Origin: a bacterium | Lineage (GTDB): Bacteria > SAR324 > XYD2-FULL-50-16 | DNA length: 45,944 nt | Reading direction: 5' to 3' | Assembly (NCBI GenBank): GCA_018830885.1 | Contig: JAHJRI010000355.1 | Span: forward strand, 1 to 45,944 | Shown here: positions 1 to 45,944 of the stretch, piece after piece | Layout: every line of letters starts with the position of its first letter | Numbering within the stretch: the first letter of the stretch is position 1 | Position numbers and translations under genes: made by a program | The notes under the pieces: generated by a model | Seen by the model: the letters and a program-made list of their open reading frames with translations, nothing else | What the model was told of the DNA's origin: nothing | Databases searched by the model: none

Positions 1-90
1 CTTGGAAGCCATGGATGGCTTCCAGGAGCTCCAGGAGGATTCATGCGTTTCTTGAAACACAATACCTTTGGGGCGTATTCAGGTGAATAG
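1..90 (+). repeat. Apex-core palindromic element, copy 1 (left part off window)
   Basis: This is the right-hand portion of a palindromic element found six times in the window. Visible parts are the inner hairpin (TGGAAGCCAT at 3-12 pairing with ATGGCTTCCA at 15-24), the GGAGCTCC palindrome, a Shine-Dalgarno-like AGGAGG followed by ATG at 43-45, and the right arm beginning TTCTTGAAACACAATACC at 49. The right arm is nearly identical to that of copy 5 (37442-37607), so the missing left arm probably lies just before the window. The ATG opens a 15-residue frame that ends at TAG 88-90. Confidence 0.8.
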
Positions 91-212
91 TTACCAGCCA
101 GGCATGATAGATTTCCGCAGGAGATGACATCGGGGGACTGTACCTGGTGACCCAACCCTGATTTCAACGGAGCGGTGCCGCAGGAAGGCTAATATCTTTG
201 TACCTCCCTCAG

Positions 213-749
213 TTAGCGGGCATCCAGCAGCAGGTGGGTATAGTGTCCTGAAACACACGCCAGGATAACGATCCAGTATTCCCGGAGCAGGCCGATCGCC
301 GCTGCGAGGGAAAAATCGGCAGGTCCGCTGCGAGGCAGGCGCAAGTAAACCATCACCGCGATAAACAATATCGAAATCGCAAAGGGGGTCCATTTGGAAT
401 GGGTCCAACCCCGATGGCGATGCAGCAGCGGCAGCAGGAGAATGAAGGTCAGACAGGCAAAGAGACCCATCTGCTTCATAACCAGCAATATGACCAGAAG
501 AATAAAGGCGGTCCTGAAAAACCAGCGCTGCGGTACCGAAGCCGTGTCCAGATCCGGAAAAAGGGACATGGCCAGGGTGAGCAGGAACAGGCTGGCAGCA
601 GCCAGGGCCCCGCTCTGGGCAATCGTCCCGATCTGAAACAGGGCAGACGGGGAAAAGGCGTCCCGGGCAATGATGCCGCTTCTGGCCGCGATCCCCACCA
701 CAATCACGCCGGTGGTCATCCCCCCAATGAGATGGCCCCGAAATTTCAT
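213..749 (-). CDS. YdjM-like (DUF457 family) membrane metal-dependent hydrolase
   Basis: A 178-residue integral membrane protein resembling the YdjM/DUF457 family, often called LexA-binding or membrane-bound metal-dependent hydrolases. Visible family marks are the N-terminal HLIGG motif, an acidic FPDLD motif near residue 65, the HRGWTHS motif near residue 113 and GHYTHLLLDA at the C terminus. The conserved His and Asp residues are the likely metal ligands. Several hydrophobic stretches suggest four or five membrane segments. Its ATG overlaps the stop codon of yhbY by four bases, so the two are probably translationally coupled. The physiological substrate of the family is unknown; E. coli YdjM is part of the SOS regulon, but no LexA box was recognised here. 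Confidence 0.8.
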   Translation of the reverse strand: MKFRGHLIGGMTTGVIVVGIAARSGIIARDAFSPSALFQIGTIAQSGALAAASLFLLTLAMSLFPDLDTASVPQRWFFRTAFILLVILLVMKQMGLFACLTFILLLPLLHRHRGWTHSKWTPFAISILFIAVMVYLRLPRSGPADFSLAAAIGLLREYWIVILACVSGHYTHLLLDAR

Positions 750-1057
750 GACGGCAGGACGATCCGGGGATCCTCTTCCCGCTGCCGATAGAGCAGCAGC
801 GTTTTTCCAATCGTTTGTGCAATCCGGCAGGGAACTCGGGTCGAAAGCTTTTCGCCCGCTTCCCGGACATTGTCGGGCGCTGATTTGATCAGCTTGACCT
901 TGATCAGCTCATGGGTTTCCAGTGCAGCACTGACCTGGCGGATAAACGATTCGGTAATACCGGCTTTGCCAACCTGCAGCAACGGCTTCAGATCATGTCC
1001 GAGCCCTCTCAGGTATCGGGCCTGTTTGCCGGTTAATGTTTCCTGGTCTGATGTCAT
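746..1057 (-). CDS. yhbY: YhbY family RNA-binding protein (CRM domain)
   Basis: A 103-residue single CRM-domain protein. It opens with TGKQARYLRGLGHDLKPLLQ and carries the GKAGIT loop (the GxxG-type RNA-binding loop) near residues 30-35, followed by HELIKVKL and a C-terminal GKTLLLYR, all typical of YhbY. In E. coli, YhbY associates with the pre-50S ribosomal subunit, so a role in large-subunit assembly is likely. Full length for the family. It overlaps the downstream membrane protein by four bases (ATGA) and is probably the first gene of a two-gene leftward unit. Confidence 0.92.
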   Translation of the reverse strand: MTSDQETLTGKQARYLRGLGHDLKPLLQVGKAGITESFIRQVSAALETHELIKVKLIKSAPDNVREAGEKLSTRVPCRIAQTIGKTLLLYRQREEDPRIVLPS

Positions 1058-1267
1058 CGAAAGTACCTGATTCCTTTTTTTCCTGTGTTGATGGGATTCC
1101 CGGAAAACAATAATCCCGGGGTTTGATCCATTCAGTATGACATGGAACCCCCGTTTTTTGAAATAGAAAGAATAGAACTATAAAAACAGGTTATTACATA
1201 AGATGGCCACCCGGCGGGCAGCTCCTGAGAAAGGTGATCCGTTTTCAGCAGACAATGACGAAATCGT

Positions 1268-1999
1268 CTAAAACCAGGGATCTGAAACGGCACGCCGCAT
1301 CCGCACACTATCGATGACAGCACAAGACCGATGGGTGAGCAGAAAGATAACAACCTCCGCAATGTCTGCCGGTGATATCAGCTCGGACGGGGTTAAATCG
1401 GGCCGAACCTGTCCGATCATGTCCGTATCCACACCGCCCGGCAGTATGGTATGAACCCGGATCTGGTCTTTCTGGACCTCTTGGGCCAGCACTTTACTGA
1501 AGCCCATCAGCGCGTGCTTGGCAGCGGTATAAGCCCCCTGGTCAGGATAGGACGTGACCCCTGCCACCGATACGATCTGGATAATCGTTCCCCCGCCGAC
1601 CGCTGCCATATGGGGACAGGCTGCCTGGGACAGCAGAAAAGGGGCTCGTGCATTGATAGCCATCACCTGTTCCCACTCCGCCAGGGAGGTCTCCTGGATC
1701 GATTTGACCACCATGCATCCGGCATTGTTGACCAGAATATCCAACCGCCCGAATGTGTGCAGGGTTCTATCCACGAGCATTGCCGGGGCCCCTGGGTCTG
1801 CCAGGTCCTGCACAACATACACACCTGTCCCACCACTGTGTTCAATGTCAGTTACCAGTTCTGTCAACTGCTTCCCGGAGCGGGCCGTCGCCATTACGGC
1901 GATACCCTCCGCAGCCAGGGCCATGGCAATCGCCTTGCCAATACCCCGACTGGCTCCGCTCACAATGGCCACTTTACCTTTGAGATCTGTTTTTTTCAT
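1268..1999 (-). CDS. Short-chain dehydrogenase/reductase (SDR)
   Basis: A 243-residue classical SDR. The cofactor motif SGASRGIG is at residues 14-21, NNAG near residue 91, the catalytic Ser in QIVSVAG near 143 and the YxxxK motif as YTAAK near 157. It is close to FabG-type and other NAD(P)H-dependent alcohol/3-oxoacyl reductases; the substrate cannot be read from sequence. The C-terminal end (SCAVIDSVRMRRAVSDPWF) is conventional in length. It is transcribed divergently from iclR with a 274-bp gap, so it may be an IclR target. The ATG follows no strong Shine-Dalgarno sequence. Confidence 0.85.
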   Translation of the reverse strand: MKKTDLKGKVAIVSGASRGIGKAIAMALAAEGIAVMATARSGKQLTELVTDIEHSGGTGVYVVQDLADPGAPAMLVDRTLHTFGRLDILVNNAGCMVVKSIQETSLAEWEQVMAINARAPFLLSQAACPHMAAVGGGTIIQIVSVAGVTSYPDQGAYTAAKHALMGFSKVLAQEVQKDQIRVHTILPGGVDTDMIGQVRPDLTPSELISPADIAEVVIFLLTHRSCAVIDSVRMRRAVSDPWF

Positions 2000-2183
2000 G
2001 GCGCCTCGACACGTTATCCTTGATATCGGTTTCTTCGTAAGATCGGTTCCTTACCCCTGTTTGACCGATTGGCAACAGTCGCTTACCAACCCTGGTGACT
2101 CCTGCCTCTGTCAATCTAGTGAAAGCGGCACCCGTTGTCGATAGACAAACCGACCCAACCCCTGATAAAACCGGAAAAACGTC

Positions 2184-2235
2184 TTGACAGAATCCATCGT
2201 TTCCAATAAAAACCAACAATGTTGAACAACGTTTG
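2184..2235 (+). promoter_or_regulatory. Predicted promoter and operator-like site of iclR
   Basis: An exact -35 hexamer TTGACA (2184-2189) is followed after 17 bp by TAAAAA (2207-2212), a four-of-six -10 match. Just downstream, AATGTTGAACAACGTT contains the near-palindrome TGTT-G-AACA. It lies where an autorepressing IclR dimer would block transcription. The promoter is reasonably supported; the operator is inference. Confidence 0.45.
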
Positions 2236-2273
2236 GTATTATCGAATTTGAATCGTCCAAAAAACCATCCCCC

Positions 2274-3044
2274 ATGAGTATCCAATCCGTCAAACGGGCA
2301 CTGAGAATTCTATCTCTGTTCTCACCATCCCAGCCAAATCTTGGGATTACTGAGATCAGCCGTGCCATGGATCTGCCCAAACCGACGGTCCATGGACTGG
2401 TTCATACGCTCCTGGAAGAGGGGTACCTGCAGCAGGACCATCAAACCAGGAAATATGCCATCGGATTAAAGGTCGTTGAGCTGGGTATGCTGTTTTCCAG
2501 CAGTATCCGGATTAACCAGGTCGGTGGTGAACTGGTTCAGCGACTGGCGGTCAGCGCCCAGCATAATACCCGCATTGCCACCTGGGACAAAGATACCATG
2601 CTGATTACCCTGAATGCCTTCCCCACCGTTGAGTACTTCCAGATGCAGCAGATTGGCCCCAGGGTTCCGGCCTACTGCACCAGTATCGGAAAAGCGGTCC
2701 TGATGACCCTCAGTGAATCTGAGCTCAAGGGATATCTGGAAAGGGTCAGGCTCCAGGCCTATACCGCCAACACCATCACGAATCAATCCTTGTTGCGTGG
2801 GGATCTGGAAAAGGCACGGGAAAACGGGTATGCTGCCGAGAAGGGGGAGTTCCTGATGGGAATGTGTTGTGTGGCCACACCTGTTTTCGATCATGCCGGA
2901 AAAGCAATGGGTGCCATCAGTGTATCGGGGACCGCAGATCTGTTCAATGACAAACTCTCATCGAAAATACTGCCCCAGCTCATCCAGACCGGGTTGGAGA
3001 TATCCCGCAGGCTCGGATATTACCCGGAGGCGGTGTCATTTTGA
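2274..3044 (+). CDS. IclR family transcriptional regulator
   Basis: A 256-residue IclR-type regulator. The N-terminal winged helix (about residues 1-65) opens with SIQSVKRALRILSLFSPSQP and contains the recognition-helix region LPKPTVHGLVHTL. The IclR effector-binding domain follows to the C terminus, with the family's GKAVL and MGMCCVATPVFD segments. IclR proteins usually control a neighbouring catabolic operon in response to an organic-acid effector. Here the frhB-iorA-iorB-ligase genes follow in the same direction after 84 bp, which makes them the probable target; the divergent SDR may be another. Start chosen at ATG 2274, where the family normally begins. Confidence 0.9.
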   Translation: MSIQSVKRALRILSLFSPSQPNLGITEISRAMDLPKPTVHGLVHTLLEEGYLQQDHQTRKYAIGLKVVELGMLFSSSIRINQVGGELVQRLAVSAQHNTRIATWDKDTMLITLNAFPTVEYFQMQQIGPRVPAYCTSIGKAVLMTLSESELKGYLERVRLQAYTANTITNQSLLRGDLEKARENGYAAEKGEFLMGMCCVATPVFDHAGKAMGAISVSGTADLFNDKLSSKILPQLIQTGLEISRRLGYYPEAVSF

Positions 3045-3128
3045 AGTCGGGCCGGTGTGCCCAAAAGCGGAAGGTCGCTTTATTTGAAAGATTCATTACC
3101 GATTAACCCTCAAACAGGAGGTTCTATC

Positions 3129-4172
3129 ATGCAGATGGGTGGGTCAAAGGAGTTAAAAGAGCAGGTTCTGGACAAGGACCTGTGCACAGTTTGTGGGGCT
3201 TGTGTGGATTTATGCCCCTACTTTAAAGCATACAACGGAAAAGTGGCACAGATTTTCGAATGTGACCTGACCCAGGGGCGATGCTTCGCCCATTGTCCCA
3301 AAACCGGGGTGGATTTTGAGCAGCTGGCTCAGAATTACTTTCAGCAACCCTATCGCGGCGATGCGCTCGGCTTTTACCGTCGGATTACTGCTGCCCGGGC
3401 CGGGGAAAAACTGGGGTCCGGTCAGTTTCAAAACGGGGGGACCGTTTCGGCCCTGGTGACCATGGCGCTGGAAAGCGGTTTGATTGAGGGCGCGGTGCTG
3501 ACCGACAGTGAAGGGGTCAAACCGGTTCCGCGCCTGGTGACCCAGGCCGGGGAGGTACTGGATTGTGCATCAACCAAGTACATGGCGGCACCCACGATCT
3601 CCTGCCTGAATCAGGCAGCCGGAAAAGGGCTCCGCAATCTCGGTGTTGTGGGAACGGCCTGCCAGTTAACCGGCGTAGCCCAGTCACGTCTGAATCCAAC
3701 CCGGAAGGAGGGTTTTGAGGATCCCGTAGCCCTGACCATCGGTCTTTTCTGCACCTGGTCCCTGGATGCCCGGAAATTCCAGGATCTTCTGGCAGATCGG
3801 GTTGACACAAGCACCATCACCGGCATGGATGTGCCACCGCCACCGGCTGAGATTTTCGTGATCAGAACCCATAACGGAACGGTTGAAATTCCATTGCCGG
3901 AGATCCGGGCCATCGTCCCCAAGGGTTGTTCGGTTTGCCCGGACATGACTGCGGAATGGGCCGATGTGTCTGTTGGCGCGCTGGAGGGCAGCTCGGGCTG
4001 GAATACGCTGATCATCCGCACGGAAAAAGGGGAACAGCTGGTTGAAAAAGCCGTTTCTGAAGGTTACCTGATCCTGGATGCATTTCCAGACAGTAGCTTG
4101 GAAAACCTGACGCTGGGTGCCGGCAACAAGAAAAAGAGGGCCCAGGAAAAAGCTGACATGGAGGAAGAATGA
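3129..4172 (+). CDS. FrhB/FdhB-type iron-sulfur flavoprotein (coenzyme F420 hydrogenase/dehydrogenase beta subunit family)
   Basis: A 347-residue protein of the FrhB/FdhB family. A ferredoxin motif CTVCGACVDLC gives Cys19, 22, 25 and 29, and a second cysteine set follows (Cys45, 52, 56 in FECDLTQGRCFAHCP). Another cysteine pair occurs in PKGCSVCPD. The remainder matches the family's N- and C-terminal flavin-binding halves. ATG 3129 is chosen because a perfect AGGAGG lies at 3116-3121; an in-frame upstream ATG at 3057 has no ribosome site. The stop overlaps iorA1 by four bases. Members pass electrons between ferredoxin-type clusters and a flavin or deazaflavin. In a non-methanogen the likely role is re-oxidising the ferredoxin, or the IorA clusters, of the co-transcribed oxidoreductase. 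That role is inference. Confidence 0.85.
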   Translation: MQMGGSKELKEQVLDKDLCTVCGACVDLCPYFKAYNGKVAQIFECDLTQGRCFAHCPKTGVDFEQLAQNYFQQPYRGDALGFYRRITAARAGEKLGSGQFQNGGTVSALVTMALESGLIEGAVLTDSEGVKPVPRLVTQAGEVLDCASTKYMAAPTISCLNQAAGKGLRNLGVVGTACQLTGVAQSRLNPTRKEGFEDPVALTIGLFCTWSLDARKFQDLLADRVDTSTITGMDVPPPPAEIFVIRTHNGTVEIPLPEIRAIVPKGCSVCPDMTAEWADVSVGALEGSSGWNTLIIRTEKGEQLVEKAVSEGYLILDAFPDSSLENLTLGAGNKKKRAQEKADMEEE

Positions 4173-6106
4173 ATCTGATCGCAAAACAGGAAAAGGATGG
4201 CCGCTACCTGTTGATGGGTAACGAAGCCATCGCCAGGGGAGCCCTGGAAGCAGGTGTTGCTGTGGCAGCGGGTTATCCTGGGACGCCTTCTTCTGAGATT
4301 ATTGAAAATCTGGCCCGGGTCACAACGGAAAGGGATCTGTATGTGGAATGGTCCACCAATGAAAAGGTTGCGATGGAGGTGGCCGCAGCCGGATCCTTTG
4401 CAGAACTGAGATCGCTGTGCATCCTCAAACAGAACGGGGTCAATGTTGCTTCCGATTTCTTTCTGCACCTGGCCGGATCCGGAACCCGGGGTGGCATGGT
4501 GATTATACCCTGCGAGGATCCGGGTGCGCTCTCCAGTATTAACGAGGGAGACAGCCGACATTTTTCCAGGATGCTGGAGGTCCCGCTGATCGAACCGGGC
4601 AATTTTCAGGAAGCCAAGGACATGACCAAATGGGCCTTCGAACTTTCCGAAACCCTGCGCTGCCCTGTGATGCTGCGCAGTGTTACACGTCTCTCCCACG
4701 CCAGCGGCAATGTTGTCTTCGGGGAGCTTCCGGTGACTCATCACAAGGCCCGATTTCAGCATGACGGGTTCATCCTGGATCCGGACACCGGTATGATCAG
4801 CAGCGCCCCGGTAGCTTACCGGCACGGGTTACAGCAGGAAAAGCTGCAGAAGGCCATCGAACTGTTCGAAACCTCCCCCTTCAACACCTATACCGGTCCG
4901 GAAAACCCCGAGCTGCTGGTTATTACCAGTTCCGCCTGCAATCTCTATACGAAAGAGGCGATCCAGCTTCTGGATGTGGGGGACAGGGTCGGTCTGCTGA
5001 AACTGGGCACGACCTGGCCATTGCCACCCAAACTGCTGGGAAAATACCTGGCAACGACAGACAAGATTCTGATTGTGGAGGAAGTAATCCCTTTCCTGGA
5101 AGAAAATGTAAAGATCCTGGCTGCTGAAACGGCTGAGACCATCGGAATTAAAAAGTTTTACGGTAAGCGGGATGGCTCGATCCCTTCAGTAAACGAATTG
5201 AACCCGGACCTGGTGATCACCGCTCTGGCCAATATTCTGGAATTGAACTACGAAGGGGTGGCTGCCGCTTACACGGAAAAAGCCCTGCCCCTTGCATTTC
5301 TGAACGCCCCCGTCAGGGACCTTACATTCTGCCCGGGCTGCCCTCATCGGGCCTCTTTCTGGAATATCCGCACTGTCCTGAAGAAAGACAACCGCGAGGG
5401 GTTTGTCTGTGGAGATATCGGCTGCTACAGCCTCGCCATGCTCCCCACCGGTTTCAGTACCACCAAGACGATGCATGCAATGGGATCGGGGACGGGGATT
5501 GCCAGTGGTTTTGGGCAACTGGCCCGCTTTGGCATGGATCAGCCGGTACTTTCAGTCTGTGGAGACTCCACGTTCTTCCACGCTGTCATGCCGGCACTGG
5601 TAAACGCCGTGCATCACAAGTCCGATATCACACTGATCGTGCTCGATAACAGCGGTACGGCCATGACCGGCTTTCAGCCTCATCCGGGGCTGGAGGTTGA
5701 TGCGCAGGGGAGTGAGGCGCTGAAACTGGATATACAGGCTATTTGCGAGTCCATGGGCGCCACGGTGCAGGTCACGGATCCTTTCGATTTTAAAGCGACC
5801 CAGAATGCGCTGTTTGAGATGCTGCAAATTAAATCCGGGGTCAAGGTCCTGGTCCTGAAACAGTCCTGCGCACTCAGTCCTGAGAAAAAGCATACACGGC
5901 GATTTGAAATGTCGGTTGACTCAGCCAGCTGTCTGGGAGAGGACTGTGGCTGTAACCGTCTCTGTACAAGAATTTTCAGATGTCCGGGACTGGTCTGGGA
6001 CAAAGTGAACGGAATTTCAAAAATTGATGACGCGATCTGCTCCGGTTGTGGGGTCTGCGCGTCGATCTGCCCTGTCGGGGCGATTGAAAAAAGGGAGGTG
6101 GCATAA
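4169..6106 (+). CDS. iorA: Indolepyruvate ferredoxin oxidoreductase, alpha subunit (copy 1)
   Basis: A 645-residue alpha subunit of indolepyruvate:ferredoxin oxidoreductase, which decarboxylates aryl 2-oxo acids (indolepyruvate, phenylpyruvate, 4-hydroxyphenylpyruvate) to aryl-acetyl-CoA while reducing ferredoxin. The N-terminal pyrimidine-binding domain contains GYPGTPSSEI and EWSTNEKVAMEVA. The thiamine diphosphate domain shows CPGCPHRASFW, CGDIGCY, CGDSTFFHA and LDNSGTAMTG. A C-terminal ferredoxin domain carries CLGEDCGCNRLC and CSGCGVCASIC (Cys624, 627, 630, 634). Full length for the family. It overlaps the frhB-like gene by four bases and is followed after two bases by iorB, so the three are one translational unit. 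A second alpha subunit lies 6 kb downstream. Confidence 0.95.
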   Translation: MNLIAKQEKDGRYLLMGNEAIARGALEAGVAVAAGYPGTPSSEIIENLARVTTERDLYVEWSTNEKVAMEVAAAGSFAELRSLCILKQNGVNVASDFFLHLAGSGTRGGMVIIPCEDPGALSSINEGDSRHFSRMLEVPLIEPGNFQEAKDMTKWAFELSETLRCPVMLRSVTRLSHASGNVVFGELPVTHHKARFQHDGFILDPDTGMISSAPVAYRHGLQQEKLQKAIELFETSPFNTYTGPENPELLVITSSACNLYTKEAIQLLDVGDRVGLLKLGTTWPLPPKLLGKYLATTDKILIVEEVIPFLEENVKILAAETAETIGIKKFYGKRDGSIPSVNELNPDLVITALANILELNYEGVAAAYTEKALPLAFLNAPVRDLTFCPGCPHRASFWNIRTVLKKDNREGFVCGDIGCYSLAMLPTGFSTTKTMHAMGSGTGIASGFGQLARFGMDQPVLSVCGDSTFFHAVMPALVNAVHHKSDITLIVLDNSGTAMTGFQPHPGLEVDAQGSEALKLDIQAICESMGATVQVTDPFDFKATQNALFEMLQIKSGVKVLVLKQSCALSPEKKHTRRFEMSVDSASCLGEDCGCNRLCTRIFRCPGLVWDKVNGISKIDDAICSGCGVCASICPVGAIEKREVA

Positions 6107-6108
6107 GA

Positions 6109-6753
6109 ATGGAAAAACAAACGATACAATCAGACCCCTACAACCTGATTATCACCGGTGTCGGTGGTCAGGGAAATGTCATGGCATCCCGGGTTCTGGG
6201 AAACATGCTGTCCAATAACGGCTATACCGTCACCATCGGGGAAACGTTCGGGGCATCCCAGCGGGGGGGCTCGGTCATGAGTCACCTGCGGATTTCTCTG
6301 ACGGACAGTTACTCCCCCCAGATCGCCAAAGGCAGAGCCCACATGGTTGTTGCTCTGGAACCCATTGAGGCGATTCGGGTTCTGGCACAGTATGGGAATG
6401 AGAATGTCAAGGTCCTCTGCAACACACGTCCGATTCATTCGGTGGGTGTTATCTCCGGTGAGCAGAAATACCCGTCCCAGGAGGAGATCCAGACCTGGGT
6501 TAATGACCTGTCAAGCCAGGCGTGGTTCATTAATGCCACCGACGAAGCCATGAGCCAGATGAAAAACCCGATTTTCGGAAACATCATGCTGTTGGGTGCA
6601 CTGGCTGCCACCAACGAACTACCGCTGAGCATCGACGATTTTGAGGCCGTCATTTCAGAAACCATGACGCCCGACAAGGTCCAGTTGAATCTGGCTGCCT
6701 ACGAAAAAGGCGGCCAGATGCTGACCCAGGCTACTGCAAGTGTCTCCGGATAA
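6109..6753 (+). CDS. iorB: Indolepyruvate ferredoxin oxidoreductase, beta subunit
   Basis: A 214-residue protein of the pyruvate-ferredoxin oxidoreductase gamma-domain family, the usual IorB partner of IorA. The GVGGQG motif sits at residues 17-22 and GASQRGGSVMSHLR near 48-61, both typical. IorB carries no clusters; it completes the cytoplasmic two-subunit enzyme. It begins two bases after the iorA1 stop and is followed by a strong terminator, so it closes this operon. It is the only iorB in the window although there are two iorA genes. Confidence 0.94.
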   Translation: MEKQTIQSDPYNLIITGVGGQGNVMASRVLGNMLSNNGYTVTIGETFGASQRGGSVMSHLRISLTDSYSPQIAKGRAHMVVALEPIEAIRVLAQYGNENVKVLCNTRPIHSVGVISGEQKYPSQEEIQTWVNDLSSQAWFINATDEAMSQMKNPIFGNIMLLGALAATNELPLSIDDFEAVISETMTPDKVQLNLAAYEKGGQMLTQATASVSG

Positions 6754-6785
6754 TTCTACTGCCTGATTACTGAACTACTGCCATT

Positions 6786-6833
6786 TCCGGGATGATCGTG
6801 CACTGCGGCACAACGTCCCGGATGGTCTTTTTT
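6786..6833 (+). terminator. Rho-independent terminator after iorB
   Basis: Outer stem TCCGGGA (6786-6792) pairs perfectly with TCCCGGA (6816-6822); an inner GTGC/GCAC stem stacks in the loop. The run TTTTTT (6828-6833) follows closely. It sits 33 bp after the iorB stop and separates the frhB-iorAB unit from the acyl-CoA ligase. Confidence 0.75.
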
Positions 6834-6865
6834 ATCCCGTCAGACTGATCAACCCAGCCTGGAGT

Positions 6866-6891
6866 TACATCTCCCTCTTGAGGGAGATGTA
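6866..6891. promoter_or_regulatory. Perfect 12-bp hairpin upstream of acyl-CoA ligase
   Basis: TACATCTCCCTC (6866-6877) and GAGGGAGATGTA (6880-6891) are exact inverted repeats separated by TT. There is no T-run, so this is not a standard terminator. It lies about 80 bp before the ligase start, where an operator or a leader stem-loop is possible. Confidence 0.5.
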
Positions 6892-6969
6892 GAAACGGCA
6901 TTGTGAGTCAGGAAACGACAGTGGCGGACACCGGCAGTGGTTTCCATAACATCCCAATTGGTAAAACCC

Positions 6970-8481
6970 ATGAACATAGCATCCTATTTGGAAGATTCCG
7001 CCGCCCGCTCACCGGAAAAAGTGGCGATCCGCTTTGAAGGTGAAGAAATAACCTTTCAGACATTGAATACCGAGTGTAACCAGCTCGCAGGCGGACTGCT
7101 GAAACTGGGACTTTCACCGGGCGATCGCTGCCTGGTGATGCTGCCCAACAACACCCATATTATCCGGATCTATTATGCCCTGGCCAAGCTCGGTGCCGTC
7201 GCCGTGCCGGTTAATTTTCTCTTCCGCGAGCATGAACTGACCCATATTATCTCTGATTCCAAACCAAAGGCGTTCATCGGGTCCCAGGACTATCTGGCTG
7301 AAATAGGCAAGGTCCTGGATCAGGGAAAAGGACCGCAGATTCTTCTGGCAAGTGGCTCCCCGGTGGACAGCCGTTTCATGAAACTGGCGGATGCCTATGC
7401 GGACCAACCCACCTTTCCAACACAGCCTGCCGCAGCTGACGATGTTCTCGCAATCATTTATACCTCTGGAACGACCGGTGTTCCCAAGGGGGTGATGTTA
7501 ACCCAGGAAAACCTGATCAGTAATTCAACGACTATTTCCAATATTCGCGGCGTGATCGAACCGGATACGGTGATTATCGGGGTACTGCCGCTGTTTCATA
7601 TATACGGGATCAACAGCGTACTCAATTCGTCCATGTATATGGGGTTAACGATAGAACTCTTTTCCCATTTCGATCCGGAACGGGTCATCGAGGTTATTGA
7701 ACAGGAAAACCGGACCATCCTTTTTGCCGTGCCGACCATGTATAACCGGCTGATCAATCTTGCTGCGAAAAAACCGCCTCGAAAAAACTCGCTGAAGTTC
7801 TGTGTCTCCGGCGGCGCATCCCTGCCCGTTGAAATTCTGAAGCAGTTTACGGCACTTTTTGGTGCAACGATCTATGAGGGTTACGGTTTAACCGAAGCCC
7901 CCGTCTGTATTGAAAATCCGTTCGGACAGCCCACCCGTGTCGGCTCGATTGGGAAACCAATTCCAGAGTTCAGCGCGCGAATCATCGATAGAACCGGTGT
8001 GGCAGTCAAAACCGGAGAGGTCGGTGAGCTGACGGTTAAAGGACCCGGGGTCACAAAGGGGTACCTGAATCTGCCGGAGGCGACCGCATCAACCATCCAG
8101 GACGGCTGGCTGCACACCGGTGATATCGCCCGCATGGATGAGGAAGGGTACTACTATATTGTCGACCGAAAGAAAGACCTGATCATTCGTGGCGGTTACA
8201 ATATCTATCCCAGGGAGATCGAGGAGATTATCTACCAGATCCCGGAAGTCTCAGAAACAGCTGTCTATGGCGTTCCCCATGCGGACCTGGGGGAGGAGAT
8301 CGCCGCCGTCATCGTATTGAAGGAGGGAGCCCGGATCGAGGCAGACATGATCAAAGCCTATGTCAAAGAGCGGGTTGCCCCGTACAAATATCCCCGGCTG
8401 ATTCAGATTGTTGATGAACCCCTGCCTAAAAGCGGTTCCGGCAAAATCCTGAAGAAAGAGATCCGCAAAACCTATCGGTAA
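6970..8481 (+). CDS. AMP-forming acyl-CoA ligase (class I adenylate-forming enzyme)
   Basis: A 503-residue acyl- or aryl-CoA ligase that activates a carboxylic acid with ATP and CoA. The adenylation motifs are in order: YTSGTTGVPKG near residue 164, YGLTEAP near 304, GWLHTGD near 378, IVDRKKDLIIRGGYN near 396, and the C-terminal catalytic Lys in SGSGKILK near 490. It annotates as long-chain fatty-acid-CoA ligase, but members with this layout also activate aromatic acids. Placed between the ior genes and the TRAP transporter, an aryl-acetate or imported acid is a reasonable substrate; this is inference. The start at ATG 6970 matches the family's N terminus; an in-frame GTG at 6937 is an alternative. 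Neither has a clear ribosome site. Confidence 0.88.
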   Translation: MNIASYLEDSAARSPEKVAIRFEGEEITFQTLNTECNQLAGGLLKLGLSPGDRCLVMLPNNTHIIRIYYALAKLGAVAVPVNFLFREHELTHIISDSKPKAFIGSQDYLAEIGKVLDQGKGPQILLASGSPVDSRFMKLADAYADQPTFPTQPAAADDVLAIIYTSGTTGVPKGVMLTQENLISNSTTISNIRGVIEPDTVIIGVLPLFHIYGINSVLNSSMYMGLTIELFSHFDPERVIEVIEQENRTILFAVPTMYNRLINLAAKKPPRKNSLKFCVSGGASLPVEILKQFTALFGATIYEGYGLTEAPVCIENPFGQPTRVGSIGKPIPEFSARIIDRTGVAVKTGEVGELTVKGPGVTKGYLNLPEATASTIQDGWLHTGDIARMDEEGYYYIVDRKKDLIIRGGYNIYPREIEEIIYQIPEVSETAVYGVPHADLGEEIAAVIVLKEGARIEADMIKAYVKERVAPYKYPRLIQIVDEPLPKSGSGKILKKEIRKTYR

Positions 8482-8920
8482 CGACGAAACGAGAGATTCC
8501 TGGCCTTTCCTGCGGGGAGTTTCTCCTCTCTCAAAAGAAAACAATGACGCAATCACCATTATTCAACAATTTCACTGATACGGTTGGCCATCCTGACAAA
8601 TGTCTACCTGTCGTCGGCATCGGTTTTTGCTTCCTCATCCTGCATGGTCACTGCGATCCCGGTCTTTTTTATCAAGGGTTGGGGGAAAAAAACAGCTTGA
8701 CACAGGAAAAGCGATTTCCTATGATCACGTGGTCATTCAACAAGCGGCAGCAAAACGCCATCCGTTATCCACAATATGGCACTTCTGTGATGTGGCTCAG
8801 CGTCGGTATTTTTCTGTCGGTATTTCTGCAAATCAAGAATTTTCTGGAAAAGAAGCGGGTTGCCCTGGCAGTCAGGGACAATCATCTTCCTGACCCCAAG
8901 TCGAAAAGGAGGAGTGGATA
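8482..8920. other. 439-bp gap between ligase and dctP
   Basis: No convincing gene. It contains a near-consensus promoter (8697-8725) and a leader of about 190 nt before dctP. The leader has a small hairpin CCCTG-GCAGT-CAGGG near 8864 and a short tandem repeat of GTCGGTATTT around 8811-8826. An open frame with ATG at 8790 would give 43 residues and ends TAATG, overlapping the dctP start by one base; it lacks a ribosome site. Confidence 0.6.
8697..8725 (+). promoter_or_regulatory. Near-consensus sigma-70 promoter for the TRAP operon
   Basis: TTGACA (8697-8702), a 17-bp spacer and TATGAT (8720-8725): six of six and five of six matches at optimal spacing. The expected start is near 8732, giving an untranslated leader of about 190 nt before dctP. 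Confidence 0.8.
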
Positions 8921-9991
8921 ATGAAAACCAAATATCGAATTATCGGTACCCTGGCGCTTTTATTGGCCTGTTCGGCAATGATCGTATTGAGTACCCCGAC
9001 CGCACAGGCGGCGGATGATGTCATCAGGTGGAAAATGCAGACACACTGGCCGGCTTCAAGTTCCTCATATGCGGGCAGTGCCCAGGTACTGGTCAAGAAG
9101 CTGAAGGACAGGACCAACGGTCGCCTGCAAATCGAGTTGTTTCCGGCCGCTGCACTTGTCCCTTCCAAGGAGCTCTTCAATGCCGCCAAACGGGGCATGA
9201 TCGAATTCGTAGGGACCTCTTCTGCCTATCCCCGCGATCAGGTGCCTCTGATGGACGTAGCCTCCGGCCTGCCCATGAATTTTAAAAATCCCTGGGAATG
9301 CGCCTATTTTCACAAGGAGTTGGGCTTTGACAAAATGATTGAAGTGGCGTTTGATAAGCATGGTCTTTATTACTGGCCCGACAAGGTCTATCCGACCGAA
9401 CTCTCCCTCAAGAAACCGGTTCGCTCCTTCGATGATTTCAAGGGTCTGAAGCTTCGGTCTTCCGGTATTCTGCAGGTTTACTTGACTTCCATCGGCGCCG
9501 CCGGCATGCCGCTGCCGGGAAGTGAAATATATGCCGCTTTGACCTCGGGCGTGGTTGACGGTGCTCATTGGGGCGCTGTGCAAGGCAGCAACAGCATGGG
9601 CTTTTATGAAGTCAATAAATATCATCTCCGTCCGGCCCTCAATGTGGCCGCCACCGATATCTGGCTGATCAATCAGAAAGCCATGCATAAACTGCCCAAG
9701 GACATCCAGAAGATTATCGCAGACACCCTGGATGAGCATTTCTGGCTGCGCACCAAAGAATACGAAGAACTGGAAGAAGCCGCACTGGCCAAGGTTCAAA
9801 AGGAAAAAGGCGTTGAGCTCATCATCCTGCCCGAGGCGGAAGTCCAGAAAATGCGGGACGCTGCAGCAGGTCTCTGGGAAGATGTCGCCAAACGGAGTCC
9901 GGATAATGCCAAAGCTGTCCAGATGCTGAAAGATTTCCAGAAGAAAGACTACTCCAAGGAGATCCAACAGATGAAAGACGCCCATTACTAG
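8921..9991 (+). CDS. dctP: TRAP transporter substrate-binding protein (DctP family)
   Basis: A 356-residue periplasmic solute-binding protein of a TRAP transporter. A signal peptide (positive start MKTKYR, hydrophobic core, cleavage at AQA-AD after residue 30) is clear; LLAC at 14-17 could alternatively act as a lipobox. The mature part shows DctP features: WKMQTHWPASSS, LFPAAALVPSKELFNAAKRG and, near residue 180, FKGLKLRSSGI with the ligand-carboxylate-binding Arg. TRAP proteins of this type bind small organic acids, including 2-oxo and aromatic acids. AAAGGAGGAG lies 5-10 bases before the ATG. It heads dctP-dctQ-dctM and follows the promoter at 8697. Confidence 0.93.
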   Translation: MKTKYRIIGTLALLLACSAMIVLSTPTAQAADDVIRWKMQTHWPASSSSYAGSAQVLVKKLKDRTNGRLQIELFPAAALVPSKELFNAAKRGMIEFVGTSSAYPRDQVPLMDVASGLPMNFKNPWECAYFHKELGFDKMIEVAFDKHGLYYWPDKVYPTELSLKKPVRSFDDFKGLKLRSSGILQVYLTSIGAAGMPLPGSEIYAALTSGVVDGAHWGAVQGSNSMGFYEVNKYHLRPALNVAATDIWLINQKAMHKLPKDIQKIIADTLDEHFWLRTKEYEELEEAALAKVQKEKGVELIILPEAEVQKMRDAAAGLWEDVAKRSPDNAKAVQMLKDFQKKDYSKEIQQMKDAHY

Positions 9992-10108
9992 TTCCGGGGA
10001 TCGAATTCTTATTAACCATTATTCATTGCTTTGACAATCGGGGGCGTTCCGTTGCAGGTGGACTCAACGATCCGGCAACTGGACGCCCTTGTTAGATGGA
10101 GGGAAAGC

Positions 10109-10651
10109 GTGCAGATACTCAAATCGGTGGTGGTCTTCATCGATAATATAAATGACTGGCTCGGCCGCATACTGGCGCTGGGCATCCTGGTGATGTTTGT
10201 GCTGGTACTGTCGGAAGTAATTCGCCGTTACTTTTTTAATGCACCCACCGTATGGGGCAACGAGCTGACACAACTGGTTTTTGGAACGTATCTGATTTTA
10301 TCTGGTGGCTACATTCTCAGATTCAATGGTCATGTCAATGTGGATATCATCTACTCGCAGTTTTCCATCAGAACCAAAGCGATGCTGGATATCGCCACAT
10401 TTTTCCTCTTTCTTCTGTTCTGCGGAATGCTGTTCGTATACGGCGGCCAGTTAGCCCTGGAATCCCTGAGTACCCTGGAGCATTCCCAGTCGGCCTGGAA
10501 CCCGCCCCTGTATCCGTTCAAACTGATGATTCCATTAGGCGCATTCTTACTGATCATTCAAGGACTGGCCAAGTTAGCGCGGGACATTTTCATACTGATA
10601 ACTGGCACAGAACTCACAACCACCCTAACCGCGAGCAAGGAATCGTTATGA
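10109..10651 (+). CDS. dctQ: TRAP transporter small permease subunit (DctQ family)
   Basis: A 180-residue membrane protein with four predicted transmembrane segments, the usual DctQ design. Recognisable features are FIDNINDWLGRI, the EVIRRYFF segment after the first helix, and WGNELTQLVFGTYLILSGGYIL. GTG 10109 is preferred: it has GGAGGG five bases upstream and gives a normal family length. An in-frame TTG at 10031 would add 26 residues without membrane character. Its stop overlaps the dctM start (ATGA), so the two permease subunits are translationally coupled. DctQ pairs with DctM in the cytoplasmic membrane. Confidence 0.88.
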   Translation: MQILKSVVVFIDNINDWLGRILALGILVMFVLVLSEVIRRYFFNAPTVWGNELTQLVFGTYLILSGGYILRFNGHVNVDIIYSQFSIRTKAMLDIATFFLFLLFCGMLFVYGGQLALESLSTLEHSQSAWNPPLYPFKLMIPLGAFLLIIQGLAKLARDIFILITGTELTTTLTASKESL

Positions 10652-11961
10652 GCATTGAACTTCTCACTTTTCTTTTTTTCGCGTCCCTGTTCCTCTTTCT
10701 TTTCTCGGGCTTACCGCTTTCGTTTGTGCTCGGTGGGGTTTCCGTGATCTTTTTATGGGCGACATGGGGACCGGATGCTTTTTACATGGTGGCCGCGCAA
10801 ACCTGGGGAACGATGGAGAAATTCACCCTGGTCGCCATTCCCCTCTTTATATTCATGGCGATGATTCTCGAACGTTCCGGAACCGCCAACGATCTTTATG
10901 AGATGATGTACCTCTGGTTCGGGCCGGTGAGAGGTGGACTGGTGATTGGAACACTGGTGATCTGCGCTATTTTTTCCGCCATGTGTGGTATCAGCGGTGC
11001 CGCTGTGGTCAGCATGGGCGCCATCGCTCTGCCGTCAATGCTTGAACGGGGATACGACAAACGAATGGCCGTAGGGTGTATTAATTCTGGCGGGGGTTGG
11101 GGCATATTGATCCCACCCAGCGTCATTATGATTCTGTATTCTCTGATCACCGGTGAATCGGTGGGCAGGATGTTTGCAGGCGGCGTGTTCCCCGGTCTGC
11201 TGCTGTTGACCATTGTTTCAACCTATGTCATTGTGCGCTGTTATTTCCAACCGCATCTGGGACCGGCATTGCCCCCTGAACAGCGCGGTGACTGGCCTAA
11301 AAAGATCAAGGCGTTAAAAGCGATTATTTTACCGGTCGGTATCGTGATTGCCGTTCTCGGCTCCATTATTATCGGATTGACGACCCCCACCGAAGCGGCG
11401 GCGATTGGACTGCTGGGATCACTGATTTCAGCTGTCGTGTATCGGCGACTGACATGGGATCTGATCTGGGAATCCAGCCTGCGCACATTTAAGTTGACCG
11501 GCATGATCATGTGGATATTGATTGGCGCATACAGTTTCACCGCAGCCTACCACAGCATGGGCGCCACCCATCTCATCGAAAGTATCATGAGTCATGTGCC
11601 GGGCGGTCCATGGGGTACAATTATCTTCATTCAGCTGATTTTACTGGTCCTGGGGATGGTTCTGGATCCTGCCGGCATCATGATGATCACTGTGCCGGTG
11701 TTTCTGCCGATCATCAAGGCCCATGGCTTCGATCCGCTGTGGTTCGGTATCCTCTTCATCATGAACATGAACATTGGCTACATGACGCCTCCCTTCGGAT
11801 TCAACCTCTTTTACCTGAAAGCCATCGTGCCGCCTTCGGTCACCATGGGGGATATCTACCGGTCTGTGACGCCTTTTGTGATATTGGAATGTACAGGCAT
11901 GTTTCTGGTGATGTTCTTCCCGGAAATTGCAACGTGGCTACCCAACCGGTTCTTTAAATAA
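10648..11961 (+). CDS. dctM: TRAP transporter large permease subunit (DctM family)
   Basis: A 437-residue polytopic membrane protein, the channel subunit of the TRAP transporter, with about twelve hydrophobic segments. Family features include FSGLPLSFVLGG at the N terminus, FSAMCGISGAAVVSMGAIALPSM, PPSVIMILYS, TPTEAAAIG and, near the C terminus, GMVLDPAGIMMITVPVF and IGYMTPPFGFNLFYL. The Na+-coupled uptake partner of DctP and DctQ. The ATG lies inside the dctQ stop. No clear terminator follows. Confidence 0.94.
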   Translation: MSIELLTFLFFASLFLFLFSGLPLSFVLGGVSVIFLWATWGPDAFYMVAAQTWGTMEKFTLVAIPLFIFMAMILERSGTANDLYEMMYLWFGPVRGGLVIGTLVICAIFSAMCGISGAAVVSMGAIALPSMLERGYDKRMAVGCINSGGGWGILIPPSVIMILYSLITGESVGRMFAGGVFPGLLLLTIVSTYVIVRCYFQPHLGPALPPEQRGDWPKKIKALKAIILPVGIVIAVLGSIIIGLTTPTEAAAIGLLGSLISAVVYRRLTWDLIWESSLRTFKLTGMIMWILIGAYSFTAAYHSMGATHLIESIMSHVPGGPWGTIIFIQLILLVLGMVLDPAGIMMITVPVFLPIIKAHGFDPLWFGILFIMNMNIGYMTPPFGFNLFYLKAIVPPSVTMGDIYRSVTPFVILECTGMFLVMFFPEIATWLPNRFFK

Positions 11962-12065
11962 AAACGGTGTCGCCAATCACGCTTGAACCTGACGTTGTCT
12001 TTGGTTGAGAATAGCACCGGTTCATATCAGTCGCGGGTCAACACCGCGATATCATTCTCATGGTC

Positions 12066-12128
12066 CGTTGTGGCCCCACCTGGGGCATGCTGATTTGTAT
12101 GAAAAACACGCATCACAAAGACACGGAG
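12066..12128 (+). repeat. Family-2 dispersed repeat, copy 1 (interrupted)
   Basis: The 30-nt block at 12099-12128 (ATGAAAAACAC...AGACACGGAG) matches 25112-25141 at 27 of 30 positions. It is preceded by a CGTTGTG-hairpin-GGCATG block (12066-12101) that matches 25198-25232. A third block, GCTTTATGACAGG... at 12327-12353, matches 25155-25181 at 24 of 27. The block order differs from the second copy, and the palindromic element at 12154-12324 splits this copy. Confidence 0.65.
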
Positions 12129-12153
12129 ATAATGGAGAAAAATAAGTTCTGCT

Positions 12154-12324
12154 GAGTCGATGTCGTTGACTTCAGCAACTGTTTCCACAACAACAGTTCC
12201 GGTTTTCAAGAAACGCATGAATCCTTCCTGGAGCTCCTGGAAGCCATCCCTGGCTTCCAACGTTCTTGAAACCCGGCACCGTTGGTGCTTCGCAAGAACA
12301 GGTTGTTGAAGTTAACGGTATTGC
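12154..12324 (-). repeat. Apex-core palindromic element, copy 2
   Basis: A near-complete palindrome of about 171 bp in reverse orientation relative to the other copies. The inner core includes GAGCTC and the TGGAAGCCA/TGGCTTCCA hairpin. Inner arms are 12191-12212 and 12263-12284 (19 of 22 pair, plus one wobble). The arms continue outward: CGTTGACTTCAGCAAC (12164-12179) pairs with GTTGTTGAAGTTAACG (12302-12317), the mismatches being G-T wobbles. The element is bounded by imperfect direct repeats TCTGCT and CCTGCT and interrupts a family-2 repeat, which suggests insertion. Confidence 0.75.
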
Positions 12325-12414
12325 CTGCTTTATGACAGGCAGGGGAATGCATCTGCAACAACGGCGCTTGATGGCGCCACGAATTAAAATGGTACCCAAC
12401 AGGATGGAGAACGT

Positions 12415-14352
12415 GTGACAAAACAGACAGAAACCGGGAGCGCATCGGGTCGTCTCTTAATGGGCAATGAGGCTATCGCCAGAGGCGCCCTGGAAGCTGG
12501 AATGAGTGTAGCCGCCGGTTATCCGGGAACCCCGTCTTCCGAAATTATTGAGAGCCTGGCGAAGGTGGCAAGGGATCGCAACCTCTACGTGGAATGGTCG
12601 GTCAACGAAAAAGTGGCGATGGAAGTGGCAGCGGCAGCTTCCTTTGCAGAATTGCGGTCGATCTGCGTTTTAAAACAGAATGGGCTGCATGTGGCATCCG
12701 ATTTTCTGCTCCATCTTGCCGGATCAGGCACCCGGGGCGGCATGCTGATTATCGCCTGCGATGATCCCGGGGCGCTGTCCAGTGTGAATGAAGGCGATAC
12801 CCGTCACTTTGCCAGGATGATTGAATTCCCGTTGTTGGAACCAGGAGATTTCCAGGAAGCCAAGGACATGACCAAATGGGCGTTCGAACTTTCAGAAGCG
12901 TTGCAGAGTATCGTGATGGTGCGTAGTGTCACCCGTATCTCCCATGCCAGTGGCAATGTGATGCTGGGCGAACTGCCCGACACCGGACAGCAGGCGCGGT
13001 TCAGACACAACGGGCCCCCGCTGGATCCACACCGGGGCACCATGTCCAGTTCTCCGGTAAGTATCAAGCATGCTTTGCAGCATAAAAAGCTGCAGAAAGC
13101 GGTCGCCGCCTTTGAAACGTCGCCGTTCAATACATACCAGGGACCGAATAAACCGGAACTGCTGATTATCACCAGTTCTGCCTGTAACCTGTACAGCAGG
13201 GAAGCCATTCATCTCATGGGGGTGAAGGATCGGGTGGGCATCTTGAAACTGGGGACGACATGGCCGTTGCCACCCAAACTGATCGAGAAGTACCTGTGTC
13301 TGACCGACAAAATACTGATTGTGGAAGAGGTCATTCCCTTTCTGGAGGAAAATATCAAGATCCTGGCTTTTGAATTGGCAGGAACCATCGGCAGCAAGAC
13401 CATTTATGGAAAAAGAGACGGCCTGATCCCTTCGGTGGGAGAGATGAATCCCGATCTGGTACTTGCAGCGCTGGCCAGCATCCTCAAAATTCCATACAGT
13501 GCGACGTCCTCGGCTTATGCAGAGAAAACCGCACTGGCCGAATCGACCGTCGTACCAAAAAGAGATCCGGCATACTGCGCCGGCTGTCCCCATCGGGCGT
13601 CCTACTGGTCGATCAATATTGCACTGGGACTGGACAACCAGAATGGTTTTGTGTGCGGTGATATCGGCTGTTACACCATGGATCGCAGACCCAGCGGATT
13701 TCAGACGATCAAGACCGTTCATGCCATGGGATCGGGAACCGGTATTGCGAGCGGTTTTGGTAAACTGCAGCAGTTTGGGATGGACCAACCGGTGATGGCC
13801 GTTTGCGGCGATTCCACCTTTTTCCACGCCGTGATCCCCGCCCTGGTGAATGCCGTCCACAACAATTCCGCCATCACCCTTGCGGTACTGGATAACAGCG
13901 GCACGGCGATGACCGGGTTTCAGCCCCATCCGGGTCTGGATATCTCCCTGCAGGGGGACATTGCGACAAAAGTCAGTATCGAGGATATCTGCCGGGCAAT
14001 CGGGGCCACCGTCGAACTCTGTGACCCATTTGATCTGGAGAAGACCCAGCAGTCACTGCTGAAGGCGCTGGAGAATAAGGAGGGGGTGAATGTTCTGATT
14101 TTTCGCCAGAAATGCGCCTTGAGTCCCGAGAAAAAAGGAACCCGGTTTTTTGATGTCCGCATCGATCCAGCATTGTGCCAGGGGGAAAATTGCGGCTGCA
14201 ACCGGATCTGTACGCGTATCTTCAAGTGCCCCGGCCTCATCTGGAACCCGGTGAGAAACATGACGGAGATCGATGAAGCGATCTGCACAGGCTGCGGGGT
14301 CTGCGCCTCAGTATGTCCGATCGGGGCGATTGAGGCAGTTGATTTGCGTTAA
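12415..14352 (+). CDS. iorA: Indolepyruvate ferredoxin oxidoreductase, alpha subunit (copy 2)
   Basis: A second 645-residue IorA, by eye roughly 70% identical to copy 1 and of exactly the same length. All expected motifs are intact: GYPGTPSSEI, CAGCPHRASYW, CGDIGCY, CGDSTFFHA, LDNSGTAMTG and the C-terminal clusters CQGENCGCNRIC and CTGCGVCASVC. GTG start with GGATGGAGA upstream. No iorB follows; instead the gene converges with an aminotransferase, their stop codons overlapping by four bases. It may share the single iorB at 6109, or act on a different 2-oxo acid. Differences cluster around residues 200-220 and 365-380. The separate leader and hairpins suggest independent regulation from copy 1. 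Confidence 0.94.
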   Translation: MTKQTETGSASGRLLMGNEAIARGALEAGMSVAAGYPGTPSSEIIESLAKVARDRNLYVEWSVNEKVAMEVAAAASFAELRSICVLKQNGLHVASDFLLHLAGSGTRGGMLIIACDDPGALSSVNEGDTRHFARMIEFPLLEPGDFQEAKDMTKWAFELSEALQSIVMVRSVTRISHASGNVMLGELPDTGQQARFRHNGPPLDPHRGTMSSSPVSIKHALQHKKLQKAVAAFETSPFNTYQGPNKPELLIITSSACNLYSREAIHLMGVKDRVGILKLGTTWPLPPKLIEKYLCLTDKILIVEEVIPFLEENIKILAFELAGTIGSKTIYGKRDGLIPSVGEMNPDLVLAALASILKIPYSATSSAYAEKTALAESTVVPKRDPAYCAGCPHRASYWSINIALGLDNQNGFVCGDIGCYTMDRRPSGFQTIKTVHAMGSGTGIASGFGKLQQFGMDQPVMAVCGDSTFFHAVIPALVNAVHNNSAITLAVLDNSGTAMTGFQPHPGLDISLQGDIATKVSIEDICRAIGATVELCDPFDLEKTQQSLLKALENKEGVNVLIFRQKCALSPEKKGTRFFDVRIDPALCQGENCGCNRICTRIFKCPGLIWNPVRNMTEIDEAICTGCGVCASVCPIGAIEAVDLR

Positions 14353-15491
14353 ACCGCTTTCAGGATTTCACCGGCCCTGAGCAGGGTATCCTCGTTTTTA
14401 GCAAAGCAGAACCGCAACACCCGGTGGTCGTCCCGCCCGCTATAGAATACGGAGGGCGGGATCGCCGCCACTTTTTTCTCCACAGTCAGCCAGCGAGCAA
14501 AGTCCTGGTCATTCTCCTGAGAAATCTCGCTGTAGTCCAGCATCTGAAAATAGGTTCCCCGGCAGGACAGCGGTTTAAATCGGGATCCGGCGATCGCCTC
14601 CAGGAAGATGTCCCGTTTCTTCTGATAAAAAGTACCCAGTTCAAGATAGGCCGCCTTGTTATCCAGGTATGCGGCAATGGCATACTGCGTCGGCGTATGG
14701 GACGAAAACACCAGGAACTGGTGGACCCGTCTGAATTCAGCTGAAAGCTCGGGCGGCGCGACGCAGTATCCCAGTTTCCACCCCGTGGCATGAAATGTCT
14801 TGCCAAATGAACTGATGACAAAACTCCTCGCTGCCAGTTCGGGATACATCAGCATGCTTTCATGGACTCGCCCGTCAAAAATAATGTGCTCATAGACTTC
14901 GTCACTGATGATAAAGATTCCGGTATGATCCACCACTGTTTTCAAGGCGGCAATATCACCACTACCCAGTATCGAGCCCGTCGGATTATGGGGCGAGTTG
15001 AGCATGATCACCCGGGTTTTATCCGTGATGGCGTCCTGCACCTGGTTCCAGTCGACCCGGTAATCGGGATAGCGCAGCTGCACATAGACCGGAACCCCGC
15101 CGGCCAGACGAACAGCCGGGGCATAGGAATCATACGCCGGCTCCAGCAGGATGACCTCGTCTCCCGGATGCACAATAGCCGTGATCGCAGCATAGAGCGC
15201 CTCTGTCGCGCCTGAGGTCACCGTGATGTCTGTATCCGGATTGACCGATGCGCCATAGAGTTCCCGGGTTTTTTGCGCCAGTTTCTGGCGCAGTTCCGTA
15301 ATTCCGGTCATCGGTGCATACTGATTATTCCCCTGCCGCATGGTTTGATGAACCAGGGCAATGATCTCTTGGGAGACCCCGAACTCGGGAAATCCCTGGG
15401 ACAGGTTGATGGCACCGCTGTCAGCCGCCAGCTTTGACATAACGGTAAAGATGGTTGTGCCGACATCCGGCAGTTTGGAAACGATTTTCAT
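14349..15491 (-). CDS. Class I/II PLP-dependent aminotransferase
   Basis: A 380-residue fold-type I aminotransferase resembling the methionine/kynurenine aminotransferase (YbdL-like) group. NLSQGFPEF near residue 32, SPHNPTG near 165, the pyridoxal-phosphate Lys in SSFGKTFHATGWKLG near 227 and the C-terminal carboxylate-binding Arg in VLRFCFAK are all present. Such enzymes interconvert methionine or aromatic amino acids and their 2-oxo acids, so this enzyme could feed indolepyruvate, phenylpyruvate or 4-methylthio-2-oxobutyrate to the Ior enzymes. It converges on iorA2 with a four-base overlap. The opposite orientation means separate transcription. No strong ribosome site precedes the ATG. 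Confidence 0.9.
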   Translation of the reverse strand: MKIVSKLPDVGTTIFTVMSKLAADSGAINLSQGFPEFGVSQEIIALVHQTMRQGNNQYAPMTGITELRQKLAQKTRELYGASVNPDTDITVTSGATEALYAAITAIVHPGDEVILLEPAYDSYAPAVRLAGGVPVYVQLRYPDYRVDWNQVQDAITDKTRVIMLNSPHNPTGSILGSGDIAALKTVVDHTGIFIISDEVYEHIIFDGRVHESMLMYPELAARSFVISSFGKTFHATGWKLGYCVAPPELSAEFRRVHQFLVFSSHTPTQYAIAAYLDNKAAYLELGTFYQKKRDIFLEAIAGSRFKPLSCRGTYFQMLDYSEISQENDQDFARWLTVEKKVAAIPPSVFYSGRDDHRVLRFCFAKNEDTLLRAGEILKAV

Positions 15492-15969
15492 GGGTGACCG
15501 CTTGTTTATGACAGTTTAGGGTTTTTCATCCTTCGTTGCATTCACACCTGCCGGTTCCGACCGGTTGACCGAAAAATGGAACGTTTTCTACAGCCTTTGC
15601 TGGATTCATCATACTGCAATCAGTGCCGAGAGGCAACCCGCCGAGCAGCAGTACCGGTCTGTAATCCAATCCATACCGGCCGCCAGCAATTGTCCTGATG
15701 ATTCGTTCCACTGCCATCCCCCGTCGTCGTCAGGGGCAGCTCAACACCGCCTGCATCCCACCCGGGGCAAAGGTCCATCCGGTTTTCACCGCCACCATTG
15801 ATCTAGATCCGGTTCAACCCCTTGATCATTTCAGCGATAACCGGTATTGTACCGGCTATTGCAGGTTTTTCTGGTCAGATTGACAGCGGACGTCGACAGG
15901 ATAACGCCATACCTGCGAGTCTCAGCGAATCATGAGCATGATGTTAACACCAACAAGTGAGGAAGCGAA
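15492..15969. other. 478-bp divergent intergenic region
   Basis: Separates the leftward aminotransferase from the rightward CoA-ligase subunit. Open frames here are short and look like random translation. It contains the promoter/palindrome at 15822-15855. No repeat-family copy was recognised. Confidence 0.5.
15822..15855 (+). promoter_or_regulatory. Possible promoter with palindrome over the -10
   Basis: TTGATC (15822-15827), 17 bp, TATTGT (15845-15850); each hexamer matches consensus at four of six. The perfect palindrome CCGGTA-TTG-TACCGG (15841-15855) covers the -10, as an operator would. It lies 115 bp upstream of the CoA-ligase alpha start. Confidence 0.4.
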
Positions 15970-17397
15970 TTGGAAGCCCGTCTGAAGGAGTCTTTGAACG
16001 CTATTTTCAAGCCACGCTCGGTTGCCATTATCGGCGCCAGTAACAATGTCAACCGCTGGGGCTACTCAACGGTACGCAACATGCTGCTGGCCGGTTACCG
16101 GCACGGTCTGTATCCCATCAACCCCAATGAAAGCGAGATTCAGGGGGTCAAGTGTTATGCCCGGCTGGACGACGTCCCCGAACCCGTGGATCTGGCCATC
16201 ATTGTGGTGAACACCTCCCTGATCTCCGATGTAATCGATGACTGTGCGAAAAACAAGGTCAAGGGCGGCATCGTGATTACCGCCGGCTTCGCCGAAATCA
16301 GCAGTGACGGCGCAGCACTTCAGGAAAAACTGACACAGAAAAGCAAGGCTGCCGGATTTCATTTTATCGGTCCCAACTGCTGGGGCATCTGGAGTTCCGA
16401 AGGTAACGTCAATACGGTATTTGGCAAGGACATGCAGTTCAGGAAAGGTCCGATCACCTTTTTGTCCCAGAGTGGCACCCTGGGGGAATATTTTTATAAT
16501 GGGGCGGCTGAAAACGGATTTGGCGTCAGTAAATTTATCAGTTGCGGCAACCAGTCCTGCATTGAGTTCAACGATCTCCTGGAATACCTGGGCGACGACC
16601 CCACGACCGAGGTTATTGCCGCCTATGTCGAAGATGTCAAGGATGGCCGCCGGTTTTTAAATATCGCCCGCGCCATCACCCCCCACAAACCGATCCTGCT
16701 GTTCAAGGCAGGATCCTCCGACGCGTCCGCGCGGGCCGTAAAATCCCATACCGCTTCCATGGCCGGCAACGACAGAGTCTTCGACGCAGCCTGTCGGCAG
16801 GCGGGTGTTCTGCGCTTCGATGATTTTATGGAGATGTTCAGGGTGGCCTACGCCCTCTGTTATCAGCCTCTGCCAAAATCCAACCGAATTGGCGTTATTT
16901 CACCGGGGGGCGGTTTCTGTGTTACAACAGCCGAAATATGTTCCAAAATGGGCATGGAACTTCCGGAAATGAGTTCTGAAGCGCAAAAGCAGCTTCTCGC
17001 CCAGATGACCGATTTCGCGCCACCCCCTCTCAACCCCATCGACTCCATCGGTCGCAAACATATGAGCGCCTACCAGGAGATCATTGAAATTGTCGCCGGC
17101 CAGGACTATATCGATGGCATCATCATGACACCACGGATCACCCAGTTTGAGCGCCGACTCAGGCCCGACAAAATGGTGCGGGGGATTGAGCTGGCAGAAC
17201 GCGCGGCACTGGTGCCCGAAAAATTCGGCATACCGATGATATGCGCCAATGAGCACGAACTGGCAGGCCCCATGTTTGAAATTTACAAGCGACACAACAT
17301 CCCCTTTTATGATAACCCGATGGATTGTGCCAAGGTCATGAAAGGACTGGTCGCATACGGAACCTGGAAGCGGAAATGGCAGGCACAGCAAGGCTGA
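15970..17397 (+). CDS. ADP-forming acyl-CoA synthetase, alpha subunit (CoA-binding)
   Basis: A 475-residue protein of the ADP-forming acetyl/acyl-CoA synthetase alpha family. Domain order is CoA-binding Rossmann (VAIIGASNNVNRWGYSTVRN near residue 16, YPINPNE), succinyl-CoA-ligase-like domain 2 (GPNCWGI, FLSQSGTLGEYF) and the catalytic-His segment KSHTASMAGND near residue 258. The family converts acyl-CoA plus ADP and phosphate to acid, CoA and ATP, conserving energy from aryl-acetyl-CoA made by Ior enzymes. TTG start, with GAGGAAG seven bases upstream. The ATP-grasp beta subunit normally required is not encoded nearby, so the partner must lie elsewhere or the protein acts differently. Confidence 0.88.
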   Translation: MEARLKESLNAIFKPRSVAIIGASNNVNRWGYSTVRNMLLAGYRHGLYPINPNESEIQGVKCYARLDDVPEPVDLAIIVVNTSLISDVIDDCAKNKVKGGIVITAGFAEISSDGAALQEKLTQKSKAAGFHFIGPNCWGIWSSEGNVNTVFGKDMQFRKGPITFLSQSGTLGEYFYNGAAENGFGVSKFISCGNQSCIEFNDLLEYLGDDPTTEVIAAYVEDVKDGRRFLNIARAITPHKPILLFKAGSSDASARAVKSHTASMAGNDRVFDAACRQAGVLRFDDFMEMFRVAYALCYQPLPKSNRIGVISPGGGFCVTTAEICSKMGMELPEMSSEAQKQLLAQMTDFAPPPLNPIDSIGRKHMSAYQEIIEIVAGQDYIDGIIMTPRITQFERRLRPDKMVRGIELAERAALVPEKFGIPMICANEHELAGPMFEIYKRHNIPFYDNPMDCAKVMKGLVAYGTWKRKWQAQQG

Positions 17398-17847
17398 CTG
17401 GTCCACTCGGATGTCAGCGGCAGCGCGGCTCAGCTGGAATGAGGCGAACCTGGCCGGTTCAGCGGGTCATCGCCGCCAGGGATGCACAACGACCTGTCTT
17501 TCTGACCGGGTTCAGTCGGGTGACTGTCCCGGACAGAAACCCTTGTTGTTCCTCCGGGAGATTCGACGCGGATTGGTCTGCTGCTGGTCCCGGATTCTGA
17601 AGCGATTACAGCACCCGCTTTTCCATGGCCACGCCCCCAGCATCCGATTTTCCTTTTGACTGTGTTACCGGAAAAATTCCTGCCTGTTCAGCTCATCTCA
17701 ACCAACACTCCCTGCCGGGCAAAACGAAGGAAAAAAGCAGTTCTGCGCCGCCATTTTCCTTCCTTTGTGCATTTCAATATTTTTATATCATTATATCAGT
17801 TATATATTCACTTCCGTGAACTTAAACAACCGTCTCTTGCTGAGCAC

Positions 17848-17912
17848 CACCGGTTCCGGTTTTCAAGAACCCTGGAAGAATGAATGCGTTTCTTGAAAAT
17901 CGCAACTGTTCG
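17848..17912 (+). repeat. Apex-core palindromic element, copy 3 (internally deleted)
   Basis: Left inner arm 17848-17869 (ending GGTTTTCAAGAA) pairs with 17890-17912 (starting TTCTTGAAAATCGCAAC). The core is shortened to CCCTGGAAGAATGAATGCGT, missing the second half of the GGAAGCC hairpin and the GAGCTC palindrome. Two arm differences are G-T wobbles. Outer arms are not clearly palindromic, so this copy looks decayed. Confidence 0.7.
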
Positions 17913-17937
17913 TACGGAACCATTCGCTTAAGGGCAC

Positions 17938-18069
17938 CTTGATTAAATGGTACTCCGTCAGCATCAAAGGATCGGTGTTTCAAGAACCCTGGAAGCCATG
18001 GATGGACTCGTGCGTTTCTTGAAAGATCAACCCTTTGGTGCGGAAGTTCAATAATTCTAATGAATCAAG
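17938..18069 (+). repeat. Apex-core palindromic element, copy 4
   Basis: Inner arms 17965-17986 and 18016-18038 share the TTTCAAGAA/TTCTTGAAA base and CAAAGG/CCTTTGG further out. The palindrome continues to CTTGATT (17938-17944) pairing with AATCAAG (18063-18069). The core is CCCTGGAAGCCATGGATGG followed by a degenerate ACTCGTGCG, with GTG in place of the ATG of other copies. Confidence 0.72.
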
Positions 18070-18286
18070 ATGGCCTTTGGTGAACGCATGGGTTATATAT
18101 GATCATTTCACGTCAAAGCCCCCCTATCAGTATCGAAATATGGAAGAACCCAAAATGATCTGTTTTACTGTTCATTTTAATCTATTCATTATTCTTTTTT
18201 TATACCTAATCTGCCTCTTATAATTGAACTGTATCTTTCAAAGTGGGAAAGATCTTATTCATCACCGTTTCTTTCAGGAGCAGAAT

Positions 18287-18787
18287 ATGAAATCGGTTAT
18301 TAAAAGACTGGTCGGTACCGAAGCTGACAGTGCAGGTCTGGTCATGCGGGTAACGCTGGGTATGGTCATGTTTCCCCATGGTGCACAGAAGCTGTTTGGG
18401 TGGTTTGGCGGTCATGGGTTTGAAGGAACCATGTCCTATTTTACCGGAACCGGTATGCCCTGGCTGATTGCCTTTCTGGTGGTCATGGCGGAGTCCCTTG
18501 GGGCCCTGGCGCTGATCATCGGTTTCGTCGGCCGATTCATGTCATTCGGTATTTTGATGGTGATGCTGGGGGCCATATTCATGGTTCACGGGCAGTTCGG
18601 TTTTTTTATGAACTGGTTTGGTGGCCAGCCTGGTGAGGGAATCGAATATCACCTGTTGGCCGTCGGGCTGGCGATAGGGTTGATGATCAAGGGCAGTGGG
18701 GCATGGTCCGTTGACTATTTTGTGTCCCGCTGGTTGAAGTCAGGCGGGAAAAGGTCAGTGGCTGCCGGTCTGGTTCACCAGACCTGA
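18287..18787 (+). CDS. DoxX family membrane protein
   Basis: A 166-residue DoxX-type membrane protein with four predicted transmembrane segments. Family marks are MVMFPHGAQKLFGWFGGHGFEGT near residues 29-50 and the ALIIGFVGRF segment. DoxX proteins are small quinone-linked or redox-stress membrane proteins; the exact reaction is not established for most. ATG 18287 is chosen because CAGGAG lies at 18275-18280 and an in-frame upstream ATG at 18224 would add a non-conserved hydrophilic extension. It converges with the LysR regulator, with only 22 bp between the stop codons. Confidence 0.85.
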   Translation: MKSVIKRLVGTEADSAGLVMRVTLGMVMFPHGAQKLFGWFGGHGFEGTMSYFTGTGMPWLIAFLVVMAESLGALALIIGFVGRFMSFGILMVMLGAIFMVHGQFGFFMNWFGGQPGEGIEYHLLAVGLAIGLMIKGSGAWSVDYFVSRWLKSGGKRSVAAGLVHQT

Positions 18788-18809
18788 TACGGTTCAGGGG
18801 TCGCTATAA

Positions 18810-19709
18810 TCAGAGACGCTCCCCGGATCCTGTCTGCCTGGCAGATTGCAGCTGCTGCCAGAGATCTTCTGCGATTGGACCGACAGGAATGTCGTTTCGC
18901 CGGAAAAGATAGAAATCAGCGGCCATTTTGGAGAAGGGTGGGTAGTCCAGGATAACCAGTCGCCTGTTTTCAAGGTCTTCGCAGATAACATGCTCCGGCA
19001 TCAGGCCCCATCCGGAACCCGCCAGCAGCAATTGGCGCTTGACGGAAAAGTCGTTGACAGTCCAGTGGAGACCTTCTTTTAAAACACCGACGGTTTTACG
19101 TTCTGAATGACGACTTGAATCGGCAACGATAATCTGTGGATACCCGATCAGGTCCGATTTCAACAGCGGCCGGTCCAGGCAGGCGGGTGGAAAGCCGGGC
19201 GCAGCAACAGGCAGGAATTTGATGTTGTCCCAGCGGGATGCCTCAAGTCTTTCATCCCATTCAGCAGCTTCCGCCAGGGCAATATCGACATTGCCATCCA
19301 GCAGCTGTTCGATGGATCCGCCCAGGTTTTCAAGGGTCAATACGATGCGAACTGAGGGTTGATCACGGGAGAAGCGATTGATGACATCGATCACTTTGGA
19401 AAAGGGGCAGACCGCATTCAGTGCCAGTTTGATTTCGGCTTCCCTGCCCATGGATAGATGGTTGCCCAGTTGAACAAGCTCTTCGGCCTGGAGCAGAACG
19501 GATTTGGATTTCTCATAAATGGCCTGACCGGCTACAGTCAAACGGGGTCTGTAACCCTCGCGATTAAAAATGGGGATTTTCAGCTCCTCTTCCAGATTTC
19601 GCACGGCATAACTGACAGCAGATTGTGCCCGGTGGAGTGACTCGGCAGCAGCGCGAAAACTGCCGGTTTCAAGAATGGCGCTTAAGACACGCAACTGATC
19701 CAGGGTCAT
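18810..19709 (-). CDS. LysR family transcriptional regulator
   Basis: A 299-residue LysR-type regulator. The N-terminal winged helix starts MTLDQLRVLSAILETGSFRA and includes AAESLHRAQSAVSYAVRNLE. The remainder is the periplasmic-binding-like effector domain. Start taken at 19709 because the LysR domain normally begins there; an in-frame upstream start at 19784 would add 25 unrelated residues. The regulator is divergent from the glutathionyl-hydroquinone reductase gene, the common arrangement for a LysR target, and convergent with doxX. Repeated TTATC motifs in the divergent gap (19991-20049) could be its binding sites. Confidence 0.9.
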   Translation of the reverse strand: MTLDQLRVLSAILETGSFRAAAESLHRAQSAVSYAVRNLEEELKIPIFNREGYRPRLTVAGQAIYEKSKSVLLQAEELVQLGNHLSMGREAEIKLALNAVCPFSKVIDVINRFSRDQPSVRIVLTLENLGGSIEQLLDGNVDIALAEAAEWDERLEASRWDNIKFLPVAAPGFPPACLDRPLLKSDLIGYPQIIVADSSRHSERKTVGVLKEGLHWTVNDFSVKRQLLLAGSGWGLMPEHVICEDLENRRLVILDYPPFSKMAADFYLFRRNDIPVGPIAEDLWQQLQSARQTGSGERL

Positions 19710-20280
19710 AGTGAAAACCGATCTAATGTTTAGAGAACAATACATCATTATCCGGTTAGCATTTTCCACTTCAGGACCAGTCAATTGCGGTTTTCAGTGG
19801 AGTCAAGGGGATAGCGATTTAAAACCCTGAAAAACAGGACGTTTTCCCGGAGCACCTGGGATGGTTTCAGTTCGGTGCTGCGAGCCTCGCACCTCATGTT
19901 TTAAATCGGTCTCCCCTTGACGGAGCGGTTGACAAATGGTCTCTTACGGACTGCACAAACCTAACTGGACATTGCTGAGAATAATAGAGATTATCTGATT
20001 ATCATGAGTTTATCAAATAGGACAGTATCTGAAAACCGGTTTATCAGATCCGGAGGGAACCCGATAAAAATGTAACGAAGAAATCAAAAAAACAACGAAC
20101 GATGCACCCCCTTTATCGATTTGAAGGAATCGGAATCTGGTTGCAATTGAACTCATTCTCGACGGCCATTCCCGGGATCATAAAGCGCTCCCAATCCGTC
20201 GAATTCCATACAGAGCCCGACACCCATTGTAGACCCGATGCTGGGGGGGAGGGACAAAAACAACATTCAAAGGAGACACG
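19710..20280. other. 571-bp divergent region with an inverted-repeat element
   Basis: No gene is supported. It contains the 120-bp inverted-repeat structure at 19802-19921. Further right, TTATCTGAT (19991-19999) and TTATCAGAT (20041-20049) include the exact inverted pair ATCTGAT/ATCAGAT, with two more TTATC motifs between, as possible LysR sites. The 17-mer ATTCTCGACGGCCATTC at 20155-20171 recurs at 45829-45845. Confidence 0.55.
19802..19921. repeat. 120-bp element bounded by 24-bp inverted repeats
   Basis: The left arm 19802-19825 (starting GTCAAGGGGATAG) and right arm 19898-19921 (ending CTCCCCTTGAC) match at 22 of 24 positions as inverted repeats. Two small hairpins sit inside: CCTG-AAAAA-CAGG (19826-19838) and a GGTGC/GCACC stem near 19874-19893. 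There is no coding capacity. It resembles a miniature inverted-repeat element or a structured RNA. Confidence 0.65.
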
Positions 20281-21300
20281 GTGGGACTAATGATTGATGG
20301 AATCTGGAAAGACCAGTGGTATGATACCGATACCAGTCAGGGTGAATTTGTGCGGGAAAACAGCCGCTTCAGAAACTGGATTACCCGGGACGGCGAACCT
20401 GGACCCGATGGAGCACGAAGTTTTCCGGCTGAAAAGGACCGGTATCATCTCTATGTGTCGTTGGCCTGCCCCTGGGCCCATCGGACCTTGATCCTGAGAT
20501 CGCTGAAAAAACTGCAACCGGTTATCCCGGTGTCAATTGTCGATCCCAGGATGCTGAACCACGGCTGGGAATTCGGCGCACCCGGAGAAGAGACTGAAGA
20601 TGGGGTCAACGGCTTCCATTTTCTGCACCAACTCTATACGACCGATAATCCCCGCTATACCGGACGGGTGACGGTTCCGGTACTCTGGGATAAAAAAACA
20701 CAGACTATCGTCAGCAATGAATCGTCCGAGATCATCCGCATGTTTAACAGCTCCTTTAACGCTTTTACCGATGTGGACACGGATTATTATCCCGAGGCCC
20801 TGCGGAGCGAAATCGATGCCATCAACCAGTTTGTCTATGAGAATGTCAACAACGGTGTTTACCGGTGTGGATTTGCCACCTCACAGAGTGCTTACGAGAA
20901 AGCGTTTGCGGATCTTTTCATGGCACTGGACGAACTGGAGCGACGACTTGGCAAACAGCGTTACCTGGTCGGCAGCCAGATTACAGAGGCAGACTGGCGT
21001 TTTTTTACGACCCTGGTGCGGTTTGATGCTGTATATTTCAGTCATTTCAAGGCCAACCGAAAAAGAATCATCGACTATCCCAACCTGTATCCATACCTGC
21101 TAGATCTTTACCAGCAACCGGGCATCCGGGAAACCGTCAACATGGACCATATCAAGACCCATTACTATTACAGCCACGACATGATCAACCCGAGTCGGAT
21201 CGTACCCCTTGGACCGGATCTTGATTTCGAAGCCCCCCATAACCGGAACCGCTTTGCCAGAATCAATACGCCCCGGGTGGTGAACCTGTTTGACGTCTGA
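20281..21300 (+). CDS. Glutathionyl-hydroquinone reductase (YqjG/ECM4 type GST)
   Basis: A 339-residue Xi-class glutathione transferase. These enzymes reduce glutathionyl-hydroquinones and related glutathione conjugates with glutathione. The catalytic Cys63 lies in SLACPWAHRTLIL, at the same position as the E. coli YqjG cysteine. An N-terminal thioredoxin-like domain is followed by the helical GST C domain from about residue 165, with the family's TEADWRFFTTLVRFD and YPNLYPYLLDLYQ segments. GTG start at 20281, with AAAGGAG at 20269-20275; ATG 20290 is an alternative. Presence of this enzyme implies glutathione or a similar thiol, which is uncommon in strict anaerobes. It is divergent from the LysR gene. 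Confidence 0.9.
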   Translation: MGLMIDGIWKDQWYDTDTSQGEFVRENSRFRNWITRDGEPGPDGARSFPAEKDRYHLYVSLACPWAHRTLILRSLKKLQPVIPVSIVDPRMLNHGWEFGAPGEETEDGVNGFHFLHQLYTTDNPRYTGRVTVPVLWDKKTQTIVSNESSEIIRMFNSSFNAFTDVDTDYYPEALRSEIDAINQFVYENVNNGVYRCGFATSQSAYEKAFADLFMALDELERRLGKQRYLVGSQITEADWRFFTTLVRFDAVYFSHFKANRKRIIDYPNLYPYLLDLYQQPGIRETVNMDHIKTHYYYSHDMINPSRIVPLGPDLDFEAPHNRNRFARINTPRVVNLFDV

Positions 21301-21639
21301 TCGGAAACACGACCTGGTGCAGAATCAGTCAAACCGTTGAGGCATTTATGATCCTGACAGACCAGCATCGTGTCATGTCTCAATTGTCGCTTCGATTCTG
21401 CAGAAATCCGGCTTCCCGCTGCGAGGCTCGTGATTCAACGAAACGAGACCATGCCCCCCATGTCTGTTGTTACCGACATTGGACAGTTGACTTGAGACCA
21501 GCGTTCTCCTGGTCATTCCGGACTGGATCCGGCATCCAGACAGGCATCTCCTGGTAACCATCCTGAATTCCGTGTCAGGTAAGGAAAGACGGCATTCTCG
21601 TGCGGTATTTCAAAGGTACTGGCCGGGATCAACACCGGG
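21301..21639. other. 339-bp gap between convergent genes
   Basis: No gene is supported. The stretch GGTCATTCCGGACTGGATCC followed by GGCATCCAG, near 21511-21540, resembles the dispersed CATTCCGGA...ATCCAG palindromic repeats common in proteobacterial intergenic DNA. No clear terminator with a T-run was found. Confidence 0.4.
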
Positions 21640-22110
21640 CTAGCCTGTCTTTTCCAGGAATGCCAGTATTTTGGCAGGGTGATCGGCCGCCTTTGGTACT
21701 TTTTTCCAATGCTTGACGACCTTGCCATCCGGGCCGACAATCACGGTGGACCGAATCACGCCGATGGACTTCTTCCCATACAGCATTTTTTCACCATAAG
21801 CATCATAAGCCTGCATCACCTTCTTATCCGGATCTGACAGGAGGGTGAAGGGCAACGCCTGACCCTTGATGAATTTAACATGGGACTGGGCGTTATCCGG
21901 CGAAACCCCAAGCACAATCACGTCAAGGGCCTCGAACTGTTGCCATAAATCCCGGAAACCGATGGCCTCCTTGGTACAACCCGGGGTGTTATCCCGGGGA
22001 TAGAAATACACAATAACCGTTTTACCTTTAAAATCTGAGAGTGAGACGGCTGTCTCGTTCTGGTCTTTCAGGGTAAATGCAGGTGCTTTCTTCCCTTCTT
22101 CAATCGTCAT
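21640..22110 (-). CDS. bcp: Thiol peroxidase Bcp-type peroxiredoxin (one-Cys)
   Basis: A 156-residue peroxiredoxin of the BCP/PrxQ family, reducing hydrogen peroxide and organic peroxides in the cytoplasm. The peroxidatic Cys45 is in RDNTPGCTKEAIGF. The resolving cysteine usually found five residues later is isoleucine here, and Cys45 is the only cysteine in the protein, so it must be recycled as a one-Cys enzyme through an external thiol. The thioredoxin-fold framework (VIVYFYPRD, LLSDPDKKV, RSTVIVGPDGKV) is intact. GGAG lies five bases before the ATG. Divergent from fumC across a 306-bp region. Confidence 0.93.
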   Translation of the reverse strand: MTIEEGKKAPAFTLKDQNETAVSLSDFKGKTVIVYFYPRDNTPGCTKEAIGFRDLWQQFEALDVIVLGVSPDNAQSHVKFIKGQALPFTLLSDPDKKVMQAYDAYGEKMLYGKKSIGVIRSTVIVGPDGKVVKHWKKVPKAADHPAKILAFLEKTG

Positions 22111-22416
22111 GACATCTCCAGTGTCGGTGTGATGAACAACCCCTTGAGAGGAGGGGGCCGGCAGTGGTTCTTTTCCCGGTAATCCCCGCCTGTTTGTTTA
22201 ACAAAGTGGTTAGTGTTAATATTAACCCATATCGGCCACTCGAACAATGGTTATCCGGCAGCAGCAGCCCACAGGAGTCCCGGGGGAATCCTGCCGGAGG
22301 CCGGGCTCCGGAATGACACCGGGAAGGATCGTCAGGGAGATGCCGCCACCGACACCCGGCTTCAATCAATCACCGCACGGGTGGGACACGCACTTAAATA
22401 ATCAGGGGGAATCAGC
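22111..22416. other. 306-bp divergent region between bcp and fumC
   Basis: No gene is supported. It holds the perfect palindrome at 22215-22226 and a GC-rich segment with CCGGAGGCCGGGCTCCGG near 22294-22311. AGGGGG at 22404-22409 is the likely ribosome site of fumC. Confidence 0.5.
22215..22226. promoter_or_regulatory. Perfect 12-bp palindrome in bcp-fumC divergent region
   Basis: GTTAATATTAAC is its own reverse complement. It lies about 105 bp from the bcp start and 190 bp from the fumC start. Its position and symmetry fit a dimeric repressor site, but no regulator is identified. Confidence 0.4.
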
Positions 22417-23808
22417 ATGACATCCAGAACTGAAAGCGACAGCATGGGGGAGATCGATGTCCCTGCTGATCGGTATTACGGGGCACAAACTGAAAGATCA
22501 CGCAGAAATTTCAATATCGGACAGGACCGGTTTCCCCGGGAGATGATCCGGGCGCTGGGCATCGTCAAGAAAGCTGCGGCCCTGGCCAATAGAAGACTGG
22601 GAGAGATCAGCCGGGAGAAGGCGGACCTGATCATTCACGCAGCCGATGAGGTCATCGGCGGGCAACTGGACGATCATTTTCCCCTGGTGATCTGGCAAAC
22701 CGGCAGCGGGACACAGACCAACATGAATACCAATGAAGTCATTGCCAATCGGGCAATCGAACTGGCCGGCGGCATACCGGGCAGTAAAAGCCCGATACAC
22801 CCCAATGACGATGTTAATAAAGCCCAGTCCTCGAACGATGCCTTTCCCACTGCCATGCATATTGCAGCGGTTGAACAGATTCAGGGACGATTCATTCCCG
22901 AACTCAAAGAGCTGCGGGACACCCTGCGATCAACCGCCGAGTCGTTTCAACCATTCATTAAAACCGGTCGCACTCATTTGATGGATGCGGTGCCCCTGTC
23001 CATGGGAGACAGCTTTTCCGCATTCGACCGACAATTGACAGCCGGGCTGGAACGCATTAACCAGGCGCTGGAGGGGTTGTACCCGCTCGCCCTGGGTGGA
23101 ACCGCTGTCGGGACAGGTTTAAACGCCCACCCTGAATTCAGTCGGACAGCCATTCAGCTGATCGGCGAGTTGACAGCCCAACCGTTTCGGCCGGCTGAGA
23201 ACCGATTCGAAGCGATCGCAGCCCATGATGCGGTTGTTTTTGCCAGCGGAGCACTCAAAACAGTCGCCGCCTCGTTGACAAAAATCGCAAACGATATCCG
23301 ATGGCTGGCCTCCGGCCCCCGGTGCGGAATCGGGGAATTGATCCTGCCGGCCAATGAACCCGGCAGTTCCATCATGCCGGGAAAAGTCAACCCCACCCAA
23401 TGCGAAGCCGTGTTGATGGTTTGTGCACAGGTCATGGGAAACGATGTGGCGATCAATATCGGGGGAATGTCCGGTAACTTCGAACTCAATGTTTTCAAGC
23501 CGATGATGATCTTCAACCTCCTGCACTCGATCCGTCTTTTGTCCGATGTCTGTCAATCGTTCAACAAAAACTGTGTCAAGGGGATTAAGGTCAATCAGGC
23601 CGTCATTAAAAGCCACCTGGAAAACTCACTGATGCTGGTAACGGCGCTGAATCCGCACATCGGCTATGACAAAGCCGCCAGAGTGGCCAAAAAAGCCTTT
23701 GAGACGGACTGCACCCTCAGGGAAGCGGTTATACAGCTGGGATTTATGACTGGGGAAGCGTACGACCAGATTGTGCGGCCGGAACGGATGGCAAAACCGG
23801 CAAAATAA
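22417..23808 (+). CDS. fumC: Class II fumarate hydratase
   Basis: A 463-residue class II (iron-sulfur-free) fumarase catalysing fumarate plus water to L-malate in the citric acid cycle. Motifs are intact: [37 protein letters not shown] with the catalytic His, and the lyase signature [15 protein letters not shown] near residue 318. Full length for the family. It probably works with the 2-oxoglutarate dehydrogenase operon 3 kb away, although the two are transcribed separately. The stop codon is followed within three bases by a truncated sensor-kinase fragment. Confidence 0.96.
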
Positions 23809-23810
23809 TC

Positions 23811-24180
23811 CCTCGCAAAAACCTGGAGTATCCGGAAACCGAACTGAAGGGCCTGAACTATCGAACCTATATGGATATCAACACCGCGGCCAGGGTTTTT
23901 TTGATGTACAATACCATATACCGGACAGGTCAGCAAAAAGGCTATATGGTATATGACATCTTCCACAGGAACGGCGAAACAAGAACATTGGAGGTGTCAT
24001 CATCCCCGAGCCGTGACGTGGATGACATGCCTAACGGTTTTTATGGAATTGTGCGGGATGTCACCGACCGTATCCGGATCGAAAAAATGATGATCCAGAC
24101 AGAGAAAATGATGTCGGTTGGTGGTCTGGCTGCCGGTATGGCCCATGAACTCAACAATCCCCTTGCGGCCGTGTCGTTCC
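23811..24180 (+). pseudogene. PAS/histidine-kinase gene remnant
   Basis: The frame reads as the end of a PAS domain (LEYPETELKGLNYRTY, then DIFHRNGETRTLEVSSSPSR and GIVRDVTDRIRIE) followed by the start of a HisKA domain with its phospho-acceptor box GGLAAGMAHELNNPLAAV. It has no start codon before 23871, lacks the start of PAS, and loses similarity straight after the H-box, with no ATPase domain. The fragment begins within three bases of the fumC stop and ends where the convergent epimerase stops. It is therefore a leftover internal piece of a larger sensor kinase, not a functional gene. Confidence 0.78.
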
Positions 24181-24183
24181 TAT

Positions 24184-25095
24184 CTAACTTAGGCCCAGGA
24201 CTTCTTTCATCGCTGACTCAAAACCGGCGTACTTGAATCGATACCCTTCCGAAAGGAGTCGCTCAGGAACCGCTCTCTGGCCACCCAGAATCGATTTCCC
24301 AAACTCTCCCATGAGCAGTTTGATCGCAAAGCCAGGAACCTTGAGCAAAGCAGGCCGGTGCAGTAACCGTCCCAGGGAACTGGCCATCCCGGCATTCCTG
24401 ATCGACTCCGGCGCGCAGAAATTGTAGACTCCCTGGGCCTCTTTGGTATCAACTAAAAAAGCTATCCCGGCCAGCAGATCCTGCAGATGGATCCAGGGAA
24501 ACCACTGCTTTCCGCTCCCCATGGGACCGCCAACAAAGAATCGATATGGGGGAATCATGATTTTCATGGCCCCGCCGCTCTTGTCAATCACGGTGGAAAA
24601 CCGCATCACGATGACCCGTGCGTTTTTTGCGGACGCCTTGAACGCCTCCTTCTCCCAATCCTGGCAGACCTGGGCCAGAAAATCCGTTCCCGCCGGTTCC
24701 TCCTCGTTCAGCAGATCATCCCCCCTGTCCCCGTAATAGCCAAGGGCAGAGGTACTGCACAATGCCACCTCCCGATCCCCGGGAAGGGCATCCACCAGGT
24801 TCCGGGTGGTCAGTATGCGGCTGTTGTAAATGGATTTTTTATAGGATGCCGTCCAGTAATTGAATATGCTGACACCCGCCAGGTTGACCACCACATCCGC
24901 TGCCTGCAGGTCATCCTGCCAGGGTCCGGGGATGGTGGTATCTGCCGCGACATATTTCAGATCCCCGTCAGCAGACTCGGCCGGCCGGGCAGAACGACCG
25001 ACAGCGATAACCCGGTACCCCTGCTCCAGGAACAGCGAAACCAGGTTCTTGCCGACAAACCCGGTGCCACCCGTGATAAACGCCGTTTTAGTCAA
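24184..25095 (-). CDS. TIGR01777 family NAD-dependent epimerase (SDR39U1-like)
   Basis: A 303-residue extended SDR of the TIGR01777/YfcH family. The Rossmann motif TGGTGFVGKNL is at the N terminus, NLAGVSIFNYWTASYKKSIYNSRI near residue 75, and STSALGYYGDRGD near 110 with the active-site Tyr; a DUF1731-type C-terminal region follows. The function of the family is not established. TTG at 25095 is chosen because AAGGAGG ends six bases upstream; the longer in-frame ATG at 25122 lies beyond that ribosome site. It converges on the kinase remnant. Confidence 0.86.
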   Translation of the reverse strand: MTKTAFITGGTGFVGKNLVSLFLEQGYRVIAVGRSARPAESADGDLKYVAADTTIPGPWQDDLQAADVVVNLAGVSIFNYWTASYKKSIYNSRILTTRNLVDALPGDREVALCSTSALGYYGDRGDDLLNEEEPAGTDFLAQVCQDWEKEAFKASAKNARVIVMRFSTVIDKSGGAMKIMIPPYRFFVGGPMGSGKQWFPWIHLQDLLAGIAFLVDTKEAQGVYNFCAPESIRNAGMASSLGRLLHRPALLKVPGFAIKLLMGEFGKSILGGQRAVPERLLSEGYRFKYAGFESAMKEVLGLS

Positions 25096-25111
25096 AATGC
25101 ACCTCCTTATT

Positions 25112-25232
25112 ATGAAAAACACTCACCACAGAGACACGGAGAAAGATAAGCTCAGCTTTATGACAGGTACGGAAATGCATCGCTATTTCTCCTCCTTCGT
25201 TGTGCCCGCCCGCGGGCATGATGGTTTGTATG
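25112..25232 (+). repeat. Family-2 dispersed repeat, copy 2 (uninterrupted)
   Basis: Three blocks shared with 12066-12353: ATGAAAAACAC...AGACACGGAG at 25112-25141, GCTTTATGACAGG... at 25155-25181, and CGTTGTGCCC-hairpin-GGGCATG at 25198-25232. Here the first two blocks are 13 bp apart; in copy 1 they are separated by the palindromic element. The hairpin block is at the opposite end from copy 1. A weaker match to the hairpin block occurs near 45425. Confidence 0.6.
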
Positions 25233-25259
25233 GGAATAGCACTTAGCAATCCGGACAGA

Positions 25260-25436
25260 GTGTCTGGTATGAAGCTGTTTTAGACGATTAGACGAGTTTT
25301 TAGATGATCTGAACGACATTGAGCGCCCGAAATCCCAACTGTCTGAGGACATGGTCCGAGTTTTGGGATGTCAGCGAAATGAGTTCCAGATCATCTTTCA
25401 ACGCGTCTCCGTCTGAAAGAGGTTTGTACCAGACAC
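25260..25436. repeat. 177-bp imperfect long palindrome
   Basis: The left arm starts GTGTCTGGTA (25260-25269) and the right arm ends TACCAGACAC (25427-25436). Along the arms, AGATGATCTG (25312-25321 region) pairs with CAGATCATC (25387-25395) and ATCCCAA (25332-25338) with TTGGGAT (25363-25369); symmetry continues to the centre near 25352. The leftward strand of the right arm is also open as about 47 codons ending TAA. Confidence 0.7.
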
Positions 25437-25554
25437 GGATGGTCACAGAGACCTATTCTCATACATCATTGTGCTCCAGTGAACAAGCCGATTTGTCTGA
25501 AATGGTTAACCCGCGTTGTCAGGCCCGGATAACACCGGTTCCGCCAGCTCCTTT

Positions 25555-26982
25555 TCAGGTATTGTAGATCGAACATTTACGAATATTGGCGGCGGCCTCC
25601 TGAAAAGCCTCGGAAAACGTGGGATGGCCATGCATGGTCCGGGCAATATCCTCTGAACTGGCCGCAAACGTCATCGCCAGACCACTCTCAGCAATCATGT
25701 CGGCCGCTCTCGGTCCAATGATGTGAACCCCCAGGATCCGGTCCGATTTGGCCTGGGCGATCAGCTTGACAAACCCTTCCCGTTCTCCCATGCATCTCGC
25801 TCTCCCGGTACCGGAAAAGGGGTAGGTGCCAACACAGTAGGGTATCTTTCTCTCTTTCACCTGCTCTTCGGTCAGACCGACACTGGCGACTTCCGGCCAG
25901 GTATACACAATCGCCGGAATCACGTCATAGTTGACCTCTCCCGGCAGTCCGGCCATGATCTCCACTGCCGCAGTCCCTTCCGCCGACGCCTTGTGGGCCA
26001 GCATCGGTCCGTGAATGAGATCGCCAATGGCATATACACCGGGAACACTGGTCTGGTAATTGACATCCACCTGAATCTGGCCGGATTTCGGATCGATCTC
26101 CACACCCAGTTCCTCAAGTCCCAGCCCATGGGTCTGGGGTCTGCGCCCGACAGCCACCAGGAGTTTGTCGAAAACACGACTCTCTTTCTTCGTGCCACTT
26201 TCCAGCCTGACCTTGACCCCGGATCCTGCTTTTTTGGCAGCTGTCACCCGTGTATTGACAAGGATCTCCAGGCCCTGGCTTTTCAAAACCCGCTCCAGGC
26301 TGCGGTTTATCTGTCCATCGAGATTGGCCGCGATTTTGGGCAGCATCTCAATCACGGTCACTGCAGACCCCAGTCTTCCCCAGACCGATCCCAGCTCCAG
26401 TCCGATATAGCCGCCGCCGACGATTCCCAGCCGTTTGGGAACAGTCTTGAATTCCAGGGCCTCGGTGGAACTGACAATGAGCTTGCCATCAAATTCCAGC
26501 CCCGGCGGTGAAAAAGGATAACTGCCGGTTGCCAGCAATACATGTTTCCCTTCCAGTTCCACGGTCGATATTTTTTTTCCTTTGCCCTGACGGCTTTCCA
26601 CCTGAACCACCCCTTGCCCCTTGAGGCTGCCGACCCCCTGATACACTTTTATTTTATTGCCTTCCAGCAATTGCCGCACCTGGTCGGTCAAATCCGTCAC
26701 CACTTCATTTTTGCGGGCCATCATCGTTGCCAGGTCCAGCTTCGGTTTTCCGATCTTGATGCCGTGGGTACTGAAGTGGTCTTTCGCCAGGTGATAGTAC
26801 TCGCTGGAATCCAGCAATGCCTTGCTGGGGATGCAACCGACATTCAGGCAGACCCCGCCCAGGCGGCTTTCTTTTTCCACACAGGCGACCGTCAGGCCCA
26901 GCTGAGTCGCCCGGACAGCCGCGACATATCCTCCAGGACCCGTGCCCACCACAATCAGATCATACTTTTCCCGTTCTGCCAT
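25555..26982 (-). CDS. lpdA: Dihydrolipoyl dehydrogenase (E3)
   Basis: A 475-residue FAD- and NAD-dependent dihydrolipoamide dehydrogenase. GTGPGGYVAA binds FAD; the redox disulfide Cys45-Cys50 is in GGVCLNVGC; the NAD-binding GGGYIGLELG is near residue 178; the C-terminal catalytic HPTFSEAF near 447 is intact. It re-oxidises the lipoyl groups of the 2-oxoglutarate dehydrogenase E2 encoded upstream. ATG 26982 is chosen because GGAGG lies seven bases before it; the TTG at 26988 is too close to that site. It starts two bases after the sucB stop, so the genes are one operon. Confidence 0.96.
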   Translation of the reverse strand: MAEREKYDLIVVGTGPGGYVAAVRATQLGLTVACVEKESRLGGVCLNVGCIPSKALLDSSEYYHLAKDHFSTHGIKIGKPKLDLATMMARKNEVVTDLTDQVRQLLEGNKIKVYQGVGSLKGQGVVQVESRQGKGKKISTVELEGKHVLLATGSYPFSPPGLEFDGKLIVSSTEALEFKTVPKRLGIVGGGYIGLELGSVWGRLGSAVTVIEMLPKIAANLDGQINRSLERVLKSQGLEILVNTRVTAAKKAGSGVKVRLESGTKKESRVFDKLLVAVGRRPQTHGLGLEELGVEIDPKSGQIQVDVNYQTSVPGVYAIGDLIHGPMLAHKASAEGTAAVEIMAGLPGEVNYDVIPAIVYTWPEVASVGLTEEQVKERKIPYCVGTYPFSGTGRARCMGEREGFVKLIAQAKSDRILGVHIIGPRAADMIAESGLAMTFAASSEDIARTMHGHPTFSEAFQEAAANIRKCSIYNT

Positions 26983-26984
26983 CG

Positions 26985-28283
26985 TCAAACCTCCATTAAT
27001 AGTCGTTCCGGATTTTCAATACACTCCTTGATCCGTTTCAGAAAGGTCACCGCGTCACTGCCGTCCACAATCCGATGGTCATAGCTTAACGCCACATACA
27101 TCATCGGACGAATAACAATTTCATCGTTGATCACAATGGGCCGTTTCTCTATTTTATGCATCCCCAGAATCGCACTTTGCGGCGTATTCAAGATCGGCGT
27201 ACTCAACAATGATCCGAAGACCCCACCATTGGTGATGGTAAACGTGCCCCCTTCCATATCGGACAGTTCCAGGCGGTTATCCTTGATTTTCTTTACAAAA
27301 TCGACAATGGACTGCTCAATTTCAGCGAATCCCAGTTGATCGGCAAAACGAATGACCGGGACAACCAGTCCCCGGGGAGAACCAACAGCCACACCCACGT
27401 GATAATAACGGTGATACAGCATCTCGCTCCCCTCGATAAAGGCATTGATCGCTGGAAACTCCGTCAGGGCCTGAACACAGGCTTTGACAAAGAACGACAT
27501 AAACCCGAGGTTCACCTGATGCCGCTCCTTGAATGCCTCCTTATACCCGCTGCGTATCTCCATGACCCGGCCCATGTCTATTTCATTAAACGTGGTCAGC
27601 ATCGCGGTGTTGTTTTTGGCAGACAACAAGCGTTCTGCTATCTTCCTGCGAATCGGACTCATGGGTTTGCGCACCGTTTCTTCGATCTGTTCCGACTTTT
27701 TGCCGGGGGTTATCTCCTGCTCCGCTGTCTTTAGAGGCTGTTCGGAAGGGATCGGGATACCGGCTGCCTGCATCTCCAGAAACGACAGGACATCTCCCTT
27801 GGTAATGCGACCGGAAGGCCCGGTACCGGTAACCCGGCTCACATCAACCTTTTTCTCCGACACCAGCCGCCGCACGGCAGGCGAGAGCTCAAGACCGGAC
27901 GGTGGTGCAGGAACCTGTTTTTCCGGGGCAGGCGGGAGCGGCTGCGCTGCAGCCGCCGGAGCCGGGACGGCAGGTGTCGGTTTTGCGGGAACCGGTTCCG
28001 CTGAGACCGGGGGCTGCTCTTTCGGTGATGTTTTGACGGCTGCGGTACCATCCGCATCGATGGTCCCCACCACATCCCCGATAAGAACAGTGTCGCCTTC
28101 TCCGGCAATCGTTTTCAGCACACCGTCCACTTCTGATGTCACTTCCAGAGTCACCTTATCCGTTTCGATCAAAAACAGGGGTTCATCCTTTTTCACCACA
28201 TCGCCACTTTTTTTATACCACTCCACCAGCATAGCCTCTTTAATCGATTCGCCTACACTGGGTACCTTGACGTCTATCTTCAT
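26985..28283 (-). CDS. sucB: Dihydrolipoamide succinyltransferase (E2 of 2-oxoglutarate dehydrogenase)
   Basis: A 432-residue E2 enzyme. One N-terminal lipoyl domain carries Lys43 in [10 protein letters not shown] proline/alanine-rich linker (about 85-125) leads to the peripheral-subunit-binding domain ([31 protein letters not shown]). The catalytic domain ends with the active-site segment [15 protein letters not shown]. The single lipoyl domain and the core sequence fit a succinyltransferase, forming the 24-mer core that links E1 and E3. GGAGATC precedes the ATG by seven bases. It lies 49 bp after sucA and two bases before lpdA. Confidence 0.95.
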
Positions 28284-28332
28284 GCTTGATCTCCGTTATT
28301 GATAAACCCTTTGACAACAGAACCACGGTTTT

Positions 28333-31041
28333 TCAGCCAGCTGATCCAATCGTCCGATTGATAACATCAGCCTGTTCGGTTTGATAAATGTTATGAAACC
28401 CGGTTGCCGGACTTGAAGCGGGCTTTCGTCCAATATAGACCAGGGATGCTCCAGTCAGCTTTTCCAGTCGGCTTCTGACAAACTGGTATGCCCCCATGTT
28501 CTCCGGTTCCTCCTGGGCCCAGACCCACTCCCTGGCATCACGGCCGGCATCAATCACTTTTTTCAGCGCGGTTTCCGGAAAGGGATAGAGCTGTTCCAGT
28601 CTGACCAGGGTGATATCCCGGGTGCCGTTCGACTCCATCCGCTGCTTGAACTCATAATAGATTTTACCACTGCAGAAAACAACCCGTCTGCATTTGGCTG
28701 TCGCTTCATCCACCAGCACTTCCTGGAACGACCCCTCTGACAGGTCATCCAGGCTGGAAACGGCCGCCGGGAGGCGCAACAGACCTTTGGGGGTCATGAC
28801 GATCAGTGGTTTTCGGTAGGCGGCCTTGATTTGCCGCCTTAAGAGATGAAAATACTGGGCCGGTGTTGTCGGATAACAGACCAGGATATTCTCATCCGCA
28901 CACAACTGCAGAAACCGTTCCAGCCTGGCGCTGGAGTGTTCGGGACCCAGCCCCTCCCAACCGTGGGGCAGCAGCATGGTCAGCCCACTGAGGCGTTGCC
29001 ACTTTGCCTGTGCCACGGTGATATAAACATCGATCATGCTCTGGGCATTATTGACAAAATCCCCGAACTGCGCTTCCCATATCACCAGTGTTTGTGGCTG
29101 TACCCAGGAGTAGCCGTAGTCAAACCCCAGCACACCGGTTTCCGACAGGGAACTGTTGTACACGTCCAGACGGGTACCCGCCGGGGCAATGGTATTCAAG
29201 GGAGTAAACGGTGAACCCGTTTTCGAGTCAAAAACAACCGCATGCCGGTGACTGAATGTCCCGCGCTGGCTGTCCTGACCGCTCAGCCTGATACTGGTTC
29301 CTTCGGCCAGCAAAGAGGCAAAAGCCAGATGCTCGGCATTGCCCCAGTCGATCCCGGTGCCATTCTCAACAGCATCCAGACGGCTCTGGAAAATCCGGAC
29401 CAGTTTCCGGTGCAGGGAAAAGGTCTCGGGCACCCGGTTTATTTCCCGGGAGAGTGCCTGGATGCTTTTCCTGGGCACGGCCGTTTTGACCGGCTTGAAG
29501 GTATAATCGGGTTTATACGGTTTCCAGACCGGATAGAACGGGGGTTTGTTGAATCGCCTCACGCTTTTCTGTTCCGCTTCAAATTGATCCGTCAGACATT
29601 GGTTGGTCTCACGATCGATTGTCTCAATCTCATCCTGGCTGATAACACCAGCGTCGATCAAATGCCGGGTATACAACTCATGGACGGAGGGTCGGGATCG
29701 AATACGTTCATACATTCCCGGCTGGGTAAAGTAGGGTTCATCCCCTTCATTGTGGCCATGCCGACGATAGCAGACCAGATCGACAACGACGTCTTTTCTG
29801 AACCGTTCGCGGTAGTCGTAGGCCAGTTTCATACACCGGACCAGTGACTCAGGATTTTCCCCGTGAATGTGAAACACTGGCACCATCAGCATTTTGGCAA
29901 TATCGGTGGAGTACCGCGTCGACCGCGCATGTTCGGGCAAGGTGGTGTATCCGATCTGATTATTGATCACGATATGGATCGTTCCGCCGGTGGCATAACC
30001 TTCCAGTTGAGACAGGTTCAGGGTTTCCGCCACCACGCCTTGTCCTGAAAAGGCGGCATCACCATGGATCAGGATGGGGAGAACCGCAGTTGTTGCATTG
30101 CCTTCCACCCGGTCCTGCAATCCCCTGGCAATCCCTTCAACAACCGGATCAACGGACTCAAGGTGGCTGGGGTTGTTCACCAGCAGCATTCGTATGGTGC
30201 GGTTTTCCGGAAGCATGACTTCGGACAGATAACCGTTGTGGTACTTGACATCACCGGCTCCCACAATGCTGTCCGGATCGTAACTGTTGGCAAATTCCCT
30301 GAAAATTTCCAGGTAGGTTTTCTGAAAGATATTGACCAGAACATTCAGTCGGCCCCGGTGGGCCATGCCCATCACAATATCCCGGCAACCATTCGCTGCT
30401 GACCGGACAACCAGCGCTGCCAGCATGGGAATCAACCCTTCGGCGCCTTCCAGCGAAAAACGGGTCTGACCCGGATATTTCTTGTTCAACAACGTCTCAA
30501 AGAGGGCCGCATTATAGAGTTGCCTCAAAATCTGAATTTTTTCGGTCGGGGTGGAAACCGTTCTGCTTTCGTCCGTCTCAATGTTCTGCTGCAGCCACAG
30601 CCTTTCTTCCGGGTCCTGGATATGCATGTATTCAAACCCGATCGACCGGCAATAGGTCTCCTGCAGCGACTGGACAATCTGCTGCAGCGGCGCCCTGCCC
30701 AGCTTTCCGAACCGCGTGAAGAAGGTGTCTTTCAGGTCTGCCGGTTCCAGTCCAAACGCAGACAGGTCCAGCAGTGGATGACTGGTCGGGCAGGCAGACA
30801 GGGGGTCGAGGCAGGCCAGGAGGTGACCGATATCCCGGTACCGATAAACTAGGCTCTGCACACCCGACTGTCTCCGGGGATCCTCCCCTGTATCAGCACC
30901 CGTTGAAGCACTGGATATCTGTCCCAGTTCAAAACCCTGGAAGAACATCTGCCACTCCAGTGACACTTTAGTGGGATCCGATTTCCAGGCATGATACTGA
31001 TGGTCAATATAGTCTGCATTATATGTGTTATCTATGGCCAT
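28333..31041 (-). CDS. sucA: 2-oxoglutarate dehydrogenase E1 component
   Basis: A 902-residue thiamine-diphosphate-dependent E1 that decarboxylates 2-oxoglutarate and transfers the succinyl group to E2. The N-terminal E2-docking segment (DYIDHQYHAWKSDPTKVSLE) is present. GMAHRGRLNVLVN, the cofactor-binding GDAAFSGQGVVAETLNLSQL and RRHGHNEGDEP are intact, as are the transketolase-like and C-terminal domains with WVQEEPEN-like WAQEEPENMGAYQF. Slightly shorter than the roughly 930-residue E. coli enzyme, as in many bacteria. GAGG lies just before the ATG. First gene of sucA-sucB-lpdA; the set runs an oxidative citric acid cycle step with NAD rather than ferredoxin. Confidence 0.96.
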   Translation of the reverse strand: MAIDNTYNADYIDHQYHAWKSDPTKVSLEWQMFFQGFELGQISSASTGADTGEDPRRQSGVQSLVYRYRDIGHLLACLDPLSACPTSHPLLDLSAFGLEPADLKDTFFTRFGKLGRAPLQQIVQSLQETYCRSIGFEYMHIQDPEERLWLQQNIETDESRTVSTPTEKIQILRQLYNAALFETLLNKKYPGQTRFSLEGAEGLIPMLAALVVRSAANGCRDIVMGMAHRGRLNVLVNIFQKTYLEIFREFANSYDPDSIVGAGDVKYHNGYLSEVMLPENRTIRMLLVNNPSHLESVDPVVEGIARGLQDRVEGNATTAVLPILIHGDAAFSGQGVVAETLNLSQLEGYATGGTIHIVINNQIGYTTLPEHARSTRYSTDIAKMLMVPVFHIHGENPESLVRCMKLAYDYRERFRKDVVVDLVCYRRHGHNEGDEPYFTQPGMYERIRSRPSVHELYTRHLIDAGVISQDEIETIDRETNQCLTDQFEAEQKSVRRFNKPPFYPVWKPYKPDYTFKPVKTAVPRKSIQALSREINRVPETFSLHRKLVRIFQSRLDAVENGTGIDWGNAEHLAFASLLAEGTSIRLSGQDSQRGTFSHRHAVVFDSKTGSPFTPLNTIAPAGTRLDVYNSSLSETGVLGFDYGYSWVQPQTLVIWEAQFGDFVNNAQSMIDVYITVAQAKWQRLSGLTMLLPHGWEGLGPEHSSARLERFLQLCADENILVCYPTTPAQYFHLLRRQIKAAYRKPLIVMTPKGLLRLPAAVSSLDDLSEGSFQEVLVDEATAKCRRVVFCSGKIYYEFKQRMESNGTRDITLVRLEQLYPFPETALKKVIDAGRDAREWVWAQEEPENMGAYQFVRSRLEKLTGASLVYIGRKPASSPATGFHNIYQTEQADVINRTIGSAG

Positions 31042-31461
31042 ACGCCTCTTTCTTTCGTTCTGTTAAAATACCATTTTTCAAATCCGGCGGCGATCCGAAT
31101 CCTGGGTAACCTTACCATCGGACATTTCAGCTGTTGGTCAAAACCTTATTGTAACGCCCAGAGCATGTCCTGCCAAGCCAATTCACATCATCTTCCCTGT
31201 TTTTATTCAAAAACAGGAACGAACCCGGTCTCCGACATGTCAGGTATCCCAACATCCCCTGGTGGACATCACGAAGAATGAGCATGATCCATTCCCGGTG
31301 CAACCCCTTTTCCCACCGAAGAGAAAAATTGACGCCTTGCAGAATGTCTGATATAGTTTGTTACCTTCTGGTAGTAAAACTGTACCAAGCATCCAACCTT
31401 TTTCGTGGCTTACTCCTTTTGGAAGAAGACGAAACAATGATAATCATTATAGGAGATTTTT
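31042..31461. other. 420-bp divergent region between sucA and the ABC binding protein
   Basis: No gene is supported. It contains the rightward promoter at 31329-31357. The sucA promoter must also lie here, but I could not identify a convincing one. No repeat copy was found. Confidence 0.5.
31329..31357 (+). promoter_or_regulatory. Predicted promoter of the ABC binding-protein operon
   Basis: TTGACG (31329-31334), 17 bp, TATAGT (31352-31357): five of six matches in each hexamer at optimal spacing. It lies about 105 bp upstream of the binding-protein start. Confidence 0.65.
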
Positions 31462-32460
31462 ATGAGATTTAGTCGATTGATAATGGCCGCCGCCTTTGCT
31501 GTGATGGTGTTTGCTGGCACCAGCCAGGCCAGAGCTGCGGAAAAGCTTGATTTCATTCTCAACTGGATTGCAGGTGGTGATCATGCTCCCTACTATTATG
31601 CTTTGCAGGAGGGATGGTACAGTGCGGCAGGAATCGAACTGGATATCCAACAGGGAAAAGGGTCCAGCATGTCAGCTCAACGTACCGGCATTGGCAAAAA
31701 CCCTGTGGGCTTAGCCGATCTCGGAACAGCGCTGGTGGCCAAGGGAAAAGGCGCTGATATTGTTGCGGTGATGAATGTTTATGCCAACTCCCCCTACGGT
31801 ATGTACTGGCTGAAGGACTCCGGCATCAGGGGTCCCAAGGATCTGGTCGGGAAAAAGATCGGTAACCCCTCCTGGGACGCAGCCCGTTTGATGTGGCCGG
31901 CCCTGGCAAAATCTGTCGGAATCGATCCCAAGTCGGTGAAGTGGGTGAATGTGCAACCCAACGCCAAGCTGACTGCTCTGATCAGCGGGGATATTGACGC
32001 GACAACCAGCTTCTACAATATCCATCACATTTTTCAGGAAAAACTGGGCACCAACATGGGTTTTTTCCCCTGGAAAGAATATGGTATCAACCCCTACGGG
32101 AACTCGATCATTGTCAACGGCAAATATCTGAAGCAGAAACCGGAGGTTATCCAGGCCTTTATCAAGGTGAGTCAAAAGGCGTTCTATCAATGTACGATCA
32201 ATCCGGACCCCTGTGTTCAAGCCCTCGTCAGCGCCAATACGGGCTTGAAATTTGATAACGAAAAGATGAACTGGAAACTGGTAACGGAACTGATGACGGA
32301 TGAGTTTTCCACCACCGTTGCCCTGGGTTATTTCGACCCGGCCAGGATGGACAAGGATTATGACCTCGTCGAAACCTATTTCAGTCTCAAGCAGTCGTTT
32401 GATATCAAAAAGGTCTACACCAATGAATTTTTGGATCGCAGCATCAAAATGCCAAAATAG
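31462..32460 (+). CDS. ABC transporter substrate-binding protein (NMT1/THI5-like)
   Basis: A 332-residue periplasmic binding protein. A signal peptide (MRFSRLIMAAAFAVMVFAG, cleavage near residue 25-26 at ARAA) is clear. The mature part starts LDFILNWIAGGDHAPYYYAL and contains EGWYSAAGIELDI and VGLADLGTALVA, typical of the NMT1/THI5-like group that binds thiamine precursors, riboflavin, sulfonates or nitrate. The ligand cannot be read from sequence. AGGAG precedes the ATG. Its ABC permease and ATPase are probably the convergent pair at 35880-37425. It heads a rightward operon with an SDR, a GNAT and an MttB-family protein. Confidence 0.9.
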   Translation: MRFSRLIMAAAFAVMVFAGTSQARAAEKLDFILNWIAGGDHAPYYYALQEGWYSAAGIELDIQQGKGSSMSAQRTGIGKNPVGLADLGTALVAKGKGADIVAVMNVYANSPYGMYWLKDSGIRGPKDLVGKKIGNPSWDAARLMWPALAKSVGIDPKSVKWVNVQPNAKLTALISGDIDATTSFYNIHHIFQEKLGTNMGFFPWKEYGINPYGNSIIVNGKYLKQKPEVIQAFIKVSQKAFYQCTINPDPCVQALVSANTGLKFDNEKMNWKLVTELMTDEFSTTVALGYFDPARMDKDYDLVETYFSLKQSFDIKKVYTNEFLDRSIKMPK

Positions 32461-32466
32461 GATATC

Positions 32467-33513
32467 ATGGAATCTGTTCTAAAGACTGACCCGTTGCCCG
32501 AGATGTTCAACGATGAAGAAGATCTGGAAACGTTCATGACACTGCCGTCTGAAGCGTTGATCCGGGATCTGGAAAACCTCTCCGGGGACATCATGATTCT
32601 GGGTGTCGGGGGTAAAATGGGACCCACGCTGGCCCGGCTGGCCAAACGGGCAGCGCCTGCAAAAAGAGTCATCGGGGTCGCCCGGTTTTCCGACCCCCGC
32701 GTACCGGAAAAGTTGAAACAGTGGGGAATCGAGACGATCGCCACGGACCTGCTGGATCGAGAGGCCGTCAATCGTCTGCCCCAGGTTGAAAACATCGTTT
32801 TCATGGCAGGTCGCAAATTTGGAACCAGCGGCGCGTCACACCTGACCTGGGCAATGAATACCCATGTGCCAGCCATCGTGGGAGAGACGTTTAAAAAAAG
32901 CCGTATCGTGGCGTTCTCCACAGGTTGTGTGTATCCCTATGTCAGTGCGCTCCATCAGGGGGCCACTGAAGATACACCTGCGGAACCGCCACCCGGTGAC
33001 TACGCCAACTCCTGTCTGGGACGCGAAGGCATGTTTCGGTACTTCTCCGAACTGAACAGCGCTCCCGGGCGACTGATCCGGCTGAATTACTCCATAGACA
33101 TGCGTTATGGGGTTTTGCATGATGTTGCCCAAAAAGTGCTGTCAGGCAGACCCATCGATCTGCAGATGGGGCATGTCAATGTGATCTGGCAGGGGGATGC
33201 CAACACGCAAATCCTCCGTTCCCTCCTGCATTGCACCACCCCCACATCGCCCTTGAACATCAGCGGCCCTGAAACCATCAGTATCCGGGCTCTGGCCACG
33301 GAGTTCGGCAGGATTCTAGACAAAAAGCCGGTCTTTGAAGGAAACGAAGGGACGGAAGCCTGGCTCGTCAATACCAGCCAGGCCATCCGGCTGTTCGGTT
33401 ACCCCACCGTACCGCTGCCGAATATGATCGACTGGGTGGCTGAATGGGTCTCCCGGGGAAAACCATCCCTGGGGAAAGAAACCCATTACGAAGTCCGTGA
33501 TGGCACCTATTGA
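32467..33513 (+). CDS. NAD-dependent epimerase/dehydratase-like protein (atypical active site)
   Basis: A 348-residue extended-SDR protein. The Rossmann motif ILGVGGKMGPTLARL lies near residue 42, VENIVFMAG near 100, and the active-site strand FSTGCVYPY near 155. The catalytic YxxxK appears as YANSC, with Cys in place of the lysine, so normal SDR chemistry is doubtful unless another residue substitutes. The C-terminal half (LNISGPETISIR, then a substrate-domain-like tail) is full length. It begins six bases after the binding-protein stop and overlaps the next gene by 14 bp, so it is firmly in this operon. Substrate unknown; a sugar or sugar-acid derivative is a guess from family context. Confidence 0.8.
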   Translation: MESVLKTDPLPEMFNDEEDLETFMTLPSEALIRDLENLSGDIMILGVGGKMGPTLARLAKRAAPAKRVIGVARFSDPRVPEKLKQWGIETIATDLLDREAVNRLPQVENIVFMAGRKFGTSGASHLTWAMNTHVPAIVGETFKKSRIVAFSTGCVYPYVSALHQGATEDTPAEPPPGDYANSCLGREGMFRYFSELNSAPGRLIRLNYSIDMRYGVLHDVAQKVLSGRPIDLQMGHVNVIWQGDANTQILRSLLHCTTPTSPLNISGPETISIRALATEFGRILDKKPVFEGNEGTEAWLVNTSQAIRLFGYPTVPLPNMIDWVAEWVSRGKPSLGKETHYEVRDGTY

Positions 33514-34375
33514 AACACTCGAAAAACGGCGTTTGACACTGAATGACTGTCAGCACGCCGTTTTACTCTCCCATGAGGCAGGCTGGAATCAGACCATCCG
33601 AGACTGGGAATTCATGCTGGTTCACGGACAGGGATTTGGATTCGGAACTACAGAAAACCCCCTCGTTGCCACCGCGCTGACACTGCCTCACGGTCACCGA
33701 CTGGCCTGGATCAGTATGGTTCTAGTAACCGCGGCCTGTCGCCAGCGGGGGCTCGCCACCCGATTGATGCGGACCTGCCTTGATTCACTGGCGGAACGCG
33801 CCATCCGTCCAGTATTGGATGCAACGGACACCGGCCGACAGGTGTATGGCAAAATCGGATTTGTCCCCGTGTACCGCCTGCAACGGTTGATCCGGCAAAC
33901 AGAAGGTCACACACAAACCGAATCAACCCCGGAGCCGCACGTTGACATCCGCCCCATATCCCGGTCCGATCTCCAGACCATTATAAACCTTGATCAGCCG
34001 ATATTTGGAGCAGATCGTTCAGCGGTGTTGGCTCATCTCCATGACCGCCAGCCGGGCTTCGCCTGTTTCATCGGTGAAGCGGGCAGAACCAGTCAGGGGT
34101 TTATCATGGCACGCGAAGGAGCCCGCGCGTTTCATCTGGGGCCCGTCATCGCAGAGAATACGGAAACAGCCATGGCATTGACAGCCCATGTGCTGGGGAA
34201 AATCAGCGGACCCGTTACGATCGATGCGCTGGATCAGCACGAACGATACCAGTCATGGCTGAAGAACAATGGATTCGAGACGCAACGCGCCTTTACCCGG
34301 ATGACACTGAAACCCGGCACGGCATTTGATCACCCCGGTCACATTTACGCATCCGCCGGACCTGAATTCGGCTGA
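33500..34375 (+). CDS. GNAT acetyltransferase, YitH-like (two-domain)
   Basis: A 291-residue protein with an N-terminal GNAT domain and a C-terminal Acetyltransf_18-type domain, the YitH arrangement. AGWNQTIRDWEFML near residue 30 is characteristic, followed by the acetyl-CoA-binding segment CRQRGLATRLMRTCLD near 80 and YGKIGFVPVYRLQRL. The acceptor substrate is unknown for the family. It overlaps the preceding SDR gene by 14 bp; an adjacent in-frame GTG at 33497 could also be the start. Confidence 0.84.
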   Translation: MAPIETLEKRRLTLNDCQHAVLLSHEAGWNQTIRDWEFMLVHGQGFGFGTTENPLVATALTLPHGHRLAWISMVLVTAACRQRGLATRLMRTCLDSLAERAIRPVLDATDTGRQVYGKIGFVPVYRLQRLIRQTEGHTQTESTPEPHVDIRPISRSDLQTIINLDQPIFGADRSAVLAHLHDRQPGFACFIGEAGRTSQGFIMAREGARAFHLGPVIAENTETAMALTAHVLGKISGPVTIDALDQHERYQSWLKNNGFETQRAFTRMTLKPGTAFDHPGHIYASAGPEFG

Positions 34376-34472
34376 TGAAACCCAATGCCTGTTGCTGGTT
34401 GACGACAACATCCTCAGCAGCAGGGAATGGTCATCCGGACCCTATTTTTGAACCACACACCAGGAAACGATT

Positions 34473-35852
34473 ATGAACACCCATTCAGCCGGTCTCATTG
34501 CTGAAGCGACGCTCAAGCTTCTGGACAACCCCGGTATTCGCATCGAGCATGATATCATTTTTGACAAGCTGCTGGCAGCCGGCGCAAAGGCGGGTACAAA
34601 TGCCCAGGTCGTTCGCTTCCCCAGGGAGCTCGTGCTGGACTGCATTGAACAGGCCCCCTCGGAGATTTTTTTTGCAGACCGGAGCGGGCAGGGAAAAACC
34701 ATCTCCCCGGACGGAGAGACCCTGAACTGGACCGTCCCTGGACGGAATATCCTCAGACAGGGCACCCATCGTCCCTTCACCAGCAGTGACATGGGGGATA
34801 TGGCCAGGCTGGTGCAGCATCTGCCGAATATCGACGGGGTTTTTGGCATGGCCCTGGATGACATTCCGCCCCATGCCCAGGATATTGTCGGTCTGCGAAC
34901 CATGGCCGAAAATACCACCAAGCATATCCGTGTGCTCTGCTTTACACCGGAAGGGGCGGAAACCATGTGCGACATGAAGGATGTGGTGGGGGATTTTCCC
35001 TGGTTCAGCGTCGGTTTTACGGCCCACGGTCCCCTGCGGTGGACCCATCTGGCCCTGGAAATATTTTACCGCACCGCCGGCAAAGGGATTCCCACAACCC
35101 TCAACGGTGAACCGATGGCCGGGGTCACCGGACCCACCACCCTCGCAGGGGCTGCCGCCGTGGGGAACGCTGAAATCCTCTCCGCACTGGTCATCAATCA
35201 GATTCTTGAACCGGGACGCCCCTGTGTCTATAACCTGGGACTCGCCCATGTGTTTGACATGCGGACCGGCATCGCCGTGACCGGAGCCCCTGAAAACCAC
35301 CTCCTGGCAGACGTCAGTGCCGCCATGGGGCGACTCTATAACCTGCCTTCCTGCTCCTGGGTCTCAACCGAAAGCATGTCCGTGGACAATCAGTCGGGTA
35401 TGGAAAAGTCCATCGGGTACCTCGCCCACCTGCAGAGCGGTGTCAGCCTTGTCTGGGGAGCGGGACAACTGGAATCGGAACTGACCATATCCCCCGCCCA
35501 GGCTGTGATCGACAATGAAACCATTGCCTACGCCAGACGCTACCTGAGGGGGATTGAGGTGAATGAAGAGAGCCTGGCCGTCGATATCACCCGCTCCGTT
35601 GGTATCGGTGGGAGTTTCCTGGGGGAAAAACACACCATGGATCATTTCAAACAGGAGTTTTTCAGACCGTCGCTGCTGTTTCGCAAAACCCGGGAGGCCT
35701 GGGAAAGCGCCGGCAGCAGAACTCTGGCCCAGAGCGCGGAACAGGTGGCCGAGGCATTGATGAAAAAAGAGATTCCCCCGACCCTGACGGATGAGCAGAA
35801 GAAAGAATTGCGTCAGATCGAACGGTCTTTTCTGGCCAGGCTGGCAGGATAG
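34473..35852 (+). CDS. Trimethylamine methyltransferase (MttB) family protein, non-pyrrolysine
   Basis: A 459-residue MttB-superfamily protein. Members move a methyl group from a quaternary or tertiary amine to a corrinoid protein; true MttB contains pyrrolysine at an in-frame TAG. This gene has no internal TAG, so it belongs with non-pyrrolysine homologues such as glycine-betaine or other quaternary-amine methyltransferases. The N terminus (ATLKLLDNPGIRIEHD) and the segments GMALDDIPPHAQDI, GVTGPTTLAGAAAVGNAEIL and the C-terminal HTMDHFKQEFFRPSLLFRK are family-like. No corrinoid protein or reactivase is adjacent. AGGAAA precedes the ATG. It ends the rightward operon led by the ABC binding protein. 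Confidence 0.87.
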   Translation: MNTHSAGLIAEATLKLLDNPGIRIEHDIIFDKLLAAGAKAGTNAQVVRFPRELVLDCIEQAPSEIFFADRSGQGKTISPDGETLNWTVPGRNILRQGTHRPFTSSDMGDMARLVQHLPNIDGVFGMALDDIPPHAQDIVGLRTMAENTTKHIRVLCFTPEGAETMCDMKDVVGDFPWFSVGFTAHGPLRWTHLALEIFYRTAGKGIPTTLNGEPMAGVTGPTTLAGAAAVGNAEILSALVINQILEPGRPCVYNLGLAHVFDMRTGIAVTGAPENHLLADVSAAMGRLYNLPSCSWVSTESMSVDNQSGMEKSIGYLAHLQSGVSLVWGAGQLESELTISPAQAVIDNETIAYARRYLRGIEVNEESLAVDITRSVGIGGSFLGEKHTMDHFKQEFFRPSLLFRKTREAWESAGSRTLAQSAEQVAEALMKKEIPPTLTDEQKKELRQIERSFLARLAG

Positions 35853-35877
35853 GCCACCAGCCTGAAACGGCTGGCCT
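35851..35877. terminator. Possible bidirectional terminator between convergent operons
   Basis: The 27-bp space between mttB-like and the ABC ATPase is almost filled by an inverted repeat: AGGCC-ACC-AGCC pairs with GGCTGGCCT around a TGAAAC loop, with a three-base bulge. There is no T-run on either side, so strength is uncertain. Confidence 0.45.
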
Positions 35878-35879
35878 GC

Positions 35880-36644
35880 CTAATCCATACCCATGTGTTT
35901 ATAGATGTGCCTGGTGTAGGCGCCAAATTCTTCATGGGTCTTCATCTTCAGCACCCGCGGATAGGGAAGATCAATGGCCAGGTTGTCCGCCATCCGGGCA
36001 GGACCGGACGTGAGGACAATCACCCGGCTGCCCAGAAAGACCGCTTCCTGGATACCGTGGGTGACAAAGAGAATGGTTTTTTTGGCCTCTTCCCAGATAC
36101 GCAGCAGCTCCAGATTCATTTTTTCCCGGGTCAGCGCGTCCAGTGCACCAAAGGGCTCGTCCATCAGGATCAGTTTCGGATCGTGAATCAACGCACGGGC
36201 AATGGATGTCCGCTGCTGCATCCCCCCGGACAGTTCATTGGGATATTTTGTTTCGAATCCCTTCAACCCCACCATATTGAGCAGATAATAGGCGCGCTCG
36301 AGACTCTCCTTACGCGGCAATCCGAGAATCTCGGCCGGCAGGAGGACATTGTCGATAATCTTGCGCCATTTCAGCAGCAGGGGCTGTTGAAATACCATCC
36401 CGATATCCTTGGATGGGTCGAAAGTGGTCTCTTCATTGCCGATTCTGACAGATCCGCTTTCATACGTGTGGATTCCCGCCAGGATTTTCAGGATCGTTGT
36501 TTTCCCGCAGCCCGAGGGCCCCACGATGGATATCAGTTCGCCCACATTGACGTCGAAAGTGACCTCAGAAACGGCAAGAAACTCCTCCTTCTTGGATTTG
36601 AAGGTCTTGCGCACACCAGAAAGTTGAATAAACGGTTGACTCAT
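35880..36644 (-). CDS. ABC transporter ATP-binding protein (NitT/TauT type)
   Basis: A 254-residue ATPase of the nitrate/sulfonate/taurine importer class. Walker A is GPSGCGKTT near residue 40, the Q-loop VFQQPLLLKW near 85, the ABC signature LSGGMQQR near 140, Walker B LILMDEP near 160 and the switch His in FVTHGIQEA near 195. It follows the permease by 16 bp. The matching binding protein is most likely the NMT1/THI5-like gene at 31462, on the other side of the convergent junction; this is inferred from class and proximity. Confidence 0.93.
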   Translation of the reverse strand: MSQPFIQLSGVRKTFKSKKEEFLAVSEVTFDVNVGELISIVGPSGCGKTTILKILAGIHTYESGSVRIGNEETTFDPSKDIGMVFQQPLLLKWRKIIDNVLLPAEILGLPRKESLERAYYLLNMVGLKGFETKYPNELSGGMQQRTSIARALIHDPKLILMDEPFGALDALTREKMNLELLRIWEEAKKTILFVTHGIQEAVFLGSRVIVLTSGPARMADNLAIDLPYPRVLKMKTHEEFGAYTRHIYKHMGMD

Positions 36645-36660
36645 TTGTTGTCCTTTATAA

Positions 36661-37425
36661 TCAATTCACACTGCCAGTCTTACCGACCACAAAATACTCC
36701 AGCAGCAATACAAGGGAGTATAGAACCACGCCAATCAAGGTGATCAGCAGGACGCCCATGAACATGGCGGACGTATCCATAGTTACCTGGACCTGCAGCA
36801 TCAGATATCCCAGCCCCTCTTCGGAAGCAATAAATTCACCGACGATGGCCCCGGCAACAGCGAGGACAACGGCAACCTTCATCCCGGAAAAGAGGTAGGG
36901 CAGCGCTCCGGGAAGCTGGATTTTTGTAAAAATCTGCCAGCGGGAGGCATTCAGGGTACGGACCAGATCAATCAGGTCCGGGTCCACCTCTTTCAGACCA
37001 CGGTCCATGGTCAGCAGGATGGGTAAAAAGCAGATGCTGAACGCGATCAGGATGTTCGAGTCAATGCCGTAGGAAAACCAGACAATAAAAAGCGGCCCCA
37101 AAGCCACTTTCGGGATCATGTTCAGACTGACCATCAACGGCATCAACAGGGTCTCGACGGTCCTGAACCAGCTGAAAATCAGTGCCATCAGCACGCCCAC
37201 CACGATGGCCAGGAAGTAGCCGCCGAACACCTCAACACTGGTGACAAAGGTGTTATGGGCCCAGCCGTAGTCTTCACCCAGTGACAACAGGGTGGCCAGC
37301 GGCGTCGGCATAACATAGTCGGGGACTTCGCTGATATTAATCGCTATCTGCCAAATGAGAACGACCCCCAGATGGACCAGGACAATCAGGCCATATTGAC
37401 CCAACCGTTTTGAAAAATTATTCAT
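36661..37425 (-). CDS. ABC transporter permease (NitT/TauT type)
   Basis: A 254-residue inner-membrane permease with about six transmembrane segments. The cytoplasmic coupling loop around GAIVGEFIASEEGLGYLML near residues 192-210, and the segment LMVSLNMIPKVALGPLFIVWF, are typical of SsuC/TauC-like permeases. It is the first gene of the permease-ATPase operon. A TACAAT -10-like hexamer lies upstream, within the arm of palindromic element copy 5, without a good -35. Confidence 0.92.
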   Translation of the reverse strand: MNNFSKRLGQYGLIVLVHLGVVLIWQIAINISEVPDYVMPTPLATLLSLGEDYGWAHNTFVTSVEVFGGYFLAIVVGVLMALIFSWFRTVETLLMPLMVSLNMIPKVALGPLFIVWFSYGIDSNILIAFSICFLPILLTMDRGLKEVDPDLIDLVRTLNASRWQIFTKIQLPGALPYLFSGMKVAVVLAVAGAIVGEFIASEEGLGYLMLQVQVTMDTSAMFMGVLLITLIGVVLYSLVLLLEYFVVGKTGSVN

Positions 37426-37441
37426 ACCTTCTACCTTATGT

Positions 37442-37607
37442 AATGATTATTGTATCTATTCAGTTCGATTTCCACGCAGCCCCTAAGGTATTGTGTTTCA
37501 AGAACCCTGGAAGCCATGAATGGCTTCCAGGAGCTCCAGGAGGATTCATGCGTTTCTTGAAACACAATACCTTTGGGGCGTATACAGATGAATAGTTACT
37601 GATGATT
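37442..37607 (+). repeat. Apex-core palindromic element, copy 5 (best preserved)
   Basis: The inner arms 37480-37504 and 37554-37578 match at 24 of 25 positions. Outside these, CTATTCA (37456-37462) pairs with TGAATAG (37589-37595), and weaker symmetry reaches about 37442 and 37607. The core holds an 11-bp hairpin CTGGAAGCCAT-GA-ATGGCTTCCAG, then GGAGCTCC, then AGGAGG and ATG (37548). The ATG opens a 15-residue frame MRFLKHNTFGAYTDE ending at TAG 37593-37595. Confidence 0.85.
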
Positions 37608-37669
37608 CTGTCTTTAAAATCCAGCAGAATCAATCTGAACGGCTTTCCCTGAGAAGAGCAGTCGTCTGT

Positions 37670-38728
37670 TCAGGCTAGCCACCCATCCAGATGCTCACGG
37701 ACAAATGCGTCATCGTTCAAATCGGGGTAAGCACGGTAAACCCGGTCAATTTCCTCCGACTGACCGGGGCTGAGGCACTCCTTTGGATCCAGGCACCAGA
37801 TACCTTCCAGCAGACCCTGACGCCGCAGCACTTCATGACAACCGGCAATACACCCCTTAAAGCCGTTGGCAACATCAAAAAAAGCACTGTTACAGTCCGT
37901 TACCATCGAATCGAGCGCCAGCAGACCGGCATCGATCGCGTCCCCGGTGATGGATTTTTTGATTCTCTCAAACAACGCCACCGCTGTGTGGGTCCAGACA
38001 CTCCAGTGTCCCAGCAACCCGCCTCGTATACGAACCGCAACAGCCTCATCATCCCGCATGCAGGTGAAGGGGACGGCAAGATCCAGCACGATATGGTCAT
38101 CGTTGCCGGTATAGAGCGTTATCCGGTCTTCAGCCCGCGCAGCCACAACCCCGCGGATCACATCCAGGGTTTGATAGCGGTTGAAAGGCGCTATCTTGAT
38201 GGCAACGACGTTCTCAATCCCGGCAAACCGCCGCCAGAAATCGGAAGACAACAGACGACCACCGACGGCCGGTTGCAGGTAGAAGCCAACCAGAGGAATC
38301 TCTTTGGCGATGCGCTCACAATGGGCGATAATCTCGTCTTCCCCCGCGTTCTTGTAGGCAGCCAGACTCAATAAACCGGCGTGGTAGCCCAGGGAAACAG
38401 CGATTTCCGCCTCTGCCACAACCTGACGCGTCTGCCCCGCCAGACCGGCAATACAGACGATCGATTGTTTGCGCCATGTGTCCACCGTTTCAGCGGCCAG
38501 TTCCAGCACCGGCTGGTAGAGTCCGACGTCGCGGATTTCAAACTGGGTGGTATGGACACCCACGGCGACACCACCGGCACCGGCATCCAGATAGTACCGC
38601 GTCAGGGCCTGCTGCCTGCGACGATCCAGTCGACGCTGACTGTCCAGGGCCAGTGGATGGGCCGGAATCACAACCCCTTGTTGGATAGCCACTCGGATAT
38701 CTTCCGGCAGGTCTGTTTTATTCAGCAT
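37670..38728 (-). CDS. Dihydrodipicolinate synthase-family (DapA-like) aldolase
   Basis: A 352-residue TIM-barrel protein of the DapA/N-acetylneuraminate-lyase superfamily, longer than the usual 290-310. DAGAGGVAVGVHTTQFE near residue 50 corresponds to the substrate carboxylate-binding loop, and the Schiff-base Lys is probable in VVAIKIAPFNRYQ near 180. In a uronate operon such a protein may cleave or dehydrate a 2-keto-3-deoxy sugar acid; the exact reaction is unknown. CAGGA stands eight bases before the internal ATG at 38728, which is therefore preferred over ATG 38737. It is the last gene of the leftward sugar-acid cluster. Confidence 0.83.
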   Translation of the reverse strand: MLNKTDLPEDIRVAIQQGVVIPAHPLALDSQRRLDRRRQQALTRYYLDAGAGGVAVGVHTTQFEIRDVGLYQPVLELAAETVDTWRKQSIVCIAGLAGQTRQVVAEAEIAVSLGYHAGLLSLAAYKNAGEDEIIAHCERIAKEIPLVGFYLQPAVGGRLLSSDFWRRFAGIENVVAIKIAPFNRYQTLDVIRGVVAARAEDRITLYTGNDDHIVLDLAVPFTCMRDDEAVAVRIRGGLLGHWSVWTHTAVALFERIKKSITGDAIDAGLLALDSMVTDCNSAFFDVANGFKGCIAGCHEVLRRQGLLEGIWCLDPKECLSPGQSEEIDRVYRAYPDLNDDAFVREHLDGWLA

Positions 38729-38860
38729 ATTTTGCATTCCTGAAGGTTTTACCAGGGTTTTTCAATCTCCTGGCTGTTCGAAAACGGATCACAGACAAAG
38801 TATGACATTATCCCGGTGTATCACCCCGTCTGCCGGGATTTTAACAGTTGGCCCGGGTGA

Positions 38861-39922
38861 CTATCGGCTGATCCCCTGGTTCTGGTTCTCAATAAACTGC
38901 TCGACCTCTGCCAGGCCCGCCATTGAATTGTCCCCGGGGGTTGTCATGGTCAGGGCTCCGTGGACAACCGCATATTGGATAACGCTTGCCAGCGGCAATG
39001 ACTCCAGAAACCCGTATATCAGACCGGCGGCAAACCCATCACCACCGCCAACCCGGTCCAGGATGGCCAGATTTTCCAGTTTCATGCCCTCGTGGAATTT
39101 TCCATCCGCCCAGAGAAGGCCACTCCAGTCATTGACAGTTGCGCTCCTGACATAACGCATGGTTGACGCAACCGCTTTCAGGCCCGGATGGCGCTCGATC
39201 ATCCTCAGGATGGCATCCCTGAAAAGCGGTGTTTCCAGACCCTGCGGCGGCCGGTCCAGGTTTTCGACACCAAAAAGGACGTCAACCTGGTCCAGCAGGC
39301 GGCTATTCAAGTGATCAGCTGCCTCTTTTCCACCCCGCTCCTTCCAGAGCGATGACCGGAAGTTTAAATCATAGGAGACGATGGTACCATATTTTCTCGC
39401 TGTCCGCATCGCCTCCTCAATAACGTCGGGAGTACCGGCAGACAGCCCTGCAAAAATACCGCCCGTGTGAAACCAGCGAACTCCCAGTTCTCCAAAGAGA
39501 CGGTCCCAGTCGATATCGCCGGGCACCAGTTGGGAAACCGCGGTATGGGAACGGTCAGATGAGCCGGATGGCCCCCTGGCGCCGAATCCGCTTTCCCAGA
39601 AATAGAGACCGTTCCGGGCAATGGCGCCGATGCCATCATCTGCGACCCATTTGATGAGGGAGGGATCCACACCGCCAGCGCGGATCCGGTGCAGGACCAG
39701 TTTTCCAATTTCATTATCGACCAGGGCCGTGACAATGGCCGTCTCCTGCCCAAAGCAGCTCTTTAACCCCCTGGCAACGTTATATTCACCGCCCCCTTCC
39801 CAGACGCGAAAGGATGACGCTGTCCTGATTCTGTCGTTCCCGGGATCGAACCGCAGCATCACCTCCCCCAGTGAGACCAGGTCGTATCGGCACGCGTTTT
39901 TTTCCTTGGTCACCAGTTTCAC
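38861..39922 (-). CDS. PfkB family sugar kinase, probable 2-keto-3-deoxygluconate kinase
   Basis: A 353-residue ribokinase-family enzyme. The N-terminal VSLGEVMLRFDPG and the GGGEYNVARGL segment are typical of KDG kinases, and the catalytic base Asp is in VGGGDGFAAGLIYGF near residue 290. Phosphorylation of 2-keto-3-deoxygluconate gives KDPG, the substrate of the aldolase encoded immediately upstream, so the functional call is well supported by context. GTG start, with no clear ribosome site. Slightly longer than the usual 310-340 residues. Confidence 0.87.
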   Translation of the reverse strand: MKLVTKEKNACRYDLVSLGEVMLRFDPGNDRIRTASSFRVWEGGGEYNVARGLKSCFGQETAIVTALVDNEIGKLVLHRIRAGGVDPSLIKWVADDGIGAIARNGLYFWESGFGARGPSGSSDRSHTAVSQLVPGDIDWDRLFGELGVRWFHTGGIFAGLSAGTPDVIEEAMRTARKYGTIVSYDLNFRSSLWKERGGKEAADHLNSRLLDQVDVLFGVENLDRPPQGLETPLFRDAILRMIERHPGLKAVASTMRYVRSATVNDWSGLLWADGKFHEGMKLENLAILDRVGGGDGFAAGLIYGFLESLPLASVIQYAVVHGALTMTTPGDNSMAGLAEVEQFIENQNQGISR

Positions 39923-40086
39923 AGCGATTGTTCAGTCATAGTGGGTCCGTTTCTCTTTGACTCCGTCATTTCTCCAAATCGACGCTTTGATTAACAGTCA
40001 CAGATGGGTTTTTGATAAGGTTTGCCTTTCAATTCGATGATCGCAGATATCAACCATGGGAACGACCTTCCGAAAGCTGTTTTGAC

Positions 40087-40731
40087 TTAAGGATGATCCG
40101 TTTTACCTCTGATTTCCATGATCGCCTGGACTGCTTTCCGGGTTTCCACAATGACGCGATGATAATGGTGATCCTGAATCCAATCCGGTTCCACCATCCA
40201 GCTTCCGCCACAAGCCAGCACCTGGGGAATGGCAAGGTATTGACCCAGATTATCCAGACTGATTCCCCCTGTGGGAATGAATTCCATCATGTGGTACGGC
40301 TTTGACAGTGCCTTGATCGTTTTGGCGCCGCCAAAGGCTTCTGCAGGGAAAAATTTGACCTGTGTCAACCCGAAATCCAGTGCCATTTCAATTTCGCTTG
40401 CCGTAGAAATCCCCGGATAAATGGGAATATTATGATCAAGACTCCACTGTACGACCTTCGGATTGAGTCCCGGCGTCACCAGGAACTCCGCTCCGGCCTC
40501 TTTTGCCGTCTCCGCCTGTTCGATGGACAAAACGGTGCCGGCACCAACCAGAATATCTTTATTACGGGCAAGAATGCGAATCGCACCCAGGGCGGCATCC
40601 GTCCGCAGGGTTATTTCCGCGCAGGGCAGACCGCCCTGAACCAATGCATCACCCAGGAGTCCCGCGTCCGCATCATTCCGGATGGTGACAACCGGGATGA
40701 CGGCCAGTTCTTTTAAACGCTTTGCTATCAT
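40087..40731 (-). CDS. eda: KDPG aldolase (2-dehydro-3-deoxyphosphogluconate aldolase)
   Basis: A 214-residue class I aldolase that splits KDPG into pyruvate and glyceraldehyde-3-phosphate. All family motifs are visible: EITLRTDAA with the catalytic Glu, GAGTVLS, FLVTPGLNPKVVQW, the Schiff-base Lys in VKFFPAEAFGG, and FIPTGGISLDN binding phosphate. Full length. It lies 27 bp after the Gfo/Idh gene and 164 bp before the KDG kinase. It completes a lower Entner-Doudoroff route for sugar acids. Confidence 0.95.
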   Translation of the reverse strand: MIAKRLKELAVIPVVTIRNDADAGLLGDALVQGGLPCAEITLRTDAALGAIRILARNKDILVGAGTVLSIEQAETAKEAGAEFLVTPGLNPKVVQWSLDHNIPIYPGISTASEIEMALDFGLTQVKFFPAEAFGGAKTIKALSKPYHMMEFIPTGGISLDNLGQYLAIPQVLACGGSWMVEPDWIQDHHYHRVIVETRKAVQAIMEIRGKTDHP

Positions 40732-40758
40732 AAGTATGGTTTGGTTGGGGTTGCTGGA

Positions 40759-41907
40759 TTAAACCAGGTCTGTAATGTCCACCCACATTCTTTTTTCCCA
40801 GGAACTCAGGGCCAGTTCAGCCAGTTGCACCCCTTTGGCTCCCTCCAGCAGGGTCCAGCGGAAGGGTTCATCCAGGACCACGTGCCTGAGAAAAAGTTCC
40901 CACTGCACTTTGAAGGCATTGTCAAAGGGTCGGGTCCCTGGAACTTCCAGCCATTCTTCATATAGATCTTTGGTCCGATCCACGTCCGGGTTCCACAGTT
41001 CCCTGGGGGTCGCCTGCCGGGGCTGGACATAGCATTTCCGGAGACCGGCATAGGCCGAGCCCCGGGTCCCATCCACCTGCAGAACCAGAAGATCGTCCCG
41101 GCGGGGTCTGACGCACCAGGAGGAGTTGATCTGGACGATAATGCCGTTTTCCAGTTCCATCGTCGTATAGGCTGAATCATCCGTATCAACCGGATAGGGC
41201 TGACCACCCTCGTCCCAGCGCTGTTTAATATGAGTCGCGCCGATATTGGAGATCGATTTGATACTGCCAAAAATGTTATCAATCACGTAACGCCAGTGAC
41301 ACAGCATATCAATGATAATACCACCGCCCTCATCCTTGCGGTAGTTCCAGGACGGGCGCTGCAGGGGTTCATTTTCGCCTTCATACACCCAGTAACCGAA
41401 CTCGCCCCGCACCGAGAGAATATCCCCAAAAAATCCGGTCTTGATCAGATCCTGGAGTTTCAGCAACCCGGGCAACCAGAGTTTGTCCTGGACGACACCG
41501 TTTTTCAAGCCGGCTGCTGTTGCTTCCTGATAGAGTGCCAGTGCTGTTTTCACATCAACAGCGGTTGGCTTTTCGCAGTAGATCGCCTTCCCGGCGGCAA
41601 TCGCTTTTCTGACACCCTCCGCCCGCAGATTGGTGGTCTGGGCATCGAAATAGATCGAATACCGTTCATTCGCCAGGCACTGGTCCAGATTCGTGGAATA
41701 GGCCTTGATTCCGGTCATCTCTGACAACCGCTGCAACTTTGCCTCATTTCGACCTACCAGTATCGGCTCCGGAATAATGACCTCATCCGGGCTGACATGG
41801 ACGCCCCCCTCATCACGGATGGCACAGATTGACCGAATCAGGTGCTGGTTGGTCCCCATTCTTCCCGTAACCCCATTCATGATAATACCAACACGATGTT
41901 CTTTCAT
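40759..41907 (-). CDS. Gfo/Idh/MocA family oxidoreductase
   Basis: A 382-residue NAD(P)-dependent sugar or sugar-acid dehydrogenase. The N-terminal Rossmann segment is GIIMNGVTGRMG; the EKP motif appears as YCEKPTAV near residue 115; GGGIIIDMLCHWRYVID near 190 contains the putative catalytic His. The C-terminal domain is of normal length. It probably oxidises or epimerises a ring-form sugar acid in this operon; the substrate is not determinable. Palindromic element copy 6 separates it from the upstream isomerase gene. Confidence 0.9.
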   Translation of the reverse strand: MKEHRVGIIMNGVTGRMGTNQHLIRSICAIRDEGGVHVSPDEVIIPEPILVGRNEAKLQRLSEMTGIKAYSTNLDQCLANERYSIYFDAQTTNLRAEGVRKAIAAGKAIYCEKPTAVDVKTALALYQEATAAGLKNGVVQDKLWLPGLLKLQDLIKTGFFGDILSVRGEFGYWVYEGENEPLQRPSWNYRKDEGGGIIIDMLCHWRYVIDNIFGSIKSISNIGATHIKQRWDEGGQPYPVDTDDSAYTTMELENGIIVQINSSWCVRPRRDDLLVLQVDGTRGSAYAGLRKCYVQPRQATPRELWNPDVDRTKDLYEEWLEVPGTRPFDNAFKVQWELFLRHVVLDEPFRWTLLEGAKGVQLAELALSSWEKRMWVDITDLV

Positions 41908-42267
41908 AATCTCAACCCCGGTTCATTGTGATTGTTCCTGAAGTGTGTATATATCACCGTATGTAGAAATACTCAAGTGTCTGCTGTCGCGGGGTACACC
42001 AAATATATGTGGGTACCTGTAAGCGGAAAGAGGTTGTTTGTTCAGAAAACCTTGGGAGCCAGGGATGGATTCCAGGAGCTCCAAGGATGGAATCATGCGT
42101 TTTTCTGAATAAATAACCGCTTGAAGCGGTTATGATCACAACCCCACATGTTTTTGGTGCACGCCTGTCGCGATTCGACAAGGCAACAGCCTGTTTTTCG
42201 ACCGTATCCCAGACAGCATTCTGGTCTTTGCTGCCTGTCAAAAGAGATCGGCTTACCCCAATCCCAC
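41908..42267. other. 360-bp gap inside the sugar-acid cluster
   Basis: No gene is supported. Nearly half is palindromic element copy 6 (41992-42164). The rest (42173-42267) shows nothing recognisable. The gap is large for an operon in which neighbouring genes are 7-27 bp apart. Confidence 0.65.
41992..42164 (+). repeat. Apex-core palindromic element, copy 6 with 8-bp flanking repeat
   Basis: The ends are inverted repeats matching at about 18 of 22 positions (GTACACCAAATATATGTGGG at 41994-42013 against CCCACATG...GGTGCAC at 42143-42162). Inner arms 42028-42049 and 42101-42122 pair with one mismatch and two wobbles. Here the arm base is TTCAGAAAA rather than TTTCAAGAA, and its partner has changed to match. 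CTGTCGCG occurs as a direct repeat immediately outside both ends (41984-41991 and 42165-42172). ATAACCGCT/AGCGGTTAT (42113-42133) is a competing perfect hairpin. Confidence 0.8.
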
Positions 42268-43101
42268 TCAGGAAACCGCCAGGTACGCCTTTTTGATGGC
42301 TTCCAGAAAAACATCCTGATCCTGCTGCCACCATCGGTTCGAAAAGATCTCCACCTCATTGAACCCTTTGAAACCCGCATCCTCAACCCAGCCCCGAATC
42401 TCGCGCAGATTGATGCAGCCATCGCCCATCAGACCCCGGTCGTTGAGCAGGTCTTCCGTCGGTGTCAGCCAGTCACAGATATGAAAGGCAAACAGTCGGC
42501 CGGCCTGACCGGCACGCCTGATCTCCTTCTGCAGATCAGGATCCCACCAGAGATGGTAGACATCAACCACCACTCCCACCAGGGGATCCTGGAGGAAATC
42601 AGACAGATCATTGGCCTGGCGAATCGTGTTGATGGCAGACCGTTCATCAGCGTACATAGGATGAAGCGGCTCGATTCCCAGCCTGATGCCGGCTGACCGG
42701 GCATGGTCCAGAACAGCGCCGATACCATCCCGGATCTGCCCCCGGGAATCCGACAGGGGCTGACCGGGAACAGCACCGCAGACAAGCACAATCAGCTGCG
42801 TACCCAATGCCTCAGCTTCGTCGATGATCATCCTGTTATCGTCGATGGCTGCCTGCTGACCCTGCCGGTCCCTGGCCGGAAAAAATCCGCCACGGCAGTA
42901 GGAGACAATCTCCAGGCCGGCATCCCGTGCCATTTGACCCACCCCTTTTGGATCTTTTCCGTCCAGCCACTGCCGCCAGACCGTGATGCCTTTGACACCG
43001 GCTGCGGCATACCTGGCAATCGCAGTTTCGATGGACCAGGGCTTTGTCGTCATGGTATGGAGACACAGTCTGCTGAAATCCCTCAGGGCTGATGCCGTCA
43101 T
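42268..43101 (-). CDS. Sugar phosphate isomerase/epimerase family (TIM barrel)
   Basis: A 277-residue AP-endonuclease-2/xylose-isomerase-like TIM barrel. Features include GVKGITVWRQWLDG near residue 35, LIVLVCGAVPG near 108, the metal-binding region LGIEPLHPMYADERSAI near 140, VGVVVDVYHLWWDP near 175 and the C-terminal EVEIFSNRWW. Family members isomerise keto and aldo sugars or sugar acids using a divalent metal. It starts seven bases after the GH88-like gene, with AGGA before the ATG. Confidence 0.88.
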   Translation of the reverse strand: MTASALRDFSRLCLHTMTTKPWSIETAIARYAAAGVKGITVWRQWLDGKDPKGVGQMARDAGLEIVSYCRGGFFPARDRQGQQAAIDDNRMIIDEAEALGTQLIVLVCGAVPGQPLSDSRGQIRDGIGAVLDHARSAGIRLGIEPLHPMYADERSAINTIRQANDLSDFLQDPLVGVVVDVYHLWWDPDLQKEIRRAGQAGRLFAFHICDWLTPTEDLLNDRGLMGDGCINLREIRGWVEDAGFKGFNEVEIFSNRWWQQDQDVFLEAIKKAYLAVS

Positions 43102-43108
43102 GTGTTTC

Positions 43109-44500
43109 CTAGTTGAAGAAGGTGTAGTAGGGTTGGCTGTTGGCTATCCTCAGCAGCAACAGACCCAGTTCCATCAGGTGATAGTCCCCCCACATCGATG
43201 ATTCGCCACAGGGAATTTTTCGCCCTTCCGGTATATGATCCCAGTTATTCGGTCGATGATAGATGGAATGCAACAGCAACCCCTGGTGGCTGGCGTCCTG
43301 CGACAGGTAGGGCGCCTGCAGCAGACGTCGGGCAATGGTCAACCCGGCCTGAAAATACCTGCCCCCGTTTTCGGCATCCCCTTTCCCTTGCAGATATCTG
43401 CCCAGACGGATCAACCCCTGGGCCCCAATAGCCGCTGCTGTACTGTCAACCGGTTCAAAATCATTAAAGGGATCTGCCGGTTGATGCAGGTAATCCCCCA
43501 GCTTGGAAAGCCCGGGAGCGCCGGTATCCCAGTAGGGAATGCCGTCAATGGGGGTCTGTTCAATATAAAAGTCCGCTACAGCCTGGGAAACCGCCAAAAA
43601 CCGGTTGAGTATGCCGCTTTTTCCCTGCAGCCCATTTACCGCCAGGCCGTCAAATTCCTCCGCGGCGCAGGACTCCAGGAATTCCAGCTGCTCGGGGTAA
43701 CCCGCCAGTATCCAGGCATGACCCCGGGTCCAGGTTGAAAAGGGAGAATAGCCCTGCTGGCTGCTGGCGCAACGATAAGACCCGTTGTTGACATTAAAAA
43801 TCGACTCGTGCACCACCCGTCCCCGGATGTCATACAAATCTCGACCCTTTCCGAAATAGACATTGTAGCGAGCAGTGGCTTCCGCATGCTGAAGACCCCG
43901 TTCCAGCAGATTGATCCGCCGGTCCTGCTCCCCCATCAGCACATGACCCAGTCGATGCGCGAGACTCAGCACCCGGACGGACCGGATGGTATCCGCAAAG
44001 AGCGACTGCGGGCCATTGAACGTGTAGATGTACCCCAGGTCACTGGAGATTGGTGTCCAGCGGGAAGCCTGCACGGCGCCGGAGACCTTCAGTGCCAGTT
44101 CGTAAAAATTCCGTTCTTCCTCATTTTCTGCAATCGCCCCCTCCCGCATCAACCGCAGCAGATTGCCGTAGGTACTGACATTGTTGAAACCGTGATCATG
44201 GACCCCGGTATGGCTGACATGGGGAGCCATCAGCTTGACCGTTTTCTCCCGGCCATAGTCCAGAAACGCCGTCTCTCCGGTGGCATCATACTGCAGAATG
44301 GCGCAACCAAACTGAAAGCCCTGGGTCCACTCAGTCCAGCCCCGGGTGGTATAGCGTCCCTTTTCAGTGAAAACCGGAGCCCCCTGTTCAGGATCCCAGT
44401 CACGGCGAATAGACAAAATCTTCTGGCCGGCCAGCTCAAACAGGTGTTTAAGATCCGGCAACAGCGACTGGGGGGAAATCTGGTAATTTATTTCAAGCAT
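43109..44500 (-). CDS. Glycoside hydrolase, GH88-like (unsaturated glucuronyl hydrolase type)
   Basis: A 463-residue protein with the six-hairpin (alpha/alpha)6 barrel signature of family 88. WTEWTQGFQFG near residue 60, HTGVHDHGFNNVSTYGNLLRL near 100 with a candidate catalytic Asp, RGHAWILAGYPEQL near 265 and WGDYHLMELGLLLL at the C terminus support this. No signal peptide, so it is cytoplasmic, fitting enzymes that remove unsaturated uronic acid from imported oligosaccharides. ATG 44500 is chosen because the longer start at 44557 would run into the upstream SDR gene. A related six-hairpin family is an alternative. Confidence 0.82.
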   Translation of the reverse strand: MLEINYQISPQSLLPDLKHLFELAGQKILSIRRDWDPEQGAPVFTEKGRYTTRGWTEWTQGFQFGCAILQYDATGETAFLDYGREKTVKLMAPHVSHTGVHDHGFNNVSTYGNLLRLMREGAIAENEEERNFYELALKVSGAVQASRWTPISSDLGYIYTFNGPQSLFADTIRSVRVLSLAHRLGHVLMGEQDRRINLLERGLQHAEATARYNVYFGKGRDLYDIRGRVVHESIFNVNNGSYRCASSQQGYSPFSTWTRGHAWILAGYPEQLEFLESCAAEEFDGLAVNGLQGKSGILNRFLAVSQAVADFYIEQTPIDGIPYWDTGAPGLSKLGDYLHQPADPFNDFEPVDSTAAAIGAQGLIRLGRYLQGKGDAENGGRYFQAGLTIARRLLQAPYLSQDASHQGLLLHSIYHRPNNWDHIPEGRKIPCGESSMWGDYHLMELGLLLLRIANSQPYYTFFN

Positions 44501-44525
44501 GGCGCATTTCTCTTCTGGGTATCGT

Positions 44526-45320
44526 TTATAAGCTTCTGATGCTGAATCCACCGTCAATATCGATCACGGTCCCGGTTGAATATGGAAAATGCCCGTCCAG
44601 GATAGCGGACACCGCCAATCCCATATCTTCCGGAGTCCCCCATTTTTTCTGGGGCACCAGCCCCTCAGCAATCAGCCTGTCGTACTTGGCTTTGACACCA
44701 CTGGTCATGTCCGTCAGCATAATCCCCGGCCGCAGTTCCAGGACCTGGATGCCCTCTCCGGCCAGACGGTCCGCCCAAAGCCGGGCAGCCATCGACAGAC
44801 CGGCTTTGGATACGCAGTATTCACCTCGGTTGACCGATGCGGTATAGGCAGAGATGGAAGTTACAAATATGATCACGAAACCGCTTTTCAACAGGGCGGT
44901 CGGTTTCTGGCGCATCCAGTAACGGGCCACCTGCTGGGTCAGAAAATAGGGTCCCTGCAGGTTCACCCGCATCAGATGTTCAAAAGAGGATTCACTGGCA
45001 TCCAGGATATCTTCCCTGGCTGACGGCGCAATACCGGCATTGTTGACCAGCGCATCAATCCGTCCCAATTCGGAAATAACGTCCGCGACCAGGGTCTCCC
45101 GCGCACGGGCATCACCGATATCCGCCTTGACAGCAAAAAAACGCTGGGCTTTGTCTGAGGCGCAACGCCGGCATTCCGCCACTGTCTCATCGGCCGCCGC
45201 CCGGTTGCTGGCATAGTTAATCGCGATCGAATATCCCCGTTCTGCCAGTTTCAAGACAATCCCTCGACCGAGACCCCTGCTGCCGCCTGTTATCAGTGCA
45301 ACGGGTCGAATATCCGGCAT
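44526..45320 (-). CDS. SDR, 3-oxoacyl-ACP-reductase-like
   Basis: A 264-residue classical SDR: TGGSRGLGRG near residue 11, NNAG near 93, catalytic Ser in VTSISAYT near 150 and YCVSK as YxxxK near 165. It is annotated like FabG, but as first gene of a uronate cluster it more likely reduces or oxidises a sugar-acid carbonyl (a KduD-like role); this is inference. Start chosen at ATG 45320 because GGAGG is nearby and the family begins there; the frame extends upstream to 45443 without recognisable protein. It is followed 25 bp later by the GH88-like gene. Confidence 0.85.
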   Translation of the reverse strand: MPDIRPVALITGGSRGLGRGIVLKLAERGYSIAINYASNRAAADETVAECRRCASDKAQRFFAVKADIGDARARETLVADVISELGRIDALVNNAGIAPSAREDILDASESSFEHLMRVNLQGPYFLTQQVARYWMRQKPTALLKSGFVIIFVTSISAYTASVNRGEYCVSKAGLSMAARLWADRLAGEGIQVLELRPGIMLTDMTSGVKAKYDRLIAEGLVPQKKWGTPEDMGLAVSAILDGHFPYSTGTVIDIDGGFSIRSL

Positions 45321-45944
45321 GACCCTCAACCTCCATATAATGACAAATGATATTAAGAATGGTACCTGTAAATCCGCACAGTGTATCGGGTATGAATGAC
45401 GACCGATACCTGGTGTCATTTTTCGTTGTGCCCGACAGGCCATGTTGGTTACTATAGTTCGACCGACACCGGTCGCCCTTTCGGACAGAGAAAACCACCT
45501 GACGTTGCTGTGGGTTTATCCTTTAAAGGTATACTACGCCAGACCCCAATCAGGCAAGAAAGCATTCCAGAAAATAAAGAACACAGTTCACCTCCTTCCT
45601 GCAGCGATGTTCCTGAAACAGGTAAAAACCGACTTTTTCAAAACCCACTAGAAAGCAATCATCCACCGGGACCAGCCCCAGGAGAATGCCTGTCAAAGCC
45701 ATGGCTGGCATCCTTGCAAACCTGGAAACGGTGAATCTATTCTGCGAACTAACCGTGCGATCCTGTCACAATTTGTGGAGTGATACCCAATTTCCATGAG
45801 TAGTCATGATCAATCTGTCATTAAACTGATTCTCGACGGCCATTCATGGCCGTCTTTCGAGGGCGGTCGCTGGCGGGGGCACCAAAATCATGTGGGCAAT
45901 TTCGAATTTCGTTTCAACAAAAAAGAGCTGTTTCTTTCCCGTCA
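45321..45944. other. Right-edge region with weak open frame and possible element arm
   Basis: No gene is firmly supported. A frame from ATG 45796 stays open to the window end (about 50 codons) but lacks a ribosome site and recognisable domains. It contains the hairpin ACGGCCAT-TC-ATGGCCGT (45836-45853), the 17-mer also present at 20155-20171, and a segment matching the end of palindromic element copy 6. A TATACT hexamer at 45530-45535 has no well-spaced -35. Confidence 0.45.
45875..45944 (+). repeat. Possible seventh palindromic-element arm, cut by the window end
   Basis: GCACCAAAATCATGTGGG at 45879-45896 matches the terminal repeat of copy 6 (reverse strand of 42143-42160) at 17 of 18 positions. 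The apex core would lie beyond the window, so membership cannot be confirmed. If true, the weak open frame across it is not a gene. Confidence 0.35.

Follow-up and report, generated by a model that had tools for sequence, protein, structure and literature searches.

Several described systems come close to the locus studied here, in which a palindromic element, P, lies inside a second repeat, family-2. The pneumococcal repeats BOX, RUP and SPRITE are small, clustered and inserted into one another (PMC3049150); the nesting is as here, but the sequences differ, and section 8 of that paper does not describe a nested fusion spreading as one unit. Tn3-derived TIMEs are non-autonomous miniatures that form mosaic elements (PMC4133298); as presented in that source they are Tn3-type and their composites are built from two flanking copies, whereas here one element sits within another repeat. 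The Chunjie MITE of Geobacter uraniireducens measures 178–235 bp and has conserved ends and duplications (PMC10969869), and by the description given there it resembles P in its MITE size, its conserved ends and its duplications. The IS4 subgroup of the IS4 family is listed in Table 1 of PMC2266710 with ends of the form -AATR--------WTW and target duplications of 10–13 bp. Its end signature and duplication length are like those of P (CAATGTCGTTAACTTAAG and 10 bp), but its elements are 1400–1650 bp long and carry a DDE transposase with a YREK motif, whereas P has 166 bp and no transposase. Finally, REP/BIME repeats are reported to be moved by Y1 (RAYT) transposases. Family-2, rather than P, may resemble them, since it combines a short hairpin (R) with mosaic arrays and lacks a target duplication; no Y1 transposase locus with family-2 repeats was found here. 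Among the matches listed in our literature search there was no closer case of nested bacterial MITEs, and five P-end and block sequences did not occur in the literature searched.

The window, by which we mean the whole 45,944-nt stretch of DNA analysed, is one contig (C318) of a 7.41-Mb genome assembled in 496 contigs. The locus is bordered on one side by a DctM transporter gene (10252–11961) and on the other by a gene for a TPP/ferredoxin oxidoreductase (12415–14352), whose domains were identified in this analysis and which we take to be IorA-like. The best named relatives of this protein come from deltaproteobacterial and SAR324 metagenome bins, at no more than 69% identity, which places the organism only loosely; G. 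uraniireducens belongs to the former deltaproteobacteria. The window also holds an IorA-like paralogue pair, 4208–5694 and 12454–13940, lying 8.2 kb apart with about 75% DNA identity over the repeats found.

On the forward strand, the locus runs R hairpin, block A, TCTGCTGAGT, P, CCTGCTTTAT, block B. The R hairpin unit (12054–12098) ends in TTTGT directly before block A; similar hairpins with TTTGT ends occur at other loci. Block A, the left block of family-2 (12099–12147), starts with ATGAAAAACAC and is followed by the left target duplication, TCTGCTGAGT (12148–12157), and then by P itself (12158–12323), a palindromic IS4-like miniature element whose inner hairpin core (12203–12270) is common to palindromes with other outer arms. 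The right duplication remnant, CCTGCTTTAT (12324–12333), consists of a duplicated TCTGCT part and a TTAT part that belongs to the right arm of a second palindrome, Q; block B, the right block of family-2 (12327–12353), starts with this same Q arm and in this copy ends early, after GCATC. The initial annotation had recognized the two blocks with a palindrome between them at these positions, as sequence comparison confirmed, and had taken the palindrome for a discrete unit of about 171 bp bounded by TCTGCT and CCTGCT. The unit is indeed discrete, but it is precisely 166 bp long, and the two hexamers are the first six bases of its 10-bp flanks. A further palindromic module (TTCATATCAGTCGCGGGTCAACACCGCGATATCA) lies upstream of the R hairpin at 12021–12053, and modules of this type also precede R at four other loci (L035, L055, L062 and L063). 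Rfam gave no match anywhere in the window at gathering thresholds, and a search for promoters and terminators around the locus returned nothing above chance.

Element P and its IS4-like ends

P is a palindrome with strong folding potential: as DNA, the stretch containing it folds far better than shuffled sequences (z −4.2), and P alone, folded as RNA, reaches z −6.9 against shuffles. A 315-bp query over the region had at least 50 matches in the genome, most of them to the palindrome alone; this count is a lower bound, with 40 of 501 first candidates scored. Solo copies of P start with CAATGTCGTTAACTTAAG or a near-variant, finish with the inverse and have direct repeats on both flanks. Systematic pairing of such ends in the window and the loci examined gave 54 end-bounded elements, 53 of them 149–397 bp long and one a doubtful pair 1582 bp apart. 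Flank identity in the 53 testable elements was 0.83 at length 10, compared with 0.21–0.40 at other lengths, and in 41 of the 53 the 10-bp flanks were alike at 8 or more positions, a result reached in shuffles by a mean of 0.97 and a maximum of 5 elements. Genome-wide, P ends occur at 158 sites (78+80), against 4 (2+2) for a reversed control. P is thus a discrete mobile unit, with constant ends and 10-bp target duplications at many unrelated loci. The copy in the window lies within family-2, between TCTGCTGAGT and cCTGCTttAT; these two flanks agree at just 6 of 10 positions and are the remains of a target duplication.

P is short, has inverted ends, occurs in many copies and is flanked by 10-bp target duplications, as a MITE should be, and at 166 bp it is too short to hold a transposase gene and so has no coding capacity. 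It is a new family within a known kind of element. Both the ends and the length of the duplication are consistent with a non-autonomous miniature of the IS4 subgroup. The subgroup's end signature fits 73 of 108 ends, compared with a background of 0.03% in the window, and is found at both ends in 27 of the 54 elements, the full signature being missing at one or both ends in the other 27; the window copy starts CGATG, one base off the signature. The 10-bp duplication falls inside the subgroup's range of 10–13 bp.

No autonomous insertion sequence with P ends was found at 12 DDE_Tnp_1 loci, in a 496-contig assembly that may miss multi-copy insertion sequences. Two of the loci, L152 and L153, encode IS4-family transposases, but their flanks differ from P ends, and when the flanks of L152–L155 were searched for inverted repeats, only L154, an IS5-family locus, gave ends of interest. 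The 1582-bp end pair, at L164, does not appear to be an insertion sequence: its flanks agree at 5 of 10 positions and its largest open reading frame looks, by eye, like an AraC-like regulator.

P-like ends extend beyond this genome. P itself had matches in 3 of 192 genomes, two of which (G004 and G008) match only parts around the inner hairpin. An 18-mer of the P end, allowing at most one mismatch, had any site at all in 12 of the 192, and was repeated in a same-genus genome (10+13 sites), a same-family genome (13+9) and a same-class genome (37+30). The relatives' elements with P-like ends are small, and a good part of them have 10-bp duplications; their end sites comprised small elements, unpaired sites and three pairs more than 1 kb apart with flanks agreeing at no more than 6 of 10 positions, and no autonomous insertion sequence was among them. 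The same-class genome, G013, carries nearly the same ends on small elements of its own, roughly 155 bp long (for example at L269 and L276). The presence of P-like ends in so distant a genome suggests a widespread transposase family. No relative with the same arrangement of the DctM/IorA intergenic region was found; among the loci searched, four (L100, L108, L113 and L125) had DctM, and no P, family-2 or Q sequence was found at any locus of the whole set.

Family-2, palindrome Q and the compact copies

The blocks around P recur elsewhere in the window, block A matching 25111–25142 at 91% over 32 bp and block B matching 25155–25181 at 89%. This second copy (25112–25181, forward strand) is compact: it lacks P, and its blocks are joined at CAGCT. 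It is followed on the same strand by a family-2 end (25182–25229), the hairpin TGCCCGC-CC-GCGGGCA and then TTTGT. Many other copies of family-2 carry Q between the same two blocks. Q is also found solo, with related ends (CAATGCCATTTAGTTAAG) and 10-bp duplications. Alignment identified the start of block B, GCTTTATGACAGGCAC, as the right arm of Q, and GTGACTGTCATAGAGC as its left arm; arms of Q are recognizable in the alignment on both sides of the compact join. Judging junction sequences by eye, we counted seven compact copies joined at GCT, one of them degenerate (L006, L040–L043, L048 and the window copy at 25112), and three joined at TGAC (L045, L046 and L051). Deletion across a hairpin would be expected to leave breakpoints at short repeats around the palindrome, and the two breakpoints found here lie at just such repeats. 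Going by these junctions, the compact form at 25112 is best read as a product of Q deletion between short repeats, not as a pristine empty site.

These observations bear on how the insertion can be argued. The initial annotation had taken the 25112 copy to approximate the site before P arrived, and its argument would fail if other family-2 copies had the wide spacing without the palindrome. Such copies exist: among eight measurable long copies the distance between blocks was 161–206 bp in seven and 79 bp in one, compared with 198 bp in five and 172 bp in one of the six full composites of P and family-2. The similarly spaced copies hold a different palindrome, Q, so the case for insertion has to rest on other evidence. 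That evidence exists, since P occurs solo at unrelated loci with the same ends and 10-bp duplications, and the conclusion that the palindrome entered a family-2 repeat holds. A compact repeat copy should therefore not be taken for an empty site as a matter of course; the one examined here most likely arose by deletion itself.

No target duplication was found in 21 family-2 units. The right ends of family-2 have TTTGT in 20 of 32 cases and a stem of at least 5 in 16 of 32, although one of the 32 is probably a chance match. In many copies block A begins directly after TTTGT. A hairpin followed by TTTGT recalls REP or IS200/IS605-like ends, and we treat a REP- or IS200/IS605-like mode of movement as a lead only; none of the three Y1_Tnp matches in the genome has A or R repeats at its locus.

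How P came to lie within family-2

The composite is not a local event. The same junction between P and family-2 recurs at ten loci, each on a different contig (the window, L001–L006, L028, L035 and L221), six of which (the window and L001–L005) have both junctions; the right half at L028 is of type II, L035 breaks off, and the left side is missing at L006 and L221. The left flanks of the composites read TCTGCTGAGT or TCTGCTGAAT with single changes, and the right flanks depart from TCTGCTTTAT by one to three changes. A tree of 32 P copies, built from matches covering more than 120 of the 166 positions, places the seven nested copies in one group, requiring one change, and none of 500 shuffles was as low; branch support for the group is weak (82/25), and a single origin was recovered in 76% of bootstrap trees. 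Because the nested copies group on the tree, the simplest account is a single insertion that was later dispersed, and the composite was probably copied to about ten places after that one event.

We propose the following history, to which we assign a probability of roughly 0.75. An IS4-type DDE transposase supplied in trans would have cut P at both inverted ends and inserted it with a 10-bp target duplication. One P would have entered, at TCTGCTGAGT, a long family-2 copy that still had Q. The rest of Q would then have been deleted between GCT repeats, leaving TCTGCTGAGT, P and TCTGCT joined directly to TTATGACAGG, and this composite would have reached ten loci or more, probably copied by family-2's own mover. 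At 25112, Q would have been lost in the same manner from a copy that had no P. Entry into a long copy at TCTGCTGAGT followed by Q deletion at GCT accounts for both observed flanks. No composite with Q still present was found among the A-block loci read.

The form of family-2 that P entered is where the closest rival departs from this history. P could instead have been inserted into a compact copy at TCTGCTTTAT, with a 10-bp duplication whose left copy later became TCTGCTGAGT or GAAT. One compact copy (L006) reads exactly TCTGCTTTATGACAGG, and most composites have TCTGCTTTAT on their right; the L006 copy, however, could equally reflect loss of P via recombination between TCTGCT repeats. Entry into a compact copy predicts TCTGCTTTAT on both flanks, so the left one must have mutated to GAGT, which takes three changes that happen to rebuild the left arm of Q. 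In a target model built from 39 non-nested duplications, TCTGCTTTAT is a poor target, scoring −1.3 (63rd percentile), whereas TCTGCTGAGT scores 4.3, above 99.7% of the 10-mers in the window. In leave-one-out scoring, 10% of true targets did no better than TCTGCTTTAT, so the model favours the long form and does not prove it. Overall, we consider entry into a compact copy unlikely.

The good fit of TCTGCTGAGT to the target model would also suit several independent insertions of P at the same preferred site in different family-2 copies, and in a same-genus genome a different element lies in a similar target, GGTCAGCAGA (other strand). The clustering of nested copies on the tree and the identical right-side loss of Q in all six two-sided composites argue against this account, which we regard as the least probable. 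It is also improbable, if a little less so, that a single modular palindrome takes either P or Q as its centre, the two being swapped between copies by recombination or template switching with no transposition into family-2. Such swapping would be in keeping with the overlapping spacings of long and composite copies, the similar left flanks of P and Q (GCTGAGTCAATGTC and GCTGAGTGACTGTC) and the mixing of arms of different palindrome types on 6 of 60 hairpin cores; yet solo P has 10-bp duplications at many unrelated loci, and the ends of P inside family-2 are its exact solo ends, flanked by the repeated TCTGCT.

With P entering a long family-2 copy, a nested palindrome from an uncultured lineage can be resolved into ordered steps, in which one palindrome is inserted with a 10-bp duplication, an older one is lost and the fusion disperses. 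Nesting of this sort is ordinary, its history here is instructive, and the genome that hosts it is unusually rich in repeats.

The inner hairpin and its outer arms

The presence of one hairpin core with several sets of outer arms is an odder feature than the nesting itself. In the window and the loci examined we counted 60 copies of P's inner hairpin, 26 of them flanked by P arms on each side; the remaining cores have arms of type II, of two further types or of a kind left unnamed by the classifier, and 6 of the 60 have two different named arms. This sample is biased, because loci were chosen by their likeness to P and family-2. Mixed-arm elements elsewhere in the genome (L023, L032, L033, L034, L036 and L178) offer a natural place for studying how miniature transposons swap ends. 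The initial annotation had palindromes in general arriving as discrete units, which applies to P and not to every palindrome in the window: what the others have in common with P is mainly the inner hairpin, and the outer arms of most are different. Three such palindromes, at 1–95, 37460–37600 and 41990–42130, combine P's inner hairpin with arms of types III and IV.

At L154 (1–1344), an IS5-family transposase gene lies between ends, AAGGGCACYTTGATTAATT, that equal the outer arms of type-II palindromes, and this element is likely, by its ends, to be their autonomous partner. A tentative possibility, which we hold to be less than even, is that a shared hairpin cassette acquired the ends of different transposase families via arm exchange at the core, and that nested composites were dispersed by a third system, possibly that of the hairpin and TTTGT. 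The end sets in question are the IS4-like one with 10-bp duplications, the one matching the IS5-family element and the two further arm types. If this were so, one cassette would ride on several transposition systems.

The window holds a second nested case, on the reverse strand. Here a P-type element at 17809–18091, whose flanking duplication matches at 9 of 10 positions (GTTATATATT and GTTATATATG), contains a type-II palindrome (17930–18077) that interrupts it at CTTAAG.

What the first reader, a model, noticed from the sequence alone, without database searches (positions are those of the whole stretch)
37442..37607. A dispersed family of long palindromes with a conserved apex core
Six intergenic copies (1-90, 12154-12324, 17848-17912, 17938-18069, 37442-37607, 41992-42164) share a central core: CCCTGGAAGCCAT-hairpin, GGAGCTCC, AGGAGGATTCATGCG. 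Around it the DNA folds back on itself over roughly 130-175 bp. All copies are between genes, in both orientations relative to transcription. I cannot match the core to a named repeat family from memory. No element-encoded protein is present, so either it is moved or maintained in trans, or it acts as a structured RNA/DNA element.
Basis: seen in the sequence. Interest (0 to 1): 0.82.

Follow-up and report, generated by a model that had tools for sequence, protein, structure and literature searches.

The report
Jumping DNA carrying paired RNA hairpins
The dispersed palindromes are small non-coding jumping elements, present in at least 150 copies, and three kinds moved by different enzymes carry the same RNA-like module whose two GGA-tipped hairpins look like docking sites for the global regulator CsrA.

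Summary
The palindromes are real and not isolated: at least 150 copies of the core lie in this 7.4-Mb genome, with diverged copies in five relatives of the same family. They are MITEs, shown by terminal inverted repeats and length-specific target-site duplications. Three MITE families with different ends share the core: A (148 bp, GTAwCTATTCA ends, 8-bp duplication; ends match IS66 remnants), B (167 bp, GGGCACCTTGATTAA ends, 4-bp TTAA-like duplication; same ends bound a broken IS5-family element here) and C (166 bp, CAATGyCGTTAAC ends, 10-bp duplication; mover unknown). The core folds as a long stem enclosing two hairpins whose loops hold a fixed GGA while the stems covary. A second, sequence-unrelated core in other A-ended MITEs has the same two-GGA-loop plan. 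This resembles Rfam TwoAYGGAY (sub-threshold hits only), proposed in print to bind CsrA; CsrA is present with its key residues. Variants shared between copies favour G-U over A-C on the GGA strand, hinting at RNA-level selection; private mutations do not, and copies show no orientation preference, so single copies look neutral after insertion. CsrA binding is inferred, not shown. The host is probably SAR324/Lambdaproteobacteria-type (inference).

The parts
1..94 (+). MITE family A, right part; the contig starts inside the element (ends TGAATAGTTAC)
   Evidence: 97% identical over 92 nt to 37508-37599
12158..12323 (-). MITE family C, 166 bp, type-1 core; 10-bp duplication decayed
   Evidence: a related repeat at 25111-25181 lacks the insertion
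17809..17931 (+). Decayed MITE family C with shortened core (core match 17839-17921), interrupted at its TTAA by the B element
   Evidence: left end read by eye
17932..18075 (+). MITE family B, 144 bp, lacking the second hairpin (22-nt loss); ends GGGCACCTTGATTAA / AATCAAGATGGCC
19795..19929 (+).
20121..20218 (-). Decayed element with type-2 core
   Evidence: E 7.7e-8
37444..37451 (.). Left target-site duplication TGATTATT
37452..37599 (+). MITE family A, complete, 148 bp
37505..37532 (+). Hairpin 1 of the core, CCCTGGAAGCC-ATGAAT-GGCTTCCAGG (in this copy the loop GGA has become GAA)
37533..37551 (+). Hairpin 2 region of the core, AGCTCC-AGGA-GGATTCATGC, loop with GGA
37600..37607 (.). Right target-site duplication TGATGATT (one mismatch)
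42021..42133 (+). Type-1 core in an element whose ends were not assigned to A, B or C
   Evidence: E 1.4e-21
45795..45944 (-). Element with type-2 core, cut by the contig end
   Evidence: E 4.3e-10

Best explanation
These are miniature inverted-repeat transposable elements. Their ends are acted on in trans by transposases of at least two unrelated families: IS66-type for family A and IS5-type for family B; family C's mover is unknown. What the families share is not their ends but a cargo: a module that as RNA folds into a long stem enclosing two hairpins with A(N)GGA(Y) loops. Most likely this module is an RNA site bound by the CsrA/RsmA dimer, one loop per subunit, and was kept in the lineages that propagate. 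Steps SHOWN: MITE structure, shared core, the two-hairpin fold with covariation, fixed GGA loops, a second unrelated core with the same plan, CsrA gene present. Steps INFERRED: transcription of the GGA strand, CsrA binding, and any benefit to element or host. My separate confidences: MITE 0.97; structured RNA module conserved in propagating lineages 0.75; CsrA as binder 0.5.
For: MITE: family A, 83 copies with both flanks, 8-bp duplication in 77% (at most 1 mismatch) and at most 13% at any other length from 4 to 12; family B, 42 copies, 4 bp in 83%; family C, 20 copies, 10 bp in 65% (at most 2 mismatches). Movers: IS66 tnpC remnants end in GCTGAAAAGATAC and ATGAATAGTCAC just past the gene; L301:3-1342 has B ends around an IS5-family transposase (NF033581, 210 bits, cut-off 140). 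Fold: 29 type-1 cores from 6 genomes, 89.3% paired vs 71.8% shuffled, 33/40 pairs with compensatory change, 0/500 shuffles; 31 type-2 cores, 95.3% vs 88.6%, 20/45, 0/500. Loops: in 20 copies from 5 relatives GGA in hairpin 1 20/20, hairpin 2 18/20, neighbouring N free; type 2 30/31 and 27/31; other hairpins in fetched DNA 29/394. RNA strand: shared one-step changes to G-U 43 vs A-C 16, p 6e-4. TwoAYGGAY sub-threshold hits with both loops on the model loops; that family was proposed to bind CsrA (PMC4333381). CsrA present with L4 and R44. GGA spacing of 19 and 35 nt (counted by eye from sequences) fits the 10-63 nt that a CsrA dimer can bridge (PMC7652899).
Against: No transcript or binding data. 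TwoAYGGAY never reaches its cut-off (28.5-35 bits vs 43), gives no hit for the window copies or for an isolated type-2 copy. Private mutations are spread evenly (core vs other p 0.55) and private G-U vs A-C is even (53:43), so single copies show no constraint. No orientation preference relative to genes, so many copies would not be read from the GGA strand by a neighbour. SELEX hairpins for CsrA mostly had four or fewer pairs (PMC7652899), whereas these stems are longer. The GGA-loop reading was made after looking; the 7% background is only a rough yardstick. The shared-versus-private contrast is modest (Fisher p 0.04).
Confidence: 0.55

Rival explanations
1. Same MITEs, but the core works as DNA: a fold-back structure that helps transposition or replication (cruciform or single-strand hairpin), with no RNA role.
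For: Pairing extends from the ends to the core; copies are unbiased in orientation and private mutations are strand-symmetric.
Against: Sequence-fixed GGA loops on one strand in two unrelated cores; shared variants favour G-U over A-C; three unrelated end types share it, so it is unlikely to be one transposase's site.
Confidence: 0.2
2. The shared core is a relic: one ancestral element was copied into other MITEs by nested insertion and recombination, and pairing is kept only by the way palindromes are copied; no function.
For: C/B hybrids with the switch at the core (L225, L227, L236, L242); A inserted in B (L011, L012); neutral decay of copies.
Against: Does not explain fixed GGA loops with free neighbours in five genomes, nor a second unrelated core with the same plan.
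Confidence: 0.15
3. Exapted cis-regulatory element: copies act as UTR switches for neighbouring genes.
For: 134 of 136 copies lie outside ORFs.
Against: No orientation preference, no constraint on single copies.
Confidence: 0.07
4. REP/BIME-type palindromes mobilised by a RAYT or IS200-type single-strand transposase.
For: Palindromic, intergenic, high copy.
Against: Terminal inverted repeats and fixed-length target duplications.
Confidence: 0.02

Closest known systems
Bacterial MITEs (IS-derived miniature elements)
   Same: Short, no ORF, inverted ends, fixed-length duplications, high copy number, ends shared with ISs in the genome
   Different: Three families with different ends share one conserved structured interior
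TwoAYGGAY RNA (Rfam RF01731, clan CL00106)
   Same: Long external stem enclosing two hairpins with AYGGAY-type loops; loops align on the model
   Different: Below the cut-off in every copy tested; described from human gut metagenomes, Gammaproteobacteria and Clostridiales (PMC2864571) with no link to transposons found in the text searched
CsrB/RsmZ-type CsrA-sponge RNAs
   Same: Repeated GGA-loop hairpins; CsrA present in the host
   Different: Two sites per unit, mobile and dispersed; expression and binding untested
REP/BIME and ERIC palindromic repeats
   Same: Intergenic imperfect palindromes
   Different: Target-site duplications and IS ends here

Membership tests
MITE | Terminal inverted repeats | tested here: met
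MITE | Fixed-length target-site duplication | tested here: met
   8, 4 and 10 bp
MITE | No transposase inside; related IS with the same ends | tested here: met
   B: L301 IS5-family (broken copy), A: IS66 remnants; C: no partner found
IS66-derived (family A) | GTAA-type ends and 8-bp duplication (from general knowledge), end adjoining tnpC | tested here: met
   only fragments of the IS66 gene are in the assembly, no complete parent
IS5-derived (family B) | Same ends as an IS5-family element; 4-bp YTAR-like duplication (from general knowledge) | tested here: met
TwoAYGGAY (RF01731) | Score at or above the gathering cut-off (43 bits) | tested here: not met
   best 35 bits; 34.7 and 28.5
TwoAYGGAY (RF01731) | Two hairpins with AYGGAY loops inside an external stem | tested here: met
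CsrA-binding RNA | GGA in hairpin loops, sites spaced 10-63 nt | tested here: met
CsrA-binding RNA | Binds CsrA | not testable with these tools
   needs gel shift or CLIP
REP/BIME | No target-site duplication, RAYT-associated | tested here: not met
   duplications present; RAYT genes not searched

The most novel reading that the evidence does not exclude
Unrelated transposon families in one bacterial lineage have each acquired, some by sharing and at least once independently, a paired GGA-hairpin RNA module, turning MITEs into a dispersed, self-spreading set of CsrA sites (sponge or decoy) that could retune the host's global post-transcriptional regulator or protect element-bearing transcripts.
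Probability: 0.35. Interest if true: 0.85.

Novelty: new variant of a known kind. Interest (0 to 1): 0.62.

Why it matters
MITEs are usually defined by their ends and their interiors treated as filler. Here the ends differ and the interior is what is shared, down to two GGA-tipped hairpins, and a second unrelated interior repeats the plan. If CsrA binds them, a mobile element would be spreading binding sites for a global regulator through a genome, and it would give the TwoAYGGAY class a biological setting. It is directly testable with CsrA from this lineage in vitro or in E. coli.

Tried and rejected
Rfam at gathering cut-off on the window: nothing. blastn against plasmids and phages: nothing. 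Exact core patterns in 84,980 genomes: none for one pattern; for another, 12 stretches, 11 from one Deltaproteobacteria MAG and one Bacteroidetes-labelled contig with the same flank as a G001 copy, so probably misbinned. Viral contigs: none. R1 in 14 genomes outside family f1 (one of the same order, 13 of the same class): none; four small-genome members of f1 also lack it. A short reading frame AGGAGG-ATTC-ATG CGT TTC TTG AAA in family A was considered and dropped: the ATG varies to GTG or ACG and the frames end at once. Integron attC, group II intron and ribozyme ideas were considered from memory only and not pursued. A raw count of G-U over A-C (p 3e-21) was discarded because it counts inherited cells and a fold biased to G-U; the corrected counts are. 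PF01609 transposases: only one carries B ends; none carries C ends.

Full report
WHAT IS THERE. The window is one whole contig (C318) of a 7.41-Mb, 496-contig assembly. Diverged copies occur in five genomes of the same family: 32 in G001 (same genus), 22 in G004, 3, 2 and 1 in G006, G008, G009, and none in the other 18 relatives searched. Many copies sit at contig ends, as at both ends of this window, as expected for repeats that break an assembly.

THEY ARE MITES. Family A is 148 bp with ends GTAwCTATTCA/TGAATAGwTAC; of 83 copies with flanks, 77% have an 8-bp duplication with at most one mismatch, against at most 13% at any other length from 4 to 12. Family B is 167 bp with ends GGGCACCTTGATTAA and a 4-bp TTAA-like duplication in 83% of 42. 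Family C is 166 bp with ends CAATGyCGTTAAC and a 10-bp duplication, 65% of 20 with at most two mismatches. Elements nest: A in B (L011, with duplication GATAATTT), B in C (window 17932 in a C copy), and C/B hybrids switch at the core.

WHO MOVES THEM. For B, L301:3-1342 carries B ends on both sides of an IS5-family transposase frame (NF033581 210 bits, cut-off 140; PF01609) next to TTAA; the copy is broken by an internal stop. For A, two of the three IS66 (PF03050) remnants in the genome end, just past the gene, in GCTGAAAAGATAC and ATGAATAGTCAC, one mismatch from the A end; GTAA ends and 8-bp duplications are what I know of IS66. No partner was found for C. So one core is carried by elements with unrelated movers.

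THE CORE. On 29 cores from six genomes RNAalifold gives a long outer stem enclosing two hairpins. 89.3% of cells pair against 71.8% in shuffles; 33 of 40 pairs show changes on both sides; no shuffle of 500 reaches these. Sliding the partners by 1-3 columns drops pairing to 35-51%. Hairpin loops are A(N)GGA(Y): in 20 copies from relatives GGA is kept 20/20 and 18/20 while the base before it is any of four. In G001 the inner part of the first stem has changed (GGAAGCC/GGCTTCC to GGAAAAC/GTTTTCC) but the loop GGA stays.

A SECOND CORE WITH THE SAME PLAN. Other A-ended MITEs (8-bp duplication in 72% of 25) carry an interior with no evident sequence likeness: 83 hits of TTGGGAGTGGTTAA in the genome. 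It folds with two hairpins, GCATCGCC-AGGAT-GGCGATG and GACAGGC-ATGGAT-GCCTGTC, on one strand; 31 copies give 95.3% pairing vs 88.6% shuffled, 20 of 45 pairs with both-side changes; GGA in 27/31 and 30/31 loops. In other strong hairpins of the fetched DNA GGA is in 29 of 394 loops. Model R2 finds 9 in G004, 1 in G001, 1 weak in G009.

RNA OR DNA. With pairs taken only where both strands' folds agree, one-step changes shared by several copies go to G-U 43 times and to A-C 16 (p 6e-4), while private changes are 53:43 (p 0.36). On the GGA strand G-U pairs and A-C does not, so lineages that multiplied look selected for RNA pairing on that strand; single copies after insertion do not. The latter agrees with the even spread of singletons, 134 of 136 copies outside ORFs and no orientation preference.

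COMPARISON. RF01731 TwoAYGGAY aligns full length with both loops on the model's loops, but at 35, 34.7 and 28.5 bits (cut-off 43) and not for the window copies or one type-2 copy. I therefore do not file it as a member; the plan is the same. Gardner and Eldai (PMC4333381) proposed TwoAYGGAY as CsrA-binding. CsrA is in nine of ten family genomes, with L4 and R44 (residues per PMC7652899). The hexaloop matches the CsrA SELEX core (RUACARGGAUGU, mostly hexaloops), although stems longer than in SELEX may weaken binding. No paper in the library searches linked MITEs with CsrA sites; this is a limited search.

HOST. G001 corresponds to MAG JABGPJ01, 'Deltaproteobacteria bacterium co234_bin29'. The small single-class phylum and 7-Mb relatives suggest SAR324/Lambdaproteobacteria; this is inference.

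VERDICT. MITE nature is settled. A shared, structured, GGA-loop module across unrelated MITEs is well supported. CsrA binding is the best reading, near even odds, and untested.

Noticed in passing
window 1 and 45944: Both ends of the contig lie inside repeat elements (family A and type-2), so the assembly broke at them; many other contigs end the same way.
   Followed up: partly
window 12098-12129, 12327-12353 and 25111-25181: A repeat (TATGAAAAACAC..CACAGAGACACGGAGA...CTTTATGACAGG) occurs whole at 25111-25181 and is split by the C element at 12098-12353; similar flanks recur at several C copies (L218, L221, L231, L243).
   Followed up: partly
L225, L227, L236, L242: Hybrid elements with a C half and a B half joined at the core, suggesting recombination or conversion between cores.
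   Followed up: partly
L062, L067, L070, L082 (G008, G004): Relatives carry the core in A-ended elements (L062) and in elements with other ends (e.g. ...TTCGGGGT / ACCCCGAAATGTGT), so more end types may be involved.
   Followed up: no
L247 (JABHCC010000181.1): A contig labelled Bacteroidetes carries a G001-type element with the same flank as G001 copy L087; probably misbinned.
   Followed up: partly
window 4208-4507 and 12454-12753: Two similar stretches, 74% identical over 300 nt, in two 645-aa reading frames; the one at 12415-14352 is a pyruvate/indolepyruvate ferredoxin oxidoreductase-type protein, so probably paralogues.
   Followed up: no
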